Assembly: GCA_029834535.1 (NCBI GenBank)
Contig: JAQMWT010000675.1
Location: 279,169-343,168 of the forward strand
Source of the DNA: Chrysophaeum taylorii
Lineage: Eukaryota > Sar > Pelagophyceae > Pelagomonadales > Pelagomonadaceae
Reading direction: 5' to 3'
DNA length: 64,000 nt
Shown here: piece after piece, positions 1-64,000 of the stretch
Numbering within the stretch: position 1 is the stretch's first letter
Layout: the number at the start of each line of letters is the position of its first letter
Notes under the pieces: generated by a model
The model's input: the letters and a program-made list of their open reading frames with translations, nothing else
What the model was told of the DNA's origin: nothing
The model's database searches: none
Made by a program: the position numbers and the translations under genes

Positions 1-1
1 C

Positions 2-637
2 TGCGCCATTGCCGACGAGCTCGGGGGCGAGGGGCACAGGGCGCTCGCCGTGCCGTGCGACGTGAGCGACGCTGCGCAGGTCAAGAAGTTTCTCGAGGCG
101 GCGACGACGGCCTTTGGGAAAATCGATGTCCTCGTCAACAACGCGGGGCGCATCGATCCCGTCGCTCGGATCGAGGAGTCGGACGTCGACGAGTGGAGTA
201 AGACCGTCGACGTCAATCTCAAGGGTGTGTACTACGGGATGCGGTACGCCGCCGACCACATGACCGAGGGCGGGACCATCATCAACATCTCCTCGGGGGC
301 GGCCACCTCTGCCTTGGAAGGCTGGTCCCACTACTGTGCCACCAAGGCTGCTGTCTTGATGCTCACCAAGTGCGGCCACAAGGAGCTCGGCCCCAAGAAG
401 AAGATCCGCGTCGTCGGCCTCTCCCCCGGGACGGTGGCGACCGACATGCAGACGGTCATCAAGGCCTCGGGGATCAACCCCGTCTCCAAGCTCGACTGGT
501 CCAAGCATATTCCGCCGGAGTACGTCGCCAAAGCCGTCGCCTTCCTTGCCGGCCCTGGCGCCGACCCCTATCTGGGGACGGACTTTTCCCTCAAGACCAA
601 CGAGGGCCGCGCCGCTGTGGGCCTCCCCCCCCTATAA
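2..637 (+). CDS. Short-chain dehydrogenase/reductase, 3' part (5' end outside window)
   Basis: NAD(P)-dependent oxidoreductase of the SDR superfamily; substrate unknown. The frame is open from the left edge, so the N-terminal glycine-rich cofactor motif lies outside the window and no in-window start is proposed. Visible landmarks in order: an acidic D in PCDVSD (end of a Rossmann strand, typical of the adenine pocket), the NNAG structural motif, the catalytic Ser in INISSG, the catalytic pair in HYCATKAA (YxxxK), and a P-G-x-V-x-T-D/M segment after the catalytic Lys (LSPGTVATDM). About 210 residues are present, as expected when the first 30-50 of a ~250-residue classical SDR are missing. The C-terminal tail matches no subfamily I can name. 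It ends in TAA, 79 bp before the next start. The family call is secure; the reaction is not predictable. Confidence 0.9.
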   Translation, partial: CAIADELGGEGHRALAVPCDVSDAAQVKKFLEAATTAFGKIDVLVNNAGRIDPVARIEESDVDEWSKTVDVNLKGVYYGMRYAADHMTEGGTIINISSGAATSALEGWSHYCATKAAVLMLTKCGHKELGPKKKIRVVGLSPGTVATDMQTVIKASGINPVSKLDWSKHIPPEYVAKAVAFLAGPGADPYLGTDFSLKTNEGRAAVGLPPL

Positions 638-716
638 AATTAAATAACCCTCCGGTGTCGCGTCCCCAGCTTCTTTCTCCCTCCCTCCTGTGACGTCGTC
701 CTCAAGTAATAAAAAG

Positions 717-2237
717 ATGAGTTCTCTGCCGTACGAGGGGGACATGGGCGAGGCGATCCGCAGGGAAGACCGGTCGGCCGTGCGCGTGCTGATGGAGAAC
801 CGTAAGCGCGTCCCGAAGAAACGACAGGCGCCTCGGGAGGCGACGAGGTGGTGGCACCGACTCAAGGATGTTGACCCGATCTCGCTAGAACCGCTTTCCG
901 AACTGGAATATCCGCCATACAAGTGCGGGACGCACAACGTGGACGGGCGGGTGCTCGCGTTCTACGTGGTGAGCACGGGGACCTTCCAGAACCCGATGAC
1001 GCGGGATCCGTTAACTCTCGAAGACTGCGCGCGTCTCGACGCTTACCTCGAGCGAAACGGCTTAACCGAGGCTCGCGTCGCCGAGGCCTTTCGGCTTCGC
1101 GAGTCAATCCGAACGGGCGATTCGGCGACGGCCGAAACCCAGCGCCGACACGCGACGGCCGTGCTCCATCGCCTCTTCCGGTACACGCGGCACGGCGACG
1201 TCGGCGGCGGATCGACTATCGCGGCCGGCCTGGAGGAGGAGGAGGAGGAGGAGGAGGAGGAGGAGGAGGAAGAGGAGGAGGAGGACTTTCCGAGCTTGGT
1301 GGGGAACGAGGTGGAGGCCGCGAACGCTGTCGCAGCGAACCACCAGGCTAACTGGGCGCGCGCGACGAACCGGAGCGCGCCCGCGGCAGAAGTCGACTTC
1401 CCGGCGTTGCCGGGCAGCCGCGCGGCGCTCGTTCCGGACCAGGCTCCGCGCTTCCGGAACGCGGTGACCTCGTACGCGACGACGCTCCACGAGCAGCGCG
1501 ACGACGCGGCCGTCGCGCGCATCGCGCCCCTGGCGCAGGCGTCCTTCCCGTCGCTTCCTCCGGCCGCGCGCGCCGAGCAGTACCAGGCTCTGGCGGTGGC
1601 CCAGATGCGCGCGAGACCTGTGAGTCGCCCCGAATTGACCAAAAGGGAACGGGAGCGGCTCAGGAGGCGAGAGAAAAAGAAGCAGGGCTCGGTGCTGGCG
1701 CGCGTGGCAGCCATCGCTGGCGAGGACGGACTCGCGAGACTCAGAGAATGTGCGCTTTCCTTCCGCCGCGGCGACATCGACGCCCCTCAGTTCTTTGCGT
1801 CCGCCCACCAGATCATCCCGGACGCCTTCGACGACCTCTTCCCTGCCTTCATCGCTCTCATTCCCGACCCGGGCCCGAGGGCCGAACTCCAGGCCCTCCT
1901 CGTTGTCAACCAAGTACCGGCACCACCGGTACCGGTACCGGCGCCAGTGCCGGCTACGGCGATAATGCCCCCCCCCGTCGTCGTGGTCGACCCATCACCA
2001 ACGTCGCGGGCGCCACCGCCGCCGCGACGGGTGCGCGAAGCCGACTTTCCCACGCTTGGCTCCTCCCCGGCACCACCCCGGCGCAACAACGCCCCCCAAA
2101 AAAAGAAAACTGGGGCTTCCACGGGCTGGGCCGCTGCCCTCAAGCAGTACGGCGCTGGGAGGACGACAGCCACCTCGGGCTCCAGCAAGAAGACCGGCAT
2201 CAGCGTTGTCGTCCCCAAGGCTAAAGCATCCTCTTAA
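717..2237 (+). CDS. DFPxL-repeat protein with RING/U-box-like N-terminus and ZNF598/Hel2-like C-terminal region
   Basis: 506-residue protein. I start it at the ATG at 717; the frame runs upstream to a GTG at 690 but no earlier ATG exists. Near the N-terminus a segment reads DPISLEPL...FQNPMTRDPLT, which resembles a U-box/RING-like fold without obvious zinc ligands. A run of 20 or so Glu (bases 1232-1285) follows. Short motifs DFPSL, DFPAL, FPSLP and DFPTL recur along the chain; such motifs occur in the C-terminal half of ZNF598/Hel2 ribosome-quality-control ligases. Around residues 330-400 there is a helical segment (FRRGDIDAPQFF...IPDPGPRAELQALL) resembling the C-terminal Hel2/ZNF598 domain. 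The canonical RING and C2H2 fingers of ZNF598 are absent, so it may be a distant relative or a lineage-specific family. The tail is Pro- and Lys-rich. Translation-linked function is inference only. Confidence 0.55.
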   Translation: MSSLPYEGDMGEAIRREDRSAVRVLMENRKRVPKKRQAPREATRWWHRLKDVDPISLEPLSELEYPPYKCGTHNVDGRVLAFYVVSTGTFQNPMTRDPLTLEDCARLDAYLERNGLTEARVAEAFRLRESIRTGDSATAETQRRHATAVLHRLFRYTRHGDVGGGSTIAAGLEEEEEEEEEEEEEEEEEDFPSLVGNEVEAANAVAANHQANWARATNRSAPAAEVDFPALPGSRAALVPDQAPRFRNAVTSYATTLHEQRDDAAVARIAPLAQASFPSLPPAARAEQYQALAVAQMRARPVSRPELTKRERERLRRREKKKQGSVLARVAAIAGEDGLARLRECALSFRRGDIDAPQFFASAHQIIPDAFDDLFPAFIALIPDPGPRAELQALLVVNQVPAPPVPVPAPVPATAIMPPPVVVVDPSPTSRAPPPPRRVREADFPTLGSSPAPPRRNNAPQKKKTGASTGWAAALKQYGAGRTTATSGSSKKTGISVVVPKAKASS

Positions 2238-3454
2238 TTCTACTAGCAGAGCGATTTATCGATCTGATGGCATCGGATCGATATAGATCTGATGGCAGTA
2301 TCGGATCGGATCAGTCGATCGATTTGCACCTCTAAGTAAATGCAGAAAGGGCGGCATCGGACACATCGGACATTTCAGTACAATCAACAACCATAGTGAG
2401 AACAGCACTGACCAACAGGGACTCTTAGCAGTCGACCTTTAAAGACCTCCAGAGCGCTACACTATAATGTGTACGACACTGGCATTCCCTACTCCTTCTT
2501 TCACACTTCTTCTTCTACTTGAGGGTTTTCTCTTCGTAATACGGCTTTTTCCCTCTCCTACCTTACCCTTCCGCAATTACTTATTTCATGACTATGAAGA
2601 ATTAGTCCGAAGCTCTCTTCCAACAAGGAGTGCAAACGAAAATGTAGATTTCCGGCATAACGTATAGGCCTCTGTGGCAGTAACGCCCATTCCCCGCGCT
2701 TGCCTGCCTGCCACCTGACTTACCCTGATTGTTGCTTTGGTGCTGACCTTGCAATTATGGGGGGGAGTGTCATCTTGACATCCTCACCTGTACTCCCACG
2801 AAACCCAATGTACCAGGCATTTGTATTGCTTTCTTCCTGTCTTCTTGCTATTACCCTCATTTTGATTGTCCGATTTCGTGATGCCGTGAGGTGTTTACGC
2901 TGAGATCGGGCGTGTGGTGGTTTCACCCGCGGTTCGGGTTGGGAGAAAGGGTTGTTGAGGCCCCTGGTCCGGCCAAGAGGGGCGGGTATCCGAGAGAAAA
3001 ACCACTACAGTGGTCTCAGAAACGGGAATCGATAGTCCAACTCCCGGACTATCGATCTCCTGTTTTTCGGCGGCGAGTCGGTTCGTAACGATCGAGTGAG
3101 TGCGAAGCCGACGCATTTGCGAGTGAAGATCCAGGGGATCACGGGTACCGCCGCGGGGTTCATTTTACGTGATTCGGATCGAACGGAGAGCGGAGTCACT
3201 ACGACTCATTATGGCAACAAACATAAGCCCCAACCTAGCTCGCGCGAGGCTGACCACCTCCCTGACGGCGAGCGACAGCACCGGGAAGACCGTCCATAGT
3301 CTTCACGCGCAAGTTAAAATACTTCCGTGAGACCAGCGCACCGGTACCAGCGCGCAGTCAGACGGCTGCCGGCAATTGTCGTCAGACGAAAAAAAATACA
3401 ACAAGTGAGTTGTGAGCGTTCGGATTAATCCTATTATCCGGGCAAAGCGCGGTC
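2238..3454. other. Intergenic DNA and presumed 5' end of the left retroelement
   Basis: No convincing gene. From about 2255 to 2330 the sequence is a degenerate run of GATCGAT/GATCTGATGGC/GGATCG units. From about 2690 to 2890 it is T-rich and AT-richer than the genes. From about 2890 to 3400 it becomes GC-richer and probably holds the leader (and possibly an LTR) of the retroelement. I could not find a matching copy of this stretch elsewhere in the window, so no LTR can be claimed. Confidence 0.5.
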
Positions 3455-6400
3455 ATGGCAGAGAGGCCAATGACAGAACGACCGCAGTGGTTTCGGGACG
3501 CACAGGAGCGTCTGCAACGATTCAGTGCAGCGACTCCGCTTTCGTATATTGGAAGAACACCGTTGAGTATGCCCTTTCAACGGCCGGAAGCCGAGGAAAG
3601 CGGCATCAGAAGAGAGGCAAGGTCATCGGACAGCCTCGACAACCCCCCAAGCGTGATAATCCTTCCGGATCCACGCGCTGGCGAAGGGGGAGCTACGGTT
3701 GCGCCAGACGCAACTTCAAGACCGGGTGAGCCGACGTTCCCGCACGCACGACCCTACGAACGTGCGATGAATACTACGGAGCCATCTCGAGCGGAACCCG
3801 GACCGTTTACGGCGATGCGTGGACCAGAGGAGAGTACACCTCCTAGCCACCATCCGCGAATACGAGAGCGACAGATTTTCGCGTGGATACCGACCCCGAG
3901 ATTCTGCAGACCATCAACGAACGATTCGAAATGTACCAGTCGCAGATCGAGCAAGTCATACGTGAACTTGAGCGCACCCGCCGCGACGCGCAACAACGAC
4001 GCTCAGAAGTGGAGCGGCAGCGGATCGACAACGACCGACTTCGACGAATGGTGGAGGAATCCACGCGGGCGCATGCTCGAGAGGCACGGCCAGCCTCTCC
4101 GGATGCTACGCGTGTTACGCCCGAAGAAGATGACGCTGCATCGGCACTGACCGACGATCAGCCACCGCGAAGTCGACCGGAGCCTACCCCGCAGCATCAT
4201 ACTGACCCGGGTTCAGCACATCCTCGTAACGAAGAAGATAAGCTTCGGGTCAAGAAGGGAGCTGCTGGTATGACTCGTATCACGTTTTCGAATCTCAGTG
4301 GGCAAATTACGAAGGACCGGGTGGAGGTGAATGCGTGGTGGATGCAATTGCAGCGTAAGATGGAAGGCGAGATCATGCCGCATGAAGGATGTGTGAACAT
4401 GCAGCTAGAAGCCACTGAGGACGATTGTCATGCGACTCTCACGGCTGCTGTTGACGAGAATGAAGTCGAGGAGGATGTCTTGAGTGACAGTCCTCCTCCT
4501 CAGCCACCTCCAGATGAAGAAGTGAAAAAAAAACACCAGAAATGGAGATGGAGGCGACTGATAAGGACCTGCTATCTAAGCACGCCTCCTTGGTTTGGAT
4601 ACCCATCACCTACACCTTTGTCGTCGTCTACTTTGCTGGCGCTGGAGGATCAACGTTGGGTATCCGGCGATGCAATGAGCTATATGGCAGTTCATTTCGC
4701 ATTGTCCTGGCTTTGGATGCTTGTCCTCAAGCCCGAGCCACCTTTGAGCTCAATTTTCCGAAGATTCCCTATGTTTTGCATGAGATGGGGAAATCTCATC
4801 GTCGTACATACGACTTGGTGTTGTCGTATTTACACTCAGATTTTTGGAAGCACTCTTATTTTCACGCCAGTCCGCCGTGTATCTATGGATCGACTGCCAA
4901 TTTGCGCTACAGGGACGCACGCAAGGGCGCTACTATTACTTCTTGGGTCCTGCGTCATTTCCGCAACGCACCTTATGTGATTGGACGATGGACGCTCGAG
5001 CAGGAACCATCAGTGATCCCTTTTGTGCTTCACCAATTTTATGTGCCGCGTATTGTTGATTTCTATAGTATCACGCCAGAGCTGCTGTGCTCGCGCACGC
5101 GCCTACTTGCTTGCAGTGTTCGCTTGGAACTGCCGTTATTATCGCGTGTACCACCGAATTTACGGGACCGTTTTGGCCCAGCGTTGGGATTTACAGGTGG
5201 TCACCCGCTCATTATAGTGAACAGTTTCTCATCTACGCGCCCGGCTATCGGCCCTGCCTTTACGGTGACGCGCAATAAGCTCCGCTTAGGACCTCATTTC
5301 TCGAACACCCGTCCACTCACTTTGCAGATGCACCAGGAAATTATGACCGTTCCTGCTACGTGGCAATGGGGTGCAACAGTTTACGAGACAGTAGCTATGA
5401 AGATGCTTGGCAGTATGGTGCCACCCGCGACTATGACGCGGATTGCGCTAGCAGTGCACAATTCGTTTGAACCTTCACTTCGAAATTTGGGTAAGTTGCG
5501 GAATATTGCGACGACTACTCTAGCCCAACCTGATCACCATATTCTACGGTTTTCACCTTTTGTTGTAGAGTCGCGCATTCCAACGCTCGACCCTGCCACT
5601 CGAAGTGTATCATGGATTGCGCCCGATGAACTCTATTCTCCTGCGAGTCCTGCACCATCCGCTGCTGCCACCACCACCCCGCCACCGCCTTCAGTTACAT
5701 CGCCTGGGACGGCTTCATCTTTTGCAGGGGGCACCGTCGCCAATGCTGTTATGCAGAGCAACCAAGTTGATAACCAGCCCTCCGCAACTGCTGAAGAAGA
5801 AGGCACCGCGAAAGAGCGACCAGCGTATTTCAATACGTACGACGTTCTGTGGGCGGACGCGCCTCACGACGAATATGGTCAACCTTCACCGGTGATGCCT
5901 CCTCATTTAGCGGATCAGGAGAGCATGCAGGTCATCCCTCCGACCGTCGCGCAGGTCGAAGAGGCGATGACTGAATTGGGTAATACAGAGCATCCTGCCT
6001 TAGATGATGACGAGAAGCTGATGATGAAGCATTTAATCTCGTATTCGTGGGCATTTTTCGATGATGTGATGAGACCTGTTGATTCACCTGAAGTGACGCT
6101 CCGGTTCAAAGAAGAGAACCCGACTCCCGTCAAACTCTCGCCATATCGGTTGTCGAAAGAAAAGACTGAATGTTTGCGGATGCAGATTGAAGCATGGACC
6201 CGAGACGGAGTTATTCGTCCCGCGAATTCTCCATGGGGTTTCCCTATTTTGATGTTGCCTAAGAAAGGTGCTGAGCCTGGCACTTCCAATGCTTACAGAG
6301 CAGCTGTCGACCTACGGAGCCTCAATGCATTGCTCAAGGATGATAGCTGGCCGAGTGTGAGCATGACTGACGCGTTGATGTTTCTCATTGACAAGTTTTG

Positions 6401-6918
6401 TCGTTCCAGTTTGGATATTCGTTGGGGCTATCACAATTTACGATTGTCGCTGGATGCACAAGATGTGGTCACCTTCACTAGTCCTCTGGGAGCGTACAGC
6501 TACATGCGTCTACCTTTGGGAGTCAAACCAGCCGAAAGTTTGTTTTGCAAGGAGTTGAACATTGACTTGTCGCAATGGCTATATCGTGACCTCGTGGCAT
6601 ATATCGACGATATTCTCGCCGGTCACGCAGATACAAAGAATCACTTGCAGTGCCTTGTGCAAGTTATTCCCCATCTCGCCTTGAAGGGGTACAGCGCCAA
6701 GATCAAGAAGATTCATTTTATGCAAGAAGTTATTGAGTTTTTGGGTCATTTATCTACCCCGAACGGACTTCTTCCATCACCAAGATCTTTAGAAGCTATC
6801 AGACACATGCCAATTCCTGGCACTTTGTCAGATGCTGACCCTAAGAAGCAAGTGCGATCTTTCCTTGGAATGGGGAGCTTTTGCCGGCGTTATGTAAGGA
6901 ATTTTGCGAACCTTACCC
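3400..6918 (+). mobile_element. Left Ty3/gypsy-type retroelement carrying a cytosine methyltransferase, 3'-truncated
   Basis: A retroelement fragment in the order gag-like region, C5-cytosine methyltransferase domain, reverse transcriptase. It stops abruptly after the RT thumb/connection (coding ...CRRYVRNFANLT) at 6918, where the inverted repeat of a DNA transposon begins. RNase H, integrase and a 3' LTR are therefore absent, and no continuation is visible right of that transposon (14233 onward). No protease is recognisable between gag and DNMT, which suggests an internal deletion. Base composition is clearly less GC-rich than that of neighbouring host genes. The left boundary is approximate. 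The right-hand copy (56.2-63.5 kb) shows what the missing 3' part should contain. Confidence 0.8.
3455..4530 (+). pseudogene. Gag-like region of the left retroelement (frame-shifted)
   Basis: Two overlapping frames together make a gag-like protein. The first starts at ATG 3455 (MAERPMTERPQW...) and reads sensibly to about 3870. The second carries on from about 3883 with a strong coiled coil rich in Gln, Arg and Glu (INERFEMYQSQIEQV...), then a segment with an N-A-W-W pattern at about 4255-4400 reminiscent of the retrotransposon gag core. It ends in an acidic, Pro-rich linker just before the methyltransferase. The jump of frame near 3870-3885 is either a disabling indel or a programmed shift; I favour decay because the rest of the element is also truncated. 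No zinc knuckle (CCHC) is visible. Identification rests on position upstream of the enzymes plus the coiled coil, not on clear homology. Confidence 0.5.
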
Positions 6919-6962
6919 TGATCGCCGACCGCATGGTTGCGATGGAGGACGGTGCCTCATGA
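4542..6962 (+). CDS. Fused C5-cytosine DNA methyltransferase-reverse transcriptase polyprotein (Ty3/gypsy-type)
   Basis: One open frame of 806 codons. Residues ~30-310 look like a C5-cytosine DNA methyltransferase: motif I FAGAGGSTLGI (SAM binding), motif II VLALDAC, motif IV ASPPC with the catalytic Cys, a Glu in LEQEPS standing for motif VI, motif VIII-like CSRTRLL, motif IX-like RPLTLQMHQEIMTVP, and motif X-like GSMVPP in place of GNxVPP. A Pro/Thr/Ser-rich linker (~360-420) leads to a Ty3/gypsy reverse transcriptase (~470-790) with GVIRPANSPWGFP, AAVDLRSLN, LPLGVKPA and the catalytic YIDD box, then the LGH...TPNG and FLGMGSFCRRYV landmarks. The last ~15 codons lie inside the inverted repeat of the adjoining DNA transposon, so the C-terminus is artificial. 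No stop interrupts DNMT or RT. The expected role is to methylate DNA, perhaps the element's own copies; activity is unproven. Confidence 0.85.
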   Translation: MEMEATDKDLLSKHASLVWIPITYTFVVVYFAGAGGSTLGIRRCNELYGSSFRIVLALDACPQARATFELNFPKIPYVLHEMGKSHRRTYDLVLSYLHSDFWKHSYFHASPPCIYGSTANLRYRDARKGATITSWVLRHFRNAPYVIGRWTLEQEPSVIPFVLHQFYVPRIVDFYSITPELLCSRTRLLACSVRLELPLLSRVPPNLRDRFGPALGFTGGHPLIIVNSFSSTRPAIGPAFTVTRNKLRLGPHFSNTRPLTLQMHQEIMTVPATWQWGATVYETVAMKMLGSMVPPATMTRIALAVHNSFEPSLRNLGKLRNIATTTLAQPDHHILRFSPFVVESRIPTLDPATRSVSWIAPDELYSPASPAPSAAATTTPPPPSVTSPGTASSFAGGTVANAVMQSNQVDNQPSATAEEEGTAKERPAYFNTYDVLWADAPHDEYGQPSPVMPPHLADQESMQVIPPTVAQVEEAMTELGNTEHPALDDDEKLMMKHLISYSWAFFDDVMRPVDSPEVTLRFKEENPTPVKLSPYRLSKEKTECLRMQIEAWTRDGVIRPANSPWGFPILMLPKKGAEPGTSNAYRAAVDLRSLNALLKDDSWPSVSMTDALMFLIDKFCRSSLDIRWGYHNLRLSLDAQDVVTFTSPLGAYSYMRLPLGVKPAESLFCKELNIDLSQWLYRDLVAYIDDILAGHADTKNHLQCLVQVIPHLALKGYSAKIKKIHFMQEVIEFLGHLSTPNGLLPSPRSLEAIRHMPIPGTLSDADPKKQVRSFLGMGSFCRRYVRNFANLTLIADRMVAMEDGAS

Positions 6963-7173
6963 ATCCTGAGCCTTGCGAGGGCATCCGCCCTCCCGGCGTA
7001 GGTTGGCACCTAATCGCCTCTCGGGCGGGCCGGTTGGCAGCCGGAACGTTCGCAGTGGGACGGGGTATGGCCGGGGGGCGCAGACGGAAGGTTATCGACG
7101 AGTTGGTTGTCAGTCACATCGCGGTCTCCTCGTCGCATGGCGACAAGTTTGATGGTCACTCTCCGCCGACCGA
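6919..7173 (+). repeat. Left terminal inverted repeat of the MULE
   Basis: About 255 bp that match the reverse complement of 13977-14232 with scattered substitutions and small indels. The shared outer tip is TGATCGCCGACC, and the shared core includes GAGGGCATCCGCCCTCCC and GACGAGTTGGTTGTC. Similarity fades after about 7173. Confidence 0.9.
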
Positions 7174-7708
7174 CCTTTCGGCGCTCCTCGTCTACAGGCC
7201 CGTGATTCCGGACTGGCTCCTGTCGGTCCGGCCTGGCTCCCATGCTCGGGAGAGGTCTGAAGTTAGTTAAGTTAGTTTGGGCGGAGTAGCCCCAAGTCCA
7301 GCCCCCGGGGGGAGTCGACTGGTGCCCCCCCCCCCTGCAGCCTTCGGCCGCGACGAGCTCCCCGTCCGTGTGGGCGATACCCCCCCAGATAACGTAAAAT
7401 AGAAAAGAATAAAGAAAACAATTCTAAAGAACAACAAAAAAATAAAAAGTGAAAAAACTAAAAAAAAAAAGTTAAAAAACTAAAAAAAAATTAAATAAAC
7501 AATAAAACTACCTACCTAACTAACTAACTCACTAAAAAAATATATTTAAAATATATCAAAAAAAAATAAAAAAAATATAAAAATCATATAGAAATAAATA
7601 AATAACCCATCGAGTCCAAGCCGTCAGGAGCCGCGCGTACGGTTGGTCCTTCTCGGCGCGCGCTTGGGAGCTAGCCTCCGCCTCCTCATCGCGGGCAGCC
7701 TCCTGGGC
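7174..7708. other. MULE subterminal DNA with an A-rich low-complexity tract
   Basis: No gene. A C/G homopolymer-rich stretch (~7290-7340) is followed from about 7390 to 7612 by strongly A-rich sequence made of AAATAAA/AAAAAT-type units with short TAAC runs. On the minus strand this lies just beyond the 3' end of the leftward gene, and could serve as a polyadenylation or AT-rich boundary region. Confidence 0.6.
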
Positions 7709-8741
7709 TTATCGCGTGCTGAGAATGTTCGACAGCTTGGCCGAACCGTAGCCGCCAGTGACCCGGACCTTGGAGACGACTTTCTCGCGAGTCGGCTTTG
7801 CCACCTCCAACGTGCCGGCGTCCTTAGGGTCGACCTCACGTTCAGACTGATGCTTGATGATGGCCTCGGCCTGCTCGAGCTTGGACTTGAGGTACTCGAC
7901 CGAGTCTTTCTCGACGCACTCGGGCGACTTGATGGTCAGGTCGAAATTGGGCTTCCTGCTGACTGGAGAAAGCGATTGCATGTTGAATTTGGAGCGATCG
8001 ACATTATCCGGCGCCAGGTGCGTCTGCTCGATGCCCACCTTGCTGAAGGAGTTGACGCGATCCGTGGGAGTGCTCCAAAACCTGCGCGAGGATGCTCGCA
8101 GTGCTCCTCAACAATCACGTCGGAGTTCACCGTGACCTCCAACTTCCGTTGGAACTTCTTGGTGAGCCGGCTCGAATGCCGCGAGTGGAAGCCGAGGAAG
8201 AACTTGTCGGAGTGCAACTTGCCGCACAAAGTCCCGTAGGCGGCCTTGGTGAATAGCACGTGCTTCCAGCCACCCTCGCGGTTCTGGGCGCGCCGCGCGA
8301 GTAAGATGTGGCGCACCTTCTTGCCCAGCTCACGCTCGGGGGTCGCGTCCTGCACCAGGTTCCTCGCGATCGCATATTCACCAGGGCGTTGTCTTCGAGG
8401 TCTGTCAGAATCGACTGGTCCCGACGTTCCCCTCGAGGGGATAATCGAGCTGCCCCAAAGAAATTCATTCCTTCCGCTCGGGGTGATTCGACAAACACGT
8501 CTTCACTCCGACGCCTTCCTCCTGACATTTGTTCTGGGCATCCGCGAAAACCAGCTACTGCTTCCGCTTCTTTGCAGCAACGGCACCCGCTTTCACCTTG
8601 TCGAAAGAGCGCTTCTTCTTGGGTGCTTCCTTCGCCGCCTGGCGCTTCGCCCGCGCCGACTTGGGCTTGGGGCCAGGCTTTCCCGACTTCACTATCGTAG
8701 TTGTCCGCGACACCGCTCTTTTGTGCTTGTGAAAGAAGCAA
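7709..8741 (-). pseudogene. Unrecognised second gene of the MULE (frame-broken or intron-containing)
   Basis: Coding-looking pieces on the minus strand, none in one frame throughout. From the 5' side: a short Lys/Pro/Ala-rich basic segment (8.58-8.71 kb, with KPGPKPKSARAK and APKKKR, nuclear-localisation-like); then about 90 residues at 8.10-8.40 kb reading RNLVQDATPEREL...HSDKFFLGFHSRHSSR; then about 110 residues at 7.71-8.04 kb with KSPECVEKDSVEYLKSKLEQAEA, a probable helix or coiled coil. A shift of one base separates the last two pieces. I recognise no family. It is transcribed divergently from the transposase, with ~205 bp between the two starts, so it may be an accessory transposon protein, but nothing in the sequence proves that. 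Confidence 0.4.
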
Positions 8742-8789
8742 TTTTAGGTATCGAGTGATTTTTTTTTGGGAAAAGTCAAGTTTCCAACC

Positions 8790-8880
8790 ACCATGTATGT
8801 TTGGTCACCGTAAATCCCCAACAAGTTTGGTCACTTAAGTTTAGTCAATCCGTATCTTGGCTGACTAAACTTATGCTTGA
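8790..8880. repeat. GACCAAACTT motif cluster 1 (between the divergent MULE genes)
   Basis: Four imperfect copies of AAGTTTGGTCA or its complement in ~90 bp, mostly in the inverted sense (TGTTTGGTCACC, AAGTTTGGTCAC, AAGTTTAGTCAA, TGACTAAACTTA). It lies in the shared promoter interval between the second gene and the transposase. Confidence 0.7.
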
Positions 8881-8946
8881 GGAAAGCAAGGATAGGGCTC
8901 GCTGACAAAACAAGGCCCGCTGTGATCAAGCATTTGGAGGTTCTGC

Positions 8947-9600
8947 ATGTCGCGTCGTGACTCCGGAGCGTCCTTCGACTTCGACACGGATGACGAGGAG
9001 GTCGATATCGACGAGGGCTTCGCTCAGGTCGAGCGGGACCGTGCTGGTATCACGCTGACGTCGGGCGACGACGACACCAAGAACGGCAAGCGTGGCCTGA
9101 CGAAGGTTAACGATTGTGACAGATCGCCGCGTACGCTGTCGCAGCTCAGAATGTTCAAGCACCACGTTTCGCTGCTTTCACGCTACCCGACGAAATCCGA
9201 ATTTAGTATGTGCGTTCGGGAAGAGGCCGAGTTGCAGCAGAAGATGGTCGACACGGGGGGGAAGCAACAGCGTGCATAACATGATCAATACCGCGACGGC
9301 GTTGTCGTTCAAGTGTAAAGTAGAGGGCTGCGGCTTCTTTAAGCGCGCTGCTCGTCGTGATGGGCTTATAGACTTTGTCGTCACGCATGATGAACCTCAC
9401 ACAGGAGTTTTTACACCGACGAAAACCCAGCCCAAGTCGAACTACCGCGCAGAGCACTTCTTACAGGCCGTGACGACCATCATCAAGAAGGGCTCTATGG
9501 AGAGCAAGTCAGGAGGCACTACTCGGAAAGGCGTCTGGTAGATGTCCACAACAACGTCATCAAGGAAAGGCTCAATGAGATGACGAACCGTGAGCATACA
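8947..9600 (+). pseudogene. MULE transposase, N-terminal part with zinc-binding domain (frame-shifted)
   Basis: Begins at ATG 8947 with an acidic stretch (FDFDTDDEEVDIDEG) and reads on to about 9255. There a run of six G (in ACACGGGGGGGAAG) marks a one-base frame change, after which the sense continues in the frame of 9116-9541. That part contains FKCKVEGCGFFKRAARRDG...VVTHDEPHTG, a C-x4-C ... H-x4-H pattern similar to the WRKY/GCM1- or FLYWCH-like DNA-binding finger at the start of many MULE transposases. A further coding-looking stretch (RRHYSERRLVDVHNNV...) occurs in yet another frame at 9510-9620, where an intron or second indel is needed. Product: presumed DNA-binding region that recognises the transposon ends. 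Confidence 0.6.
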
Positions 9601-9734
9601 CTCTCATCCGTCGAGAACATCTAGCTCAAGTCATCCTAGCGCTCTTGGGAAACGAGGAGAGGAACGCGGTATCAGCGGTGTCTTGCGCAGGTCTTGTTTG
9701 TGGCTGTTGTCCTGCGAGGAGGTGCATGTGTGTG

Positions 9735-9945
9735 ATCAAACTTGTAATGTTCTGACCAAACTTTGTGACAAAACTTGTGACTGTATGACCAAACGTGTGA
9801 CTTTATGACCAAACTTTTGACTTGGTGACCAAACTTGTGACTTAATGATCAAACTTATGTTCGTGTGATCAAACTTTGTGATTAAACTTGTAGCTTTCTG
9901 ATCAAACTCTTTTGGTTTCGTGACCACACTTGAAAATCGTAGCTT
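9735..9945 (+). repeat. GACCAAACTT motif cluster 2 (tandem, ~20-bp period)
   Basis: About eleven imperfect units with core TGA(C/T)CAAACTTGTGAC spaced roughly 18-21 bp apart, all in one orientation. The cluster separates the zinc-finger coding part from the catalytic part of the transposase gene and therefore sits in an intron or a decayed insertion. Spacing and unit length do not suit a CRISPR array. Confidence 0.75.
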
Positions 9946-10022
9946 AGTGTGTTAGTATACTTCGCCACATCTACATTCACGTGTGTGCATCAAAGTCACA
10001 CTTGTCATTCTCTTAGGCGGAG

Positions 10023-11700
10023 TTGCACGCTTGCCAGCGCGCGTTGCGAGCCCACGGTCATGCGGTTAAGTTGTATGGCGCGAAACAAGGAGATCTCCTG
10101 AAGGTATTCATGAAGAGGCTCAAGTCTGAGCACAAGTCGGAACAAGAGTTCAGGCATGGCTCCGACAGGAGCCGGTACAAGAGCTTAGACCTCAACGACT
10201 ACAAGATCCCTGAAACGCTGCAGTCACCTGCCTTGGCTGATAGGAAGTTCTTCTTAGGTTATGTCGTCGTGTCGAAACCCGCCATACGCATGATGAATGC
10301 GGGCCTCCTGCGCCGGCAGGCGTTTATTGACGGCGTTCACTGCCTCGACAACCAGGTGATGATCTCTGTGACCGGCCGTGATGCCAACAACCACCTCGTG
10401 ATGATATCCACTTCGTGGTGGAACATGACCGAGTCTGCGGAATCGATCGGCAAGGTCATTAAACTGACCGTCGAGAACATCCCGCACAGAAACTGTCAGG
10501 GATTCGTCATAGTACAGGACTTCCAAAAGGGAAGCCTCATAGCGCACGTCACCGTGAGTGACCTCGCTAGCACCATTTGATTCCTCGTCTAATTCCGATT
10601 CCTGCGCAGCATACGCCCGAGGCCGACGCCTTCTCGTGCAGTAAGTCTTTGATGAACTGTTTACTCTTCGTGAATACGTCCTATTCACAGTGAACCACGG
10701 CAGCGAGAACATCGCAAAGATCGCGGAATCCGGGGATGCCGCTATCTTTCGTCGCTTTGTTGAGGCGCCTACGAAGGCGGCCAGCGACGCTTTTCATGCC
10801 GAACTTTCTCCCAAGGCCCAGCGTTGGGTGAGTCATAATCTCCTCGTGGCATTGAGTTTTCTGGCACTACAGGTTGCCAGTCGGCGCGAATATGCGCGAA
10901 AGCATCTGAACGATCAGGAAGCAGACACCGTCACAGTGTTAGACGGGCCCAGGGCACTCTTTGGCACGAGTACGAACAACCCGGCGGAGGCTTTCAACAA
11001 GAAGCACATCAACGCGAGGTTATGCAACGGACCCAAGTCCCTCCAGACCTTGTTCGCTGAGCAGGCAACGACCTACGCGGATACGAGCGCAGCGGCCATC
11101 CGGTGCGCAAAAACCGGCGAGAGGCTCACGTGAGTGTTCCTCGTGTTCGGATGCAAATTGTTGCGTCATTAGTTTCGTCTTGTCTTCGATCAAAATGGCG
11201 TGTTTTCGGCCAATAATCTCAAGGGTCTCAACCATCTCAAATACGTACGGGCCTACGGGCCTTTGTCTTTTCAGATCACACTCCCGTTGTTATGTTCACA
11301 CTTGTCGGGTTGTTCTATGTGATATCTAAGCGTGAACCGTAGGCCCAACTACAATAATGATGCCCAAGTCAAGGTTGCAAAAAGCAAGACCCGGATAACA
11401 AGAGTTCAGCCTTACGGCGGCGGCGCTGGCGCCAATAAGGGGACGTTCTTGGTGTATGTCAAAGGTGACAACAATCAGCAACTTACGTCCGTCGTTGTTA
11501 TCGGGCAGAAGGGATACGTGAATTTTGAAGATTCGGAGCAACTCGACGTACTTTCCTGTAACTGTGGCAACTACGCGTTCTCTCGCTTGCCGTGCGTTTG
11601 CATGATTGGAGCTCAGATAGCTCGCGGTGAGCATGCTGAGGATCTCTATCCACTTTGGACCACGACGCAGCGTTGGGAAAATCAATATCGGGTCGGGGGG
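10023..11700 (+). pseudogene. MULE transposase, catalytic core and SWIM zinc finger
   Basis: Three exon-like blocks. 10023-10550 has the MULE DDE-type core: QAFIDGVHC (first Asp), ISVTGRDANNHLVMIS with STSWWNMTESAES, then VIVQDFQKGS (second Asp). A GTGAGT donor near 10553 and a CAG acceptor at about 10690 fit an intron. 10690-11115 continues with FGTSTNNPAEAFNK, equivalent to the conserved TSNxAExxN segment of MULEs. A second intron-like gap (GTGAGT at ~11131 to an AG near 11330) leads to 11332-11690, which ends in a SWIM finger, DVLSCNCGNYAFSRLPCVC (CxCxnCxC/H), followed by LYPLWTTTQRW. At about 11690-11700 another run of G (GTCGGGGGGTG) coincides with a frame change. The catalytic Glu cannot be assigned by eye. 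Function: cut-and-paste transposition; this copy is broken. Confidence 0.75.
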
Positions 11701-12140
11701 TGTTTCCGATTCTCAACGCAACGGAAATTGAGTCGGCGCAAGGAGAAATTGAAGCCGAATGCAAAGAAGCTGGTGAGGAGTTTGAGCCTTGGCTGCCATC
11801 CGCGATCGGGCCCCGACGGACAGGCAGGCCAAAGACCGACCAACGCCAAGAATCCTCGCTGCGGAAGAATACGGGGTCGGGGTCAAAGAAGGACCGGAAG
11901 CGAGCACGAAAAGAAATGGCCAAGACGTTCGCCGGGTTGGACCCAGAAGGAACTGCAGCCCGGGTCGCCAGTAAAAAGCGGAGGAAAGGAGGCCGCAAAG
12001 CAACCGAGCCTCCCGAGCCTACCGAGCCTCCCGCGTCTACCGAGCCTCCCGCGTCTACCGAGCCTCCGCGTCTACCAAGCCTACCGAGCCTCCCGCGTCT
12101 CCCGCGTATACCGAGCCTCCCGCGTCGACCGAGCCCCCAA
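11700..12140 (+). pseudogene. C-terminal tail of MULE transposase with TEPPAS repeats
   Basis: Continues in the frame of 11655-12287: VFPILNATEIESAQGEIE, a basic GRPKTDQRQE-type segment common after the SWIM finger of MULEs, then a Lys/Arg-rich stretch. Bases ~12000-12140 are a degenerate tandem repeat of (A/C)CGAGCCTCCCGCGTCT units that would encode TEPPAS repeats or, in other frames, Leu-Pro-Ser repeats. Beyond that the frame loses protein-like character. Confidence 0.5.
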
Positions 12141-12244
12141 ACAAGCAGCAGAAAGAGTCGTCTACAAGCTCGTTTCCTCCCTGGTGGCCAACAGACAAAG
12201 AAGCGTGGGACCGTGCGCGCGCCGAGCTCACCACCACCCTCAAT

Positions 12245-12562
12245 ATGCTTACGGCGCGCGGAAGGAGTTTCAAATCAGTCCGGGTGATGGCTTCGGATGT
12301 GCCATATCCCGCTGCGCAGCCTAAACACTACGTTCCTGGAACAGTCACCTACGCCAGAAACAAGTTCGCCGTCACGTACGACAACGGGGACGATACGGAG
12401 CGATATGATGCGAACGACGAAGACAAGGGAATCCTTGCCGAGCTGAGTATGGGGTACTTCTTACCTTTCGAGAACGATTCGGTGCGATATTTGAAGCCGA
12501 GTTCAATGATGTGTGTTTTTATGGGAGTGTCCAAGAATGTTTGTAGCAGCGAGCTCGTGTGA
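12245..12562 (+). CDS. Small ORF with a Tudor/chromo-barrel-like segment inside the MULE
   Basis: About 100 codons. Central segment HYVPGTVTYARNKFAVTYDNGDDTERYD has the look of an SH3-like barrel of the Tudor/PWWP/chromo-barrel kind (GxV...(Y/F)xVxYDDGDxE). It could be the chromatin-reader tail of the transposase or a separate small protein; the preceding frame is damaged, so the relation cannot be fixed. No other domain is visible. Confidence 0.4.
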   Translation: MLTARGRSFKSVRVMASDVPYPAAQPKHYVPGTVTYARNKFAVTYDNGDDTERYDANDEDKGILAELSMGYFLPFENDSVRYLKPSSMMCVFMGVSKNVCSSELV

Positions 12563-12743
12563 CCCCACGGTCCTATCGGGCATGTACACCCAACGCACTC
12601 GACACGGAAACAACTGGCTTCGTGCAGGAATCCAATCAATCAGGACGGCCTACGCGTGCTCCACCGGCCGGAAAGCCTCGCTCCAAGAAAAGGACCCAGT
12701 GCGCCATGTTCTCCGCTCGTTCAACAAGGCTCACAGGTGACTT

Positions 12744-13268
12744 GTGTATTTCCAAGCTCCCGCGTCGACTTCAAATCCATGGTTCATTAACGCCCGGGGG
12801 CACTTCGACATAGCCGTGTGGTTGCCTCGACAAGACCGCCGACGACAACCTCCACAACACTATCAAGAGGCACCCTCCTTAGAACCTCTGATGCGCGCTC
12901 TCGACCCTGAATCGATTCGCAAAGACGCTCTCCCTCTCGGATTTTGGGATCCAGAATGGGGTGATCCGTGTCACGCTGACCATTTACCTTTGTCTTTTGG
13001 CGTCTGCCTCTTGCCGAAGAATGGCGGACGACCACGGCAACAGCACCATGGTGAGTCGCGGTATGGGATGCTCCTACTATGGAAGGTGCGAGAATGGGCC
13101 CAGCTTAACCGCGTCAAGCCGTGGGAAACTGCTGGCGAGGCCGCGCGTCGCAGCCCTCGATATGCGAAGCTCCTTGCGTATCGCCGCGCTGCCTTAGGAT
13201 CTCCTTCTAAGGCGGTCATGGGGGGGTGTCCATGCCGCGCGTGTAACGCCACGGTAGATTCTGCGTAG
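12744..13268 (+). CDS. Unrecognised ORF at the 3' side of the MULE
   Basis: An open frame of about 175 codons reading FINARGHFDIAVWLP...LGFWDPEWGDPCHADHLPLS, later LLWKVREWAQLNRVKPWE, and ending with a Cys pair pattern GGCPCRACNATVDSA. A GTGAGT donor-like site near 13050 may mean part of it is intronic. I recognise no family. It lies inside the transposon and before motif cluster 3, so it is most likely transposon-derived (C-terminal exon of the transposase or a third gene). Confidence 0.35.
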   Translation: MYFQAPASTSNPWFINARGHFDIAVWLPRQDRRRQPPQHYQEAPSLEPLMRALDPESIRKDALPLGFWDPEWGDPCHADHLPLSFGVCLLPKNGGRPRQQHHGESRYGMLLLWKVREWAQLNRVKPWETAGEAARRSPRYAKLLAYRRAALGSPSKAVMGGCPCRACNATVDSA

Positions 13269-13369
13269 CTGCAGCACCTAGCTTTCGTTTTAAAAGCATT
13301 TTCGCACCAAAAGCGCTCACGCGCCCCCTTAAAAAGCCTCCTTAAGTTTGATTTAAAAGGCCGAAGTTT

Positions 13370-13600
13370 GGTCAATACTGTGGAAGTTTGAGGAGTAGTG
13401 ACCAAACTTGTTGACCAAACTTACAAGGAAATTAGTCAAACTTGAAGGGTTGATTGATCAAACTTAATGCAACTTCGGAGTGACCAAACTTAACTGACCT
13501 AACTTCTATGGAAAGTGACCACACATGTGAGTTTTTCCTTAATCATACATCAAAAACGAGCAAACATGAGAGAAATTCACCAAACTTTTTGACCAAACTT
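13370..13600. repeat. GACCAAACTT motif cluster 3 (3' subterminal)
   Basis: About ten imperfect units. The first two are in the inverted sense (AAGTTTGGTCAA, GAAGTTTGAGG), the rest forward (GTGACCAAACTTGTTGACCA, GATTGATCAAACTTAATGC, GTGACCAAACTTAACTGACC and so on). Together with clusters 1 and 2 it places the same motif upstream of, within and downstream of the transposase gene. Confidence 0.75.
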
Positions 13601-13690
13601 GACGGATCCCTTTTTTTTTTGTATCCAGCCGCCTGTACTGGACAACAAAGTATTAGTTTTCAAAAAAGCGAAATTCGAACGCATACATTT

Positions 13691-13765
13691 ATTATGGTTT
13701 GCAACTCCAAGAAGGCTCAAAGAGTTCGAAAAGAGCCAGAATGGATGAGCGCAAGGAGGAAACAA
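13691..13765 (+). repeat. Dispersed ~65-bp repeat, copy A
   Basis: Starts TATTATGGTTTGCAACTCC and continues with GGCTCAAAGAG and AGCCAGAATGGATGAG. The same blocks in the same order occur inverted at 52081-52143. It sits inside the MULE, just inside the right terminal repeat. Confidence 0.75.
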
Positions 13766-13976
13766 GGAAGCAGCAAGAACACAAAGGATATGCGTGCAGA
13801 GGGAAACAAATCCTTTTTTTTTTAAGCAAGAACTAACTCACCAACAGTTACTTACTATAGGCCAGTCCAGACGGCCCCAGTGCACGGGCCAGTGCCTGGG
13901 GTGTTAACTAATCCCAGCGCCGTGGCGCGTAGGATCGGAGTCACCTGCTGGGTGTGCAGAAGAGGGGTGCAAAAAG

Positions 13977-14232
13977 GCGAGTCGGCAGTGAGTGATCATC
14001 AGGTTTTTCGCCATGCGACGCGGAGACCGCGATGTGACCGACAACCAACTCGTCGCCAACTTTTCCGTCTGCTACCTCTGGCCTTACCCCGTACCACTGC
14101 GAACGTCCTGGTTACCAACCGGCCCGTCCGGGAGGCGAACAGGTGCCAACCTACGCGGGAGGGCGGATGCCCTCGCAAGGCGCAGAATACATAAGGCACC
14201 GTTTTCCATCGCAGCCATTCGGTCGGCGATCA
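13977..14232 (-). repeat. Right terminal inverted repeat of the MULE
   Basis: Inverted counterpart of 6919-7173. Read on the minus strand it starts TGATCGCCGACCGAATGG and shares the same core blocks. Differences are scattered single substitutions plus a few indels, so the two ends are no longer identical. Confidence 0.9.
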
Positions 14233-16339
14233 AAAGGCTGTATGAAGCAGCGAGCTGAGAGGCACAGACTGAATTCTTTTTCCAGTATCCCTGCTTTTTT
14301 ATGATTTAAATGTTGTTTTTAGCGATCGATCGATCGATCGCGCCGCAGGGCGGAGGCTGCATCATAGCGGGGGCCATCGTTGTCATATACAATGAGATAC
14401 CCGTTGTTGCGGAGAGAATGCAAGGGCATGGCGCCAAAGTCCACGAGAGAGACCGCGGTAGAAGCGTGATACGCGAGCAAGCATGGTTTCATATCGCGTG
14501 ATATCAGTGATATTCGGCAGGGTCTTGCGGTTCGCAGCACGTGTAGTTTGATTTGCTTCAGGGTATCGTGCGGATCTTCGGTAGAAAGTCGCCGAAAAGT
14601 CGCAGAATTCGTCGAAATTTTGGATTTTACGCCAACAGTGGCTGTACTGGGCTTCATCATCTTGGCTTCTTGTCGATCCTTTCGGCAAGCAGAGCGCAAT
14701 GAAGTTGTGCACGTTGCTGAGATTGCGCGACGCTCTCGAGACGTTACTGCGAGCAGCCAGAGTTAGCTGTTCGGGTTCGAGCAGCGAGAGTTCGTTACGC
14801 ACAAAGGTACGACCATGGCAGCAAGGTGTCTTAGGAAGGATTGTCATGCGATCTGCGCCACAAAACTGGCACCTCGCCATTTGTTCCCAGAAACTGAAGG
14901 GGTCTCGACACTTGGCCTAGTCGAAATTGATGATGCTCGTAAGATGATGCAAAGCGCCGAGACGAGCGGTTGCCTCCAAAACGGCGAAACATCGAGAAAA
15001 CTCGAAAACTCTGTCATATTTTGACAACGCCGTGGACTGAATCTCATTGCAAGGAAAGCGATCAATGGAGAAACTTGTCTTTGCAGAAACTTCGTGGGAA
15101 TTGTTTTCTGGCACGTTCGATGACGAGTTTCCAGCATGTCGGCTCGTAGGTTGCGAGGGAGTCCGAAATTTCCCGCATCGTGTGGCAAGCATTTCGCGCG
15201 TAGCGTTCGAGCGTATCAGACGCGCGATTAGCACGACGGCGCCGCAGCTTACTGGCAGCCTCAGCTTCTTCGACTGTGCTTATGGCGCACGTATCGCCAG
15301 CGTTCGCGTCACGACGCAGACGCGCGCGAGCATCTCGTCTCGCTTGCAGGTTCCTCCGTTCATGTGCCGCAGTAACGTCACGACGAAGAAGGTGGCGTCG
15401 TCAACTCGCGCTCGTTTTCTGCTCCCGTCGCGCCGCAGCGTGGTTGTCATATTCATCTACCGCGTCACTTTCGCCGGTGGTGGCGGGTGGTGAGGGCATC
15501 TTCTTTTTTTTGCTTTGGTCGTGGCTCGTATGTCGCCAGGTTTTGCGGCGATACATTTCATTCCGCGTTGTTGGGTATCACGGCGACCGTCGCGACCTCA
15601 GCCTCGTGGCCCTCCTTCGTCCGCAAGACCTCTCTTTCGCTCTCGATGCTTCCTCGCCCGGTTCGAGTCACAGCTTCGTTCGTCACCGTCGCAATAGCAA
15701 CCTGGTCGCCCGCCCGCCCGCCCGCCCGCCGCGCACAAGGCGCGATCTTTGCCTGCCTCGAGACGTGGCCTCGCCCCTGGTCGCGGCCCTCGCAATCGCA
15801 GGCTTCTCTCGCAGGAGACGCCGTCGCTGGTCAGCGAGTTTCCCTTTATGTATGGTCGGCGTTCCTCTTTCGAGGCTTAAATTCCATCGTTCTTGGAATT
15901 CCTCGTCGTTGGAATTGTTCTTTCGACTTGAAGGGCTTTTTTTTTTTGAATCTGAGGCGTGAGCATATCGATCGTTCTTGGACGACTCGTCGGTCGTGAT
16001 GATGATGAGGAAATTATGTCAAACGTCAACGGCTCGGACGTCACGGCGTCATAATCCAACGGCTCGTACTTAACGGCGTAATTTTCGTTGCAGTCGAAGA
16101 AAGAAACAGTGTGAGGAGATGCGACGACGAAAACAACTTAACGGATTTCTCTTTTTTCTTCTTTCTCCAGTCGTCGAGAGGGAAGATACTACTTACTATA
16201 TCTACCACACGAGTAGTAGTAGTAGTAGCAGCTAGAATTGTGGGAAATAAAGGGGGTGCGTGACGCAGAAGGTGAAGGTGTGGTGAATTTTTACACGTGT
16301 TTGACTAACGGTAGCAGGTTGTTGCAGTGCTCACTCAAG
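14233..16339. other. About 2.1 kb without a recognisable gene
   Basis: Moderate GC. The longest plausible frame is 14383-14880 (minus, 165 codons), starting MARCQFCGADRMTILPK with a CxxC and a later CC pair; it matches nothing I know and I do not call it a gene. Landmarks are an (ATCG)n run at ~14323-14340, a (CCGCC)n run at ~15707-15735, an (AGT)n run at ~16212-16230, and T-rich stretches before the kinase. The last few hundred bases probably contain the kinase promoter and 5' UTR. Confidence 0.5.
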
Positions 16340-18400
16340 ATGTGGCGAAAGGAGCCCGCCGTGTTGACGACGTCGCTGGTGCTCCTGGGGACGTACAGTG
16401 TGCTGGCCGTGTGTACGGTGATATCGATGGACCACTCTCGGCGGTGCGATCGGCTAATTACGGATTTTCATGAGATGAATGCTGAAGCGCTCGCCTCGAT
16501 GTTTCAGGAATACGAATCGCTGACGTTCGGGATAATCTTCGGCATGCCCCACGGGATCATCAAGCCCGAGAAAGTGCAACGCGTGGAGCTGATGGAGCGG
16601 TACACGAAACGATGGAAAGAGACGAAGCATCGAGTGCGCGCGCTGCGCGCGACGAAATCCGACTTTCGCGAGTGGCGAAAACAATTTTTTCGTAGCGAGA
16701 ATTTTCACAACGCAGCGATTGCGAATTTCACGCTGGGCGTGATTTCGACGGGGGTGGGCATGGTCGACGACAAGAAATTCGCACGCGACCTGTACGTCGC
16801 GTCGCTCCAGCGGGTGGTGCGGAAAGAGCGGAACGCTCTGGTCGCGGCGGCCGTCGCCTCGGGGGCCGTGTCGTTGTTCGTATTTTTTATGCTCGCGGTC
16901 ACCTTTTACAAGTCCCTCCGCGCGGACGAGCAGTGTACGGTCGCCGTCTTGTCGAAGAAGGACATTATCGACGGAATGGGCGTCTCGTGCCTCGTGGTCG
17001 ACGAGCACTCGAGGGTTCTCAAGGCGAACGAATCGGCGAGCGAAGCGTTTGGTGGGGATCTGGTGGGGGAGTTCCTGGACAAGGCCTTGCCGAATTCGCG
17101 GGTCGAGACGTTGGGGAGGGGGGTGCAGGTGAAGGGCCGAACGTCGGGCGGCGAGAAGCTGGAGCTCGTCGCGTACAAGACCGAAACCGTCGACGTGGAC
17201 GGCATCAGGAAGTATTACGTCGTGCTCAACGACATCACCGAACTGGTCGGAAAGACCTCCGAGCTCGAGATCCAGCAGCGCGTTTTGGCGCAGTTTGCCC
17301 ACGAATTGAGGAACAAGTACGCGCCGGCCGTATCGGTGCTGCAGCATCTGTCCGAAAACAAATCTTCTGAATATCTTCCCGCGCTCGCTCTGCTCCAGGA
17401 AGCCGACCAACTCATCGCGACGCGGCTCAACATCTTCAAGATCATGAAGGGAAATTATACGTCCGTTGTCGAGTGCCTCGATATCGGAGAGGCGATGCGC
17501 CAGCGCGTCGCCGCCGCCGCCGCGCTCAACACCGAGCGAGACGTCGAGTTCCGGGCCGTCGGCGACCTCTGGGCAAAACTTGATGCCTACATCTTTACCC
17601 ACATCTCGAACAACCTCCTTTCCAACGCCCGCAAGGCCACCACCTCTGGCTTTGTCGAGTTACGTTTTGTCGAAGCGAATCGCGACGAGCAGCTCGTTTT
17701 TGCCGTGGCGGATTCGGGCAGAGGCGTGGTCGACAGTATCAAAAACAGAATATTCCAGGAGCAGGTCGCCACCTGCGACCAACGGGGGGTCGGCCTCGGC
17801 CTCGAGTCCTGCCGCACCTTCGCGCGCGCGATCGGCGGCAACACCTGGCTCGAACGCACGACCGTGTGCTCGCTCGGAGCTGCGGGCGGTACCGAGTTCC
17901 GCTTTTCCCTGCCCGGCCAGATCGTCTCGCCCCCCCAAAAACACACCTCCAACGACATTTCCGACGGCGCCCTTTTTCCGAACCTCACCTGTCACATCGT
18001 CGAGGATTCGAATCTGCTGCGCAAGTCGCTCGTCGCCAAGCTCAAGGCCGCGACCAGAAAACTCGGCGCAGAAGAATGCGACTTCAAGGAGTACGACACC
18101 GTCGAGGCTATCCTTCCCCACATCCACGACATCAACCAGCCCCACTCCATCGTCACGGTCGACCAGAACATGGATGCCATGGGGGGCCAGCTCCAGGGCA
18201 CCGACCTCGTCCGCGCCCTCGTCCAGGCCGGATACGAGGGCCTCATAATCAGCGCCTCGGGCGACGACGCCTCCGCCCAGGACCACGTCGATCTCGGCGC
18301 CCACCTCCGCTTCAACAAACCTTTTCCCACCACCCAGGCTATCGCCCAGCACCTCCGCCACGCCTACGACCCCGAAAACACCTCGTGGCGCGCGACTTGA
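16340..18400 (+). CDS. Membrane-bound hybrid histidine kinase (PAS-HisKA-HATPase-receiver)
   Basis: Phosphorelay sensor. I use the ATG at 16340 (686 residues) because the only upstream in-frame alternative begins at TTG 16238. Order: membrane helix ~8-28 (TTSLVLLGTYSVLAVCTVI), an extracytoplasmic region of ~140 residues, a second helix ~172-195 (AVSLFVFFMLAVTFY), a PAS-like domain ~210-305 (GVSCLVVDEHSRVLKANESA ... VLNDITELVG), the H-box FAHELRNKYAP with His at ~321, the ATPase with N-box NLLSNARKAT (~425), G1 VADSGRGV and G2 GVGLGLESCRTFA, and a C-terminal receiver beginning HIVEDSNLLRKSL, with phospho-acceptor Asp in TVDQNMDAMGG (~607) and Lys in FNKPFP (~660). All catalytic landmarks are intact. 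The ligand is unknown; the extracytoplasmic domain resembles no named sensor family I can identify. No intron is needed. Confidence 0.93.
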   Translation: MWRKEPAVLTTSLVLLGTYSVLAVCTVISMDHSRRCDRLITDFHEMNAEALASMFQEYESLTFGIIFGMPHGIIKPEKVQRVELMERYTKRWKETKHRVRALRATKSDFREWRKQFFRSENFHNAAIANFTLGVISTGVGMVDDKKFARDLYVASLQRVVRKERNALVAAAVASGAVSLFVFFMLAVTFYKSLRADEQCTVAVLSKKDIIDGMGVSCLVVDEHSRVLKANESASEAFGGDLVGEFLDKALPNSRVETLGRGVQVKGRTSGGEKLELVAYKTETVDVDGIRKYYVVLNDITELVGKTSELEIQQRVLAQFAHELRNKYAPAVSVLQHLSENKSSEYLPALALLQEADQLIATRLNIFKIMKGNYTSVVECLDIGEAMRQRVAAAAALNTERDVEFRAVGDLWAKLDAYIFTHISNNLLSNARKATTSGFVELRFVEANRDEQLVFAVADSGRGVVDSIKNRIFQEQVATCDQRGVGLGLESCRTFARAIGGNTWLERTTVCSLGAAGGTEFRFSLPGQIVSPPQKHTSNDISDGALFPNLTCHIVEDSNLLRKSLVAKLKAATRKLGAEECDFKEYDTVEAILPHIHDINQPHSIVTVDQNMDAMGGQLQGTDLVRALVQAGYEGLIISASGDDASAQDHVDLGAHLRFNKPFPTTQAIAQHLRHAYDPENTSWRAT

Positions 18401-18588
18401 AAAACACGATTTATTTCGGTGGATGATGATGGATAGCGAATTTATTAAATAATGGGACCAACCAACAACACCCACCCTTTTAAGAACATCAATCTTCTCG
18501 CGCCTAAGGGCTTCTTAGAAGCCTTCTCTCGGTAGATCAGATCAGATCAGATGAGATGAGATGAGAAAGCCAAGAGGAGGCTAAGTTT
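18401..18588. other. Convergent 3' intergenic space with GATCA/GATGA microsatellite
   Basis: Short region between the kinase stop and the convergent CCDC103-like stop. It contains (AGATC)n/(AGATG)n units at ~18535-18568. AATAAT-like polyadenylation candidates are present but not distinctive. Confidence 0.6.
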
Positions 18589-19236
18589 TTAGTACTCGAA
18601 TTTGAAGCGGAGGTCCTCCTCATCCTGGAAAAAAGACGATTTTCTTTCACCGAGCCGGGCGAGGAGGTTGCGCCGGACGGTCGCGTCGATGAAGCTGCGG
18701 TTTAGGTCGAAGCGGTCGGAGTCCGCTAACGCTCGGAGCCACTCCTCCAGCACCAATTCCTCTTCCTCCCCGGACAGAAGGACCTCGATGATCTCGCCGA
18801 GAGCCGTCGCGTCGAGCTCGTTCGCCCAGATCGCCCGCAGGCGGTCGAGGCCCTGAACCTTGAGGTAGCGCCGTCGGTGCGGCGTATCCCGGCAGCGACG
18901 CCAGTCCCTTTCGAAATCAAGCGGCGTCTGCGCCACGGCGTCGCAGGGCTCCACCACCAAGGTCCGGGCCTTGAGTGCGACGGTCTTCTTTTTTTTCTTT
19001 TTCCTCCACCCGGGCACGCCTCGTCCAAGGTCGGCGAGTTCGGCACTGGTGACGGGCTTGAGCATGTCCTGCGCGCACGCGACCTTGTTCTTGAACTCGT
19101 CGTAGTCCTTGCACGTCAAGACTGACCGCTTCTTCATCTCGTCCACATTGTGATACCTTTTGTCCTCGAAGATGGCCCCGCTCAGCTCCTTCTCGAGGCG
19201 CTCAACGCACAGGCTTCCATCCTCCTCGAACAACAT
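18589..19236 (-). CDS. CCDC103: CCDC103-like dynein axonemal assembly factor
   Basis: 215 residues, ATG at 19236. The N-terminal part (ERLEKELSGAIFEDKRYHNV...KDYDEFKNKVACAQDMLKPV) matches the CCDC103 pattern of a short helix, a D-x-(K/R)-Y pair, YDEF and H/D-M-LKP. The C-terminal part (FERDWRRC...YLKVQGLDRLRAIWANELD...LGEIIEVLL...DRFDLNRSFID) matches the RPAP3-C-like helical domain that ends this family (F-x-R-D-W-R, RF-x-L-x-x-x-F). A Lys run separates the two. In animals and algae the protein helps assemble axonemal dynein arms (DNAAF19). Its presence implies the organism makes motile flagella at some stage. It is head-to-head with the cyclophilin-SYF2 gene, with 40 bp between the starts. 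Confidence is good but by eye only. Confidence 0.75.
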   Translation of the reverse strand: MLFEEDGSLCVERLEKELSGAIFEDKRYHNVDEMKKRSVLTCKDYDEFKNKVACAQDMLKPVTSAELADLGRGVPGWRKKKKKKTVALKARTLVVEPCDAVAQTPLDFERDWRRCRDTPHRRRYLKVQGLDRLRAIWANELDATALGEIIEVLLSGEEEELVLEEWLRALADSDRFDLNRSFIDATVRRNLLARLGERKSSFFQDEEDLRFKFEY

Positions 19237-19276
19237 GACGCGATCGATATACTAGTAGGGTTTAGGGTTCGAGGGG
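19237..19276. promoter_or_regulatory. 40-bp bidirectional start-to-start interval with telobox-like GGGTTTAGGGTT
   Basis: All of the sequence between the start codons of CCDC103-like (minus) and cyclophilin-SYF2 (plus). It contains GGGTTTAGGGTT at 19258-19269, identical to a telobox (AAACCCTA complement). Any promoter must overlap the coding starts, or both UTRs are extremely short. Confidence 0.6.
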
Positions 19277-20497
19277 ATGACGCAGTGCTGGTTCGCGGTC
19301 GAAGTTGGCGGGCGGCCTCTCGGGCGTGTCCATGTCGAGCTCTTTGAGGAGGTGGTCCCGCGGACGTGCGAGAACTTTCGCGCGTTGTGCGCGGGGGAGG
19401 GCCTCCACTTGGAGGGGTCGCGGTTTCACCGCGTCGTGCGGGACTTGATGGTGCAGGGCGGGGACATCACGAATGGCGACGGAACGGGGGGCGAATCGAT
19501 CTACGGGGCGCGGTTCGCCGACGAGTCCTTCGCCCTCAAGCACGAGCCCTACTGCCTTTCGATGGCCAACTGTGGCCCGGACACGAACAATTCTCGGTTC
19601 TTCATAACCCTCCGGAAGTGCCCGCGCCTCGACGGTCGCCACGTCGTCTTCGGTACAGTCACCGATGGCCGCGAGGTCGTCGATGCCATCGGCAAGGTCG
19701 CGGTCGACAGGGCCGACCGCCCGTTGGTGGACGTCGTCATTGCGGCCTGCGGGGCCGAGCCGCGCGCGCCGGAGGCGTTGCTCGAACCGGTACGCGAGGA
19801 ACCGCCCGCGGAGGAGGCCGAGGAGAAGGAGGAGGAGGAGGAGGAGGAGGAGGTCCCGATGCCGACGGCGGGGACCCCGGAGGAGCGGTTGATGCGGCTG
19901 CGGCTCATGATGAACAAAGGCCGCAAGGCAAACTCCGCGGCGGTCGCCGAAGAAAAGGAGCGTCGCGCCAAAGAAAGACGGCGCGGCGTCGGCGCGCTCG
20001 AGCGCGACCGGGACCGCGCGACGCGCCACGCCGCCTGGAAGGCCGAGCTCGAGGTCCGCGGCGTCGCGGAGGACAAGACCTATCTCCTCCACACGGCTAC
20101 CGAGGCAGCGCGCGCTCGAGATCGAAAGCTAGCGGCCGACGACAGGAAAGCCGCGTTTGGCTGGGACGTCTTCAACGCCGACGCCCTCCGCAAGGCCTAC
20201 GATAAGCGGCTCGATGCCCTCCCGAGAGGGGGGAACAACGACGACTCCGACGAACCCCTCGCCTACGGCCAGGCTCCCCCCGCGAGATCAGAGGAGGCCC
20301 TAGACCGCATGGTCGAAGAGCTCGACTCGCGCGCCAAGCGCCGCGCCGCCTTCTCCCGCCGCCGACCCGACGTCTCCGAGGCCGACGTCGACTTCATTAA
20401 CGACCGCAACAAGCACTTCAACAAAAAAATCAAGCGCGCCTTCGACAAGTACACCACCGAGATTCGGCAAAATCTCGAACGAGGCACCGCCGTCTAG
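19277..20497 (+). CDS. Cyclophilin-SYF2 fusion (peptidyl-prolyl isomerase joined to NTC splicing factor)
   Basis: 406 residues in one exon. Residues 1-165 are a cyclophilin: FEEVVPRTCENFRALC, SRFHRVVRDLMVQGGDIT with the catalytic Arg, NTNNSRFFITL-type segment (PDTNNSRFFITL) and LDGRHVVFG. The Trp that contacts cyclosporin in CypA (EWLDGKH) is Arg here (PRLDGRH). A Glu-rich hinge (~180-195) follows. Residues ~200-406 are SYF2: a basic helical region, then the signature ending DRNKHFNKKIKRAFDKYT plus EIRQNLERGTAV, which is almost the canonical SYF2 C-terminus. SYF2 belongs to the Prp19/NTC-associated set of the active spliceosome, and several cyclophilins also sit there, so the fusion makes functional sense as a nuclear splicing factor. 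The next gene is CWC15, another NTC-associated protein. The frame is intact across the joint, which argues against an assembly artefact. Confidence 0.9.
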   Translation: MTQCWFAVEVGGRPLGRVHVELFEEVVPRTCENFRALCAGEGLHLEGSRFHRVVRDLMVQGGDITNGDGTGGESIYGARFADESFALKHEPYCLSMANCGPDTNNSRFFITLRKCPRLDGRHVVFGTVTDGREVVDAIGKVAVDRADRPLVDVVIAACGAEPRAPEALLEPVREEPPAEEAEEKEEEEEEEEVPMPTAGTPEERLMRLRLMMNKGRKANSAAVAEEKERRAKERRRGVGALERDRDRATRHAAWKAELEVRGVAEDKTYLLHTATEAARARDRKLAADDRKAAFGWDVFNADALRKAYDKRLDALPRGGNNDDSDEPLAYGQAPPARSEEALDRMVEELDSRAKRRAAFSRRRPDVSEADVDFINDRNKHFNKKIKRAFDKYTTEIRQNLERGTAV

Positions 20498-20620
20498 TAG
20501 GTAGGTAGGTTTTTTTTCCGTGTCCATCCCCCCGATTGGTGATTATAAAAGGACTTCTTATATAGTAGTTGTCTATTCAGAAAAACGGCGGGCACGTGAA
20601 TAGGTGATGAAGCTCGAGGC

Positions 20621-21333
20621 ATGACAACAGCTCACAGGCCAACATGGACAGCAGCGCGGCACGAAGCCGCGGAACACGGAAACTGGACCAGCGGCGGCGT
20701 GCGGTCGATGCAGATGCCGGCGCGGGATATGCCCTCGCATCTGACGATGAAATACCGGCGAGGCTCGCAGCTGCCGGCGGCGTTCGACAAGGAGGCTGCA
20801 AAGGGCGAAGCCGACGATCGCGAAGACGCTGCGCGGCTGCTGGTGTTGGGGGCGCCCGTGGCCAAGGTCGATCCCAAGCCACAGCTGCTACTAACGGCCG
20901 AACCCGTGGGCGCGGCCGCGTACGATGACGCGGACGAGAGCGACGAGAGCGAAATCGACGAAGAGAGCGACGACGAAGACGACGAAGTTGCCCTGCAGCT
21001 CGAGCTGGAGAAGATCAAGCGGGAGCGCGAAGAGGAGCGCGCGAAGAAGGAGGCTCAGGCCGCGGCCGATGCGAAGGCAGTCCGCGACGCTGAAGCGCTC
21101 GCGACAAATCCTCTCCTCAATCAACCAAACGGTGCCGTCAAGAGGAAATGGAACGACGACGTCGTCTTCCGCAATCAGGCAAGAGGTGTAAAGGAGCCCA
21201 AAAAGCAGTTCATCAACGACACCATCCGTAACGACTTCCACAAACGTGTGTTCCCTCTCTATCTATTTGTTCTTGCGTCTGAGACTGAGACCTCGTCGTC
21301 GCCGCAGGCTTTTTGGCTAAGTACGTGCACTAA
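20621..21333 (+). CDS. CWC15: Spliceosome-associated protein CWC15 (two exons)
   Basis: Starts with MTTAHRPTWTAARH, the canonical CWC15 N-terminus. A basic, low-complexity middle contains an acidic DESDESEIDEESDDEDDE block and a long charged helix. The conserved C-terminus KRKWNDDVVFRNQARGVKEP ... FINDTIRNDFHKR is followed in frame by a stop only after intronic sequence. I place a 62-bp intron at 21246-21307 (GTGTGT...CGCAG). Joining C (21245) to GC (21308) restores the family ending FHKRFLAKYVH and TAA at 21331-21333. CWC15 is a small, partly disordered component of the Prp19-associated complex in the catalytic spliceosome. The intron placement is inferred from the conserved ending; it is one of the clearest splice predictions in the window. 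Confidence 0.92.
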
Positions 21334-23556
<2,223 letters not shown>

Positions 23557-24701
23557 GTTCTTTTCTTCTTATAAGTAGTTGCTAGTTGCGATTTGCGTTG
23601 CGAGCCCCCCCTTCCTTTGGATATACTATTTTATCGTTCTATTGCATGCGATTCTCCAATAAAAAGTCCATGATAAAAAATGAACTGAATGAACAACCTG
23701 CGTGCTTGTTGTTGCTAAAAAGTAAGGATGTGGCTGTGCATGCAGCGAGATTTCCTTTTTGAGATTTCTTTTTTGTATTATAATTTGCCCGCCTTGGTTC
23801 GTTGGTTACCCCAAGTGGCGGCCGCGATCATACACGCGCGTCAGTGTTGGGAGGACGCCCTATGTGTTTTTTTTTTTTACTTATAGCTTTTTTGCGTGTG
23901 GTGGTGTTACTTACTTCTTAGCTATAGTAGACGTGGTTGTGCTTGAGCATCCGTCGTCAAGCGAGCCGATGCTGGCCTCGAGCCCAAGGTCTTGCGAGGA
24001 GGCTGCTGTGCGCGCGTTGAAGGGCCAAAACGACGACGACGTCGTGATATCCTGGTGCGTGTCGATCATCGTGGCGCCTCGACAGGGCGCAATCTTCTCC
24101 ACAGGCTTCCGCGCGAACCACTGCCCACTCGACCCTACGACACCCGACACGTAACATGCTCTAATCGCCGACCGACCGACCGACCGACCGACCGACCACC
24201 CCAGGGAGGTGGTAATCGAGAAGCTCGGGGAGGTTCTGCTTAAGTGCCCTCTGTACGCGCGCGCCGCCATCTTTCGTGCAGCAGCCAGCGTTAATGAGCA
24301 CGCGCCCAGACAAATGTCTGTGTTCGGCGCGCGGGGTCAGAAGTCCAGGGAGAGTGCCCGGAGGATGCGAGAGTATTTGAATTGCGTGTAGCTTTGGCTC
24401 CCCGCAGGACCACCACCACCCGCTTGAGCGCTGGCGTTGGGGTTGTTGCCACGTGGTCCCCCCTTTTTCGGGCATAGTGTGCAAAGGTCACGCGGGGTTG
24501 CGCGGAGTCACCTCTACCTTCACGGGCAGCCAGCCCAAGAGGTCCCCCTTCGGAGGGGCCCAAAACGACGACGACGACCCCTCAAAAAAAAACGCAGAAA
24601 CAACCCCCGGGTTTAGGGTCGAATATTCGGTAGGAGTACTTGGCATTCTTCTTCTTCGGAGAACGCGCGGTCAGAATTTGTTGTGTTCGGGAACCAGAAA
24701 G
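23557..24701. other. Intergenic, 3' of KARI and 5' of the F420-reductase-like gene
   Basis: A likely KARI polyadenylation signal CCAATAAAAAGTCC is at ~23656. (GACC)n runs at ~24168-24195. No gene is supported; the reading frames in this stretch have no protein-like composition. A telobox-like GGGTTTAGGGT occurs at 24609-24619, about 90 bp upstream of the next start. Confidence 0.6.
24609..24619 (+). promoter_or_regulatory. Telobox-like GGGTTTAGGGT upstream of the F420-reductase-like gene
   Basis: Same core as at 19258-19269. It lies 83 bp before the ATG at 24702. A role as a promoter element is inference from its repeated placement near starts. Confidence 0.35.
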
Positions 24702-25379
24702 ATGATGTCCGTCGCGATCATCGGGAGCGGGCAGGTGGGCTGTGCTGTCGCGACAAACCTCGTCAAGTCGTCCAAGTTTGATGTGATTTTCGGGTCCCGC
24801 GACCCAAAAAAAACCTCCGAGAAGATCCCGCAGTTTACTGTCACCTCGACCAAGGATGCCATAAAGTCCGCCGTCGCGGTCGTCCTCGCCGTGCCGGGGC
24901 CGCCCGACGAGGAAGGCATCAAGAAGATCGCCGCCGACCTGGGGGACTGCACGGGAAAGGTGATATTGGACGCGACGAACCCCCTCACGCCGTTTCCGGC
25001 TTTGGCTATTCGCTGGGGCCACGAGAAGTCTGGCGGCGAAATTCTCGCTCAAGCGCTCCCGACGGCGGCCGTCTACAAGGCCTTCAACACCGTCGGTGCC
25101 GAGCACATCGCGCACCCCGAAGGAGCCGCGTCGGGGGTTAGCGTTCAGGAAGACATGCTCGTGGCAGGCGACGAGACGCCCGACAAACGCGACCTCGCGA
25201 TGGCTGTCGTCAAGGCTGCCGGCTTCCGGCCCCATTTCGTGGGACCCATTCGATACGCCAGGAATCTCGAAGCCATCGCTGAGTTGTGGATCCACCTCAG
25301 CGCCGGCATCATCGGCGAATCCAACGAAGACTGGGGCCGCGGCTTCAATTTCGGCATCATCGGTCACATCAACGAGTAG
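24702..25379 (+). CDS. F420-dependent NADP reductase-like Rossmann protein
   Basis: 225 residues from the ATG at 24702 (an adjacent ATG is at 24705). N-terminal dinucleotide-binding fold MSVAIIGSGQVGCAVATNLV with GxGxxG, then FGSRDPKK (an R after the second strand suggests NADP preference), VVLAVPGPPDEE, VILDATNPLTP, AVYKAFNTVGAEH and MLVAGDETPDKRD. These are typical of the NADP-oxidoreductase (F420-like) family, which in eukaryotes and many bacteria works without F420 (STEAP/Fno-like fold). The C-terminal helical part (RNLEAIAELWIHLS) completes the domain. The substrate is unknown. The frame extends upstream to 24453, but that part has no family similarity and I treat it as 5' leader. Confidence 0.85.
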   Translation: MMSVAIIGSGQVGCAVATNLVKSSKFDVIFGSRDPKKTSEKIPQFTVTSTKDAIKSAVAVVLAVPGPPDEEGIKKIAADLGDCTGKVILDATNPLTPFPALAIRWGHEKSGGEILAQALPTAAVYKAFNTVGAEHIAHPEGAASGVSVQEDMLVAGDETPDKRDLAMAVVKAAGFRPHFVGPIRYARNLEAIAELWIHLSAGIIGESNEDWGRGFNFGIIGHINE

Positions 25380-25850
25380 AAGCCGGACGAATCTGCCTAG
25401 TGCTCGTCGTCGTTGCTCGATCACTTTCCGAAGTGCAGTCGCGGGGTCTTCTTCTATCTGCGGGTTTGTAGGGACGATCGATCGCTGATGTGTGGGTGTA
25501 TGACGGCGACTCGAACGCGTAGGAAGACCCCCTGGGGCCGCCGCTCTCGGTGTCGGCATCATCGGGACTGGTCATCATCATGAATCAACGAGAAGAAGCC
25601 GCCTAGAGTCGCTGTGGCACGCCGGTTTTTCTTTGAGTATCCTCTATCATTATTATCCGAAGTAATGGTAAGAAGTGGAGGCTTTTTCTTCTGTGAGTGA
25701 GTGCTCGCTGCACGGTGTGACGGCGTTGCTGGGGGAAATGAAATCAACGCCGCTGCTCGTGGCGAGTCGTCGACGCGCGACAGTCGCGTTTTTCAATAGA
25801 TGAATGGGCAGTAGTTTTTTTGTCTTGCGGGTGTACACGATGTAAATGTG
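25380..25850. other. Convergent 3' intergenic region
   Basis: Nothing recognisable. It holds the 3' UTRs of the F420-reductase-like gene (plus) and of the HSF-type gene (minus). Confidence 0.5.
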
Positions 25851-27765
25851 CTAGTTCTCACACTCGCGAGCGAACCACGAGTCACACATCTTGAAGGGCC
25901 TGTCCCTGAGGTCGCCCGCGTTTTCCTCCTCTTCCTCCTCCGAGCCCATGAGCAAGTGCTGGAGCGTCGTGATCTCGTCAATCGAGAACGCGTCCGCAGC
26001 GTCGCGGCTCACGTTCTCCCACACCTCGACGTCGTCCACCAGCGAAGTCTGCGCGGCCGGCGGCGATGCCGTCTTCTTGCCACGGCTCCTCTTGCGGCGT
26101 TTCCGAGGTACGTATAGTGCGTCCTCTTCGTCGGAGGGAATCGGGGCAGGCAACGGCAGTAGCAAGTCGGGCAGCTGCATGTTTGCACCCAAGACGTGAA
26201 ACACCACATCGGTTGTGCGGCGAGGGCACTCGCACGGCGGACGGACGTCGTGCTTGTTGCACCGCTTCCAGGCCCGCTCGTCGTTCTGTGGTCGAAACGT
26301 CAGCATCACCTGCTGCAACTCCTTGGGGATAAAGCTGTCCTTTGAGAGGGAGAGCTTGGGCGTATCGTCGCGGCCCAACGTAATCAAGTACTCCCTGGGC
26401 GGCGAGGGAGGCGCGATGGTCGGCGACGACGACGGCTGCGCGACGGCGTCAGCCTCCTCCGAGGTAACCCAGCACTCTGCTGGTGGCGAGACTTCGAGTG
26501 GCATCGCCGTCGAGGGCGCGGAGTTGGTCGACGGCACGTGTAACCTTCGCCGCACGACATAAATTGTCGCTTGCCTCGGTGTATTTTGGTAGCCGCCTGT
26601 CACCACGCTCAGAGATTGCCCGTCGTCGAGGTTCACGACCGGACGCGGCTTGTTGCTGTTCGACGCGTCGCAACGACCACGACGCGGCTGGTCGACTTCC
26701 GGTTGTACGGCCGGCATGAGGAATGTTGGTCGGTCGTCCTGGACGTCTACGAAGAGTCGTCTCGTGGCCGTGACAGGATTTTCGGGGTGTAGCCGCGGGC
26801 GAGCGGCGGCGACAACGGGAGACACGACGCGGAACGGTTGTCGAGGAGTAGCAACAGCTGTAGAAGCAACAACAGGTGAGAGAGGTCGCCGACCACCAGC
26901 AGCAACTGTGGCGTGTGGCCGAGCAGGAGCGGGGACAATAACAACAGCCGAGATCAGAGGTCGAGCAGCGACAGGCGCAACCGCTGGGACGGGTGGTCGA
27001 GCAGCGGTCGGGCCGACGGGCGTCGACGACGATCGAGCCGTAGGGGTCACAACTGGGAGCAGCGGTTGAGCACCGGCGGGTGGGTATGGTGGTCGAAGAG
27101 CCGGTGTAGCGGGTGGAATAGATGGTCCAGCAGCAGGACCTGGAGCCGCAGCAGATGCGTCATCAGATGGCGACTCATCCTTCTCGACATCACCGACGCG
27201 ATTTAACTCGACGACGCGGTCTATCATGACTTCCTCCTCTTGCCACTTACGGCGCTTGGAGGGCGTGATTGGACGAAGCTTGAGCAGGTCCTCGTAGCTA
27301 CCCATGGCATCGCCCTTGACCTTGATGTACCGCGAGTTCTTCGGGCCCGAGGCCTTGTCCTGCTTGTTGAATCCGAACTGCGGGGCCGCCGGTGGTGACT
27401 CGCGCAAAATACATGCTTACGTTGTTGAGCTGCCTCTGGAAGGAGGTGTACTGACCGCTGCGGAAGTAGCTCGAGAGCTTTTGCTGCGAGGAGCTTTGTC
27501 ACACAAGAGTCGTTCACAAGGAACCAACCTCGAGAAGCTTGGGGTCGGTGATGACGATGTCGCCGTCGTCCCACTTGATCAAGTCTGGTTCGTTCTGCGG
27601 ACATCGTGATTGAGCCAACAACGGACAACGCACCTTGAACAGCGAGACGAGCTTTGTCGTAAACGGAATCGTCTTGGGCTTGCGCGCACGCCGGCGGTGC
27701 CGTTTCTTCTCAAGCGAGTCTTCGGCAACTTCCGCCTTGCGGTGAGCGTCTGATGTGCCGCTCAT
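25851..27765 (-). CDS. Heat-shock-factor-type (HSF) transcription factor, three exons
   Basis: Exon 1 (27765-27529) carries the start of an HSF DNA-binding domain (IPFTTKLVSLF ... DLIKWDDGDIVITDPKLLE). Intron 1 is 45 bp, 27484-27528 (GTTGGT...CGCAG). Exon 2 (27483-27421) encodes QKLSSYFRSGQYTSFQRQLN, the recognition-helix signature YF-x-SFxRQLN. Intron 2 is 43 bp, 27378-27420 (GTAAGC...CGCAG). Exon 3 resumes FGFNKQDK, the conserved GF-x-K. With both introns removed the domain is continuous in one frame. The rest (~500 residues) is a Pro/Ala/Val-rich, probably disordered region, then a short Cys-bearing segment (CNKHDVRPPCECPRR), a basic stretch RKRRKRSRGKK (nuclear localisation) and an acidic tail. 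No clear heptad-repeat trimerisation domain is visible, unlike classical HSF1. HSF-type factors are greatly expanded in stramenopiles; the target genes are unknown. Confidence 0.82.
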
Positions 27766-29021
27766 CACGTCGCGTTTTCTTTCTGGGAGATGCCAACAAG
27801 CCGTGTGTCCTCCTGCAAGCCACTAGGCGCTCGAGTCAGGAAGCGCGACGTCAACGCGCTTCTTGTGACGCGATTGACCTCTTCTTCTTCTCGGGCGCCG
27901 AAGGTCCAATTAAAAAAGTGCTAAAACTGCAACTGTGTACCAGTATTAACAAACGTCTGCGTCAGACTTTTGGTCGTAGGACTTTCGTTAACTTCTTTGA
28001 CACATAGTAATCGATTACGCGCGACAGAATGTATGTCAGGCTACAATGGGGCCACATGAAATATTTTGTATCGGGTTCGTCTCCTAACACTTCCAGGGTA
28101 ATAATAATAATCCTCATAGCAAGAGTTCTTCTTGGTAGAGGAGGGACAAGGTCGAGTGAGACGCGCTATCCATCTCCAGAGCTGGCACCTTCGTGGTTGG
28201 TTCCCCAGGGACAAAGGGCCGCGCGTCGTGCCGACCAGCATGTTTGACGCCGAAAATCGCCTCTTGTCGGAACAAAGCGTGCCTCGGCTGCAGTTTGTTT
28301 GTTTCTCGGCTTCGTTCATCACATTTAATAGCCATGATCCCCCACATCATACGTACTAACCACTAGCTTGGAGGAAGGTCACATACTACTAATTGAGAGT
28401 ACGAACAACTCATAAACAACCGGCCTTTTGCTGACTTGTGTGCACATATTGTCTGCCATCATAATCTATAGATCGGGCAGTCGAGGCCGCGCGGTGTGTG
28501 GAACAGGCCACAACGTATGATTTTAATTTGTCGTCGGCACAGCCTGCCATCTACTGGCATACCGAAGAAGAGTGCAAATTAAACTTAAAAAAGTATATTG
28601 ATATTCAGCCACGCACGTGTATGGTGTCGGGCGTGATGCCGGATGTCTTGGGTGACGCGAAGATCACGAGTACTACTACGAGAAAACGGAAAACGGAGAA
28701 ACTTTAACGACGATCCCCCACCGCACTGCAGAACTACCTTCGATATTTTGCCGAGATGAGAGCAAGTGACATCTTCTCGGGAGTGACATCCCGTCGTCAA
28801 AACCCCAGAATTTTTTCCGCAAACGACAACAAACGTCTCCTATAAATTCGCCGAAAAAAGGTCGGTAGTGATGTTGCATTTTCCTGATATGGCACCACCA
28901 CCACCACCACCGCGCAGGCACGTTGCAGCGAGGATCGTCGCACTAGCCGCACACCGTGTGCTAACGTATACGCGCATCGCGCGGGTCGAGTGATAGGCGG
29001 GTACGTGACACGGACGTTTCT
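27766..29021. other. Intergenic, ~1.25 kb
   Basis: AT-richer, no gene supported. Contains a short (CAC)n run at ~28893-28912. Reading frames here (for example 28498-28707) have no recognisable protein features. Confidence 0.5.
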
Positions 29022-29553
29022 TCATTCCTGCGAAATGACGATTTCGGCGTCAATATCGTCGTCGCAGGCTGTCAGGAATGACGTAGCTCGAGGTTCGCTC
29101 TCGCGGACAACACTTTCGCGTGGGCCGCGTCTCCCGCCGCGTCTCTCGCTGCGACGCTCGCTGCGTCGCTCGCTGATAGTGTCGCGCCGATCACTGCGTC
29201 GCTCAAAGAAGAAGCTGTCACGCCTTCGCTGCGCGTCACTGAAGGTGTCGCGCCGCTCGCCGCTGCGCTGGCTGCGGAGTTCGCTGAGCTCACTCCGTCG
29301 TTCGCTGAAGCTACGTCGTTCGCCGAAGCTACGTCGCTCGCTGAAGCGCTCGCTGCGCTCGACGCTACGCAGTTCGCTGAGTCGCTCGCTGCGTCGCTCG
29401 CTGTCGCTCAGAACGACGAGGGCGCTGTGCTCCCGCATCACCAACGACGTGTTTATGGGATCGTCGCCGCTCACGCTGGCGTCGTGAAGCTTCCGTAGCG
29501 TCCTCTTCGAATGGAGCGATTCTCCGCGCAAGAGGAACGCTGCAACGTCACGC
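29022..29553 (-). repeat. Ser-Glu-Arg-Arg low-complexity region, possible alternative last exon of the receptor gene
   Basis: Degenerate repeats of TCGCTG/CGCTCG units (29100-29410). On the minus strand the open frame reads SERRSERRS-type repeats; the plus strand is also open with Leu-Arg-Ser repeats. A good splice acceptor (pyrimidine tract then CACACACAG) lies at 29554-29562 on the minus strand, so the receptor gene may splice into this frame and end at 29022 rather than at 29548. The matching donor (perhaps GTGGCG at 29665) is weak, so this is left open. Confidence 0.45.
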
Positions 29554-32500
29554 CTGTGTGTGAGAAAGAAGCAAATTAGTGCCGAGTTCATCATCATCGC
29601 TCGCTCGCTCGCTCGCTCGCACAGAGTCATCAATCACATATTCGTCGACACTGCTGTCGCGCCACTGCAAGTGGTGGCTTTGGCGATCGTCGCTCGGGAG
29701 CGATGGCTGGCGAGTGTGCGCGAGTTGCGTCATCAAGTCAATGAAATCCGCCGTTTCTTCCGGCGGTGAGGCCAACATAAAGTAAAGGATGGTAGAGAGG
29801 TGCTCCTCGACCTGCGATCGAATAAAACTGATGTTGCGCGGTAGACCGACCAACCAACCAACCAACCAACCAACCAACCAATCACCCGTAAGTAAACAAC
29901 TCGTACGACGCGGCGCGAGACGATGAGATCGGCGAGGAAGTGCGCGTGTTCGCCAGACTCGATTTTGCGGTGAGCCTCGCGCGTGGATTTTTGCAGGCGG
30001 ATCAAGACGCCATAGAAGAGCTCGCGCTCGTCGAAGGTCATCTCGTAGGCAACGATGTTGAGAATGCCAGGATTCTGGCGCACGATCTCTCGCCAGAACT
30101 GAGACCGGTCGTCGAAGGAAAGTGGTCCGATGGCCGAGTCGTTGCTGACGTACTGCTGGATGTTTTTTGCCGCGGACACGGCCATGGCAAAGTCGTCGGC
30201 GGTGCGATTCTGGTCGAAGAGCCAGTCGTGCATCGGACCGGCGGCGAGCGCCCGAATCATGTCGTTGACGACGCGCGAAGCGCGATCGAAGAGCGCGAAC
30301 TCGGGGAGGTGCGACATCGATTGTTCCATGGGACCCGTCACCGAGGGTTGGATGCACTCGAGGTATTCGGCAAGCTTGGTCGCGTTGAGCGCGTCGACCG
30401 AGACGCCGATGTTTTGCAGCAAGGTGAGATAATACTCGGGAATGAGATCGGGGTTGGTCGGCGGCGGGAGTTTGCGCTTGACGGCGACGAGCTGCGTGAC
30501 GAGGTCTGAGGACGTGAGGAAACGGTGGCGAGCGAGTGCTTGCAAGAAGTCCTCCAAACCCATGCTGGCGCGTCCCACGCCGTCGTTCGAAGGTCTCAGG
30601 GGCTGCCACTTGCGAGCGTGCATCCTGACGATGACGGCGGCGGGAAGGCGCTTGACGTTGAGCTTGCGTGCCTCGAAGTTTCGCCTGAGTGCCTCGTAGA
30701 CGTCCATCTTGTGGAACAGGACGCGAACGAGCCCTTTGAATCGAGAGTGGGCGATGCCGACGTCGATGCACGCCATGTACAGGCTTACGACGGTGAAGAT
30801 CGAAAGTCCGAGGACAAAGGCGACCGCCCATACCCTGCGATATTTCTTGTGCTCGAGCGCGTGGAGCGAAAGGGCGAACGCGAGACAAAAGCCGCTCCCG
30901 AGTCCCTCGAGCAAGTTCAAGCGGCTATTTTTGAACGGGGCGTACATCCACTGCAGCGTCGTCATCACGGCCATGATCAGGCTGATCCAAGCGAGCTGGA
31001 TGTCGGCGTGTTCGAGGAGCGCGCTTGCCGCACAGATCGCGATAAAACGATAGGACAAGACGATCTTCCAGGTGAAGTAAGGGCTCCGGAAGTCCCTCAC
31101 CGCGAACCCAAATCGCTCCTGGAAATTAGGTTGATGCACGCCGACGTGCCTCCGCATCTCGCGCCACACCGCGACGTAGACGAAGTGGGGCACGCCAAAC
31201 ACGATGATTACCTGGCGACAGACAGACAGACAGACACGGACAGACAGATATGCGTGATGAGGGTAGCGCGAGGGAAGTTTTGACGACGCGAGGAGAGAGA
31301 GAGACAAAAATTTTTTTGGTTTTCTTCCTTACCGTGGCCAACGCCGCGAGAATTTGGAGCGTGAGGTGGCGTCGCTGCCCGCATCGGATGTTGATGTCGT
31401 AGATCATGTATCGACGGCCGTCGGCGAAGGCCTTGCATCGCATCGCCTCGAAGCAGTTGATCGTGACCGTCGGATAGGTGAGCTCGACGAGCGAAAAGGC
31501 GCTCGAGACCGCCCGCGAGACGCGCGGCGACGAGTACGCGAGTCGAATCCGACGCCAGAGGAGCCGCGTCCAGGGGTCGCGCGTGCTCCCGCTGCTGCGT
31601 CGCCGGTTTTTTTTGTTGTTGCGAAAATATTTTCGCTTCGTCGCTGGTACCGCGATCGCGATCTGATAGGTCCAGACGATCGCGAGCACGAAAAAGCCGA
31701 GCAACGCGAGCGCGAGCTGGAGGAGAAAACCCTCGAAGGGTCCCCAGCGCAGCACGCAGTTGGGCGAGACGACGTCGACGTCAAACAACAGCAATTGGAA
31801 GATGGGATCGATGACGTCGAGGACCGACGGGAAATGAATACTCCCCGCGCCGGCCGTGATGATCGCGACGACTTGGATGTTGTCGAGAAAGATGGTCATG
31901 GGTACGGACCGCTGCACGATGACGCCGTTGACGAAGAACCAGAAGACGAGGACGCAAGAGGCCGCGATCACCAACGCGGTGATGCGCACCACCCGCCGGC
32001 GTGGACATTCGATTGGCGTCGGGTACCCCGAAATCTCAAAGTAGTCGCGTCGGAGGTACGAACAGCCGTGTTTCTTGAGGCCTTGGTGGCACGCGTACTC
32101 GGACTTGCACAAGTTGCCCGCGTCGCACTCGTAAAATTCGTCTGGTGCGCTTTCAAACCCCCAGTACCCGGCTTGGTTAATCGGCGGATTCGTCGACCCC
32201 GCGCAGTCGGCACCCGCCGGGCCTGCGAGCATCATATCTCTCATCATATCTCTCATCGCGCTTTTACAAAAAAACACGCCAAAAAAGACGCTGGCGTTAA
32301 AAACAGGGCTTGCACGACTTTCCTCTGATGCCCCAATATTGCGGCGTCTCTGTCTTTGCATCGAGAGTTTTGTTGGAATCGCTCGAGTAAAAGCCCGAGA
32401 TGCAGGCGCACATCTCGATCGCCGCCGCCGTCGCCGCGACGTCGGCTCCCTCGTTCGCCGGATCTTGGAGGAAGTTCGACTCGGCTTGCGTCCTGTCCGT

Positions 32501-35500
32501 GTTGTCGGGGCACGGCCTGCCGCGCGAATTCTCGCAAGAAGGACACAATTTTTGTTCTCACAAGCATTCCACCTGCCCCTCCTCGTCCTGGTACTCGTTG
32601 ACCGCGCAGTACCCTAATCATCGAGAAGAAAAGTCTCGTCGTCGAAGCAAAACAGCTCCGACTCACGGCACTCGGTGCCGTCGGTGTTGCGGTAGCGGCC
32701 GGCCGGGCACGCCTGGAAGAGACGTAGGATGAGTATAGTATAGTATAGAGACCACTTTGACGTACGTACCTCGCAGTCGGTCTTCGCGTCGTTGACGCGT
32801 TGGCCGGGGTCGCATTCGACGCACGAGGCGTCCTCCGGTCGGTAGTAGGATCCCGCGGAACATTCGGTCGCGCCTCCGATCGGCGTCTCGGAGACGTTGC
32901 CGGGCCAGACTTTGACGTCGCCGATGGTGAGGAGGTCGTCGAGGTTCCATTCGCCGACTTTGACGAGCGTGCCGGGACTCGCGACCGAGGAGACGGCGAG
33001 CGAGGTGACGCGTTGGCAGCTCGAGGCGTCCGACGTCGAGGCGCGCGTTTCGACGCGCCCGGACTCTCCTCGGAAGTCGATTTGGCGCGCGTACTGCCGC
33101 AAGAGCGTGGTTTTCTCCGACAAGTCGTGAAAGGAATCTATGGTGGTGTCTTGGGCCGCGACGTCGAACGCTCGGTACGCCGAGACGAGGGCCGAGACGG
33201 TCGCGGCGGCGTGCCGGGTCGCGTCTTGGACGAAGGACGCGTCGTCGTAAGCTTTGTGGATGACGAGGGCGCCGACGGTGTCGAGGACGCCGGCGTCGTC
33301 CTCCTGGTCGCCGCCGATCGCGTGGATGTACGCGTACCCTTCGGTCGCGTTGATCCGGCGCGCGGCCTCGAGGACCTCGGCGACGTGCGCCGGCTTGGCC
33401 GAGACGACGACGACTCGGAGTCGAGAGAAAGCTTCCAAAGCTGCGACGGCGTCGTCGGCAACGGTGGAGGTCTCGGTCTCGCCGAGGAGCGCCGACGACA
33501 CAAACAAGCCGGCCTTTTTCTTTTCCTCGAAGAGAACGACATGGTCTTCGAAGGCTCGCGTGTACAAGAAGAGGACTTGGGTCCACGCGAAGTGGTCGAC
33601 GATCGCGTTCGCCGCGTCGGCCATATCCTCGGCGTCGGGTGCCAAAAAGCAGGCCTGGAGAGAATTGAGCGTCGTGTCTACTTGGGGCACGATGTCGATG
33701 AGCCCAAAGTCGGCGTCGAGCTCCTCGACGCTCTCGACCCCGCTGAGCTCGAGGTTGGCGTCGTCGACGCGGAGCCGCAAATTCACCACCCACGCGAGGG
33801 GCGCGGCGGCCGCTATTCGGCCCGACGGACACGTCGCCTCGACGCCGTCCACGGCCGCCTCGAGCTGCGCAACCAGGGCACCAGAAGCCGAGGAGGAGGA
33901 GGAGGAGGAGGATTCTGCCGCGGCGGCGTCGAGCGTGACGCGCATCCAGCACAATTCGGTGGCGGGGAAGAGGGTCGCTCCGGCGTCGGCGATGGCCCTG
34001 TCGATCGCGACTGCCTCGTCGTCGGTTTCCGGGACCGCGTCCGAGGCGACGACGATCGTCACATCCAAGGGCGCCTCGCGGTACTCGGTTTTGCTGATGT
34101 TTGATGAAATCGAGGTGCAGACCGAGGCGCGCACGGGCAGGCCGACGGGCGCGTAGCCGTCGTCGGTCTCGAAAGCGCCGCACTTGGCGAACGAGCCCGT
34201 TCCCGCCTCGAAAATGGGCTGGCCGTTCTTCACGGCGTCGACCGACTGGTCGTGGTAGAGGGGCGAGTAGGCCGTGATGAAATCAATAATAGCCTGGACC
34301 TGGCCCACGGGAAGCGTGTCGAGGTTTTCCCCTCTATCGAGAAAGACGTCGTACTCGTTTCCGCCGCTCATGATGAACGAATTCGTGGCGACCTTGTAGG
34401 TGGCTTCGGGGTCGACGGCGTACCACGAGTCGTCGGCGCGAGAATATATTTCCGCCGACAACACCTCGTCGTTGGGGGCGTTGAAGGCCCACCTGAGCCC
34501 GGCAAACTGCGGAATACCACCGTGCAGTTCGCACGCCCCGAGGACGCACTCGAGCTGACCCTCCCCGCCGCACGCCGCCGGGACGAGCTGGTCGCACTGC
34601 TGATAATCGAAGACCTGCGTGACGGCGTGGTCGAGAAGCTCGAGCACGGCATCCCCCGACAACTCGATGGACTGGATCTGGTTGTCGAAGATAAAGCTCG
34701 TGCGCACCTCGAGCGCGGTGACGTTCCCGGCGTCGATCGACGCTCGCACGACGCCGCCGTTTTCGAGCGCAAAGTCGCAGTCCCCGCAGAGCTCGAGGTC
34801 GGCCAGGGCGGCGACGCGACCCAGCGAGCAGTCGGGTTTATAACACCCCAAAGCCTGGGGACCGGTCGCCGTCTCGTCGAGGCTTCTCTCGCCGTCGAGA
34901 AAGATCCCCGAGTAGCCGACGACTTCCTCGAGGGCGCCGTACGCGTCGTCGAGCGACGCGACCACGACCTCCCACACGTCACCTTTGACGTCCGTGTCGT
35001 CACCCAGCTGGAGCGCTCTATTCGTCGCGTTGACCACCTTACCCTCGCCGTCGAATTCGATCGTCGCGATACTCATGGCGCTCGACGTATCCGACCCCGT
35101 GACCGTCGACGCGAGCGTCGCTCGAACGTACGCCGCTTTGCTCTCAGCATCCCCGCGCCTCACGAGGACTTGCTCCTCGACGCCCACCCACGGCTCGAAC
35201 GACACGATCACGTCCAGCGATGGATACGCGTCGTACATGTACTCGTAAAATTCGGTACCGCCGTTGATGTTCAGCTCGCCGACCAACAAGACGATTATCG
35301 CGCACCCGGGGTGCTCATTTTCGAGCGCGGCAATGGCCGTCGCGACGTCGTCGCCCCTAAACGGAGGCGAATTCGACCACGTTCGCGCCGATCGCGCCGA
35401 CACCTCGCCGGGCAGCGCGCCGCCAATGCGCTGGACCAGATCGGTGTCCGCGAGCCCGATCACGCCGACCTCGACGCCGTCGACGTTCGCGACCGTCCAC

Positions 35501-36006
35501 GGCGCGACGCGACCGCTCAGGAACTCGTTCTGCGAGGCGTCGAGGTTGGCAGCCACCACCGGCACATCCAGCCGGTCGATCCACGCCCCATACACCGCGC
35601 ACGTCTGCTCGCACGAGTACCAATCCCAGTTGTCGCAGGCTGCCACGTCGACGCCCATCCTTTCGTACACCGAAATCGCCGTCTCCAGTTCGTCGAACCG
35701 GTACCACAGATTCGTGTAGAAGAACCCGCCCAAGTCCACGAAGAGAACATTTTTCGACGGATCCTCCCGGAGCTCCTCCACAACTCGGGCGATCCGCGCG
35801 GGCCCGCCGTACACGGGCCAATCCTCGCCGAATACAGCTCTGCCGTCCGTCAAATTCACTTCGCTCGGTTCCGCGAGGCTCCCGAACGCATTGTTCGGCA
35901 GGAACCGACCCCGCACGCGGCCCATCACCGCCAACTGCAGGGTCCAGTTGCTCTCCGCGCTGGCGCCGCCGACCAACAAGCCGGCCACCAGGCATTCCAT
36001 CATCAT
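29548..36006 (-). CDS. Giant receptor-like membrane protein: degenerate 5'-nucleotidase + ANF-receptor-like + Cys-rich repeats + ~8 membrane helices
   Basis: About 2000 residues. Start at 36006 (MMMECLVAGLLVGGASA, signal peptide). Residues ~20-560 follow the UshA/5'-nucleotidase layout, including ENGGVVRASIDAG and YKVATNSFIMSGGNEYDVF, but the metal-site motifs are degraded (DLGGFF for DxGD, CDNWDW for GNHEFD), so catalysis is unlikely. Residues ~690-1010 resemble an ANF/Venus-flytrap receptor (NAIVDHFAWTQVLFLYTRAF). Cys-rich GCC2/GCC3-like repeats follow. Introns that I place on the minus strand, each of which restores frame or the Cys pattern: 32713-32769 (57 bp), 32614-32666 (53), 32517-32561 (45), 32223-32304 (82), 31212-31332 (121), 29812-29906 (95). 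The membrane part has hydrophobic segments from RITALVIAASCVLVFWFFVN to VAFVLGLSIFTVVSLYMA, then a cytosolic helical tail. Probable role: surface sensing. No downstream signalling domain is recognised. The terminal exon is uncertain. Confidence 0.7.
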
Positions 36007-37142
36007 CCTCCCTCCCTGCTTTTTGAGGAAAGCGTCCGCCTGCGTCAGACATACTGGAATTTCTCTTTCTGCGTAAACAATGCTTAGGAGAAAAGAATCC
36101 AGGAACGAATCTTCGCGCATGAGACTCTGGCTCGTCTTCGTCGCGGAATTCCGGAACTAATAATAATTTCGTCGTCGTAAGTCGCCTGTCGTCCATTCGT
36201 TTCGCGAGATCCGTTTCGTTTTTGTTCTTGTTGTTGTTGTGACAACGGTTGGTTGGGGTTGCACAAGAAATGAATCGACTGGTTATGGGGTGCGAACGGG
36301 ACCACGCCGCAGGGCGGTTTTTTGAGGGGTTTTGAGGAGGAAACGTCGAGGGATGAAACAACGACAATGGTAGTTATTAGTATGAGCGACGTGAAGAAAG
36401 AATCTGAAAGTAATAAGCCAACTACTTGGAAAATTGCGAGTTTAGTTCTTATTAGTTTCCAGCTACTGATTAATGTAAAGGCCTCATTTGCTCCTCACAT
36501 CACGGGCTGCGGATCGAGCCACGGTTTACTGAAGTTCTGGGCAAGCGCAATGACGCCGACAAGAAATGGAGACGAGGGTTCTCGCCGCCGTATAGCATCC
36601 GACGCCGGGGGTCGGCGCCTCTTGGCGCGGGCATGCAGAAAGAAAAGCCGTTTTTTGTTGCTTTGTTCACCAAGGCGCGAGCTCGATGGGCTGCCCACAC
36701 CTGCAGGCCGCACACTGCGGCGGCGCCTCTGTCAAAAAAAAGCTACGCCTGCTGCAGCAATATCGCGAACAGGTCACGCGACGCGGCGCCGGTGCTCCCA
36801 CGGAAAAGAACGTGCACCTGCGGGCGAGCGGCCCCGACTGCATCGCAGCCTCAACTGCCACCACTGGGGCTTCCAGTAATCACAACCCAAGTTGAGTGAA
36901 GCCTCTTCGGCGAGCCGAGTCGACGCAGACGGCTTCGGACAGCGCCGAACTGATACCGGACGCGCGACCGACCGGCGAGAGAGCCCCCGGCACGACGACA
37001 CCCAGGTCCACCACCTGGATTTGGCTACATAGGGGCGAGAAGCCTGTCTGTCTCTTCATGGTGGCGGAATCGATGATACTCTCCATGCTTTTTTTTATTT
37101 TCCGCCCGACCGCCGAGGCGGCGCCGTAGGGACTCACAGCAG

Positions 37143-37175
<33 letters not shown>

Positions 37176-37339
37176 GTCCCCGGAGTGACGTCCTCAGGCC
37201 CAAAGACAAAAAGAGAGCCCGCCCGCAGAAGAAAGATCCTTGCAAAAGAAATAAGAAGAGCGCGCGCCAAGATAAACGAGCAGGAAGGTATCCACGAAAC
37301 GAAAGGAAAGGAAATAAAATAAAATAAAAGAAGCGCACC
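36007..37339. other. Intergenic between two minus-strand genes
   Basis: Contains the presumptive promoter of the receptor gene. Open frames at 36322-36879 (plus) show no domain and I do not call them. (GGCA)n repeats lie at ~37142-37172. A (GAAAGGAAATAAAATAAAATAAAA)-like purine/A-rich stretch at 37300-37330 precedes the stop of the next gene and could supply its AATAAA-type signal on either strand. Confidence 0.5.
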
Positions 37340-39379
37340 CTAGAGATCGAGCTCCAAGGTGTCGACGGCAGGGACGGCCTGGCAGATCAAACAGAATTTG
37401 GAGGTGTCTTCGATATCATAAACAGGGGTGTTGTAGCCGGCGTAGGTGACGGCGCCGTTGTTTATTTTGGCGAGGCAAGTGCCGCAGTTTCCGAGGCGGC
37501 AGCCAAAGTCTGGCTGAATGCCATGCATCTCCGCGAGGTCGAGAAGCGTGCCGTCCTTTGGCGTCCACTGGATCTCGAATTTGGATCTAGCAAAGACGAC
37601 GTGGGCCGACGCGGCGGCGGGCGGCTGGTCGGCTGCCACCCCGACCGCGCCGTCGTCCGGAACGCGCTCGATGGAGGCGGGCCCAAAGGCCTCCGAGAAA
37701 ATTGAGGCGTCGCGGGCTCCCAGTTCGTTCCGGAGGATGTCGTAGACCGCCTGGGAAAAGCTGGGAGGCCCGCATAAGAAGTAGTGGTAATCATCGAGCG
37801 GCAGGATCGCCTGGAGAATTTTTTTCGAGAGACGACCGTCCTTGGAAGAGATGAGCGAGACGACGGTTATGGCATCCGGGTCTCTCGCAGAAGCCTTGAG
37901 CTCGAGCGCTTCTTTGTGGAAGGCGCGCTGGCCTTCGGTCCTGAAGCTCGTAATGAAGAAACACTTGCGCTGGTAGCGCATCCTGTGGCCCTCCCTCACG
38001 CCGTGGCGGAGCATGCTAATCATCGGCGTCACCCCGACGCCGCCGGCGAGCAGCACAGCAGGGCGGGGATCTGCTGCGTCGAACGTAAAGGCGCCGCGCG
38101 GCGCTTTCGTTTCCAAGCTGGCGCCTCGCGTTGTGAACTTGTCGTGGAGGATACCAGAAGCCACGCCGTCTCTCTTCACGGATATTCTGTAAAAATCAGC
38201 CTCGTCCGGCGCGTTGGAAACCGTGTAGGTTCGCACGAGCCAGTTCTTGGGCGTGACGTCGCAGGGAATCTTGATGGTCAAAAACTGGCCAGCTTGGAAG
38301 CCGAGCACCGAGTCCCCGTCTTTCGGGGCCAGGTAAAAGCTCGTGATGTCGGCGCTCTCGGCAACCGTCTCCACCACCTCGAACGGTCGCCAACTCTCGC
38401 GCTTCCTTTTTGCTCTTAGCGCGGCCTCCGCTTCTTCCCACACACCAGTCATCAAGCTGTTCGGCGACCAGTAATGAGGAAGCGTCTGCCAGCGGAGATC
38501 GACCGAGCTCCACTTGCCCTCGCTCATCTCCAAGTGCCACAGCCTGTCGGCGCCCTTGAAGGTCTCGACCGCGTCGCCCTCCCATTCGAGCTCGACCGTG
38601 CCTACCAGCTGGAGCATATCACCATTCTCGAAGTCCACAAACAGCAATCCCGCCTTTGGGTTGACCCAAAAATTACCGAGCGTGTTGTAGTGATTGTTCC
38701 CGGGAAAGTCGGGAATTGAAAGCCGCGTCTCTCCCGCGACGTGGCAGAACCCCTGCCTACCTCCGCGGTGCGAGGCGTCCGCACCCCTGTCGACGCCCTC
38801 TCCCGGAACGCACGATGCGACGAAGAGCGTGTCGGACTTGGCGATCAACGCGCGCTCGCGATCGCCCAACCGACTTATCGCTTCTTTCTCGTTCGAAGAA
38901 GAAGAAGAAGAGGAGACGACGACGTGCGACGTTTCGCGCAATTGGATGTATTGCGGACAGTTCCCAAAGCTCTGGTCGACCCCCAACGTCAGCCCATCCT
39001 CGTCCACGCTGCGAACCGTCGCCGCGAGCCGGTTCCTGCGCCGCGTCGACAGCTGAATACCCAGCAAACCCAACCGCGTTCCTATCTTCGGCGAAAACGA
39101 CTTATTTCTTGTCCGGATCTTCATTGTTAACGGGTCTGGCGTCTCGATGAACCCGGCTTTTCCCGTCAGGATTGTGCACCATGGCCACCCTCCCTCTTCG
39201 TACCCAACGATCACAAAGTCCAGAAGACCATAAAACTCGCGATGCTGCGCGTTCATGTACCTTCGAACCACCTTCCGCGCAAACACCTCCATCTGCTCGC
39301 GCACACCGAGCTTCTCCTGCACGGCCCACTCACCCTCATGGAACGGGCTCGCTTCCCACCCAACAACAGCCTCAACCAT
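37340..39379 (-). CDS. Three-part flavoprotein: PNPOx-like domain + ferredoxin-NADP reductase-type domain + 2Fe-2S ferredoxin
   Basis: 679 residues from ATG 39379. Residues ~30-310 resemble a pyridoxamine-phosphate-oxidase-like split-barrel (MNAQHREFYGLLDFVIVG ... FPGNNHYNTLGNFWVNPKAG ... GDMLQLVGTVELEW), which binds FMN or haem in relatives. Residues ~335-560 are an FNR-type module: FAD motif VRTYTVSNAP, VLLAGGVGVTPMISML for the nucleotide, and HYFLCGPPSFSQAVYDIL. Residues ~590-679 are a plant-type 2Fe-2S ferredoxin with GCRLGNCGTC (three ligands) and FCLICQA (fourth). The order allows electron flow from NAD(P)H through FAD and 2Fe-2S to an N-terminal centre or an external partner. Similar fusions occur in bacteria, so a bacterial origin is possible. 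No targeting peptide is obvious. The physiological substrate is unknown. A Ser run (SSSSSSSNEK) interrupts the first domain. Confidence 0.85.
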   Translation of the reverse strand: MVEAVVGWEASPFHEGEWAVQEKLGVREQMEVFARKVVRRYMNAQHREFYGLLDFVIVGYEEGGWPWCTILTGKAGFIETPDPLTMKIRTRNKSFSPKIGTRLGLLGIQLSTRRRNRLAATVRSVDEDGLTLGVDQSFGNCPQYIQLRETSHVVVSSSSSSSNEKEAISRLGDRERALIAKSDTLFVASCVPGEGVDRGADASHRGGRQGFCHVAGETRLSIPDFPGNNHYNTLGNFWVNPKAGLLFVDFENGDMLQLVGTVELEWEGDAVETFKGADRLWHLEMSEGKWSSVDLRWQTLPHYWSPNSLMTGVWEEAEAALRAKRKRESWRPFEVVETVAESADITSFYLAPKDGDSVLGFQAGQFLTIKIPCDVTPKNWLVRTYTVSNAPDEADFYRISVKRDGVASGILHDKFTTRGASLETKAPRGAFTFDAADPRPAVLLAGGVGVTPMISMLRHGVREGHRMRYQRKCFFITSFRTEGQRAFHKEALELKASARDPDAITVVSLISSKDGRLSKKILQAILPLDDYHYFLCGPPSFSQAVYDILRNELGARDASIFSEAFGPASIERVPDDGAVGVAADQPPAAASAHVVFARSKFEIQWTPKDGTLLDLAEMHGIQPDFGCRLGNCGTCLAKINNGAVTYAGYNTPVYDIEDTSKFCLICQAVPAVDTLELDL

Positions 39380-39665
39380 ACTGCCGCGAGCAAAAAAGCA
39401 AGGATCCCTCCCTATTCCGAATCCCGATCAAGTTCCGACGAAGATGCGTCGAACGTTCGACGCGTCCGTTCGCGATCTGTATAATAATAAACAAAAAAGC
39501 CGTTGGTCTGGCACCGAGACCACACAGGAAGCACCTACCACACAACGGAAGTATATAGAATCTCGCATCCAGGTCCGTTGAAGTCGCACTTGAGAGTATC
39601 CAAGTCCGTTGTTCCCACATCAGACAAACGCATGGCAGTGTCAGCAGAAAACGGTTCGAAAAAAA
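39380..39665. promoter_or_regulatory. Divergent promoter interval (286 bp)
   Basis: Lies between the starts of the flavoprotein (minus) and the PqiA-like gene (plus). AT-richer than its neighbours, with a run of A just before the ATG at 39666. No specific element is identified. Confidence 0.4.
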
Positions 39666-40790
39666 ATGATGCTGCGTGTCGCGTCGTGCGTGTTGGCCAG
39701 CGCGGCCGTCGTGGTGGTGTGGGTGTGGACGGTCAAAGCCCAGCAGATGCCGCACTGGAGTGTGCACATCGCGGCGCCAGAGGCAAGACCGTACTCGAGG
39801 TCGTTGACGCTGTGGGAACTCGTGGATGTCCTCTGGGAGCACCACAGCTTTTTGCTGAGCGTGGTGGTGTGCGGTGCTTCGGGGGTGTGGCCGCACGTGA
39901 AGCTCGGGTCGACGTTGGTCGCCGTGGTCTGCGGGCCGACGCGATGGCATCGTCGCGTCGAGCGCAAGGCTGGACGGCTCGCGTACGTCGACGCGATCCT
40001 CGCGTCCATCGCTGCCGCCACGGCGAGGTACTCGAGCGCGGACACGACCGTGTGGGTGCGGCCGCGCCGCGGGACCAATGCCCTTTTGGCCGCCGCGGTC
40101 GCGAATCAGCTCGTGTGTACGTACTTGCTCGGCGCGCTGGAGCCGGCGGAGAGGATCGCGGTCGCCGGAACGAAGACCAAGCCGCCGCAGGCTCAGGATA
40201 CCGTGTTCGCGTGCCTGTTTTTCGTGCTGTTGTTCGGGGCGATGGTCGCCTTGCTGGCGATGGAGTCCGCGCCGGCCCTCGTGGCGAGTCGCGTCGACGT
40301 CGGATGGGGTCCCAATCTCGGACGGCAATCGTGGAACTTTTGGGGCTTGGTGGACGACGCGACGCTCCGTGTCCTGTGTGTGGCGGCTCCCCTGGCGCGC
40401 CTCGCCTTGGTGGTCGTGGCTTTTCTGGTGCCGTATCCGACGGCCCGGTCCGTGCTTCGTAAACTCGTCCACCTGGTGTCGCACTTCGCGGCGGCCGACG
40501 CGCTCTTGTTGACGCTCGTCGTTTCCGCCCTCGACCTTCCTACCTTCTTCAACTCCCTCGTTCGTGGACACCTCCACAACCCGAACGTCGCCTTCCGCCT
40601 GCGCGCGATCCTCTCGAACTTTCTCTTCACCGCAGCCATCGTTGGCTTCGAAACGATATTCGCGGACTTCTTCGCGCCGCCCGACGAGACCCGCCTCTTC
40701 TTCGGCGACTGCCCCGACTTTGCAGCGCGCAACAACAACAACAACAACAAGTCGGCGGACGCCAGAACGCCCCTCCTCTCCGCCTATGTC

Positions 40791-40823
<33 letters not shown>

Positions 40824-40889
40824 GACCTCGAAAAGCAACAACAAGCCGCTTCTTCCTCCACCAAGCGGATTACCACGGAGGAGGAGTAG
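39666..40889 (+). CDS. PqiA-like multi-pass membrane protein
   Basis: 407 residues from the ATG at 39666; upstream in-frame codons up to a TTG at 39609 include no earlier ATG. Hydrophobic segments: ~4-22 (signal-anchor), ~40-70 (HSFLLSVVVCGASGVWPHVKLGS...), ~115-130, ~155-180 (ACLFFVLLFGAMVALLAM), ~225-250, ~270-290 and ~315-335. The arrangement 'SFLLSxxxxxxSxxxPxxKL' followed by a 'YVDAILAS' segment recalls the paraquat-inducible protein A (PqiA) repeat, seen twice (second half LVHLVSHFAAADALLLTLVV). The tail is Asn- and Asp-rich low complexity (~350-390). The function of eukaryotic PqiA-like proteins is unknown; in bacteria PqiA works with MCE proteins in envelope lipid transport. Homology is suggestive only. 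Confidence 0.5.
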
Positions 40890-40914
40890 TAGTAGTAGTA
40901 GTAGGTCGTAAAAT

Positions 40915-42672
40915 TCAGAAGAGAAAGTTGATGGCGGCCTCGATGGAGGCCCAGTTGGCTTTTTCGAGGGCGTCGCGGGCGCGGGCTTCGTCGACGCCCA
41001 TGGCCATGACCTGGGCGACCATGTCGGCCTGGACGGCGGGGTTCGGGGCGGTCGACGGTCCAGAAGAAGAAGAAGAAGAAGAAGCAGAAGAAGCGGCGGC
41101 GGGACCGCCGGACGCGGTGTGAATGAAGTTGACGACATCTCCGACCTGGTTCATCGGGATCCCGTGGCGGGCACAGAAGTCGACGGCGACCTGGTTGGGG
41201 TCGTCTCCCTTGTTCCACTCTATAGTCAAGTTGGAGCCTCGGCCGAGGTCGACGGGAAAGGAATAGTCGAAGGAAGTACCCCCGAAGGAGGACGACGACG
41301 ACGAAGTTCCCCCCGCGACCGTCATCGCCCCGCCGCTGCTTTGGGCCTTGGGTCGCGCATCCCCCAAAACCTCCGGGCGCGGGGCCTTGGCAATCTTGGC
41401 CTTGGCGTCGCCGCAGAGGTTAGCGACGTGGTTTGCGACGACGGAATCAGCGCGTTTGGCGGGGTCTCTGGAAAAGACCAAGGCCCCGAAGGGGGCCTCG
41501 CAGCCGACGGCGAGGTCGAGGTGTCGCGCGGCGAGGGACCAGACGGCACCGGGGGTCGGGATTCGCGTTTCCATGGTAAGCGACGGCACGCGAAACACCG
41601 AGACGACCGCGTCGTCTCCGCCGACGTACGCCCTATTGCCCTCGGCCGCGACCGCGAACAAGTAGTCGTCCGAGGCCCGGACGCCGCGCACGAGGCGCTG
41701 GGCCTCCCAGAGTCGCAGGATCCCGTCGTTCGAGACCGTCAGGAGGCACCCTCGAGTGGCGGCGACCCCGCGCATCGGCGGTCCCTTGGCGTCGGCCGCG
41801 AGGGCGACGCTCCCGGGCTCGGCTCGGGGATCGAAAAAATTCAGAGTTCCGTCGCCGCACGCGGCCGCCGCCACCACCTTGTCGTCGTTTTCGTTTTCGC
41901 GAAAGCAGCAGACCCCGTTGACGGCGGCGCCGAAGGGCCCGTAGCGGCGCGCGGGGTTCGAACCGTCGGCATCCCACGCGATGCACGTCTGGTCCCAGCC
42001 GCCGGTGAGGACGAGGCCGCAATCCACCGAAACGCACGAGACGATCTGGGCGTTGGTGAGCCGCGGCCGCCCCTCCACGGGCTCGCCGTGGCCGACGTGC
42101 CGCGTGCAGCTCGAGCCGTCGGCCTGCCAGACGATGAGGGCGCCGTCGCGCGCGCCCGTGAACAGGCGACCGTCGTCGCCGACGCGGACGGCGAGGACGC
42201 CGCCGTCCGAGCGCGCGGGCGCCGAGTGGCCCCGAAATTCCCGCACCAGAGCACCGCGGGCGTCGAAGAGCCGCGCTACGTTGTCGAGGCACGCGGTAGC
42301 CACCGACCCACCTCGGCCGAACGCGACGCCCCTCGCGTCCGACGAGTGCTGCAAGGACGCCGACACGCGCAGGGGCGACAGCAGTCGCACCGCCTCGGCC
42401 GCCCTGTCTCCGGCATCCGGACCGACCTCGAGGCTCTCCTCGCCCCGCACGAATCCGACGGCCTCGAGGACCCCAACGGCCCCGGGCACGCTCAGGACCT
42501 TGGCCTGGATCACCGCGTTCGAGGTCCGGAGCTTGCGGTACTTTTCGTTCGAAGGGTCCGAGGCGAGGTTTCCGAGGATCTTCAGCAGCGTGCTCCGCGC
42601 CTTTTCGGTCGCCGCCTCCCCACCCCCCGCCTCGAAGAAGGCATCGACGGCTTCCATCGTCGTCGTCGCCAT
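40915..42672 (-). CDS. PUB-WD40-PFU-UBA protein, probable Cdc48/p97-ubiquitin adaptor
   Basis: 585 residues from the ATG at 42672 (the frame runs further up only to a TTG). N-terminal PUB/PUG-type helical domain (ARSTLLKILGNLASDPSNEK ... VIQAKVLSVPGAVGVLEAVG), which in PNGase, UBXD1 and HOIP binds the p97 tail. Residues ~95-410 form a WD40 propeller (FRGHSAPARSDGGVLAVRVG, FTGARDGALIVWQ, LTGGWDQTCIAWD, DGTLNFFD, VSNDGILRLWE). Then a PFU-type segment (FDYSFPVDLGRGSNLTIEWN ... VNFIH) as in PLAA/Doa1, a Ser/Ala-rich linker, and a C-terminal UBA (QVMAMGVDEARARDALEKAN). PLAA/Doa1 has WD40-PFU-PUL; here PUL is absent, a PUB precedes and a UBA follows. It likely recruits ubiquitylated clients to Cdc48. 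It is convergent with the PqiA-like gene (25 bp between stops) and head-to-head with the cyclase (63 bp). Confidence 0.82.
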   Translation of the reverse strand: MATTTMEAVDAFFEAGGGEAATEKARSTLLKILGNLASDPSNEKYRKLRTSNAVIQAKVLSVPGAVGVLEAVGFVRGEESLEVGPDAGDRAAEAVRLLSPLRVSASLQHSSDARGVAFGRGGSVATACLDNVARLFDARGALVREFRGHSAPARSDGGVLAVRVGDDGRLFTGARDGALIVWQADGSSCTRHVGHGEPVEGRPRLTNAQIVSCVSVDCGLVLTGGWDQTCIAWDADGSNPARRYGPFGAAVNGVCCFRENENDDKVVAAAACGDGTLNFFDPRAEPGSVALAADAKGPPMRGVAATRGCLLTVSNDGILRLWEAQRLVRGVRASDDYLFAVAAEGNRAYVGGDDAVVSVFRVPSLTMETRIPTPGAVWSLAARHLDLAVGCEAPFGALVFSRDPAKRADSVVANHVANLCGDAKAKIAKAPRPEVLGDARPKAQSSGGAMTVAGGTSSSSSSFGGTSFDYSFPVDLGRGSNLTIEWNKGDDPNQVAVDFCARHGIPMNQVGDVVNFIHTASGGPAAASSASSSSSSSGPSTAPNPAVQADMVAQVMAMGVDEARARDALEKANWASIEAAINFLF

Positions 42673-42735
42673 AATTCCAAGAAGAAGAAGAATCAAACGG
42701 AATGCTTTTTTTTAATCCGTTGACGAAGTTGCCAC
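42673..42735. promoter_or_regulatory. 63-bp bidirectional start-to-start interval
   Basis: The whole gap between the PUB-WD40 gene (minus) and the adenylyl-cyclase-like gene (plus). It contains a (GAA)n run and a T8 tract. Confidence 0.5.
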
Positions 42736-45700
42736 ATGCAACAACAACAACCAGAGTCGATGGTGGTGTCGCGGGTGGTGGATGCGTTGCGGTTCGGGGT
42801 GACGTACGAGCCGCCGGTCCTCGCCCTCGAGTTCAGCGAGGCCCGCGGGGACCTGTTGGTGCTGCAGATGAACCTGCCGACGGCGCGGCGCGAAAACGCG
42901 AACGCCGACGAAATAGTCGAGAACTTGCTCTTGTCCCACCAGCGGTACCTCAACGTCGCCACGATATCGGTCCAGCAGGTGCGCCGCCTCGTGCAAATGG
43001 TGGTCGACTACCACGCGGCCAAGCGAGGGAAGAGGGAACTCCCGCCGCTGCTGCTGCTGGAAGAGGAGGCGAAGAAGCCGCCGCCGGAAGCCGAGGAGGA
43101 GGAGGACAGTACTCCCAACGCCGCCGCCGCCGCCGCCGCCGCCGCCGAGAAAGAAGTAGACGAAGCGACGGCGAAGCGTCGCGCCGAGGTGGCGTCCAAG
43201 TTCCAGTACGCGGTCGCGCGACTGAAGGAGCAGACGAAGCGGAACTCGCTGGTGTCGCAGTTGTCGAAGAAACTCCACGCGGAAAGCGCGAGGTACTTCG
43301 CGGCGTGTTTGCCGTGCTTCGTCGCGTCGCAGATCGTCGAGGCCCGGCTCCGGGGGGAGCGGGTGTTTCGGCCGAAACCAGAGATGGTCGATGGCGCGGT
43401 TTTTTTCGCCGACATTTCTGGTTTCACGAAATTGACGGAAAAATTGTCGAGGCACCTCGACGGCGCCGAAAGACTGTGCGCGGAGCTCGACGTCGTGTAC
43501 GGCATGATTTTGGAGGAGGCCGACGCCTTGGGGGGTGACGCCATCAAGTTCGCGGGGGACGCGATCTTGTTTTTGTTCGCGGGACCCCTCGAGTCGGCGT
43601 GCCGGCGCGCGGCCTCGTGCTCGGCGCGGGCTCACGAAAGGATCAAGCAGCATCCGCCGGTCGAATCCGTCAAGCTGACGCTCCACGCGGGGCTCGGGGC
43701 CGGCAAGGTCGCCGCGCTCAGCGTCGAGGGCACCAACCGCGCGGAATTCGTGATCGCGGGGGCGCCGCTCGCGGAAATTGGAATAGCCGAGCCCCTCGCC
43801 GGACCGGGCGAGACGGTCGCGTCGCCGACGGCCTGGTCTTTTCTCAAGGATATTCAGGAGGGGTCCATGCCCCTCACCAAGGTCAAAGAGCTTCCGGCGG
43901 AGGCCCAGGGATACGTCAAGTTGGGGGCTTTCACCACCACCACCAGCCCCTACGACGATACGAAAAAAGAAGAACCGCGGCTGTCCGAGTCGATTTCGTC
44001 CAAGCTCAAGCAGGGCGACGTCGCGGCGATGGCGCCGTACGTCCCTCTGGCGTTCCAGCGTACCCTCAGAAACAAGCAGGCTCTGACGAATTTTCTCGAG
44101 TCGGGGGCCAAGGCGGAGATCCGCGAACTTACGGTTGCTTTCCTCAAAATTTCCGGCGTCGACCTCGGCGACCTGTCGCGCGTCGAGTCGTCGCGGAAAA
44201 TGATGGCGTGCGTGAATTCTGTCGTGGCCACGCGGTTCGGCGGCTCGATAAACAAGCTGCTCGTCGACGACAAAGGGACCTTGATGGTCCTGGTGTTCGG
44301 GCTTCCGGGAGAAGTTCACGAAGACTCGCCGTTGCGGGCCGTGTGCGCCGCGATGGCGCTCCAGGCCGAGCTAAAATCGACGATCGGAGCATCGTGCTGG
44401 GCGGGGCTGACGACGGCCGCGACCTTCGCGGGGGTCGTGGGATCGCGGGCGCGGATGGAGTACACGGTCATGGGTGATTCGGTGAACCTGGCCGCGCGGC
44501 TGATGGCCGCGTGTTGCGCGAGCTTCGGGGCCTCCGAAGGCGCGAACGCTTTGGTCGTCTCGGAACGTACGGCCGAAAAGTCGCGGTACGAGATCGAGTA
44601 CCACGCGATGGCCCCCATCAAGGTCAAAGGCAAGGCCAACAAGGTCCGCGTCTACATTCCCAAGGCTATTCGCGTCAAAGTCCCGCGACCGGCGTTAGAC
44701 TTGAGGTTCAAGACGCGAGCCGACAAGAAGAAGCAGCTCGACGACGTTCTCCGACGATACGCGAGGCAATTCTACAAGATTAAACCGCCGACGCCAACCA
44801 GAAAGACCTCTTCGCACCCGCAACCCCCCGCGCGGTGCTGCGTGATCGCTGGAGTTCACGGCGCCGACGTCAACTTCGTCTTCGGGTCGGTCTTCGCCGA
44901 CCTCTGCCCCAAGCACAATCTCGAGCGGCTCCACTCCTTTCGGAGTCGATCCACCTTTCACGACGCGGAGCTCAAGGCGCAGACGACCTGCGGCGCCTGG
45001 CGCGGCCCCGTCGTCCGGGCCATCCAGATTATTGCTGGTAAAACCAACGGAGGCGACGACGACTTTTACCCGCCCAACGTCCGTGCGCGCGGACCCTACG
45101 GCGGCTCCGGCTCGGAAGAAGAAGAAGAAGAAGAAAAAAAGTTTTTCTCCCAGCAGACGACACCCCAGGAAGTGGCTGCCTTCGAGTGGATTTCCGCGCA
45201 AGAGGCGCGCGCGTTGGCGGAGGCGCTCCCCGACCCACTCAAGCCGCGTCTCGGCCTCCTCGACGACCTCTTCCTCGGAGACCACTCGTTTTTTTCGCGA
45301 GAGATGGCGGATATTGACAGCAAAAAACGCGAAGCCTACGTCGTGCAGCTCGTCACGACGATCGTCGCCCTCGCCGCCGCGAAAAAACCCTGCGTTGTTA
45401 TTTTAGATAACGAGCACCACATGGACGCGGCCTCCTGGCTCGTCGTCCACCACCTTCACGACTGGGCCAAGCGCGGAGGACCTTCATCCCTCACCCCACC
45501 GCCGTCCTCAAGAAACAACGACACCCACGGTCTGCTCTACGTGGAGAAAGGAATCGCACCTCTCTTGTGCCTCCGGCTCCCCGTGATCGCCAACAAGAAC
45601 CAAGTTGTCTATCTTCAAGCCCGCCGAGCGGCCGAGAGTCGGAACGCGCTCGTCCAGGTCGGTGCGCTCGACGAATCCGAAGCCCTAGAGTTTACGGCCT

Positions 45701-46467
45701 TTGCGCTCGGAATCCAAGAGGAAGACGCGGGCGTCGTGCGCGACAACGACGACCTCGTCGAATTTGCAAAACAAGCCGACGGCAAGCAGCGCCTCCTCAG
45801 CGACATGCTCGTCGAGGCCCGGAAGAAGCGCATGATCGAGGTCCGCCGCGACTCCACCGTCGACGCCCTCGCTCCGCCCTCGATCGAAGTCCACGGCGAC
45901 CTCGCCTCGCTTCCCGCGCCCGCGCGCTACAAGGCCCTCCTCCTCGCGCAAATCGACGTCGACCTCCCGGTCCACAAGCAAATTCTCGCGCGCGCGGCGG
46001 CGGTCTTCCGCACCTCCTTTAGCCCCGCCATGCTCCTCGCCCTGGCGCCCTTCCAGATGGACGAACGCCACGTCAGGGACGACCTCCACCAGCTCTGCGA
46101 CCCCCTCCCGTCCTCGGGTCTCACCTTGTTCGTCCGGGCAGCCGAAAAGCCCCCCTTCCACCGCGATCTCCCCTTCGCCGCCGACGCCGACCTCTACTAC
46201 GAATTCGCCGAGCCCCTCGCCCGTACGGCCGTCGCCGACACCCTCCTCGAGTCCCACGTCCAGCACGTCATCGCCAAGATCAACGCCCTCCCCGCCGCCG
46301 CCGCCCCTGCCGAACATAATACGGCAGTGACCTCTTGGGAACTCGAGCTCGTCCACCCCTACATCCTCGCGCGCCGCCGCCGCTGGGAACGCACGGCCAA
46401 GGTCCTCCGCGGCTTCCTCAACATGGCCAGAAACATGAAGGCCATCCAAGGCATCCATAAAAAGTAA
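42736..46467 (+). CDS. Large soluble-adenylyl-cyclase-like protein (two class III cyclase domains plus AAA/STAND-like region)
   Basis: 1243 residues, one exon. Residues ~218-375: first class III nucleotidyl cyclase domain, VFFADISGFTKLTEKLSRHL with the first metal Asp, GGDAIKFAGDAILFLFAG with the second, TLHAGLGAGKVAALSVEG, and VIAGAPL. Residues ~455-648: second cyclase domain (ELTVAFLKISG ... VMGDSVNLAARLMAACC ... YHAMAPIKVKGKANKVRVY). In the second domain the metal position is not Asp (FLKIS), fitting the C1-catalytic, C2-regulatory heterodimer of ADCY10-type enzymes. After ~660 there is a region where the P-loop is lost (AGVHGADVNFVFG in the expected place) but a Walker-B-like VVILDNEHHMD (~890) remains, then a helical C-terminus. 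It probably makes cAMP from ATP in the cytosol or flagellum, perhaps bicarbonate-sensitive like relatives (family knowledge only). Poly-Ala/Glu tracts lie at ~115-140. Confidence 0.85.
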   Translation: MQQQQPESMVVSRVVDALRFGVTYEPPVLALEFSEARGDLLVLQMNLPTARRENANADEIVENLLLSHQRYLNVATISVQQVRRLVQMVVDYHAAKRGKRELPPLLLLEEEAKKPPPEAEEEEDSTPNAAAAAAAAAEKEVDEATAKRRAEVASKFQYAVARLKEQTKRNSLVSQLSKKLHAESARYFAACLPCFVASQIVEARLRGERVFRPKPEMVDGAVFFADISGFTKLTEKLSRHLDGAERLCAELDVVYGMILEEADALGGDAIKFAGDAILFLFAGPLESACRRAASCSARAHERIKQHPPVESVKLTLHAGLGAGKVAALSVEGTNRAEFVIAGAPLAEIGIAEPLAGPGETVASPTAWSFLKDIQEGSMPLTKVKELPAEAQGYVKLGAFTTTTSPYDDTKKEEPRLSESISSKLKQGDVAAMAPYVPLAFQRTLRNKQALTNFLESGAKAEIRELTVAFLKISGVDLGDLSRVESSRKMMACVNSVVATRFGGSINKLLVDDKGTLMVLVFGLPGEVHEDSPLRAVCAAMALQAELKSTIGASCWAGLTTAATFAGVVGSRARMEYTVMGDSVNLAARLMAACCASFGASEGANALVVSERTAEKSRYEIEYHAMAPIKVKGKANKVRVYIPKAIRVKVPRPALDLRFKTRADKKKQLDDVLRRYARQFYKIKPPTPTRKTSSHPQPPARCCVIAGVHGADVNFVFGSVFADLCPKHNLERLHSFRSRSTFHDAELKAQTTCGAWRGPVVRAIQIIAGKTNGGDDDFYPPNVRARGPYGGSGSEEEEEEEKKFFSQQTTPQEVAAFEWISAQEARALAEALPDPLKPRLGLLDDLFLGDHSFFSREMADIDSKKREAYVVQLVTTIVALAAAKKPCVVILDNEHHMDAASWLVVHHLHDWAKRGGPSSLTPPPSSRNNDTHGLLYVEKGIAPLLCLRLPVIANKNQVVYLQARRAAESRNALVQVGALDESEALEFTAFALGIQEEDAGVVRDNDDLVEFAKQADGKQRLLSDMLVEARKKRMIEVRRDSTVDALAPPSIEVHGDLASLPAPARYKALLLAQIDVDLPVHKQILARAAAVFRTSFSPAMLLALAPFQMDERHVRDDLHQLCDPLPSSGLTLFVRAAEKPPFHRDLPFAADADLYYEFAEPLARTAVADTLLESHVQHVIAKINALPAAAAPAEHNTAVTSWELELVHPYILARRRRWERTAKVLRGFLNMARNMKAIQGIHKK

Positions 46468-46722
46468 TAAATAACTAACTAACTAACTAACTAACCTCCT
46501 CAAGTTACCGCCTCAAGCATGCAGCAGCCGGCGGCAGCATGCGCACGACCTACGGGCGGGGCCCGTCCTCTCTTCGCCTGCCCCGCGGCTCGGCGATGAC
46601 CCCGACTAATAACCTTCAAGCACCCCTCTTATTATTCATTTCCCTTATTATTATATTAACAACAGTCGACGACGACATTTAAAAAAAAAAGACCGGAAAC
46701 CGGTGACACCCCCAAAACCAAA
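46468..46722. other. Short intergenic with (CTAA)n repeat
   Basis: (CTAA)n at ~46472-46494 directly after the cyclase stop. The rest is GC-rich then AT-rich, with nothing else recognisable. Confidence 0.6.
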
Positions 46723-47544
46723 ATGGAAGAGGCTAAGAAGCGCAAGACAACAACAACAACAACAAAAAATCTTGGTCCAGAGCCTCCCGTGAAGAAGAAG
46801 AAAAAGTACCTCAAGCCGAATGTCCCGAGTTCGGTGAACGCGCTGCGCGGGCGGAGCGCGATCATGTGTACTTGTTCCGGTCGCGACGAACGAAAGGCTC
46901 TGGGAGAAGCAGTTGACCTCGTCGAGGCCTACGTCGACAAACTGTATCCGCGGGAGGAAAAGGAGGAGGTGGTGACCCTGTCGATCCGCGAGCGCCTCAA
47001 GCAAGAGGCGGCGGCCCTCCGATCCGAGCAGCGCGTCGTTCCCCAGGACCTCGAGACCCAGGGCGTGTTGTACCTGACTATAGAAGATCCCGACGTCGAC
47101 GTCGTCAAGCTCGCCAAAACCATCGTCGACGACGTCGCTTCCGGGACGCCGGGCTCGCGTCTCTTGATCCGCATGATGCCGCTCGCGACGGTCTGTTACG
47201 CTTCTCTCGAGGAGATCCGCGACGCCGCTAAACCGCTCGTGGCTCGCGTCTTTTCGGACGAGAAAAAGTCGTCGTACAAAGTCGCGATCAAGCGCCGCAA
47301 CAACTCGGATTTCCCGCGGCAGGAGGCGATCGAAACCCTCGCCGCTCTCGTCCCCGAACCCCACCCCGTCGACCTCGAGAATCCCGACGTCACCATTCTC
47401 GTCGAAGTCTTCAAGTCCATCGCCGGGGTCTCGGTCGTCCCAGGCTATGCCGCCCACCACGACTTCAACCTCCGTCGCATCAAGGAGTGTGCCATCAAGA
47501 CAAAATCAACCCCGACTCCCGACGACGACGACGCCGCCGCCTGA
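46723..47544 (+). CDS. THUMPD1: THUMPD1/Tan1-type tRNA acetylation adaptor
   Basis: 273 residues. Lys-rich N-terminus, then IMCTCSGRDERKALGEAVDL (family-typical beginning: glycine-containing strand then ExxxLL/E-A), QGVLYLTIEDPDVDVVKLAK, and a THUMP domain with SRLLIRMMPLATVCYASLEEI, SYKVAIKRRNNSDFPRQEAI, DLENPDVTILVEVFKSIAGV and VVPGYAAHHDFNLRRI. All match THUMPD1/Tan1, which presents tRNA-Ser and tRNA-Leu to the NAT10/Kre33 acetyltransferase for N4-acetylcytidine at position 12. The length agrees with the family. The last residues are Asp/Ala-rich. One exon. Expected in nucleus or nucleolus; no targeting peptide. Confidence 0.93.
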   Translation: MEEAKKRKTTTTTTKNLGPEPPVKKKKKYLKPNVPSSVNALRGRSAIMCTCSGRDERKALGEAVDLVEAYVDKLYPREEKEEVVTLSIRERLKQEAAALRSEQRVVPQDLETQGVLYLTIEDPDVDVVKLAKTIVDDVASGTPGSRLLIRMMPLATVCYASLEEIRDAAKPLVARVFSDEKKSSYKVAIKRRNNSDFPRQEAIETLAALVPEPHPVDLENPDVTILVEVFKSIAGVSVVPGYAAHHDFNLRRIKECAIKTKSTPTPDDDDAAA

Positions 47545-47559
47545 ACTAATACTACAAAC

Positions 47560-48330
47560 CTATCGGACCGGACCGGATCGGATCGGATCGGGTCTCCCCA
47601 CTCTCCACGGGACCAGTAGGCAAGCATGAGGTCGACGTGATGGTGCCAGTAGTACACCGCGACGACCGCATCGGCTCGGCACTGCCGGGGCTTGTGCTCG
47701 TCGCGCGTCGAGGTGCGATGGCTGGATTCCGCAAACGCCGGCGAGGAGGCCCGCAAACACGTCCTCGCGCGGCATCGTCCAGGCAACGGGGAGCTTGGAG
47801 AGCATGCAAGCCGCCGCCTCGCGACCGATGAGGTACGTATGGGGAACGTTTCAGCCGGCCATTCGTCGCGACCTACGTACCACGCGGGTCGCGGATGACG
47901 CGGTTCACACGGAGCAGGCGGCCCGCGTAGGGCCCCGGGACACCGGCCTCGAGGAGCCGGAGCACGTTCGTCCACGAAAGTAACTACCGTCGTAAGTTTT
48001 GAGCGCGAACCACGCGCCGCCACAACAACAAAGGTTTGTAGCCAACAGCAGCGCCGCGGCCATCTTCAGGGGCAGAAGAGACGACCGGTTCCCGCGACCA
48101 CATCCCGTCGACGTCCACCGCGACCACATCCCGTCGCCGCCGGTCGACAGCCTGCTTACCCACCACAAAGTACACCAACCATTTCCATGGAAACTGGGCC
48201 CAGCTCTTTCATCAGATAACTTGCCGACGACCGATCTTCGACGAGGCGCGGCTCAGCACGAGCGCCACGAGCGAAACCGCCTCGGGCACCACCACGCCCA
48301 CGCTTCTGTTTCGGAACACGAAGAAGCTTG
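47560..48330 (-). pseudogene. Relic GT31 (beta-1,3-galactosyltransferase-like) glycosyltransferase
   Basis: Minus-strand pieces align in order with a GT31 domain but sit in different frames. VYFVVGKQAVDR (start of the domain) is near 48175. LLPLKMAAALLLATNLC then WFALKTYDGSYF (in place of the usual KTDDDxFV, so the DxD metal site is altered) is near 47990-48070. NVLRLLEAGVPGPYAGRLL and NRVIRDPR are near 47900-47960, WYVGRDEWPAETFP near 47855-47895, YLIGREAAACMLSKL and PREDVFAGLLAGVCGIQPSH near 47710-47835, and a C-terminal YYWHHHVDLMLAYW near 47620-47660. At least four frame changes are needed over ~550 bp, too many for introns of ordinary size. I call it a decayed gene, though dense sequence errors would look the same. 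Confidence 0.55.
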
Positions 48331-48413
48331 TCTCGCCGGCGGCGGCGGCGCCTGAACATAATACTAGCATTTTCGTTGTCGTCGGCAGTTGTAGTAGCGC
48401 AGCGGCGGCGGCG

Positions 48414-48862
48414 CTATGCGATGTTGTCGTCGTCCTGGAGTCGTCTGTGGGTGTGGTAGGCATCGACGGCGATGAGGGTGGCGCTAAAGGGGATGTAGCG
48501 ACGTAGGGGCGGGAGGAGGGAGAGGGGGGCGAGCGAGAGGGTCGACGAGATCAAAACGGACGTGGGCTGGTCCTCGAGACCAGCGCGAGACAGGGAGCAC
48601 TTGGCGACCTGGTACGCGGCGAAGAAGGCAGCGACGATCGTGCCGGATCGCGCCATCTCGTCCAAGGCGAGGCGCGTTGCCATGCTCATGGGCTGCTGCG
48701 GTTCGCGCCTCAGCTTGTAGTACGTGTCGACGACGCCCAGCGAAAACCCTGCCGACGCGCGTCATCGAAAACGCGAGCGACCCCACCCGTGAGCGAGCCG
48801 CAGATGGCCCCGAAGGCGACAGACCGCCCAAGATCCTCAGCCAGCCCTCCTCTCATCACCAT
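48414..48862 (-). CDS. Small membrane protein, two exons, unknown function
   Basis: ATG at 48862. A 38-bp intron at 48749-48786 (GTGGGG...CGGCAG) is needed: exon 1 reads MVMRGGLAEDLGRSVAFGAI then CGSLT, and exon 2 continues GFSLGVVDTYYKLRREPQQP in the only frame that stays open to the stop at 48414. The product is 136 residues with a Gly-rich hydrophobic stretch (~14-30), a second (~58-75, GTIVAAFFAAYQVAKC) and a third (~85-118, VLISSTLSLAPLSLLPPLRR and IPFSATLIAVDAY). The GxxxG-like spacing hints at a Tim17/PMP22-like or Mpv17-like fold, but I cannot support a family. It starts only 16 bp after the stop of adenylate kinase on the same strand, which is very tight for separate eukaryotic genes. 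Confidence 0.55.
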
Positions 48863-48878
48863 TTCTTGGACACGAGGG

Positions 48879-49673
48879 TTAGGATTTCTTCGTTAGGAGA
48901 AGGAACGGGGCAATGGCGGCGTAAATCTGAGGGGTGATCTGGTCCATTGGTTTGTTGGCGTCGACGGAAGACACCTTGGAAGCGTAGTGATCGAGGAGAG
49001 GCATCGTCATCTCGTTATACGACCGCAACCTCGAGGCGAGGGCCTCCTTCGTGTCGTCCTTGCGCTGCATGAGGGGTTCGCCAGTCTCGTCGTCGAGCAT
49101 GTTGTCCGCCGTCGGGGCCGCACCCTCCGGCAGACTCTTGGGCCGCTTTGTCTCCACGTGGTAGGACCGACCCGAGGCAGCGTGACACCAGCGACCCGTG
49201 ATGCGTGCCTCGAGGATTTCGTCCGGCACCCGGAGCGCGATCACCAACGAGACGGCTTCGTCGCCTTCGGCGAGCATCGCGTCCAACTGCTTCGCCTGCG
49301 CGATCGTCCGCGGGAACCCGTCGAGCAAAAAGCCCATCTTGCAGTCCTCGCGCGCGATGCGCTCGCGGATGATGCCGACCACAATCTCGTCTGAGACTAG
49401 GCCTCCCGTCTTCATGACCGCGTCCGCCTTCTTCCCGATTTCTGACCCCTCGGCCACCGCCGCCCGAAGCATGTCCCCCGTCGACAGCTGCGGCGTCCCG
49501 AGAGCCCCGACGATCGCGGGCGCGTGCGTGCCCTTCCCCGCGCCGGGCGGCCCAAACAAGATTATGATCGCGCGTTTCCGAAGGCTCGCCGCGTGCTGCC
49601 GAAGACGAGCGATCTCCTCCCGGGCCGCCTCGAGTGATGTCACGTCGCTCGCGTCCAGGGGTTTCGATGCCAC
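48879..49673 (-). CDS. Adenylate kinase, long form
   Basis: Converts ATP + AMP to 2 ADP. 264 residues with a ~35-residue helical N-terminal extension before the core. P-loop IILFGPPGAGKGTHAP, NMP-binding TPQLSTGDMLRAAVAEGS, LLDGFPRTIAQAKQLD with the catalytic Arg, LID region ITGRWCHAASGRSYHVETKR through RKDDTKEALASRLRSY. The LID lacks the four zinc Cys of some bacterial forms and has the H-x-x-S-G-R-x-Y-H pattern of eukaryotic AK2 and long bacterial forms. All catalytic Arg are present. There is no clear signal peptide; the extension is a charged helix, so it is most likely cytosolic, or possibly in the mitochondrial intermembrane space like AK2. One exon. Confidence 0.94.
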   Translation of the reverse strand: MASKPLDASDVTSLEAAREEIARLRQHAASLRKRAIIILFGPPGAGKGTHAPAIVGALGTPQLSTGDMLRAAVAEGSEIGKKADAVMKTGGLVSDEIVVGIIRERIAREDCKMGFLLDGFPRTIAQAKQLDAMLAEGDEAVSLVIALRVPDEILEARITGRWCHAASGRSYHVETKRPKSLPEGAAPTADNMLDDETGEPLMQRKDDTKEALASRLRSYNEMTMPLLDHYASKVSSVDANKPMDQITPQIYAAIAPFLLLTKKS

Positions 49674-52600
49674 AGCATCGATTATAGACGCGCCTCCACC
49701 TACGTCTCGATGGATCTCAATCTCTTGTCATCCTCTAACAACCTCACCCATTTTCCCTATTGCTTATATCTTTTGGGGCCCCATATGACACCACAACCTG
49801 TGGCGACGGACGCGACAGTTCGGAAACCTCCTAAACTCAAAGATGCGTCGCGGCATCACGACGCCATGACCTCTTATTATGCGGGCACATCCCTCATGTC
49901 CCCGCACAACAACAGCACCAAGACATTGACGCCCTCAACCCTCCCGTCGTAGCAGTCGTCGGTCGACCTTTGAAGAATGTCGTCTAATGCCCGTTTGATT
50001 GAGTCCCAACCGTTAAACGTTGTTGTTGTCGTCGGTCTCTCCCACTGCGAGGAAGCAGTCGCTGTCTTGCTGCGAGCGTTTCCGCAACTGACACTCTCGG
50101 CACCATTGCCGTTATTGCCAAAATCGAGGGTGGCGCAGTCGGCCGGGGGTGCGCACGACATATATACGAGGGATGGGTGCACGTGACGATGTACAACGCG
50201 GGCAATCATCTTCTTCGACAACATGAAGAAGAAGCATTTCAGCCTCGAGACGAGCTCATCTTGCCGCCGGGAAACGGCGATTCACGCACGTGAATTAGAC
50301 TCGAGCTCGCGAAACGACAACTGCTTTCTTTCCGAAATCTCGACATCACAAGGATAGTTTTCGCACATTTTGAGTGCGGAGTCCCTTCTTGCCGAAACCC
50401 AGACCACCGCCCGGCTGAACTCGAGAGCAAACGACGATCACGATTGGACCTGTCGCGAATGACCATGGAAGCCCGTCCCGAGATGAAGTGGATGGACAAC
50501 CAAGGTGCAGCGCGTGACTCCGCGCGACGCGTGAGGGTGCTTCCTCCGGAGCGTGGGAAGCAGACGAGCCAGGGGTTGTATCCGGAGTGTGGTGGGTCAC
50601 TCTGTGCTGCGAGAATTCTAGGCAATCGTGCTCGTGGTACGTTGAAAAGAAGACGGAGAACCACGATGAAGGAGAAGAAATGATGAAGGACGTAGGCATG
50701 TAAAACCCCAACGAAGGTTACAACTCGCGGGATTTGAACACGAATGTTGTTGATCCTGTCGAGAGCGCGCGAAAACGAGGGGGTCGGAGCTTCGCTTCCA
50801 TCCCATATTCATGTACACTTCGTAGGTGCGTGCTTGAACCATTTCAAGGCATGCCCAGTGTTTTTATAGAGGGTTGAATCGTCGTAGGTGCCACCAGTCA
50901 AATTCATTGTGCGCCCAACTGTGCGCGGGCTCGTTCTACTCCTAAACGTGAGTTTTTCGGACAGGGACGAGAGGATTGCACGAACATGGGGTCGAAGGAC
51001 AGCCTTCTATGTTGTTGGCCATCTTCAATAAAATTCATTCAGGGTGTTAAAAGCTGCGACGTTGTTGAGTTTTAGACGTGACGTTCTTGAGTTCCCAGGT
51101 TATCGCACTGCCATTTCGTTGATTTCCCTACTGAGGCGGTAGAGCGCGAAGGGGGCCCAGAGATGGAACCGGGCAACTTTCCAACCTCCCGACCTCGTTT
51201 CCAGACACAAGTCCCCGAAAACGATGCGCAACACGAGCTCCGTTTCGCTTACCGTTTCTTTCGGGCCTTGCTCGCTCGACGATGGTCCACGAAGTACGCG
51301 CCTGTCATCAAAGCCCCGCATAGCCGACGCGACGATACTGACCGCCGCCTCCATCGCGAAGCGATTTCTGTTCACACGCCGGCCTGCTCGTAAAACCATG
51401 CTGCGCCGCGCGAAGGCCACACGCAGAGACACAACAACCCTTTAGGCTTTGCCGTAGTACCCCGGCAAGGCCAATGTTGGCCTTAAGAACCTCGCTAGTT
51501 TGGTAGTCAGCATAATAAAAACGAAAGGCTTGTCATCACATGTGTTCTCCTCCTCCGTCACGTGGCTCTCTGACGACGACGACGACGACGACGCTAAGAG
51601 ATGTAGCCGTGGTCGTAGGCGTCGGAGAGGTCAAAGTTGGAAACGCTGAGGTTTTTTTATGCCGCCGGTGCCAACGTCATAGACCGTGCCATGGATGCGG
51701 GGGTACCTCTATTCCGTGCAAATCCTCTCGGGCCTTTGGGTCAGAGGCAACGTTGAGGCACTACTGAAGGACGTTTAAGATTGCGGTGCTTTTCCGTGGA
51801 GTCCGTTATCTCTTTCAGTTCGGGATTCGCCGTGACAGCGTCGCAAATCGAGCGAAGCCAATATTCGACTAGACCATTGTCGCCCTTCGCGGCGGCGGCG
51901 GCGGCTGCTTTCACGCCGCCGCAGTCATTCATAGCGGCAGCACGCGACGATATCCTAGACGCCCAGGACGGCAACCCCAAAGGCGAGGACGCAGGAGGTG
52001 TTGTGGTCCGATGGGGTGGCGACGTTCGTGCGAACGAAGTCCTCGCCGGGTTCGAACCACATCTATACATCAATCCGTAGTAACAATAAGATTGTTTCCT
52101 TGCTCTCATCCATTCTGGCTCTTTGAGCCTGGGAGTTGCAAACCATAATAATAATAATAATAATAATTGGCGTTGGGAATTCTCCACCGTGTTTGCGCCT
52201 TGAGGGGGCACCCCACCGGCACGGGATGCCTGTTGTTCAACGACAGATTTCGATGCGGCGGCTGGTTGCACGGTCCTCGCGTATGCCAGGAGGGGAATCG
52301 GAACAGCACGCTCAATCCCAGAATCTGTCTGCCCAAACTTTTTGTGGGAAGAGACGTGGCATAATTCTTATATTTGGTTTCAAAAGGCGCTAACGTTCCA
52401 ATTCGGCTAATTTTTTTTCGGCATCGATCGATGTTTTCGGTTTTCGGAATTCGTCGCGTTGTTGTCGTGTTTGCCACCGTCGGCGTGTGGCTGGCATGAC
52501 CGGTGCCTTGATCACCTTCTCGACAAGCCACGCGTACTGTGCACGTCGAGAATTCCGAATCAAGGATACGCGAGCCGTGTTGGAACGGTGCTGCGAGGGG

Positions 52601-53766
52601 GCCCTGCGTGGCGATAACACTGATGCAATATTGTGCGCGCCTTTGCTGCCACACTGCTAGCATCTCACACAACGCGATGTTGTGACGGCGAAGGCATGCA
52701 CCACAAGACGCGAGAATCTGCTTGGAGCGCCTGGGGCGAAGAGCAGGCTGCGGACATCATAGGAAACATACGACGCAGCTCGTGCGATGGATGATATTTG
52801 TAACTGCTGACGATACTGCAGTTGTCGACGGGAGGCTACTGTTGCAGTCCATCGAGATCGCGCGAGAGCCCCAGAACACACGCTACCAAGGAAACATAGT
52901 CCACTTGCCGTCGCTCATCTACGCCGCTTGCCGCCGTTCGATGATGTGGCTGTCATCGAGACGACTTTCGTTGTATGGGGCTGGGGCTTGCATGACCGCG
53001 CCTGTTAGCGCGCCGTGTTGATGATGTGACGACGTGTTGATGGCAGAATAGTTGTTGAAACCGGCGGCGGTATTGATGATGTTGCTGCTGGTGCGCTGCT
53101 TTATGACAAAAGTAGAGCCGGCAAGTGGTCGGGGAATGTGGAGGACCACTGGCTGAGCGCGGGTCGCGGCGCGCGCGCTTTGAGGCAGGCACACATCGCG
53201 CAATGTACCAAAAAAAAAAGCGGTTGGACGAAAGTGGCCGATGACAGACGGGGTAGCATCTGTTGGCCACGCGGCAACGAACGGCTGCAGCGCCGAGGGT
53301 GGAGTTGCTAGGGCTCGGCCGCTCGCGGTACCTGGTGGTTTTAAGATTTTAGGATGTGGCGCTGTTGTACTCCGAGGTGAGTCAGTCGCGCGGCCATCTA
53401 GTCTTTGATAATCTACGGGCTGCTCCTAGCCTTCTCGACAGCGGCGGCGGCGGCGGCGGAGGAGACTGGGTGTTGCTCCCCCGTACAAAGCAAATTATCC
53501 AAACAACGGCGTTTTACCGCAAGGGAGCTCATTGGGAGTCACCGCAAATGCGACAAATTGATGCGCCAACGCGAAAATCGCTCGAGGCCCCTGGGCATAT
53601 AAATTAATTCTAATGTGTTATTCGACGGCGCGATACGCAGCGGGCCAGAGAGAAGTGGTGAAGTCCGACGACAAACTTGACGACGGAAAGAATGAACGAA
53701 TAAAGGGCGTCCGTCGGTGTGCTCATGATGATGTAGACCAGAATAATAAGTCGAAGAAAAGAGCAA
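49674..53766. other. 4.1-kb gene-poor region
   Basis: No gene I can support. Open frames are short, overlap on both strands and lack domains. One minus-strand stretch near 51770-51940 reads protein-like (GDNGLVEYWLRSICDAVTAN then PELKEITDST) after a poly-Ala run and may be an unrecognised small exon. (AAT)n lies at ~52145-52168, a dispersed repeat at 52081-52143, (GGC)n at ~51893-51910 and ~53443-53462. No tRNA or rRNA structure could be confirmed. Confidence 0.5.
52081..52143 (-). repeat. Dispersed ~65-bp repeat, copy B
   Basis: Inverted relative to copy A at 13691-13765. It shares the blocks TATTATGGTTTGCAACTCC, GGCTCAAAGAG, AGCCAGAATGGATGAG and GCAAGGA in the same order, with small deletions. 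The flanks are unrelated apart from an AAT run just outside it. Confidence 0.75.
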
Positions 53767-54627
53767 TCAGGCGGAGACAGGCTGGACGATGTTCTTGACG
53801 CCTTCTTCGGCAATGGCTGTCGCCTTTGGATCTTCGAAGCGGATGATGCGAAAAAACGAGTCCGGGACAAGGCTCGCGCCGCCGACGAGGACGCCGTCGA
53901 TGTCGGGCATGCTCATGATGTCGTCGACCGAGGCGGGCGAGACGGAGCCGCCGTATAAGACGCGGACGTTAGCGGCGATGTCCTCGTCGTAGATGGCTGC
54001 GAGGCAGGTGCGGATGGCGGCGTGGGTGTCCTGCGCCACCTCGGGCTCGCAGACCAAGCCCGTGCCAATGGCCCAAACCGGCTCGTAGGCGATGACGACG
54101 CGGTCCATAAGTGCCGCGTCTATACCCGCGAGGGCTTTTGAAAGTTGCACGTTGCAGATGTCGACGGTAATGCCCTGGTCGCGCTCGTCGCGCGTCTCGC
54201 CGATGCAGAGCATGCAGGTCACGTCATCCAGGGCTAGGGTTTGTTTGACTTTTGCGGCGACGACGTCGTCGTCGTCGCCAAAGAAGACCCGCCGTTCGCT
54301 GTGTCCCACGAGGACTGTCTTGATGCCGAGAGCTGCGATCATCGGGCCGCTCACTTCGCCCGTGAAGGCCCCTTTGGTGTCGAGGTGGCAAATATCCTGA
54401 CTCCCGACCTTGTCGCCGCCGAGGACAGAGGTGACAGCGTGGGCGAAGGGGAAGGGGGGGAACACGATTACGTCGCGGGCTTCGTGCGCCGCGAGCGATG
54501 ACGCCAGCTCGGTCGCCTCCGCGAGGCTTCCGGGATTCATTTTCCAGTTCCCCGCGACCAGGGTCTTCCGTAGCATCGGCACCTCGACGGCGACCGCCGA
54601 GGCCGCGATTAAAACGAGCATCACCAC
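53767..54627 (-). CDS. TPI: Triosephosphate isomerase with an N-terminal signal-like leader
   Basis: Interconverts dihydroxyacetone phosphate and glyceraldehyde 3-phosphate. 286 residues: a hydrophobic leader MVMLVLIAASAVAVEVP, then the complete TIM barrel. Catalytic residues are all visible: Lys in VAGNWKMNPGS, His in VLVGHSERRVFF, Glu in IAYEPVWAIGTG (the AIGTG phosphate loop), and the closing NVRVLYGGSVSP and DGVLVGGASL phosphate-binding segments. The leader resembles a signal peptide, so I infer entry into the secretory route or a complex plastid or other compartment; a cytosolic form from the internal Met just before LRKTLVAGNW is possible. No intron is visible. A TATATAG box lies ~65 bp upstream of the start. 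Confidence 0.95.
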   Translation of the reverse strand: MVMLVLIAASAVAVEVPMLRKTLVAGNWKMNPGSLAEATELASSLAAHEARDVIVFPPFPFAHAVTSVLGGDKVGSQDICHLDTKGAFTGEVSGPMIAALGIKTVLVGHSERRVFFGDDDDVVAAKVKQTLALDDVTCMLCIGETRDERDQGITVDICNVQLSKALAGIDAALMDRVVIAYEPVWAIGTGLVCEPEVAQDTHAAIRTCLAAIYDEDIAANVRVLYGGSVSPASVDDIMSMPDIDGVLVGGASLVPDSFFRIIRFEDPKATAIAEEGVKNIVQPVSA

Positions 54628-54690
54628 TACTTCCGGCCACGTCAGCTTCTGACTCAGACGTCACCCCTGACGCTCCTACATTTTGATTCC

Positions 54691-54701
54691 CCACTATATA
54701 G
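54691..54701 (-). promoter_or_regulatory. Possible TATA box of the TPI gene
   Basis: CTATATAGAG about 65 bp upstream of the TPI start codon on the minus strand. The placement is plausible; nothing else supports it. Confidence 0.35.
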
Positions 54702-54878
54702 AGCTAATCAATCATCCCCGCCTCTTTTATGAGCACCAATCGACCTCTAAAACACCACCATTACCCTCACATCTCGAAGCCACGCATCACCAATTTAGGT
54801 ATAGTTATTTCAATGCGAATCGTGGCAACCCGAGAGCCGTCGCCAAGAAGGTCCTCATTCACTCGCTCACGAACCGAC

Positions 54879-55790
54879 CTAGGTCCGGCGGCGGCGGCGG
54901 CGTTTGGCGAGCACGAGAAGGCCGAGGAGGGTGGTGGCCAGGAGGAAACGACGCCAGCGGCGTTTTGGGGTGCGGTGATTCTCATGACTACCAACGTAGC
55001 AGAGAAAGTGGCCAGGCGTGTCGCCCGCGCACAAGGGGCGATCGAGGGCTTTGGTCACAGCCTCCTTTGCCTCTTCGAGGGCGAGGGCGGCGCGTCGTTT
55101 GGAGAACAAGCAGGGCAGCGGAATCAAGCGACGATGGTTTTTAAATACAATCGAGCAGACTTGGACGCCGTCCGCAAACTTGGCCGGCGAGAGCACGAGC
55201 CAGCGTTCGAGGTTCCAGTCGGCGTGGGCAATCTGGAGGAGCCTCGTATTAACGCGAGCGCCGCGGACGCCCGCGGGGTCCGTAAACCCGGCCAAATCCC
55301 AGAACAAGTGGTCTCCTCGCTTTTTCGGGCGGAAAATGCCCGGGAAGGCGCCCGAGGCCTGGCACGCCGAGGCGAGGTTGCCGCGGTCGATCGTGACGCT
55401 CCGAAAGGTTCGAAGATCGAAGGCCGTCGTCGCAAACGGGATGTCGCAGTCCTCGAACGTCTTGCCCGCGCCCCATACCCTCTCGAGGAGATCCTCGATG
55501 TGTCCGTGCTTCATCCACGCCGCGCGAAATATGTCCTTAAACCCCGCGTTCTTGAGCTCCGTGGCAGCCTTGTCGAGGGAGACGTGTTTTTGCGCGATGA
55601 TGGCCGCGATCTTGGCGCCAGAGGAGGCCCCCGAGACAGCCGTCACGCGCTCGCGGAGCCCGCCCTCAAACGCTTCGTCGAGCGCGATCACGGCGCCCAG
55701 CGAGGCGCTCTCGCACAGCAGCCCCTGGGACACAGCGACGGCGAACTTCTCCTCGCACAACCACTCGCGTAATGTTGTCGTCGTCGTCAT
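54879..55790 (-). CDS. Patatin-like phospholipase with C-terminal membrane anchor
   Basis: 303 residues if started at ATG 55790 (MTTTTTLREWLCEEK); the frame is open further upstream to 56009, but that part has no family similarity. N-terminal SQGLLCESASLGAVIALDEA takes the place of the Gly-rich oxyanion segment, with few Gly, so the oxyanion hole is atypical. Nucleophile elbow VSGASSGAKIAA (GxSxG). Later TTAFDLRTFRSVTI and ASGAFPGIFRP are typical of patatins. The catalytic Asp is probably in LFWDLAGFTD (DxG/A motif). A C-terminal hydrophobic segment (FLLATTLLGLLVLA) followed by Arg gives a tail anchor. It probably acts as a lipid acyl hydrolase on membranes; the substrate is unknown. It lies 251 bp upstream of TPI on the same strand. 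Confidence 0.78.
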   Translation of the reverse strand: MTTTTTLREWLCEEKFAVAVSQGLLCESASLGAVIALDEAFEGGLRERVTAVSGASSGAKIAAIIAQKHVSLDKAATELKNAGFKDIFRAAWMKHGHIEDLLERVWGAGKTFEDCDIPFATTAFDLRTFRSVTIDRGNLASACQASGAFPGIFRPKKRGDHLFWDLAGFTDPAGVRGARVNTRLLQIAHADWNLERWLVLSPAKFADGVQVCSIVFKNHRRLIPLPCLFSKRRAALALEEAKEAVTKALDRPLCAGDTPGHFLCYVGSHENHRTPKRRWRRFLLATTLLGLLVLAKRRRRRRT

Positions 55791-56265
55791 CCCGAAGTTA
55801 GTTCCCGGAATCTTTTTGTCGCAGGGAAAGAAAGAGAGTGGGAATCTGGAAGAATGAAGGGGGTCGAAGCACGGAGGGACATGTGGCGTAAGGAGAGTTT
55901 TAGGGGCTACCTGGCGTGCCATCGAATCCTGGCTCGCCGCTCGCGTCCGTGCCCTTGGTGGGGTCACTGGACGAGGATGGCCGTTCTCCCGCCACACGAC
56001 CACAAACAACTTCCGTGCCTGGTCCTCACAACTTGAGGATCGGCTGTTGCTTTATGATCAAGGTATATCGACGAAACACAGAAATCAGGGTGACGCATGT
56101 CACGGAAAAGGAAGATGATGTCATAGAGAACACTGGCATCATCAGAACGGAGTAGTAGGGTGCCCCTGATAAGGGGGGCCCTAGAAGAGGGGTAAGCCTT
56201 AGGGGTAGCGGAAGTTGCCGCCACAGGACCCCCCTGGTAAGAATTCGAGCTGCCCCAGCGAGGTG
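55791..56265. other. Intergenic / left end of the right-hand retroelement
   Basis: On the minus strand the integrase stop is followed by CCAGGGGGGTCCTGTGG (~56221-56238). This looks like a polypurine tract before a TG-starting 3' LTR that would extend left toward ~55900. No second LTR copy is recognisable in the window, so the LTR remains unproven. Confidence 0.35.
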
Positions 56266-58778
56266 CTAGCGCGAGGAGCGCAGCTTCGCCTTACGAGCAT
56301 CTCGTGAACGAATCTTCTGGTAAACACGGGTGATGATCGGTTCAGGAACTCGACCACTGCGTAAAGTAAACTTGGGGATCAACACATCAATCTCGTGCGG
56401 AGCGAAATCCGTGACACAAGGAGTTGTGTTGGAGGAAATTCGGGACTTGTCGGTGAAACTTCGACCTTCAACGTCCTTGAACTCGGGCTTGAGCTTTTTG
56501 CGGTGCGAAAGGTGAGAGGTCGGCTTGAAATAAGCGACATCATCGTTCGGACCCAAATCAGAATAGAAATGTAGAGCAACACGATCATTTTGGTAATCGT
56601 AAGGCTCGTAAACTTCAGCAACATAAATCTTCTTGCGCCAATCAGAGCGCTTCCGGTCGGGAATCCGGAAAACAATAAACTTACCGTGCTGATAATCATC
56701 ACGGAAGGTTTCTTCGGGTTTGCGGATGGCTTGATCAATGATCGGAGGTACCATCACAGGCGTGATCTGACTAACAGGAACACGTCGTTCTTCGGGCGGA
56801 GAGTCGAGAGACTCAATCCTATAGGTGACCGGGGAAAGGCGTTCCTTGATAATAAACGGCCCTCGCCATTCCGGTCGAAGTTTGTTCTGAAGGAAAGGAA
56901 TGTAGAGCAAAACGTGCGATCCTTCCTTGTATTCAACATCAACATGATGAGCATTGTAAGCCAATCGTTGTTTCTTTAAAGCTTTATCACGAGCCTCGCG
57001 GACGATCTTCGTATAATATTTCAATCGTTCACGAGTTTCGGCGACTGCATCAGAGCGAGTCTTCGGCAATAATCGCGGATCAAAGTCCATAAGCGTGTAG
57101 TCAGTCGGTAGCATCGGCTGACGGTTCAGGCGCAGCATAAAGGGAGAAATCTGCGTGCCTGGAATAAACTTGCGGTCGTAGCAAAACGCAATATAATGAG
57201 CAAAGTCAGGCCAATCCGTAATGTTCCGGCCCTGAAGGCAAGCACGGAGGAAGGCCTTGATAAATCGGTTGACACGCTCAGCCGGGTTCGACTGGGCATG
57301 ATAGGGAATCGTAGTTTGGTATCGTGTGTTGAAGAGATGGCAAAACTCGCGCATCAACTTGTTCACGAACTCTTTACCGTTGTCGGTACGAATCATTTGG
57401 GGCAAGTAGCCCTTGAGGAGAATGTTAATGACAAAAGACTCTCGAGGACAGACTAAGCAGTCTTATCGTTCAAAACATCCAGAATCAAGAAATGCGAGAA
57501 CGGATCAAAAAATACTAGAAGATACGTCTCGGGACCAGCGCTGGGCAAGGGTCCAAATAAATCCATGCAGAGAACAGCACCATCACCATCGTAGACGGGC
57601 TGCTGCAAGAGTCCAGCTCGTTTCGGCTCAGGCGTACGAGCTTCCTGGCAAACTAAACATTCAGCAATGAAGACTCCAACTTCATTCGACATGTGAGGCC
57701 ACCAAAATCGTTCTTGGATAGCCTGGACGGTACTGTGACGTCCCATATGACCACCGTTAACCGGAGTGTCATGGTAGAGTCGAATAATGCGCTTGCGCAA
57801 CGTAGCAGGTGCAACAATCATCGGGTGCAAATCAGTAGAAATGCGGTAAAGAACGTCTTTAACGACTTCGAATCGTTCGTTCGCTCGGGAACGTCGCGGC
57901 GTCTGACCTTGGGCCATTCGGTAGCGAATATCCTCGCAAGTAGCATCAGATTCTTGCTCACGTGCGATCTCAGCGAGCGTTATATTATCGGGTATCTTAT
58001 CGATATAATCTTTGTAAGCGGCTGCGTCCTTGAAGACCTGTGGCTCATCGTGCGCACGGTTCTTCCGACGTTGTCTCGTAGCGTGAGACGTAGCCAATTT
58101 CATCGGATCCTTTTCAGGATCTTCTTCCTCGTCTTCCGGCAGTTCGGTCGTAATAAACGACATTATGAAGTGGCAGCCGGGGGCGGGAACTCCTCGGTCA
58201 TCAACAGGTCGGGGAAGCTCTTGGAACACTAAATACGCGTGGTTCAAAGGTTCTCCAAACTCGTCAGTCTCGATGACATGATCTATCGGGTTGCGGGAGA
58301 GACAGCCAGGGATACTCATTCCCGGTGACTTTCCCGGCTTGTAACCAAGTTCAGGGTCAAAATTGGCGAGGCGCATCGCCCAACGAGCAAGCTGCCCAGA
58401 CGAGTGCGTCGCCTTACGTAAAAACGTCAAATTTCGGTGATCGGTCTCCAAAACAGTACGGTACCCTTCGATGTAGGCTCGAAAGTGCTCTAGAGAAAGT
58501 ATAACTGCCAGCAGCTCTAGCCGACGGGGCTCATAATTCCGCATCTCCTTCGGCACAGCTCGGCTCCAATATTCAATCACTCGTTCTTCTCGAGTCACTC
58601 TTCCGGCATCGTCCTTGACTTCGACAATCTGGAAGAGATATGCTCCAAGTCCATCCTTGGGAGCATCGGATCGGATCTGAAAAGGCAGATCATAATCGGG
58701 GTGGTAGACTCCTCTGGAATCAACCAGAGCTTCAATAATCGTATCCCAGGCTTTCTGACACTCGGGCGTCCACTCGAA
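56266..58778 (-). pseudogene. RNase H and integrase part of the retroelement polyprotein
   Basis: RNase H begins just after the TAG at 58779: FEWTPECQKAW, FQIRSDAPKDGLGAYLFQ (first acidic residue), LELLAVILSLEHF (Glu) and VLETDHRNLTFL (Asp). After a linker comes an integrase with an H2C2-like zinc domain (LYHDTPVNGGHMGRHS ... ECLVCQEAR), the first catalytic Asp in CMDLFGPLP, then after a TAG stop (57453-57455) and a one-base shift the second Asp in MIRTDNGKEF and the Glu in QSNPAERVNRFI. The C-terminal domain has WRGPFIIKERLSPVTYRIES, the GPY/F-type motif of gypsy integrases. No chromodomain is visible; the tail is basic. It would copy and insert the element if intact; it is inactive here. 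Confidence 0.85.
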
Positions 58779-59882
58779 CTATACACCTTCGAGGCATAAT
58801 CGTCTCAGCGGTTCCACGATCTTCGAGTAGCCCTTCACAAATCGCCGGCAGTAATTACTCATGCCGATGAAAGAGCGTATCTGGGTCTTCGGGGAAGTAT
58901 TCGGCAAAGTACCTGGAATCGGCATCTTCTGCAGTGCTTCCAGCGTCTTCGGATTCGGCTTCAAGCCTTCTGGGGTAGAAATGTGTCCCAGAAACTCTAT
59001 ATCATCCTTGAGAAGGTGGAACTTCGCGGTTCGACCGCTGTACCCTCTCTGTGCCAAATGACACATCACTTCGATCAAAACTCGTAAGTGTCGATGAAGA
59101 TCGTCGGATCCCATCATAATATCGTCAACAAACGCAACCAAGTTTTGATACATCCATTTCGAAAGGCCACTCGCCATTTGCTTGCAGAAAAGAACTCCGG
59201 CCGTCTTCACACCTAGAGGTAATCGCAAGAAACTATGAGCGCCAAGTGGGCTAACCATCGTGACAGCGTCCTGCGCTGCCGGATCCAAACGAAGGTTGTG
59301 GTATCCCCATCTAATATCGATGCATGTCCGCCATCGTCTCATGGCGAGAAAAGCTAAAGCATCATCTTGTCGAATGTTCGGCCAACTGTTATTGACCAAT
59401 TGATCGTTGAGCTGACGTAAGTCAACTGCAGCACGGAACGCGTTTGACGTTCCAATCTCAGCTCCTTTCTTTGGAAGCATCAACACAGGAAAGCCCCAAG
59501 GTGAGTTGGCCGGACGAATGACTCCATCCCGGCACCACTCGCTGATCTGCTTGCGGAGACAATCGAGCTTCGCAGGCGTCAATCGGTAGGGCGTCATCTT
59601 TATCGGTCGCGGATTCGCGTCTTTGAATCGTAGAGACACAGGAGGTGAGTCCACAGGTCTCATAATCGGGTCGAAAAAGGCCCAAGAATATTGCGCACAG
59701 TGACGGAGCATCAGTTTCGCATCGTCATCTAAGTGCGGATTGTCAGGAATTCCCAGCTCCTGCACAACCTTGTCTTCCTTCGTGGGAACTTGAACTTTCA
59801 TAGCTTCATTATCCTTGACATGCTCGGGAATTTGCGGCAGCGGTGCACCCTCAGCATCGCGCGGCGCATCTTTCCATGGCAC
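58779..59882 (-). CDS. Reverse transcriptase domain of the right retroelement
   Basis: About 365 codons open. The RT core runs from PVSLRFKDANPRPIKMTPYR through GVIRPANSPWGFPVLMLPKK, FRAAVDLRQLND, WGYHNLRLDPAAQDAVTMVS, LPLGVKTAGVLFCKQM, the catalytic FVDD in NLVAFVDDIMMG (the left element has YIDD), IEFLGHISTPEGLKPNPKT and RSFIGMSNYCRRFVKG. The reading frame overlaps the methyltransferase frame by ~85 bp in another phase, whereas in the left element the two are in one frame, so one indel in this copy separates them. It ends at TAG directly before RNase H. Confidence 0.9.
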   Translation of the reverse strand: MPWKDAPRDAEGAPLPQIPEHVKDNEAMKVQVPTKEDKVVQELGIPDNPHLDDDAKLMLRHCAQYSWAFFDPIMRPVDSPPVSLRFKDANPRPIKMTPYRLTPAKLDCLRKQISEWCRDGVIRPANSPWGFPVLMLPKKGAEIGTSNAFRAAVDLRQLNDQLVNNSWPNIRQDDALAFLAMRRWRTCIDIRWGYHNLRLDPAAQDAVTMVSPLGAHSFLRLPLGVKTAGVLFCKQMASGLSKWMYQNLVAFVDDIMMGSDDLHRHLRVLIEVMCHLAQRGYSGRTAKFHLLKDDIEFLGHISTPEGLKPNPKTLEALQKMPIPGTLPNTSPKTQIRSFIGMSNYCRRFVKGYSKIVEPLRRLCLEGV

Positions 59883-61129
59883 ATCGAACTTTTCTCATAT
59901 TTTAGCCTCACTTCCGGGTGGCTTTTGTTGATCCTCTCGCCTTTGACACGAACACTCGGCTCGCTCTTAATCTTCGGTTCCTGATCTCGCTCAGGATCTG
60001 GCGGAACGTCCAAATTTGGTTGTCGGGGGGGGGCAGCAGAAGAAGCATGAGACGTCCCCGGCTCATCTGTTGCAGGCGGAATCAACGGTACCTCTGGAGG
60101 TTTCCATTTGGTGTGATCTTGGAGATCATCAGTCGACACCCATCTGACGACACGTGTGCGCGTGTTTAACAGCGGAACTTGTACGTGACGTAGGGTGGTT
60201 TCATCAATTTGCAAATAATAATCAAACGGTCGGTCTGCAGGACTCAACGCTGACGGCAAAGCTTCGCCGCTCAGGTGAAAATCCTTGGTCACAGAGTTGT
60301 GCAGATCGAGTACTAATAAGGTCATCGTGTCTGGTGGCACGACGGACGCCAAGTGTTTCAACGAGGTCGTCCTGGAGAAGCCAGCCCAATCAAAATCAAG
60401 GGGCATCGTCAGCAACTCCGAAGTCATTTTCAGATTCAGAGATTTGTAATCGGAATGGTGCGGTCCTACGCGAAGCGGGACACGCGCAACGGTGTAAGCT
60501 GCGTCTGTCGCGGCTCGTGATGTTCCTAAATTGTTCATCTGAAGTAAATGTCGTTCGTCGGCGTAGCCAAGTGCTGCGGCGAACTCTTGCTGCATATTCT
60601 TGCAAGTCTTTGGAACTGCGCGCAAATGGAGCGGATGGCTGGAAACCAACAATCGCACGCGACAGCTCATCAAACTGGGAGTTATGTCGTAAAAATTGAC
60701 GACGTACACGTAAGGGTGCAAACGTGCAACGTAAGAAATAATCGAAGCCTCCTGCTCTATCAACCACATGAAGAAACCAGCCATCTTGCATAATTTCATC
60801 GTCCAGTGGGTAGCGGTGACTCCTTTCCCAACATCTCTGGAGGTCAAGTTGCACAGAGCGGAGTGTACGCAGGGTGGCGACGCGACACACATCGACGACG
60901 ACCATTCCGCGTAGGGTAAATAAGATTCGATCAACCGTAAGGTTGTAACATAGCGACCACACAGTGTGTGCTGCACCACAGGAATGTTCGGAAAATTCTT
61001 ATGGTGGATCTGGTTGGCTGTGTCCGACGCATCGAGTGCTAGCACGACTCGAAACGACGTCCCACACGTTTCGTTGGCTTGTTGGAGACCTAAAGTACTG
61101 CCTCCGGCTCCACTGAACAGCATCACCAC
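59798..61129 (-). CDS. C5-cytosine DNA methyltransferase domain of the right retroelement
   Basis: About 443 codons open. Motif I MLFSGAGGSTLGLQQA, motif II VVLALDASD, motif IV VASPPCVHSAL with the catalytic Cys, motif VI-like Glu in LIEQEASII, motif VIII-like SCRVRLLVSS, motif IX-like LKMTSELLTMPLDF and motif X-like LASVVPPDTM. These are in the same order and spacing as in the left element, though the sequence between motifs differs widely (for example SPPCIYGST versus SPPCVHSAL). The target-recognition part between VIII and IX is short, so the enzyme is compact and lacks any regulatory domain of host DNMTs. The C-terminal ~90 codons are a Pro/Glu-rich linker. The frame upstream of the first Met continues in another phase (61.0-61.6 kb), indicating one more indel. 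Confidence 0.85.
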   Translation of the reverse strand: MVMLFSGAGGSTLGLQQANETCGTSFRVVLALDASDTANQIHHKNFPNIPVVQHTLCGRYVTTLRLIESYLPYAEWSSSMCVASPPCVHSALCNLTSRDVGKGVTATHWTMKLCKMAGFFMWLIEQEASIISYVARLHPYVYVVNFYDITPSLMSCRVRLLVSSHPLHLRAVPKTCKNMQQEFAAALGYADERHLLQMNNLGTSRAATDAAYTVARVPLRVGPHHSDYKSLNLKMTSELLTMPLDFDWAGFSRTTSLKHLASVVPPDTMTLLVLDLHNSVTKDFHLSGEALPSALSPADRPFDYYLQIDETTLRHVQVPLLNTRTRVVRWVSTDDLQDHTKWKPPEVPLIPPATDEPGTSHASSAAPPRQPNLDVPPDPERDQEPKIKSEPSVRVKGERINKSHPEVRLKYEKSSMCHGKMRRAMLRVHRCRKFPSMSRIMKL

Positions 61130-61438
61130 CTTGCGATAAGTGATTGGAAGCTATTGAACCTTTCGTATCGGCGGCGGATCTCCGCTTCGGTGATCTCGCG
61201 GCATTTCTTTCATCTTCTTCCGACCTTCGAGCGAAATCGTCGCTGCCTTCGGGTCGTTTGAGGGTGGACTTGTCCGCAACAGCGGTCGTAGCGTCCTTCT
61301 GCACCGTGCTCAGCAGCATCGGCGGGGGAGATTCGTCGCATCGCGTCAAGTGACTAGCGACAGAAACGGTGAAAGAAAGGTTCCCCTTGTCGTTTCCTTC
61401 TTCACATTCTTTCGTAAGTTCGTTGATCGTAGAGACGT

Positions 61439-62306
61439 TCAACTCATCTTCGTACCTAACGATACCGCCAATCGCAAGGACTTCGCCTTGAGTGACGACC
61501 GTCGGCACTTCTTCCGCGGCAGTAACCAAAACCGAGCAGCGGACCGGTCGTGCTCTTCGCAAGAAGAACACATTCCTCCGACAACTCCCAACTGCTCGTT
61601 TTCAGCAAACGTAGCGACGAAAACCTTTCCCATTTCCATAGGTTTCGACAAAATAACCGGTAGATTGTAAGCTCGACCGGGCTCATTTGAAGCGTGCGCG
61701 CGCAAAGCAACTACTTCCTGCTCGGCTTCTCCCGGAGCTGGGGAGAATTTTGTCGTAGCATGTCCCCGCGTAGCCAAGGCTACCGTACGTTCCGGCGGCG
61801 GGCTTCGGAGATCTTTAATCGTGCTCAAACGAGTGTAAACTCGAGTCTTGACCAGGTCGAGACTCTTCCGAAAGGCATCGTGTTGATGATTGTAAATCGG
61901 TACGGTTATCGGATCTCGATGGTAAATAGATCGAAAGGTTACGATGGGTGCATCGACTCGTTCATCCTTAACTTTAATCTCTTGCGCCCGTAGACGACTT
62001 GGGTTCGATAAAAACAGATCCGATCGTGGGATAGTCCACGACGGCTCCTAAAACTCGTATATCGCGCCCTCCCAACAGGAACAGATAGTTAGTATCGGCT
62101 ACAGTAGCGACAATGGGGGCGCGATGGTCGTCGGCGAGGGCGACCCGAATCGCGATCCAACGATAGATCGTCGTCGTATTCAACCCTGATCCGTACAGCT
62201 TGCGCTTAATCGGAAGTTCGCCTTCATCGAAAATCAACTGATCTTTGGCAAACTTTGTGACCATTTCTCGGCAAATATAAGAAAACATCTGCCATTCCAT
62301 CGACAC
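61439..62306 (-). pseudogene. Protease-like and pre-DNMT region of the right retroelement
   Basis: The piece at 61974-62306 ends with TVADTNYLFLLGGRDIRVLG then AVVDYPTIGSVFIE, similar to the C-terminal half of Ty3-type retropepsins (the 'LLG.D.L...gavvDy' part). The expected DTG/DSG active-site motif is not clear, so it may be damaged or in a shifted frame. The following stretch toward the methyltransferase (61439-61828) is open but unrecognised, Pro/Glu-rich and Cys-containing (MCSSCEEHD). Confidence 0.45.
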
Positions 62307-63550
62307 CGAATGGTCGTCGAGGAATTTTGGTCAGTGCCACGATTCCTGTAGATGTGACAGGCTATAAAAGTAAGAGTACCCGTATCTAATCAATGAGGGT
62401 AAACCAAATCATATTCGATCGTTGCAGTCTGTCGCGGGTCAAAACGAAGTCGTGAGAACATCGGGCTCTGATCGTATCACTCGGGGTTGGGCATCGATAC
62501 CGCGGCTTCGCGCTTTGACCGCCCATCTGTGTGGGCGTCTTCGCATAACGCTCGCGTCAGCCTCTTTTATCTGGCGCATCCGCTCTTCCCTCTAAGACAA
62601 TCTCGGAGGGAATTCAAGCTGGTAGGGGACCTGAAGCACTTCGTAGTTCTGGGAAGAAAAAAGACCCCTCCATAAATCATTCAGTTTTCGTACGTTCAGA
62701 ATGCATCCTGTGAATCATTCGTCGCCGGGTTGATATCACAATCATCGGCGATAGTTTCTGTAGGTTCGGCTGCGGCTTCGAGTCCGCCCATAGCTGGAGC
62801 GGTTTGTTCTGCGTGGCTTCTTAGCAAGAAATTCTGAGTTTTCGTAAACCAATAGGAAGGTTTCCAGTCGGCTCGTCGTCGTCACACTTGAGAAGCGTGC
62901 TAATTTCTTCTTAAATCATATTTTCTTCCGGCGGAGTATTTCCGTGGCTCGGATCCGTAGTAACCAAACCGTTTGGGGGGTCCGCAGGAAAAGATGGCGT
63001 CGTTCCCCGACGTCAACTCATCGTAGATCGTCGTCTGCATTACGCGTGGTCATCGGTCTCGTCAGTCGAATGAGCGCACAAGCTATCACTGAGAAATCCA
63101 TGTCTTCGGCTCACAGCCAGTCTCGGTCGCCAACGTAGTCTTGGAGGGTACCAAAGCTACGCGATGGCTTCGAGGGCTTTCGTCAAAAACTACACGGCTC
63201 TCGGATATATTTTTTCGGTCAAATTTTATCTTGTCGCGGGCCAGATATGTTGTTTCAATCCTCGATCCGTCGTACACGGGACCGTACTCCTCATCGTCGA
63301 ATCGACGTTAAATAAAACTACGCTGGGTGATCGAGGTCTTACCACAGGTCTTCATATTCTGTTTAAGGGTTCTCGAAAAATCGGTGCGACTGTGTCGCGC
63401 AGGGTCGCACGGGGAAGCAGATATCGTAGTTTCTCCAAGCTGAAATGGTTTCGGCTAAACGCACCTTATCACCGCGCCCGCATGTAAATCGAACGGTCCT
63501 GATCGCGGTCCATCGAGAACCAGTTAAAAGCTTCGGTTTTAAATCCAGAG
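62307..63550 (-). pseudogene. Presumed gag region of the right retroelement, heavily broken
   Basis: Only short frames remain, for example 63086-63277 (minus), containing IETTYLARDKIKFDRKNI. No zinc knuckle is seen. The assignment is by position upstream of the protease-like piece. Confidence 0.35.
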
Positions 63551-64000
63551 GCTGATCGCCGCTCTGTGGATCGTGGTTAGATAACGCGCTGGCGAACCGA
63601 ATGTTTTTTTTTTAAAACCCCCTCAAGAATCTTGGGTTTCGATCCTTTCCGTCGCTCGCGCGTCCTCTCCCTTTTCCCATCTCTTCTTCCCCCCCCCACC
63701 CCCCCTTTCATCATGTATTCATAGCGCGGTTCCTAGCTTGCGAGCGTGATCAGTGTAGTTGCGTCCCTCAATCGGGACTCCGTGTGCTCGTCGCCTTGAT
63801 CGACTCGGACGTACGCAACTAGTCCCCCTCTTGTCACGTGGCAACCGAGCTTACTTGATCTGGAAGCGTGTGCTCGAGCGTTGGCCCTCCGCACGTTGCT
63901 GTTTTACTTCTTCTTTCTTCTTCCGTTGTAGCCGTTCTTTCGTTCGTTCTTTCCCCTATTTGTTTAAAAGCGTTCTTGCGCGCGGTCGTTATCTTCGCGT
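63551..64000. other. Right edge: possible 5' LTR/leader of the retroelement
   Basis: T-rich and C-rich tracts (CCCCCCCCCACCCCCC-like at ~63690-63706) and (TTCT)n. No gene; no LTR copy to compare within the window. Confidence 0.35.

Follow-up and report, generated by a model that had tools for sequence, protein, structure and literature searches.

Retrotransposons carrying cytosine DNA methyltransferases (DNMTs) have been described in charophyte and dinoflagellate algae (PMC5890265), as a previous sequence-only reading of the locus studied here had rightly noted. In the accessible text of that paper, KnitGypsy-Dnmt3 of Klebsormidium nitens represents a published DNMT capture by a gypsy element; its enzyme had no activity in yeast, a result that its authors consider inconclusive. 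In yeast, SymbioDIRS-type DNMTs carry out de novo CG methylation. Stramenopiles are among the groups reported to have DAM- and DCM-encoding Ty3/Gypsy and DIRS elements, the two not being separated in the text available (PMC6338049), and an excerpt of a further paper mentions DNMT3 in "LTR Copia and DIRS" elements (PMC12344493). A literature search on the names of DNMT retrotransposons found PMC5890265 alone, and the literature found details such elements for two lineages only. Here we describe DNMT-bearing LTR retrotransposons in the alga Chrysophaeum taylorii, based on a 64,000-nucleotide stretch of its genome (the window) and on related copies elsewhere in the assembly.

DNMT domains within LTR retrotransposon polyproteins

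On the plus strand of the window, one open frame of 806 amino acids (4542–6962) joins a C5 cytosine methyltransferase to a Ty3/gypsy reverse transcriptase (RT) bearing YIDD. The fusion, proposed earlier from the letters alone, was confirmed by its motifs, by Pfam matches to DNA_methylase (PF00145; two stretches; 32.4 bits, cut-off 22, E = 8.7e-8) and RVT_1 (residues 573–736, E = 4e-12), and by PDB structures, among which Ty3 RT was nearest to the RT domain (4ol8 and 7q5b, E about 1e-22). The N-terminal domain (4623–5531) thus reaches the C5 family and has its PC motif. It contains motifs I (FAGAGGS, residue 31, 4632–4652), IV (ASPPC, 109, 4866–4880), VI (LEQEP, 152, 4995–5009), VIII (SRTRLL, 184, 5091–5108) and X (MVPPAT, 292, 5415–5432). 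The Glu previously called VI-like is retained, but its context is EQE, not EN[V/I]. A linker (5532–5951) separates this domain from the RT (6258–6749; YIDD at residue 687, 6600–6611).

Comparison with related copies led us to reject the 806-residue frame as a native protein: the frame is a DNMT–linker–RT remnant of a polyprotein, ending after the RT. Its ATG is internal, homology to relatives starting upstream of it. The window copy (family A1; 2672–6962, plus strand) keeps only the 5′ LTR (2672–3010; blastn identity of 86–92% to the LTR-bearing ends of L047, L040 and L045), followed by an N-terminal part of gag in two broken frames (3416–4373; tblastn identity of 87–90% to the L047 polyprotein), in which no Pfam family was matched within 3455–4150. 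L047 positions 278–1995 align with window positions 2677–4373 and 4598–7130 with 4363–6910; the alignments overlap by 11 bp at a deletion junction (4363–4373) where 2.6 kb, comprising the gag C terminus and the protease position, are gone. Homology ends within 6910–6962, RNaseH, integrase and the 3′ LTR being absent; residue 791 is the last homologous one and the final 15 amino acids are foreign. An Rfam scan of the window gave no match. We interpret the window copy as a decayed representative of a Ty3/gypsy family of LTR elements.

The fusion is not unique to this locus, as an assembly error would be: A1 has at least 68 matching segments in the 70.8-Mb genome (56 scored among 1,689 first-look candidates). 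Fuller relatives have LTRs and the order gag–(protease position)–DNMT–RT–RNaseH–integrase. In L041, end repeats at 205–381 and 9647–9823 are 96.6% alike, and a 2,115-amino-acid pol frame matches DNA_methylase, RVT_1, RNaseH, H2C2 and rve in Pfam, which places the DNMT within the gypsy Pol ORF. Of 12 stretches compared, five (L040, L041, L045, L047 and L049) have plain flanking direct repeats, 91–99% alike over the matching part, the other seven being cut, rearranged or devoid of visible flanking repeats. No aspartic protease was matched by Pfam in L041 pol or in window positions 61986–62279; we presume a protease from position and a DG motif. The A1 DNMT sits in the polyprotein between this protease position and the RT.

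The window also holds a divergent second DNMT–gypsy element (A2; 56266–62279, minus strand), which the earlier reading did not mention. Its segments, all on the minus strand, are a putative protease-position segment (62010–62279; tblastn identity of 32% to L041 pol residues 155–244), a C5 methyltransferase (60032–61150; PF00145, E = 4.9e-5, 23.4 bits, cut-off 22), an RT (58779–59894; RVT_1, E = 7.4e-14), RNaseH with the integrase zinc domain (57453–58778; RT_RNaseH, E = 1.9e-24; Integrase_H2C2, E = 3.5e-18) and, in another frame from this last piece, the integrase core and C terminus (56266–57462; rve, E = 3.4e-5, under the cut-off; 48% identity to L041). The order RT–RNaseH–integrase, with an RVT_1-type RT, is thus present in both L041 pol and the window A2. 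The A2 DNMT (motifs LFSGAGGSTLG, ASPPC, LIEQEAS, SCRVRLL and VVPPDT) is 37–39% identical to that of A1 and has at least 110 matches in the genome; among the matches listed, DNMT and RT matches were spaced 134–192 bp apart in 50 of 110 cases. This spacing, with the A1 and A2 copies, rules out a chance fusion or assembly error.

A Ty1/copia family of 150 segments in the same genome likewise carries a DNMT after the protease position; a single frame of 1,952 amino acids combines RVT_2 (E = 1.6e-38) with DNA_methylase (E = 1.1e-7). This DNMT has no visible similarity to the gypsy DNMT, and hhalign found no relation between the two (probability 0.1), although both profiles are thin and common descent is possible.

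Selection on the DNMT domains

Between diverged copies the DNMT is under purifying selection, by ratio about half as strong as that on the RT. In five single-frame A1 comparisons (L039, L040 and L044 with L041; L039 and L040 with L042), DNMT dN/dS was 0.074–0.090 at dS 1.35–1.50, against 0.51–0.52 for the linker, which serves as an internal comparison, and 0.034–0.046 for the RT. The headline range excludes the ratios of L048 and L049 (0.101 and 0.092), in which the DNMT is frameshifted. A2 gave 0.063–0.077 at dS 1.5–1.6 (window copy W2 against L052–L054, first 280 columns), and the copia DNMT a median of 0.16 (28 copies, 367 pairs, two undefined and nine short pairs left out, L025 and L051 counted as one copy, and L031, which contains stops, included here though outside alignment A3). 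Stop and gap codons were skipped in all these counts. Ratios between close copies were higher (0.66 for L039–L046; 0.67 at dS 0.009 for L041–L042), as expected after insertion, and lend no support. A degenerate, meaningless DNMT remnant is ruled out by the dN/dS values of A1, A2 and copia, and we are nearly certain of the anatomy and selection of the DNMT–gypsy family.

The catalytic Cys was found in all 16 distinct A1 copies examined and EQE in 13 of them, as well as in all five A2 copies read; L044 alone has ASPSC as motif IV, and single copies (L045, L044, L046, L008 and L050) have lost motif residues or contain a stop. One A1, one A2, the host DNMT2 and a database protein, P0002, agree without exception in GxGG, SPPC, the Glu of motif VI and the RxR of motif VIII, whereas the Asn after the Glu is Gln in A1 and A2 (EQE, not ENV). 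An AlphaFold2 model for the Rossmann methyltransferase fold had a mean pLDDT of 37.

Relatives of the DNMTs and the host background

Relatives of the gypsy DNMTs were sparse. Among 5.8 billion proteins, of which length-matched, word-sharing candidates were scored, the A1 DNMT had none by sequence, and a profile search gave one marginal match, P0002 (E = 5.2e-3), which we take to be an ordinary "bacterial-type" C5-MTase. P0002 has LFCGAGGSTLG, NFP, SPPC, RxRL and VPP in the same order as A1 and A2 but is only 22–23% identical to them and has ENV as motif VI; a donor of this bacterial-type kind is possible but unproven. No relatives were found in GTDB genomes, nor in viral contigs for either the gypsy or the copia DNMT. 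Against the PDB, the gypsy domains matched no DNMT3 and nothing significantly: five chains from a profile search were cytosine-specific methyltransferases or DNMT2 (E = 0.46–1.8), and A2 reached DNMT2 at a non-significant E of 0.04; the copia DNMT matched no methyltransferase. With hhalign, the gypsy profile aligned to the host DNMT2 at E = 7.6e-4 (probability 25%) and not to the host DNMT5, and the copia profile gave nothing against the host DNMT2.

The host plastid is of red type, with form-ID rbcL and cbbX (rbcS and cbbX being names that we presume). This fits with the "heterokont-type genome" suggested earlier, without proving it. Given the red-lineage plastid and the lack of a DNMT3 match in the PDB, the gypsy DNMT probably represents a capture separate from the published ones, as had been proposed; the single DNMT–RT ORF of that proposal, however, is what is left of a longer polyprotein. 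The host encodes DNMT5 (7r76, E = 9e-129), DNMT2 and an SRA protein. An exon-by-exon PF00145 search of the genome (123 of 474 candidates scored), from whose results the A1 and A2 copies were missing, gave 57 matches: 55 at copia places, plus DNMT2 and DNMT5. DNMT1-RFD had no match in the genome, an uninformative result, as no control matched either.

A1 and copia elements had a CpG observed/expected of 1.00–1.09 (the DNMT stretch of the window copy, 1.15) and the A2 element of the window one of 1.27, compared with 1.33 in 12001–56000 and 1.21 in 1–2240, and TpG and CpA were higher in A1 and copia (1.06–1.19 versus 0.88). Copy-to-copy C/T differences were highest at CpT, not CpG, in all three sets; each set had more of them at CpG than at CpA, and two sets more at CpG than at CpC. 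The copies thus show no clear CpG-decay footprint; CpG, although lower in A1 and copia than in the window reference stretches, is not depleted.

Possible functions of the element DNMTs

We consider it somewhat probable that the element DNMT marks new copies as host-like chromatin. Released, or kept with the RT in the particle, the enzyme would methylate cytosines in freshly synthesized DNA of the element or at the site of insertion, and the new copy would thereby be marked as host-like chromatin that DNMT5 could maintain. Self-methylation might let the element evade host silencing or work with it, as the earlier reading proposed. We give about even odds to the element's own DNA as the target. 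The different-looking DNMT in the equivalent place of copia suggests that elements in which cDNA is made ahead of insertion benefit from such activity. The conserved motifs, the purifying selection, the host's DNMT5 and SRA protein and, by analogy, the de novo activity of SymbioDIRS-type enzymes favour the marking model; the inactivity of KnitGypsy-Dnmt3, EQE, the decayed single copies, the undepleted CpG and the low pLDDT were counted against it.

The enzymes might instead act in trans, methylating host chromatin de novo for DNMT5 to maintain, with methylated surroundings shielding the host from insertions or blunting competing elements. The near confinement of PF00145 matches to copia places, the SRA protein and the very many element copies agree with this, as does the maintenance-only action of DNMT5 in Cryptococcus described in the accessible part of PMC9246332, where its role outside Cryptococcus is left undetermined. 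Against it stand the undepleted CpG and the chance that the exon-by-exon search overlooked spliced DNMTs of the host. We regard action in trans as rather unlikely. Its strongest form, in which two LTR superfamilies independently captured different DNMTs at one equivalent position downstream of the protease, their several hundred copies being the main or only source of de novo cytosine methylation that DNMT5 then just maintains, is less likely still; if true, the host epigenome would be written by its parasites.

A nucleic-acid target other than DNA, such as the element's genomic RNA or tRNA primer, is raised by the weak affinity to DNMT2, which acts on tRNA; the PDB matches span little beyond motif I, the sole marginal database match is of the bacterial C5 type, and we hold RNA modification to be very unlikely, although an RNA target has been raised for SymbioLINE-Dnmt in the available text of PMC5890265. 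The EN-to-EQ change common to both gypsy lineages could also signal a catalytically silent fold that binds DNA or SAM, for example in targeting or particle assembly. A purely binding module could dispense with the catalytic Cys, the Glu of motif VI and the RxR of motif VIII, yet A1 and A2, about 38% identical overall, share all three. We hold a silent fold to be very unlikely.

Comparison with known DNMT-bearing retrotransposons

The closest described element, KnitGypsy-Dnmt3, shares with A1 and A2 a C5 DNMT encoded within Pol of a Gypsy LTR retrotransposon, the lack of introns, multiple copies and purifying selection on the DNMT (Ka/Ks < 0.2 in K. nitens, according to the accessible text of PMC5890265). 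Its DNMT is Dnmt3-related, while for the gypsy DNMTs of Chrysophaeum the PDB search gave no DNMT3 match and motif VI is EQE; its repeats are arranged as in DIRS, according to a figure legend, whereas A1 has ordinary LTR pairs; and its host is a charophyte, not a red-plastid alga. One DNMT-carrying element type is reported for K. nitens in that text, compared with both gypsy and copia here. Symbiodinium, with SymbioDIRS-Dnmt3 and SymbioLINE-Dnmt, resembles Chrysophaeum in its hundreds of copies and in the different DNMTs that two classes of element carry within a single genome, and SymbioDIRS in placing DNMT and RT in a shared ORF (PMC5890265, text available), but its elements are DIRS and LINE rather than Ty3 and Ty1 and its host is a dinoflagellate. 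DIRS elements with Dam-like adenine methylases, as described in excerpts of PMC5890265 and PMC6338049, also hold a DNA methylase within a retrotransposon; these are tyrosine-recombinase elements, and their adenine enzymes have no structural relation to cytosine DNMTs.

Within the literature searched, two features are new: two LTR superfamilies with a DNMT in one red-plastid, DNMT5-bearing alga, and the EQE motif. Capture by two superfamilies, with constrained enzymes, would show nucleic-acid methylation to be a repeatable advantage for such elements. Because the host has DNMT5, this genome offers a test of where new methylation originates in algae whose known enzyme, DNMT5, is a maintenance enzyme in Cryptococcus.

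A DNA methyltransferase in the pol of a Ty3/gypsy element

The open frame at 4542–6962(+) encodes 806 aa, in which Pfam recognized DNA_methylase (E 8.7e-8; 32.4 bits, above the cut-off of 22) and RVT_1 (E 4e-12), and the reverse transcriptase (RT) was closest to Ty3 among PDB sequences. These matches, including the HMM comparison with the C5 DNA_methylase family that the sequence-only reading had proposed, bore out its claim of a C5 cytosine methyltransferase (DNMT) and a Ty3/gypsy RT in one frame. Motifs I, IV, VI, VIII and X, as we take them to be named, lie at the positions first listed, but motif VI reads LEQEP, with the Glu kept and Gln replacing the usual Asn. The single DNMT–RT ORF was likewise correct as a frame but not as a complete unit: comparison with fuller copies of this family (A1) revealed a polyprotein fragment in which the ATG at 4542 is internal. 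By the same comparison, the copy consists of a 5′ LTR (2672–3010(+)), the start of gag (3416–4373(+)), a deletion of 2.6 kb whose junction (4363–4373(+)) shows 11 bp of overlap, and DNMT and RT ending at 6910(+), with no element sequence beyond; the final 15 residues of the 806-aa frame are non-element sequence. Immediately upstream of the 5′ LTR, a 515-aa frame (690–2237(+)) carries a ZNF598 PAH-domain match and a Glu run.

A fuller A1 copy, L041 (C311:11000-20999), spans 9.6 kb, with end repeats 96.6% alike over 177 matching bp; alongside a gag-like frame it has a pol frame of 2115 aa, in which Pfam recognized DNA_methylase, RVT_1, RNaseH, Integrase_H2C2 and rve, the last slightly below cut-off. 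A single 1815-aa frame in another copy (L047) spans gag, the protease position, DNMT and the start of RT. Plain end repeats were present in 5 of 12 stretches examined. We assume a protease in the element on grounds of position. Pfam found none in L041 pol or, at the same position, in the frame of L051, a copia element described below; DG motifs there are DGMADSP and DGGASF. Retropepsins usually show D-[ST]-G at that place.

A1 matched at least 68 segments of the genome (56 of 1689 candidates scored). A second, divergent DNMT–gypsy lineage, A2, lies at 56266–62279 on the minus strand, with 54.5% identity to L041 over pol residues 926–1726 and 36–39% in the DNMT; its 5′ LTR is probably outside the sequence, because the contig stops at the window end. 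Unremarkable host genes for triosephosphate isomerase (53767–54660) and a patatin-like phospholipase (54879–56051) adjoin A2 on the minus strand (53767–56051). The A2 DNMT had at least 110 genome matches (110 of 1110 candidates scored); among the 110 listed, 87 were stop-free and at least 50 had an RT at a spacing of 134–192 bp, the other 60 not being negative for an adjoining RT. Matches repeat at near-identical places and identity on the contig pairs C10/C297 and C25/C521, suggesting that the assembly contains duplicate contigs or separate alleles, so copy counts may include alleles.

Selection on the gypsy methyltransferases

Between A1 subfamilies (Nei–Gojobori; five single-frame comparisons), dN/dS was 0.074–0.090 in the DNMT and 0.034–0.046 in the RT, against 0.51–0.52 in the linker. 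Because dS was close to saturation (1.35–1.63 in DNMT, 1.74–1.97 in RT), the exact ratios are soft; the linker nonetheless differs greatly. Linker dS (window 5532–5951) was much lower than in the flanks (0.34–0.38 versus 1.35–1.97), which might reflect recombination or nucleotide-level constraint. The window A2 copy compared with three others (L052–L054) gave 0.063–0.077 over the first 280 DNMT columns and 0.24–0.27 over the remainder, and A2 pairs of lower divergence gave 0.063 at dS 0.10, 0.068 at 0.24, 0.111 at 0.15 and 0.27 at 0.03. Closely related A1 pairs ranged from 0.06 to 0.67, as post-insertion decay would give. The catalytic Cys was present in 16 of 16 A1 copies and EQE in 13; several of the 16 had lost other motif residues or contained a stop.

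A Ty1/copia family with its own methyltransferase

A PF00145 profile search of the genome returned at least 57 matches (123 of 474 candidates scored), and 55 of the 57 listed sit at sites of one further family, Ty1/copia. Its representative L051 (C96:62500-71000) has a 1952-aa frame with DNA_methylase (E 1.1e-7), RVT_2 (E 1.6e-38) and, weakly and below cut-off, the integrase family rve (E 0.0061). The DNMT motifs include LPCQ and VENVPP; the RT motif is SVDG in L051 and SVDD in L058, L059 and L060 (the last with stops), and no RT frame was seen in L057. The family has at least 150 matching segments (144 of 651 candidates scored). Among 28 copies, 19 without stops in the compared stretch, median DNMT dN/dS fell from 0.43 at dS < 0.1 (16 pairs) to 0.16 at dS > 0.6 (165 pairs; range 0.105–0.272), as expected from selection during activity followed by post-insertion decay.

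Origin and proposed action

A single-sequence search of 5.8 billion proteins found no relative of the gypsy DNMT among the candidates scored, which were matched by length and shared words, and searches of viral and prokaryote collections also yielded none. The gypsy profile gave one marginal match in the protein collection, a bacterial-type C5-MTase with the same motif order (E 5.2e-3). As A1 and A2 carry the DNMT at the same place, one capture predating their split is the simplest account. Profile comparison detected no similarity between the copia and gypsy DNMTs; the copia DNMT is likely a separate capture.

The discussion in PMC5890265 gives a model for DIRS elements in which new cDNA becomes methylated. 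Following it, the element DNMT would methylate newly made cDNA; by this analogy we rate that as its most likely action, with confidence evenly balanced. CpG decay, assessed by observed/expected CpG in A1, A2 and copia, gave the model no backing. A1 and copia elements had ratios of 1.00–1.09, and window A2 had 1.27, compared with 1.33 in window 12001–56000 and 1.21 in 1–2240. Relative to their surroundings, A1 and copia had lower CpG and higher TpG and CpA (1.06–1.19 versus 0.88), a shift that could be due to weak decay or simply to composition. Between-copy C/T differences were highest at CpT in all three sets, with CpG ranking next in two of them and third in the other. In the A1 DNMT–RT stretch CpT (0.052) was about twice CpC (0.025) and CpA (0.022), with CpG at 0.034; the copia family leaned similarly (0.119 versus 0.097, 0.077 and 0.058), and the lean was slight across whole A1 elements. 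These patterns may point to efficient repair, to a different sequence context or to a lack of lasting methylation.

Host background and comparison with known elements

The host plastid is of the red lineage: on contig C697 (103,599 bp), a form-ID rbcL adjoins pieces that we take to be rbcS- and cbbX-like. The nearest PDB rubiscos are presumably mostly diatom enzymes, and the host is probably an ochrophyte. The host DNMT inventory so far comprises DNMT5 (C621; E 9e-129 to PDB 7r76, a record labelled Rad8 that we take to be Cryptococcus DNMT5) and DNMT2 (C634; E 7.7e-39), with further host DNMTs possible; the genome also encodes one SRA-domain protein. DNMT5 has been reported in diatoms and the pelagophyte Aureococcus (PMC3145265).

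The literature searched contained no report of Ty3 and Ty1 elements both bearing DNMTs in one genome, of an EQE motif VI, or of DNMT-carrying elements from an alga that has both a red-lineage plastid and DNMT5. General statements on stramenopiles (PMC6338049) and on Copia (PMC12344493) could overlap with these findings. There is precedent for two DNMT captures within a single genome. PMC5890265 describes a Klebsormidium Gypsy element whose Pol includes a DNMT, as in A1, and two DNMT-carrying element classes within the Symbiodinium genome, as with gypsy and copia in this alga.
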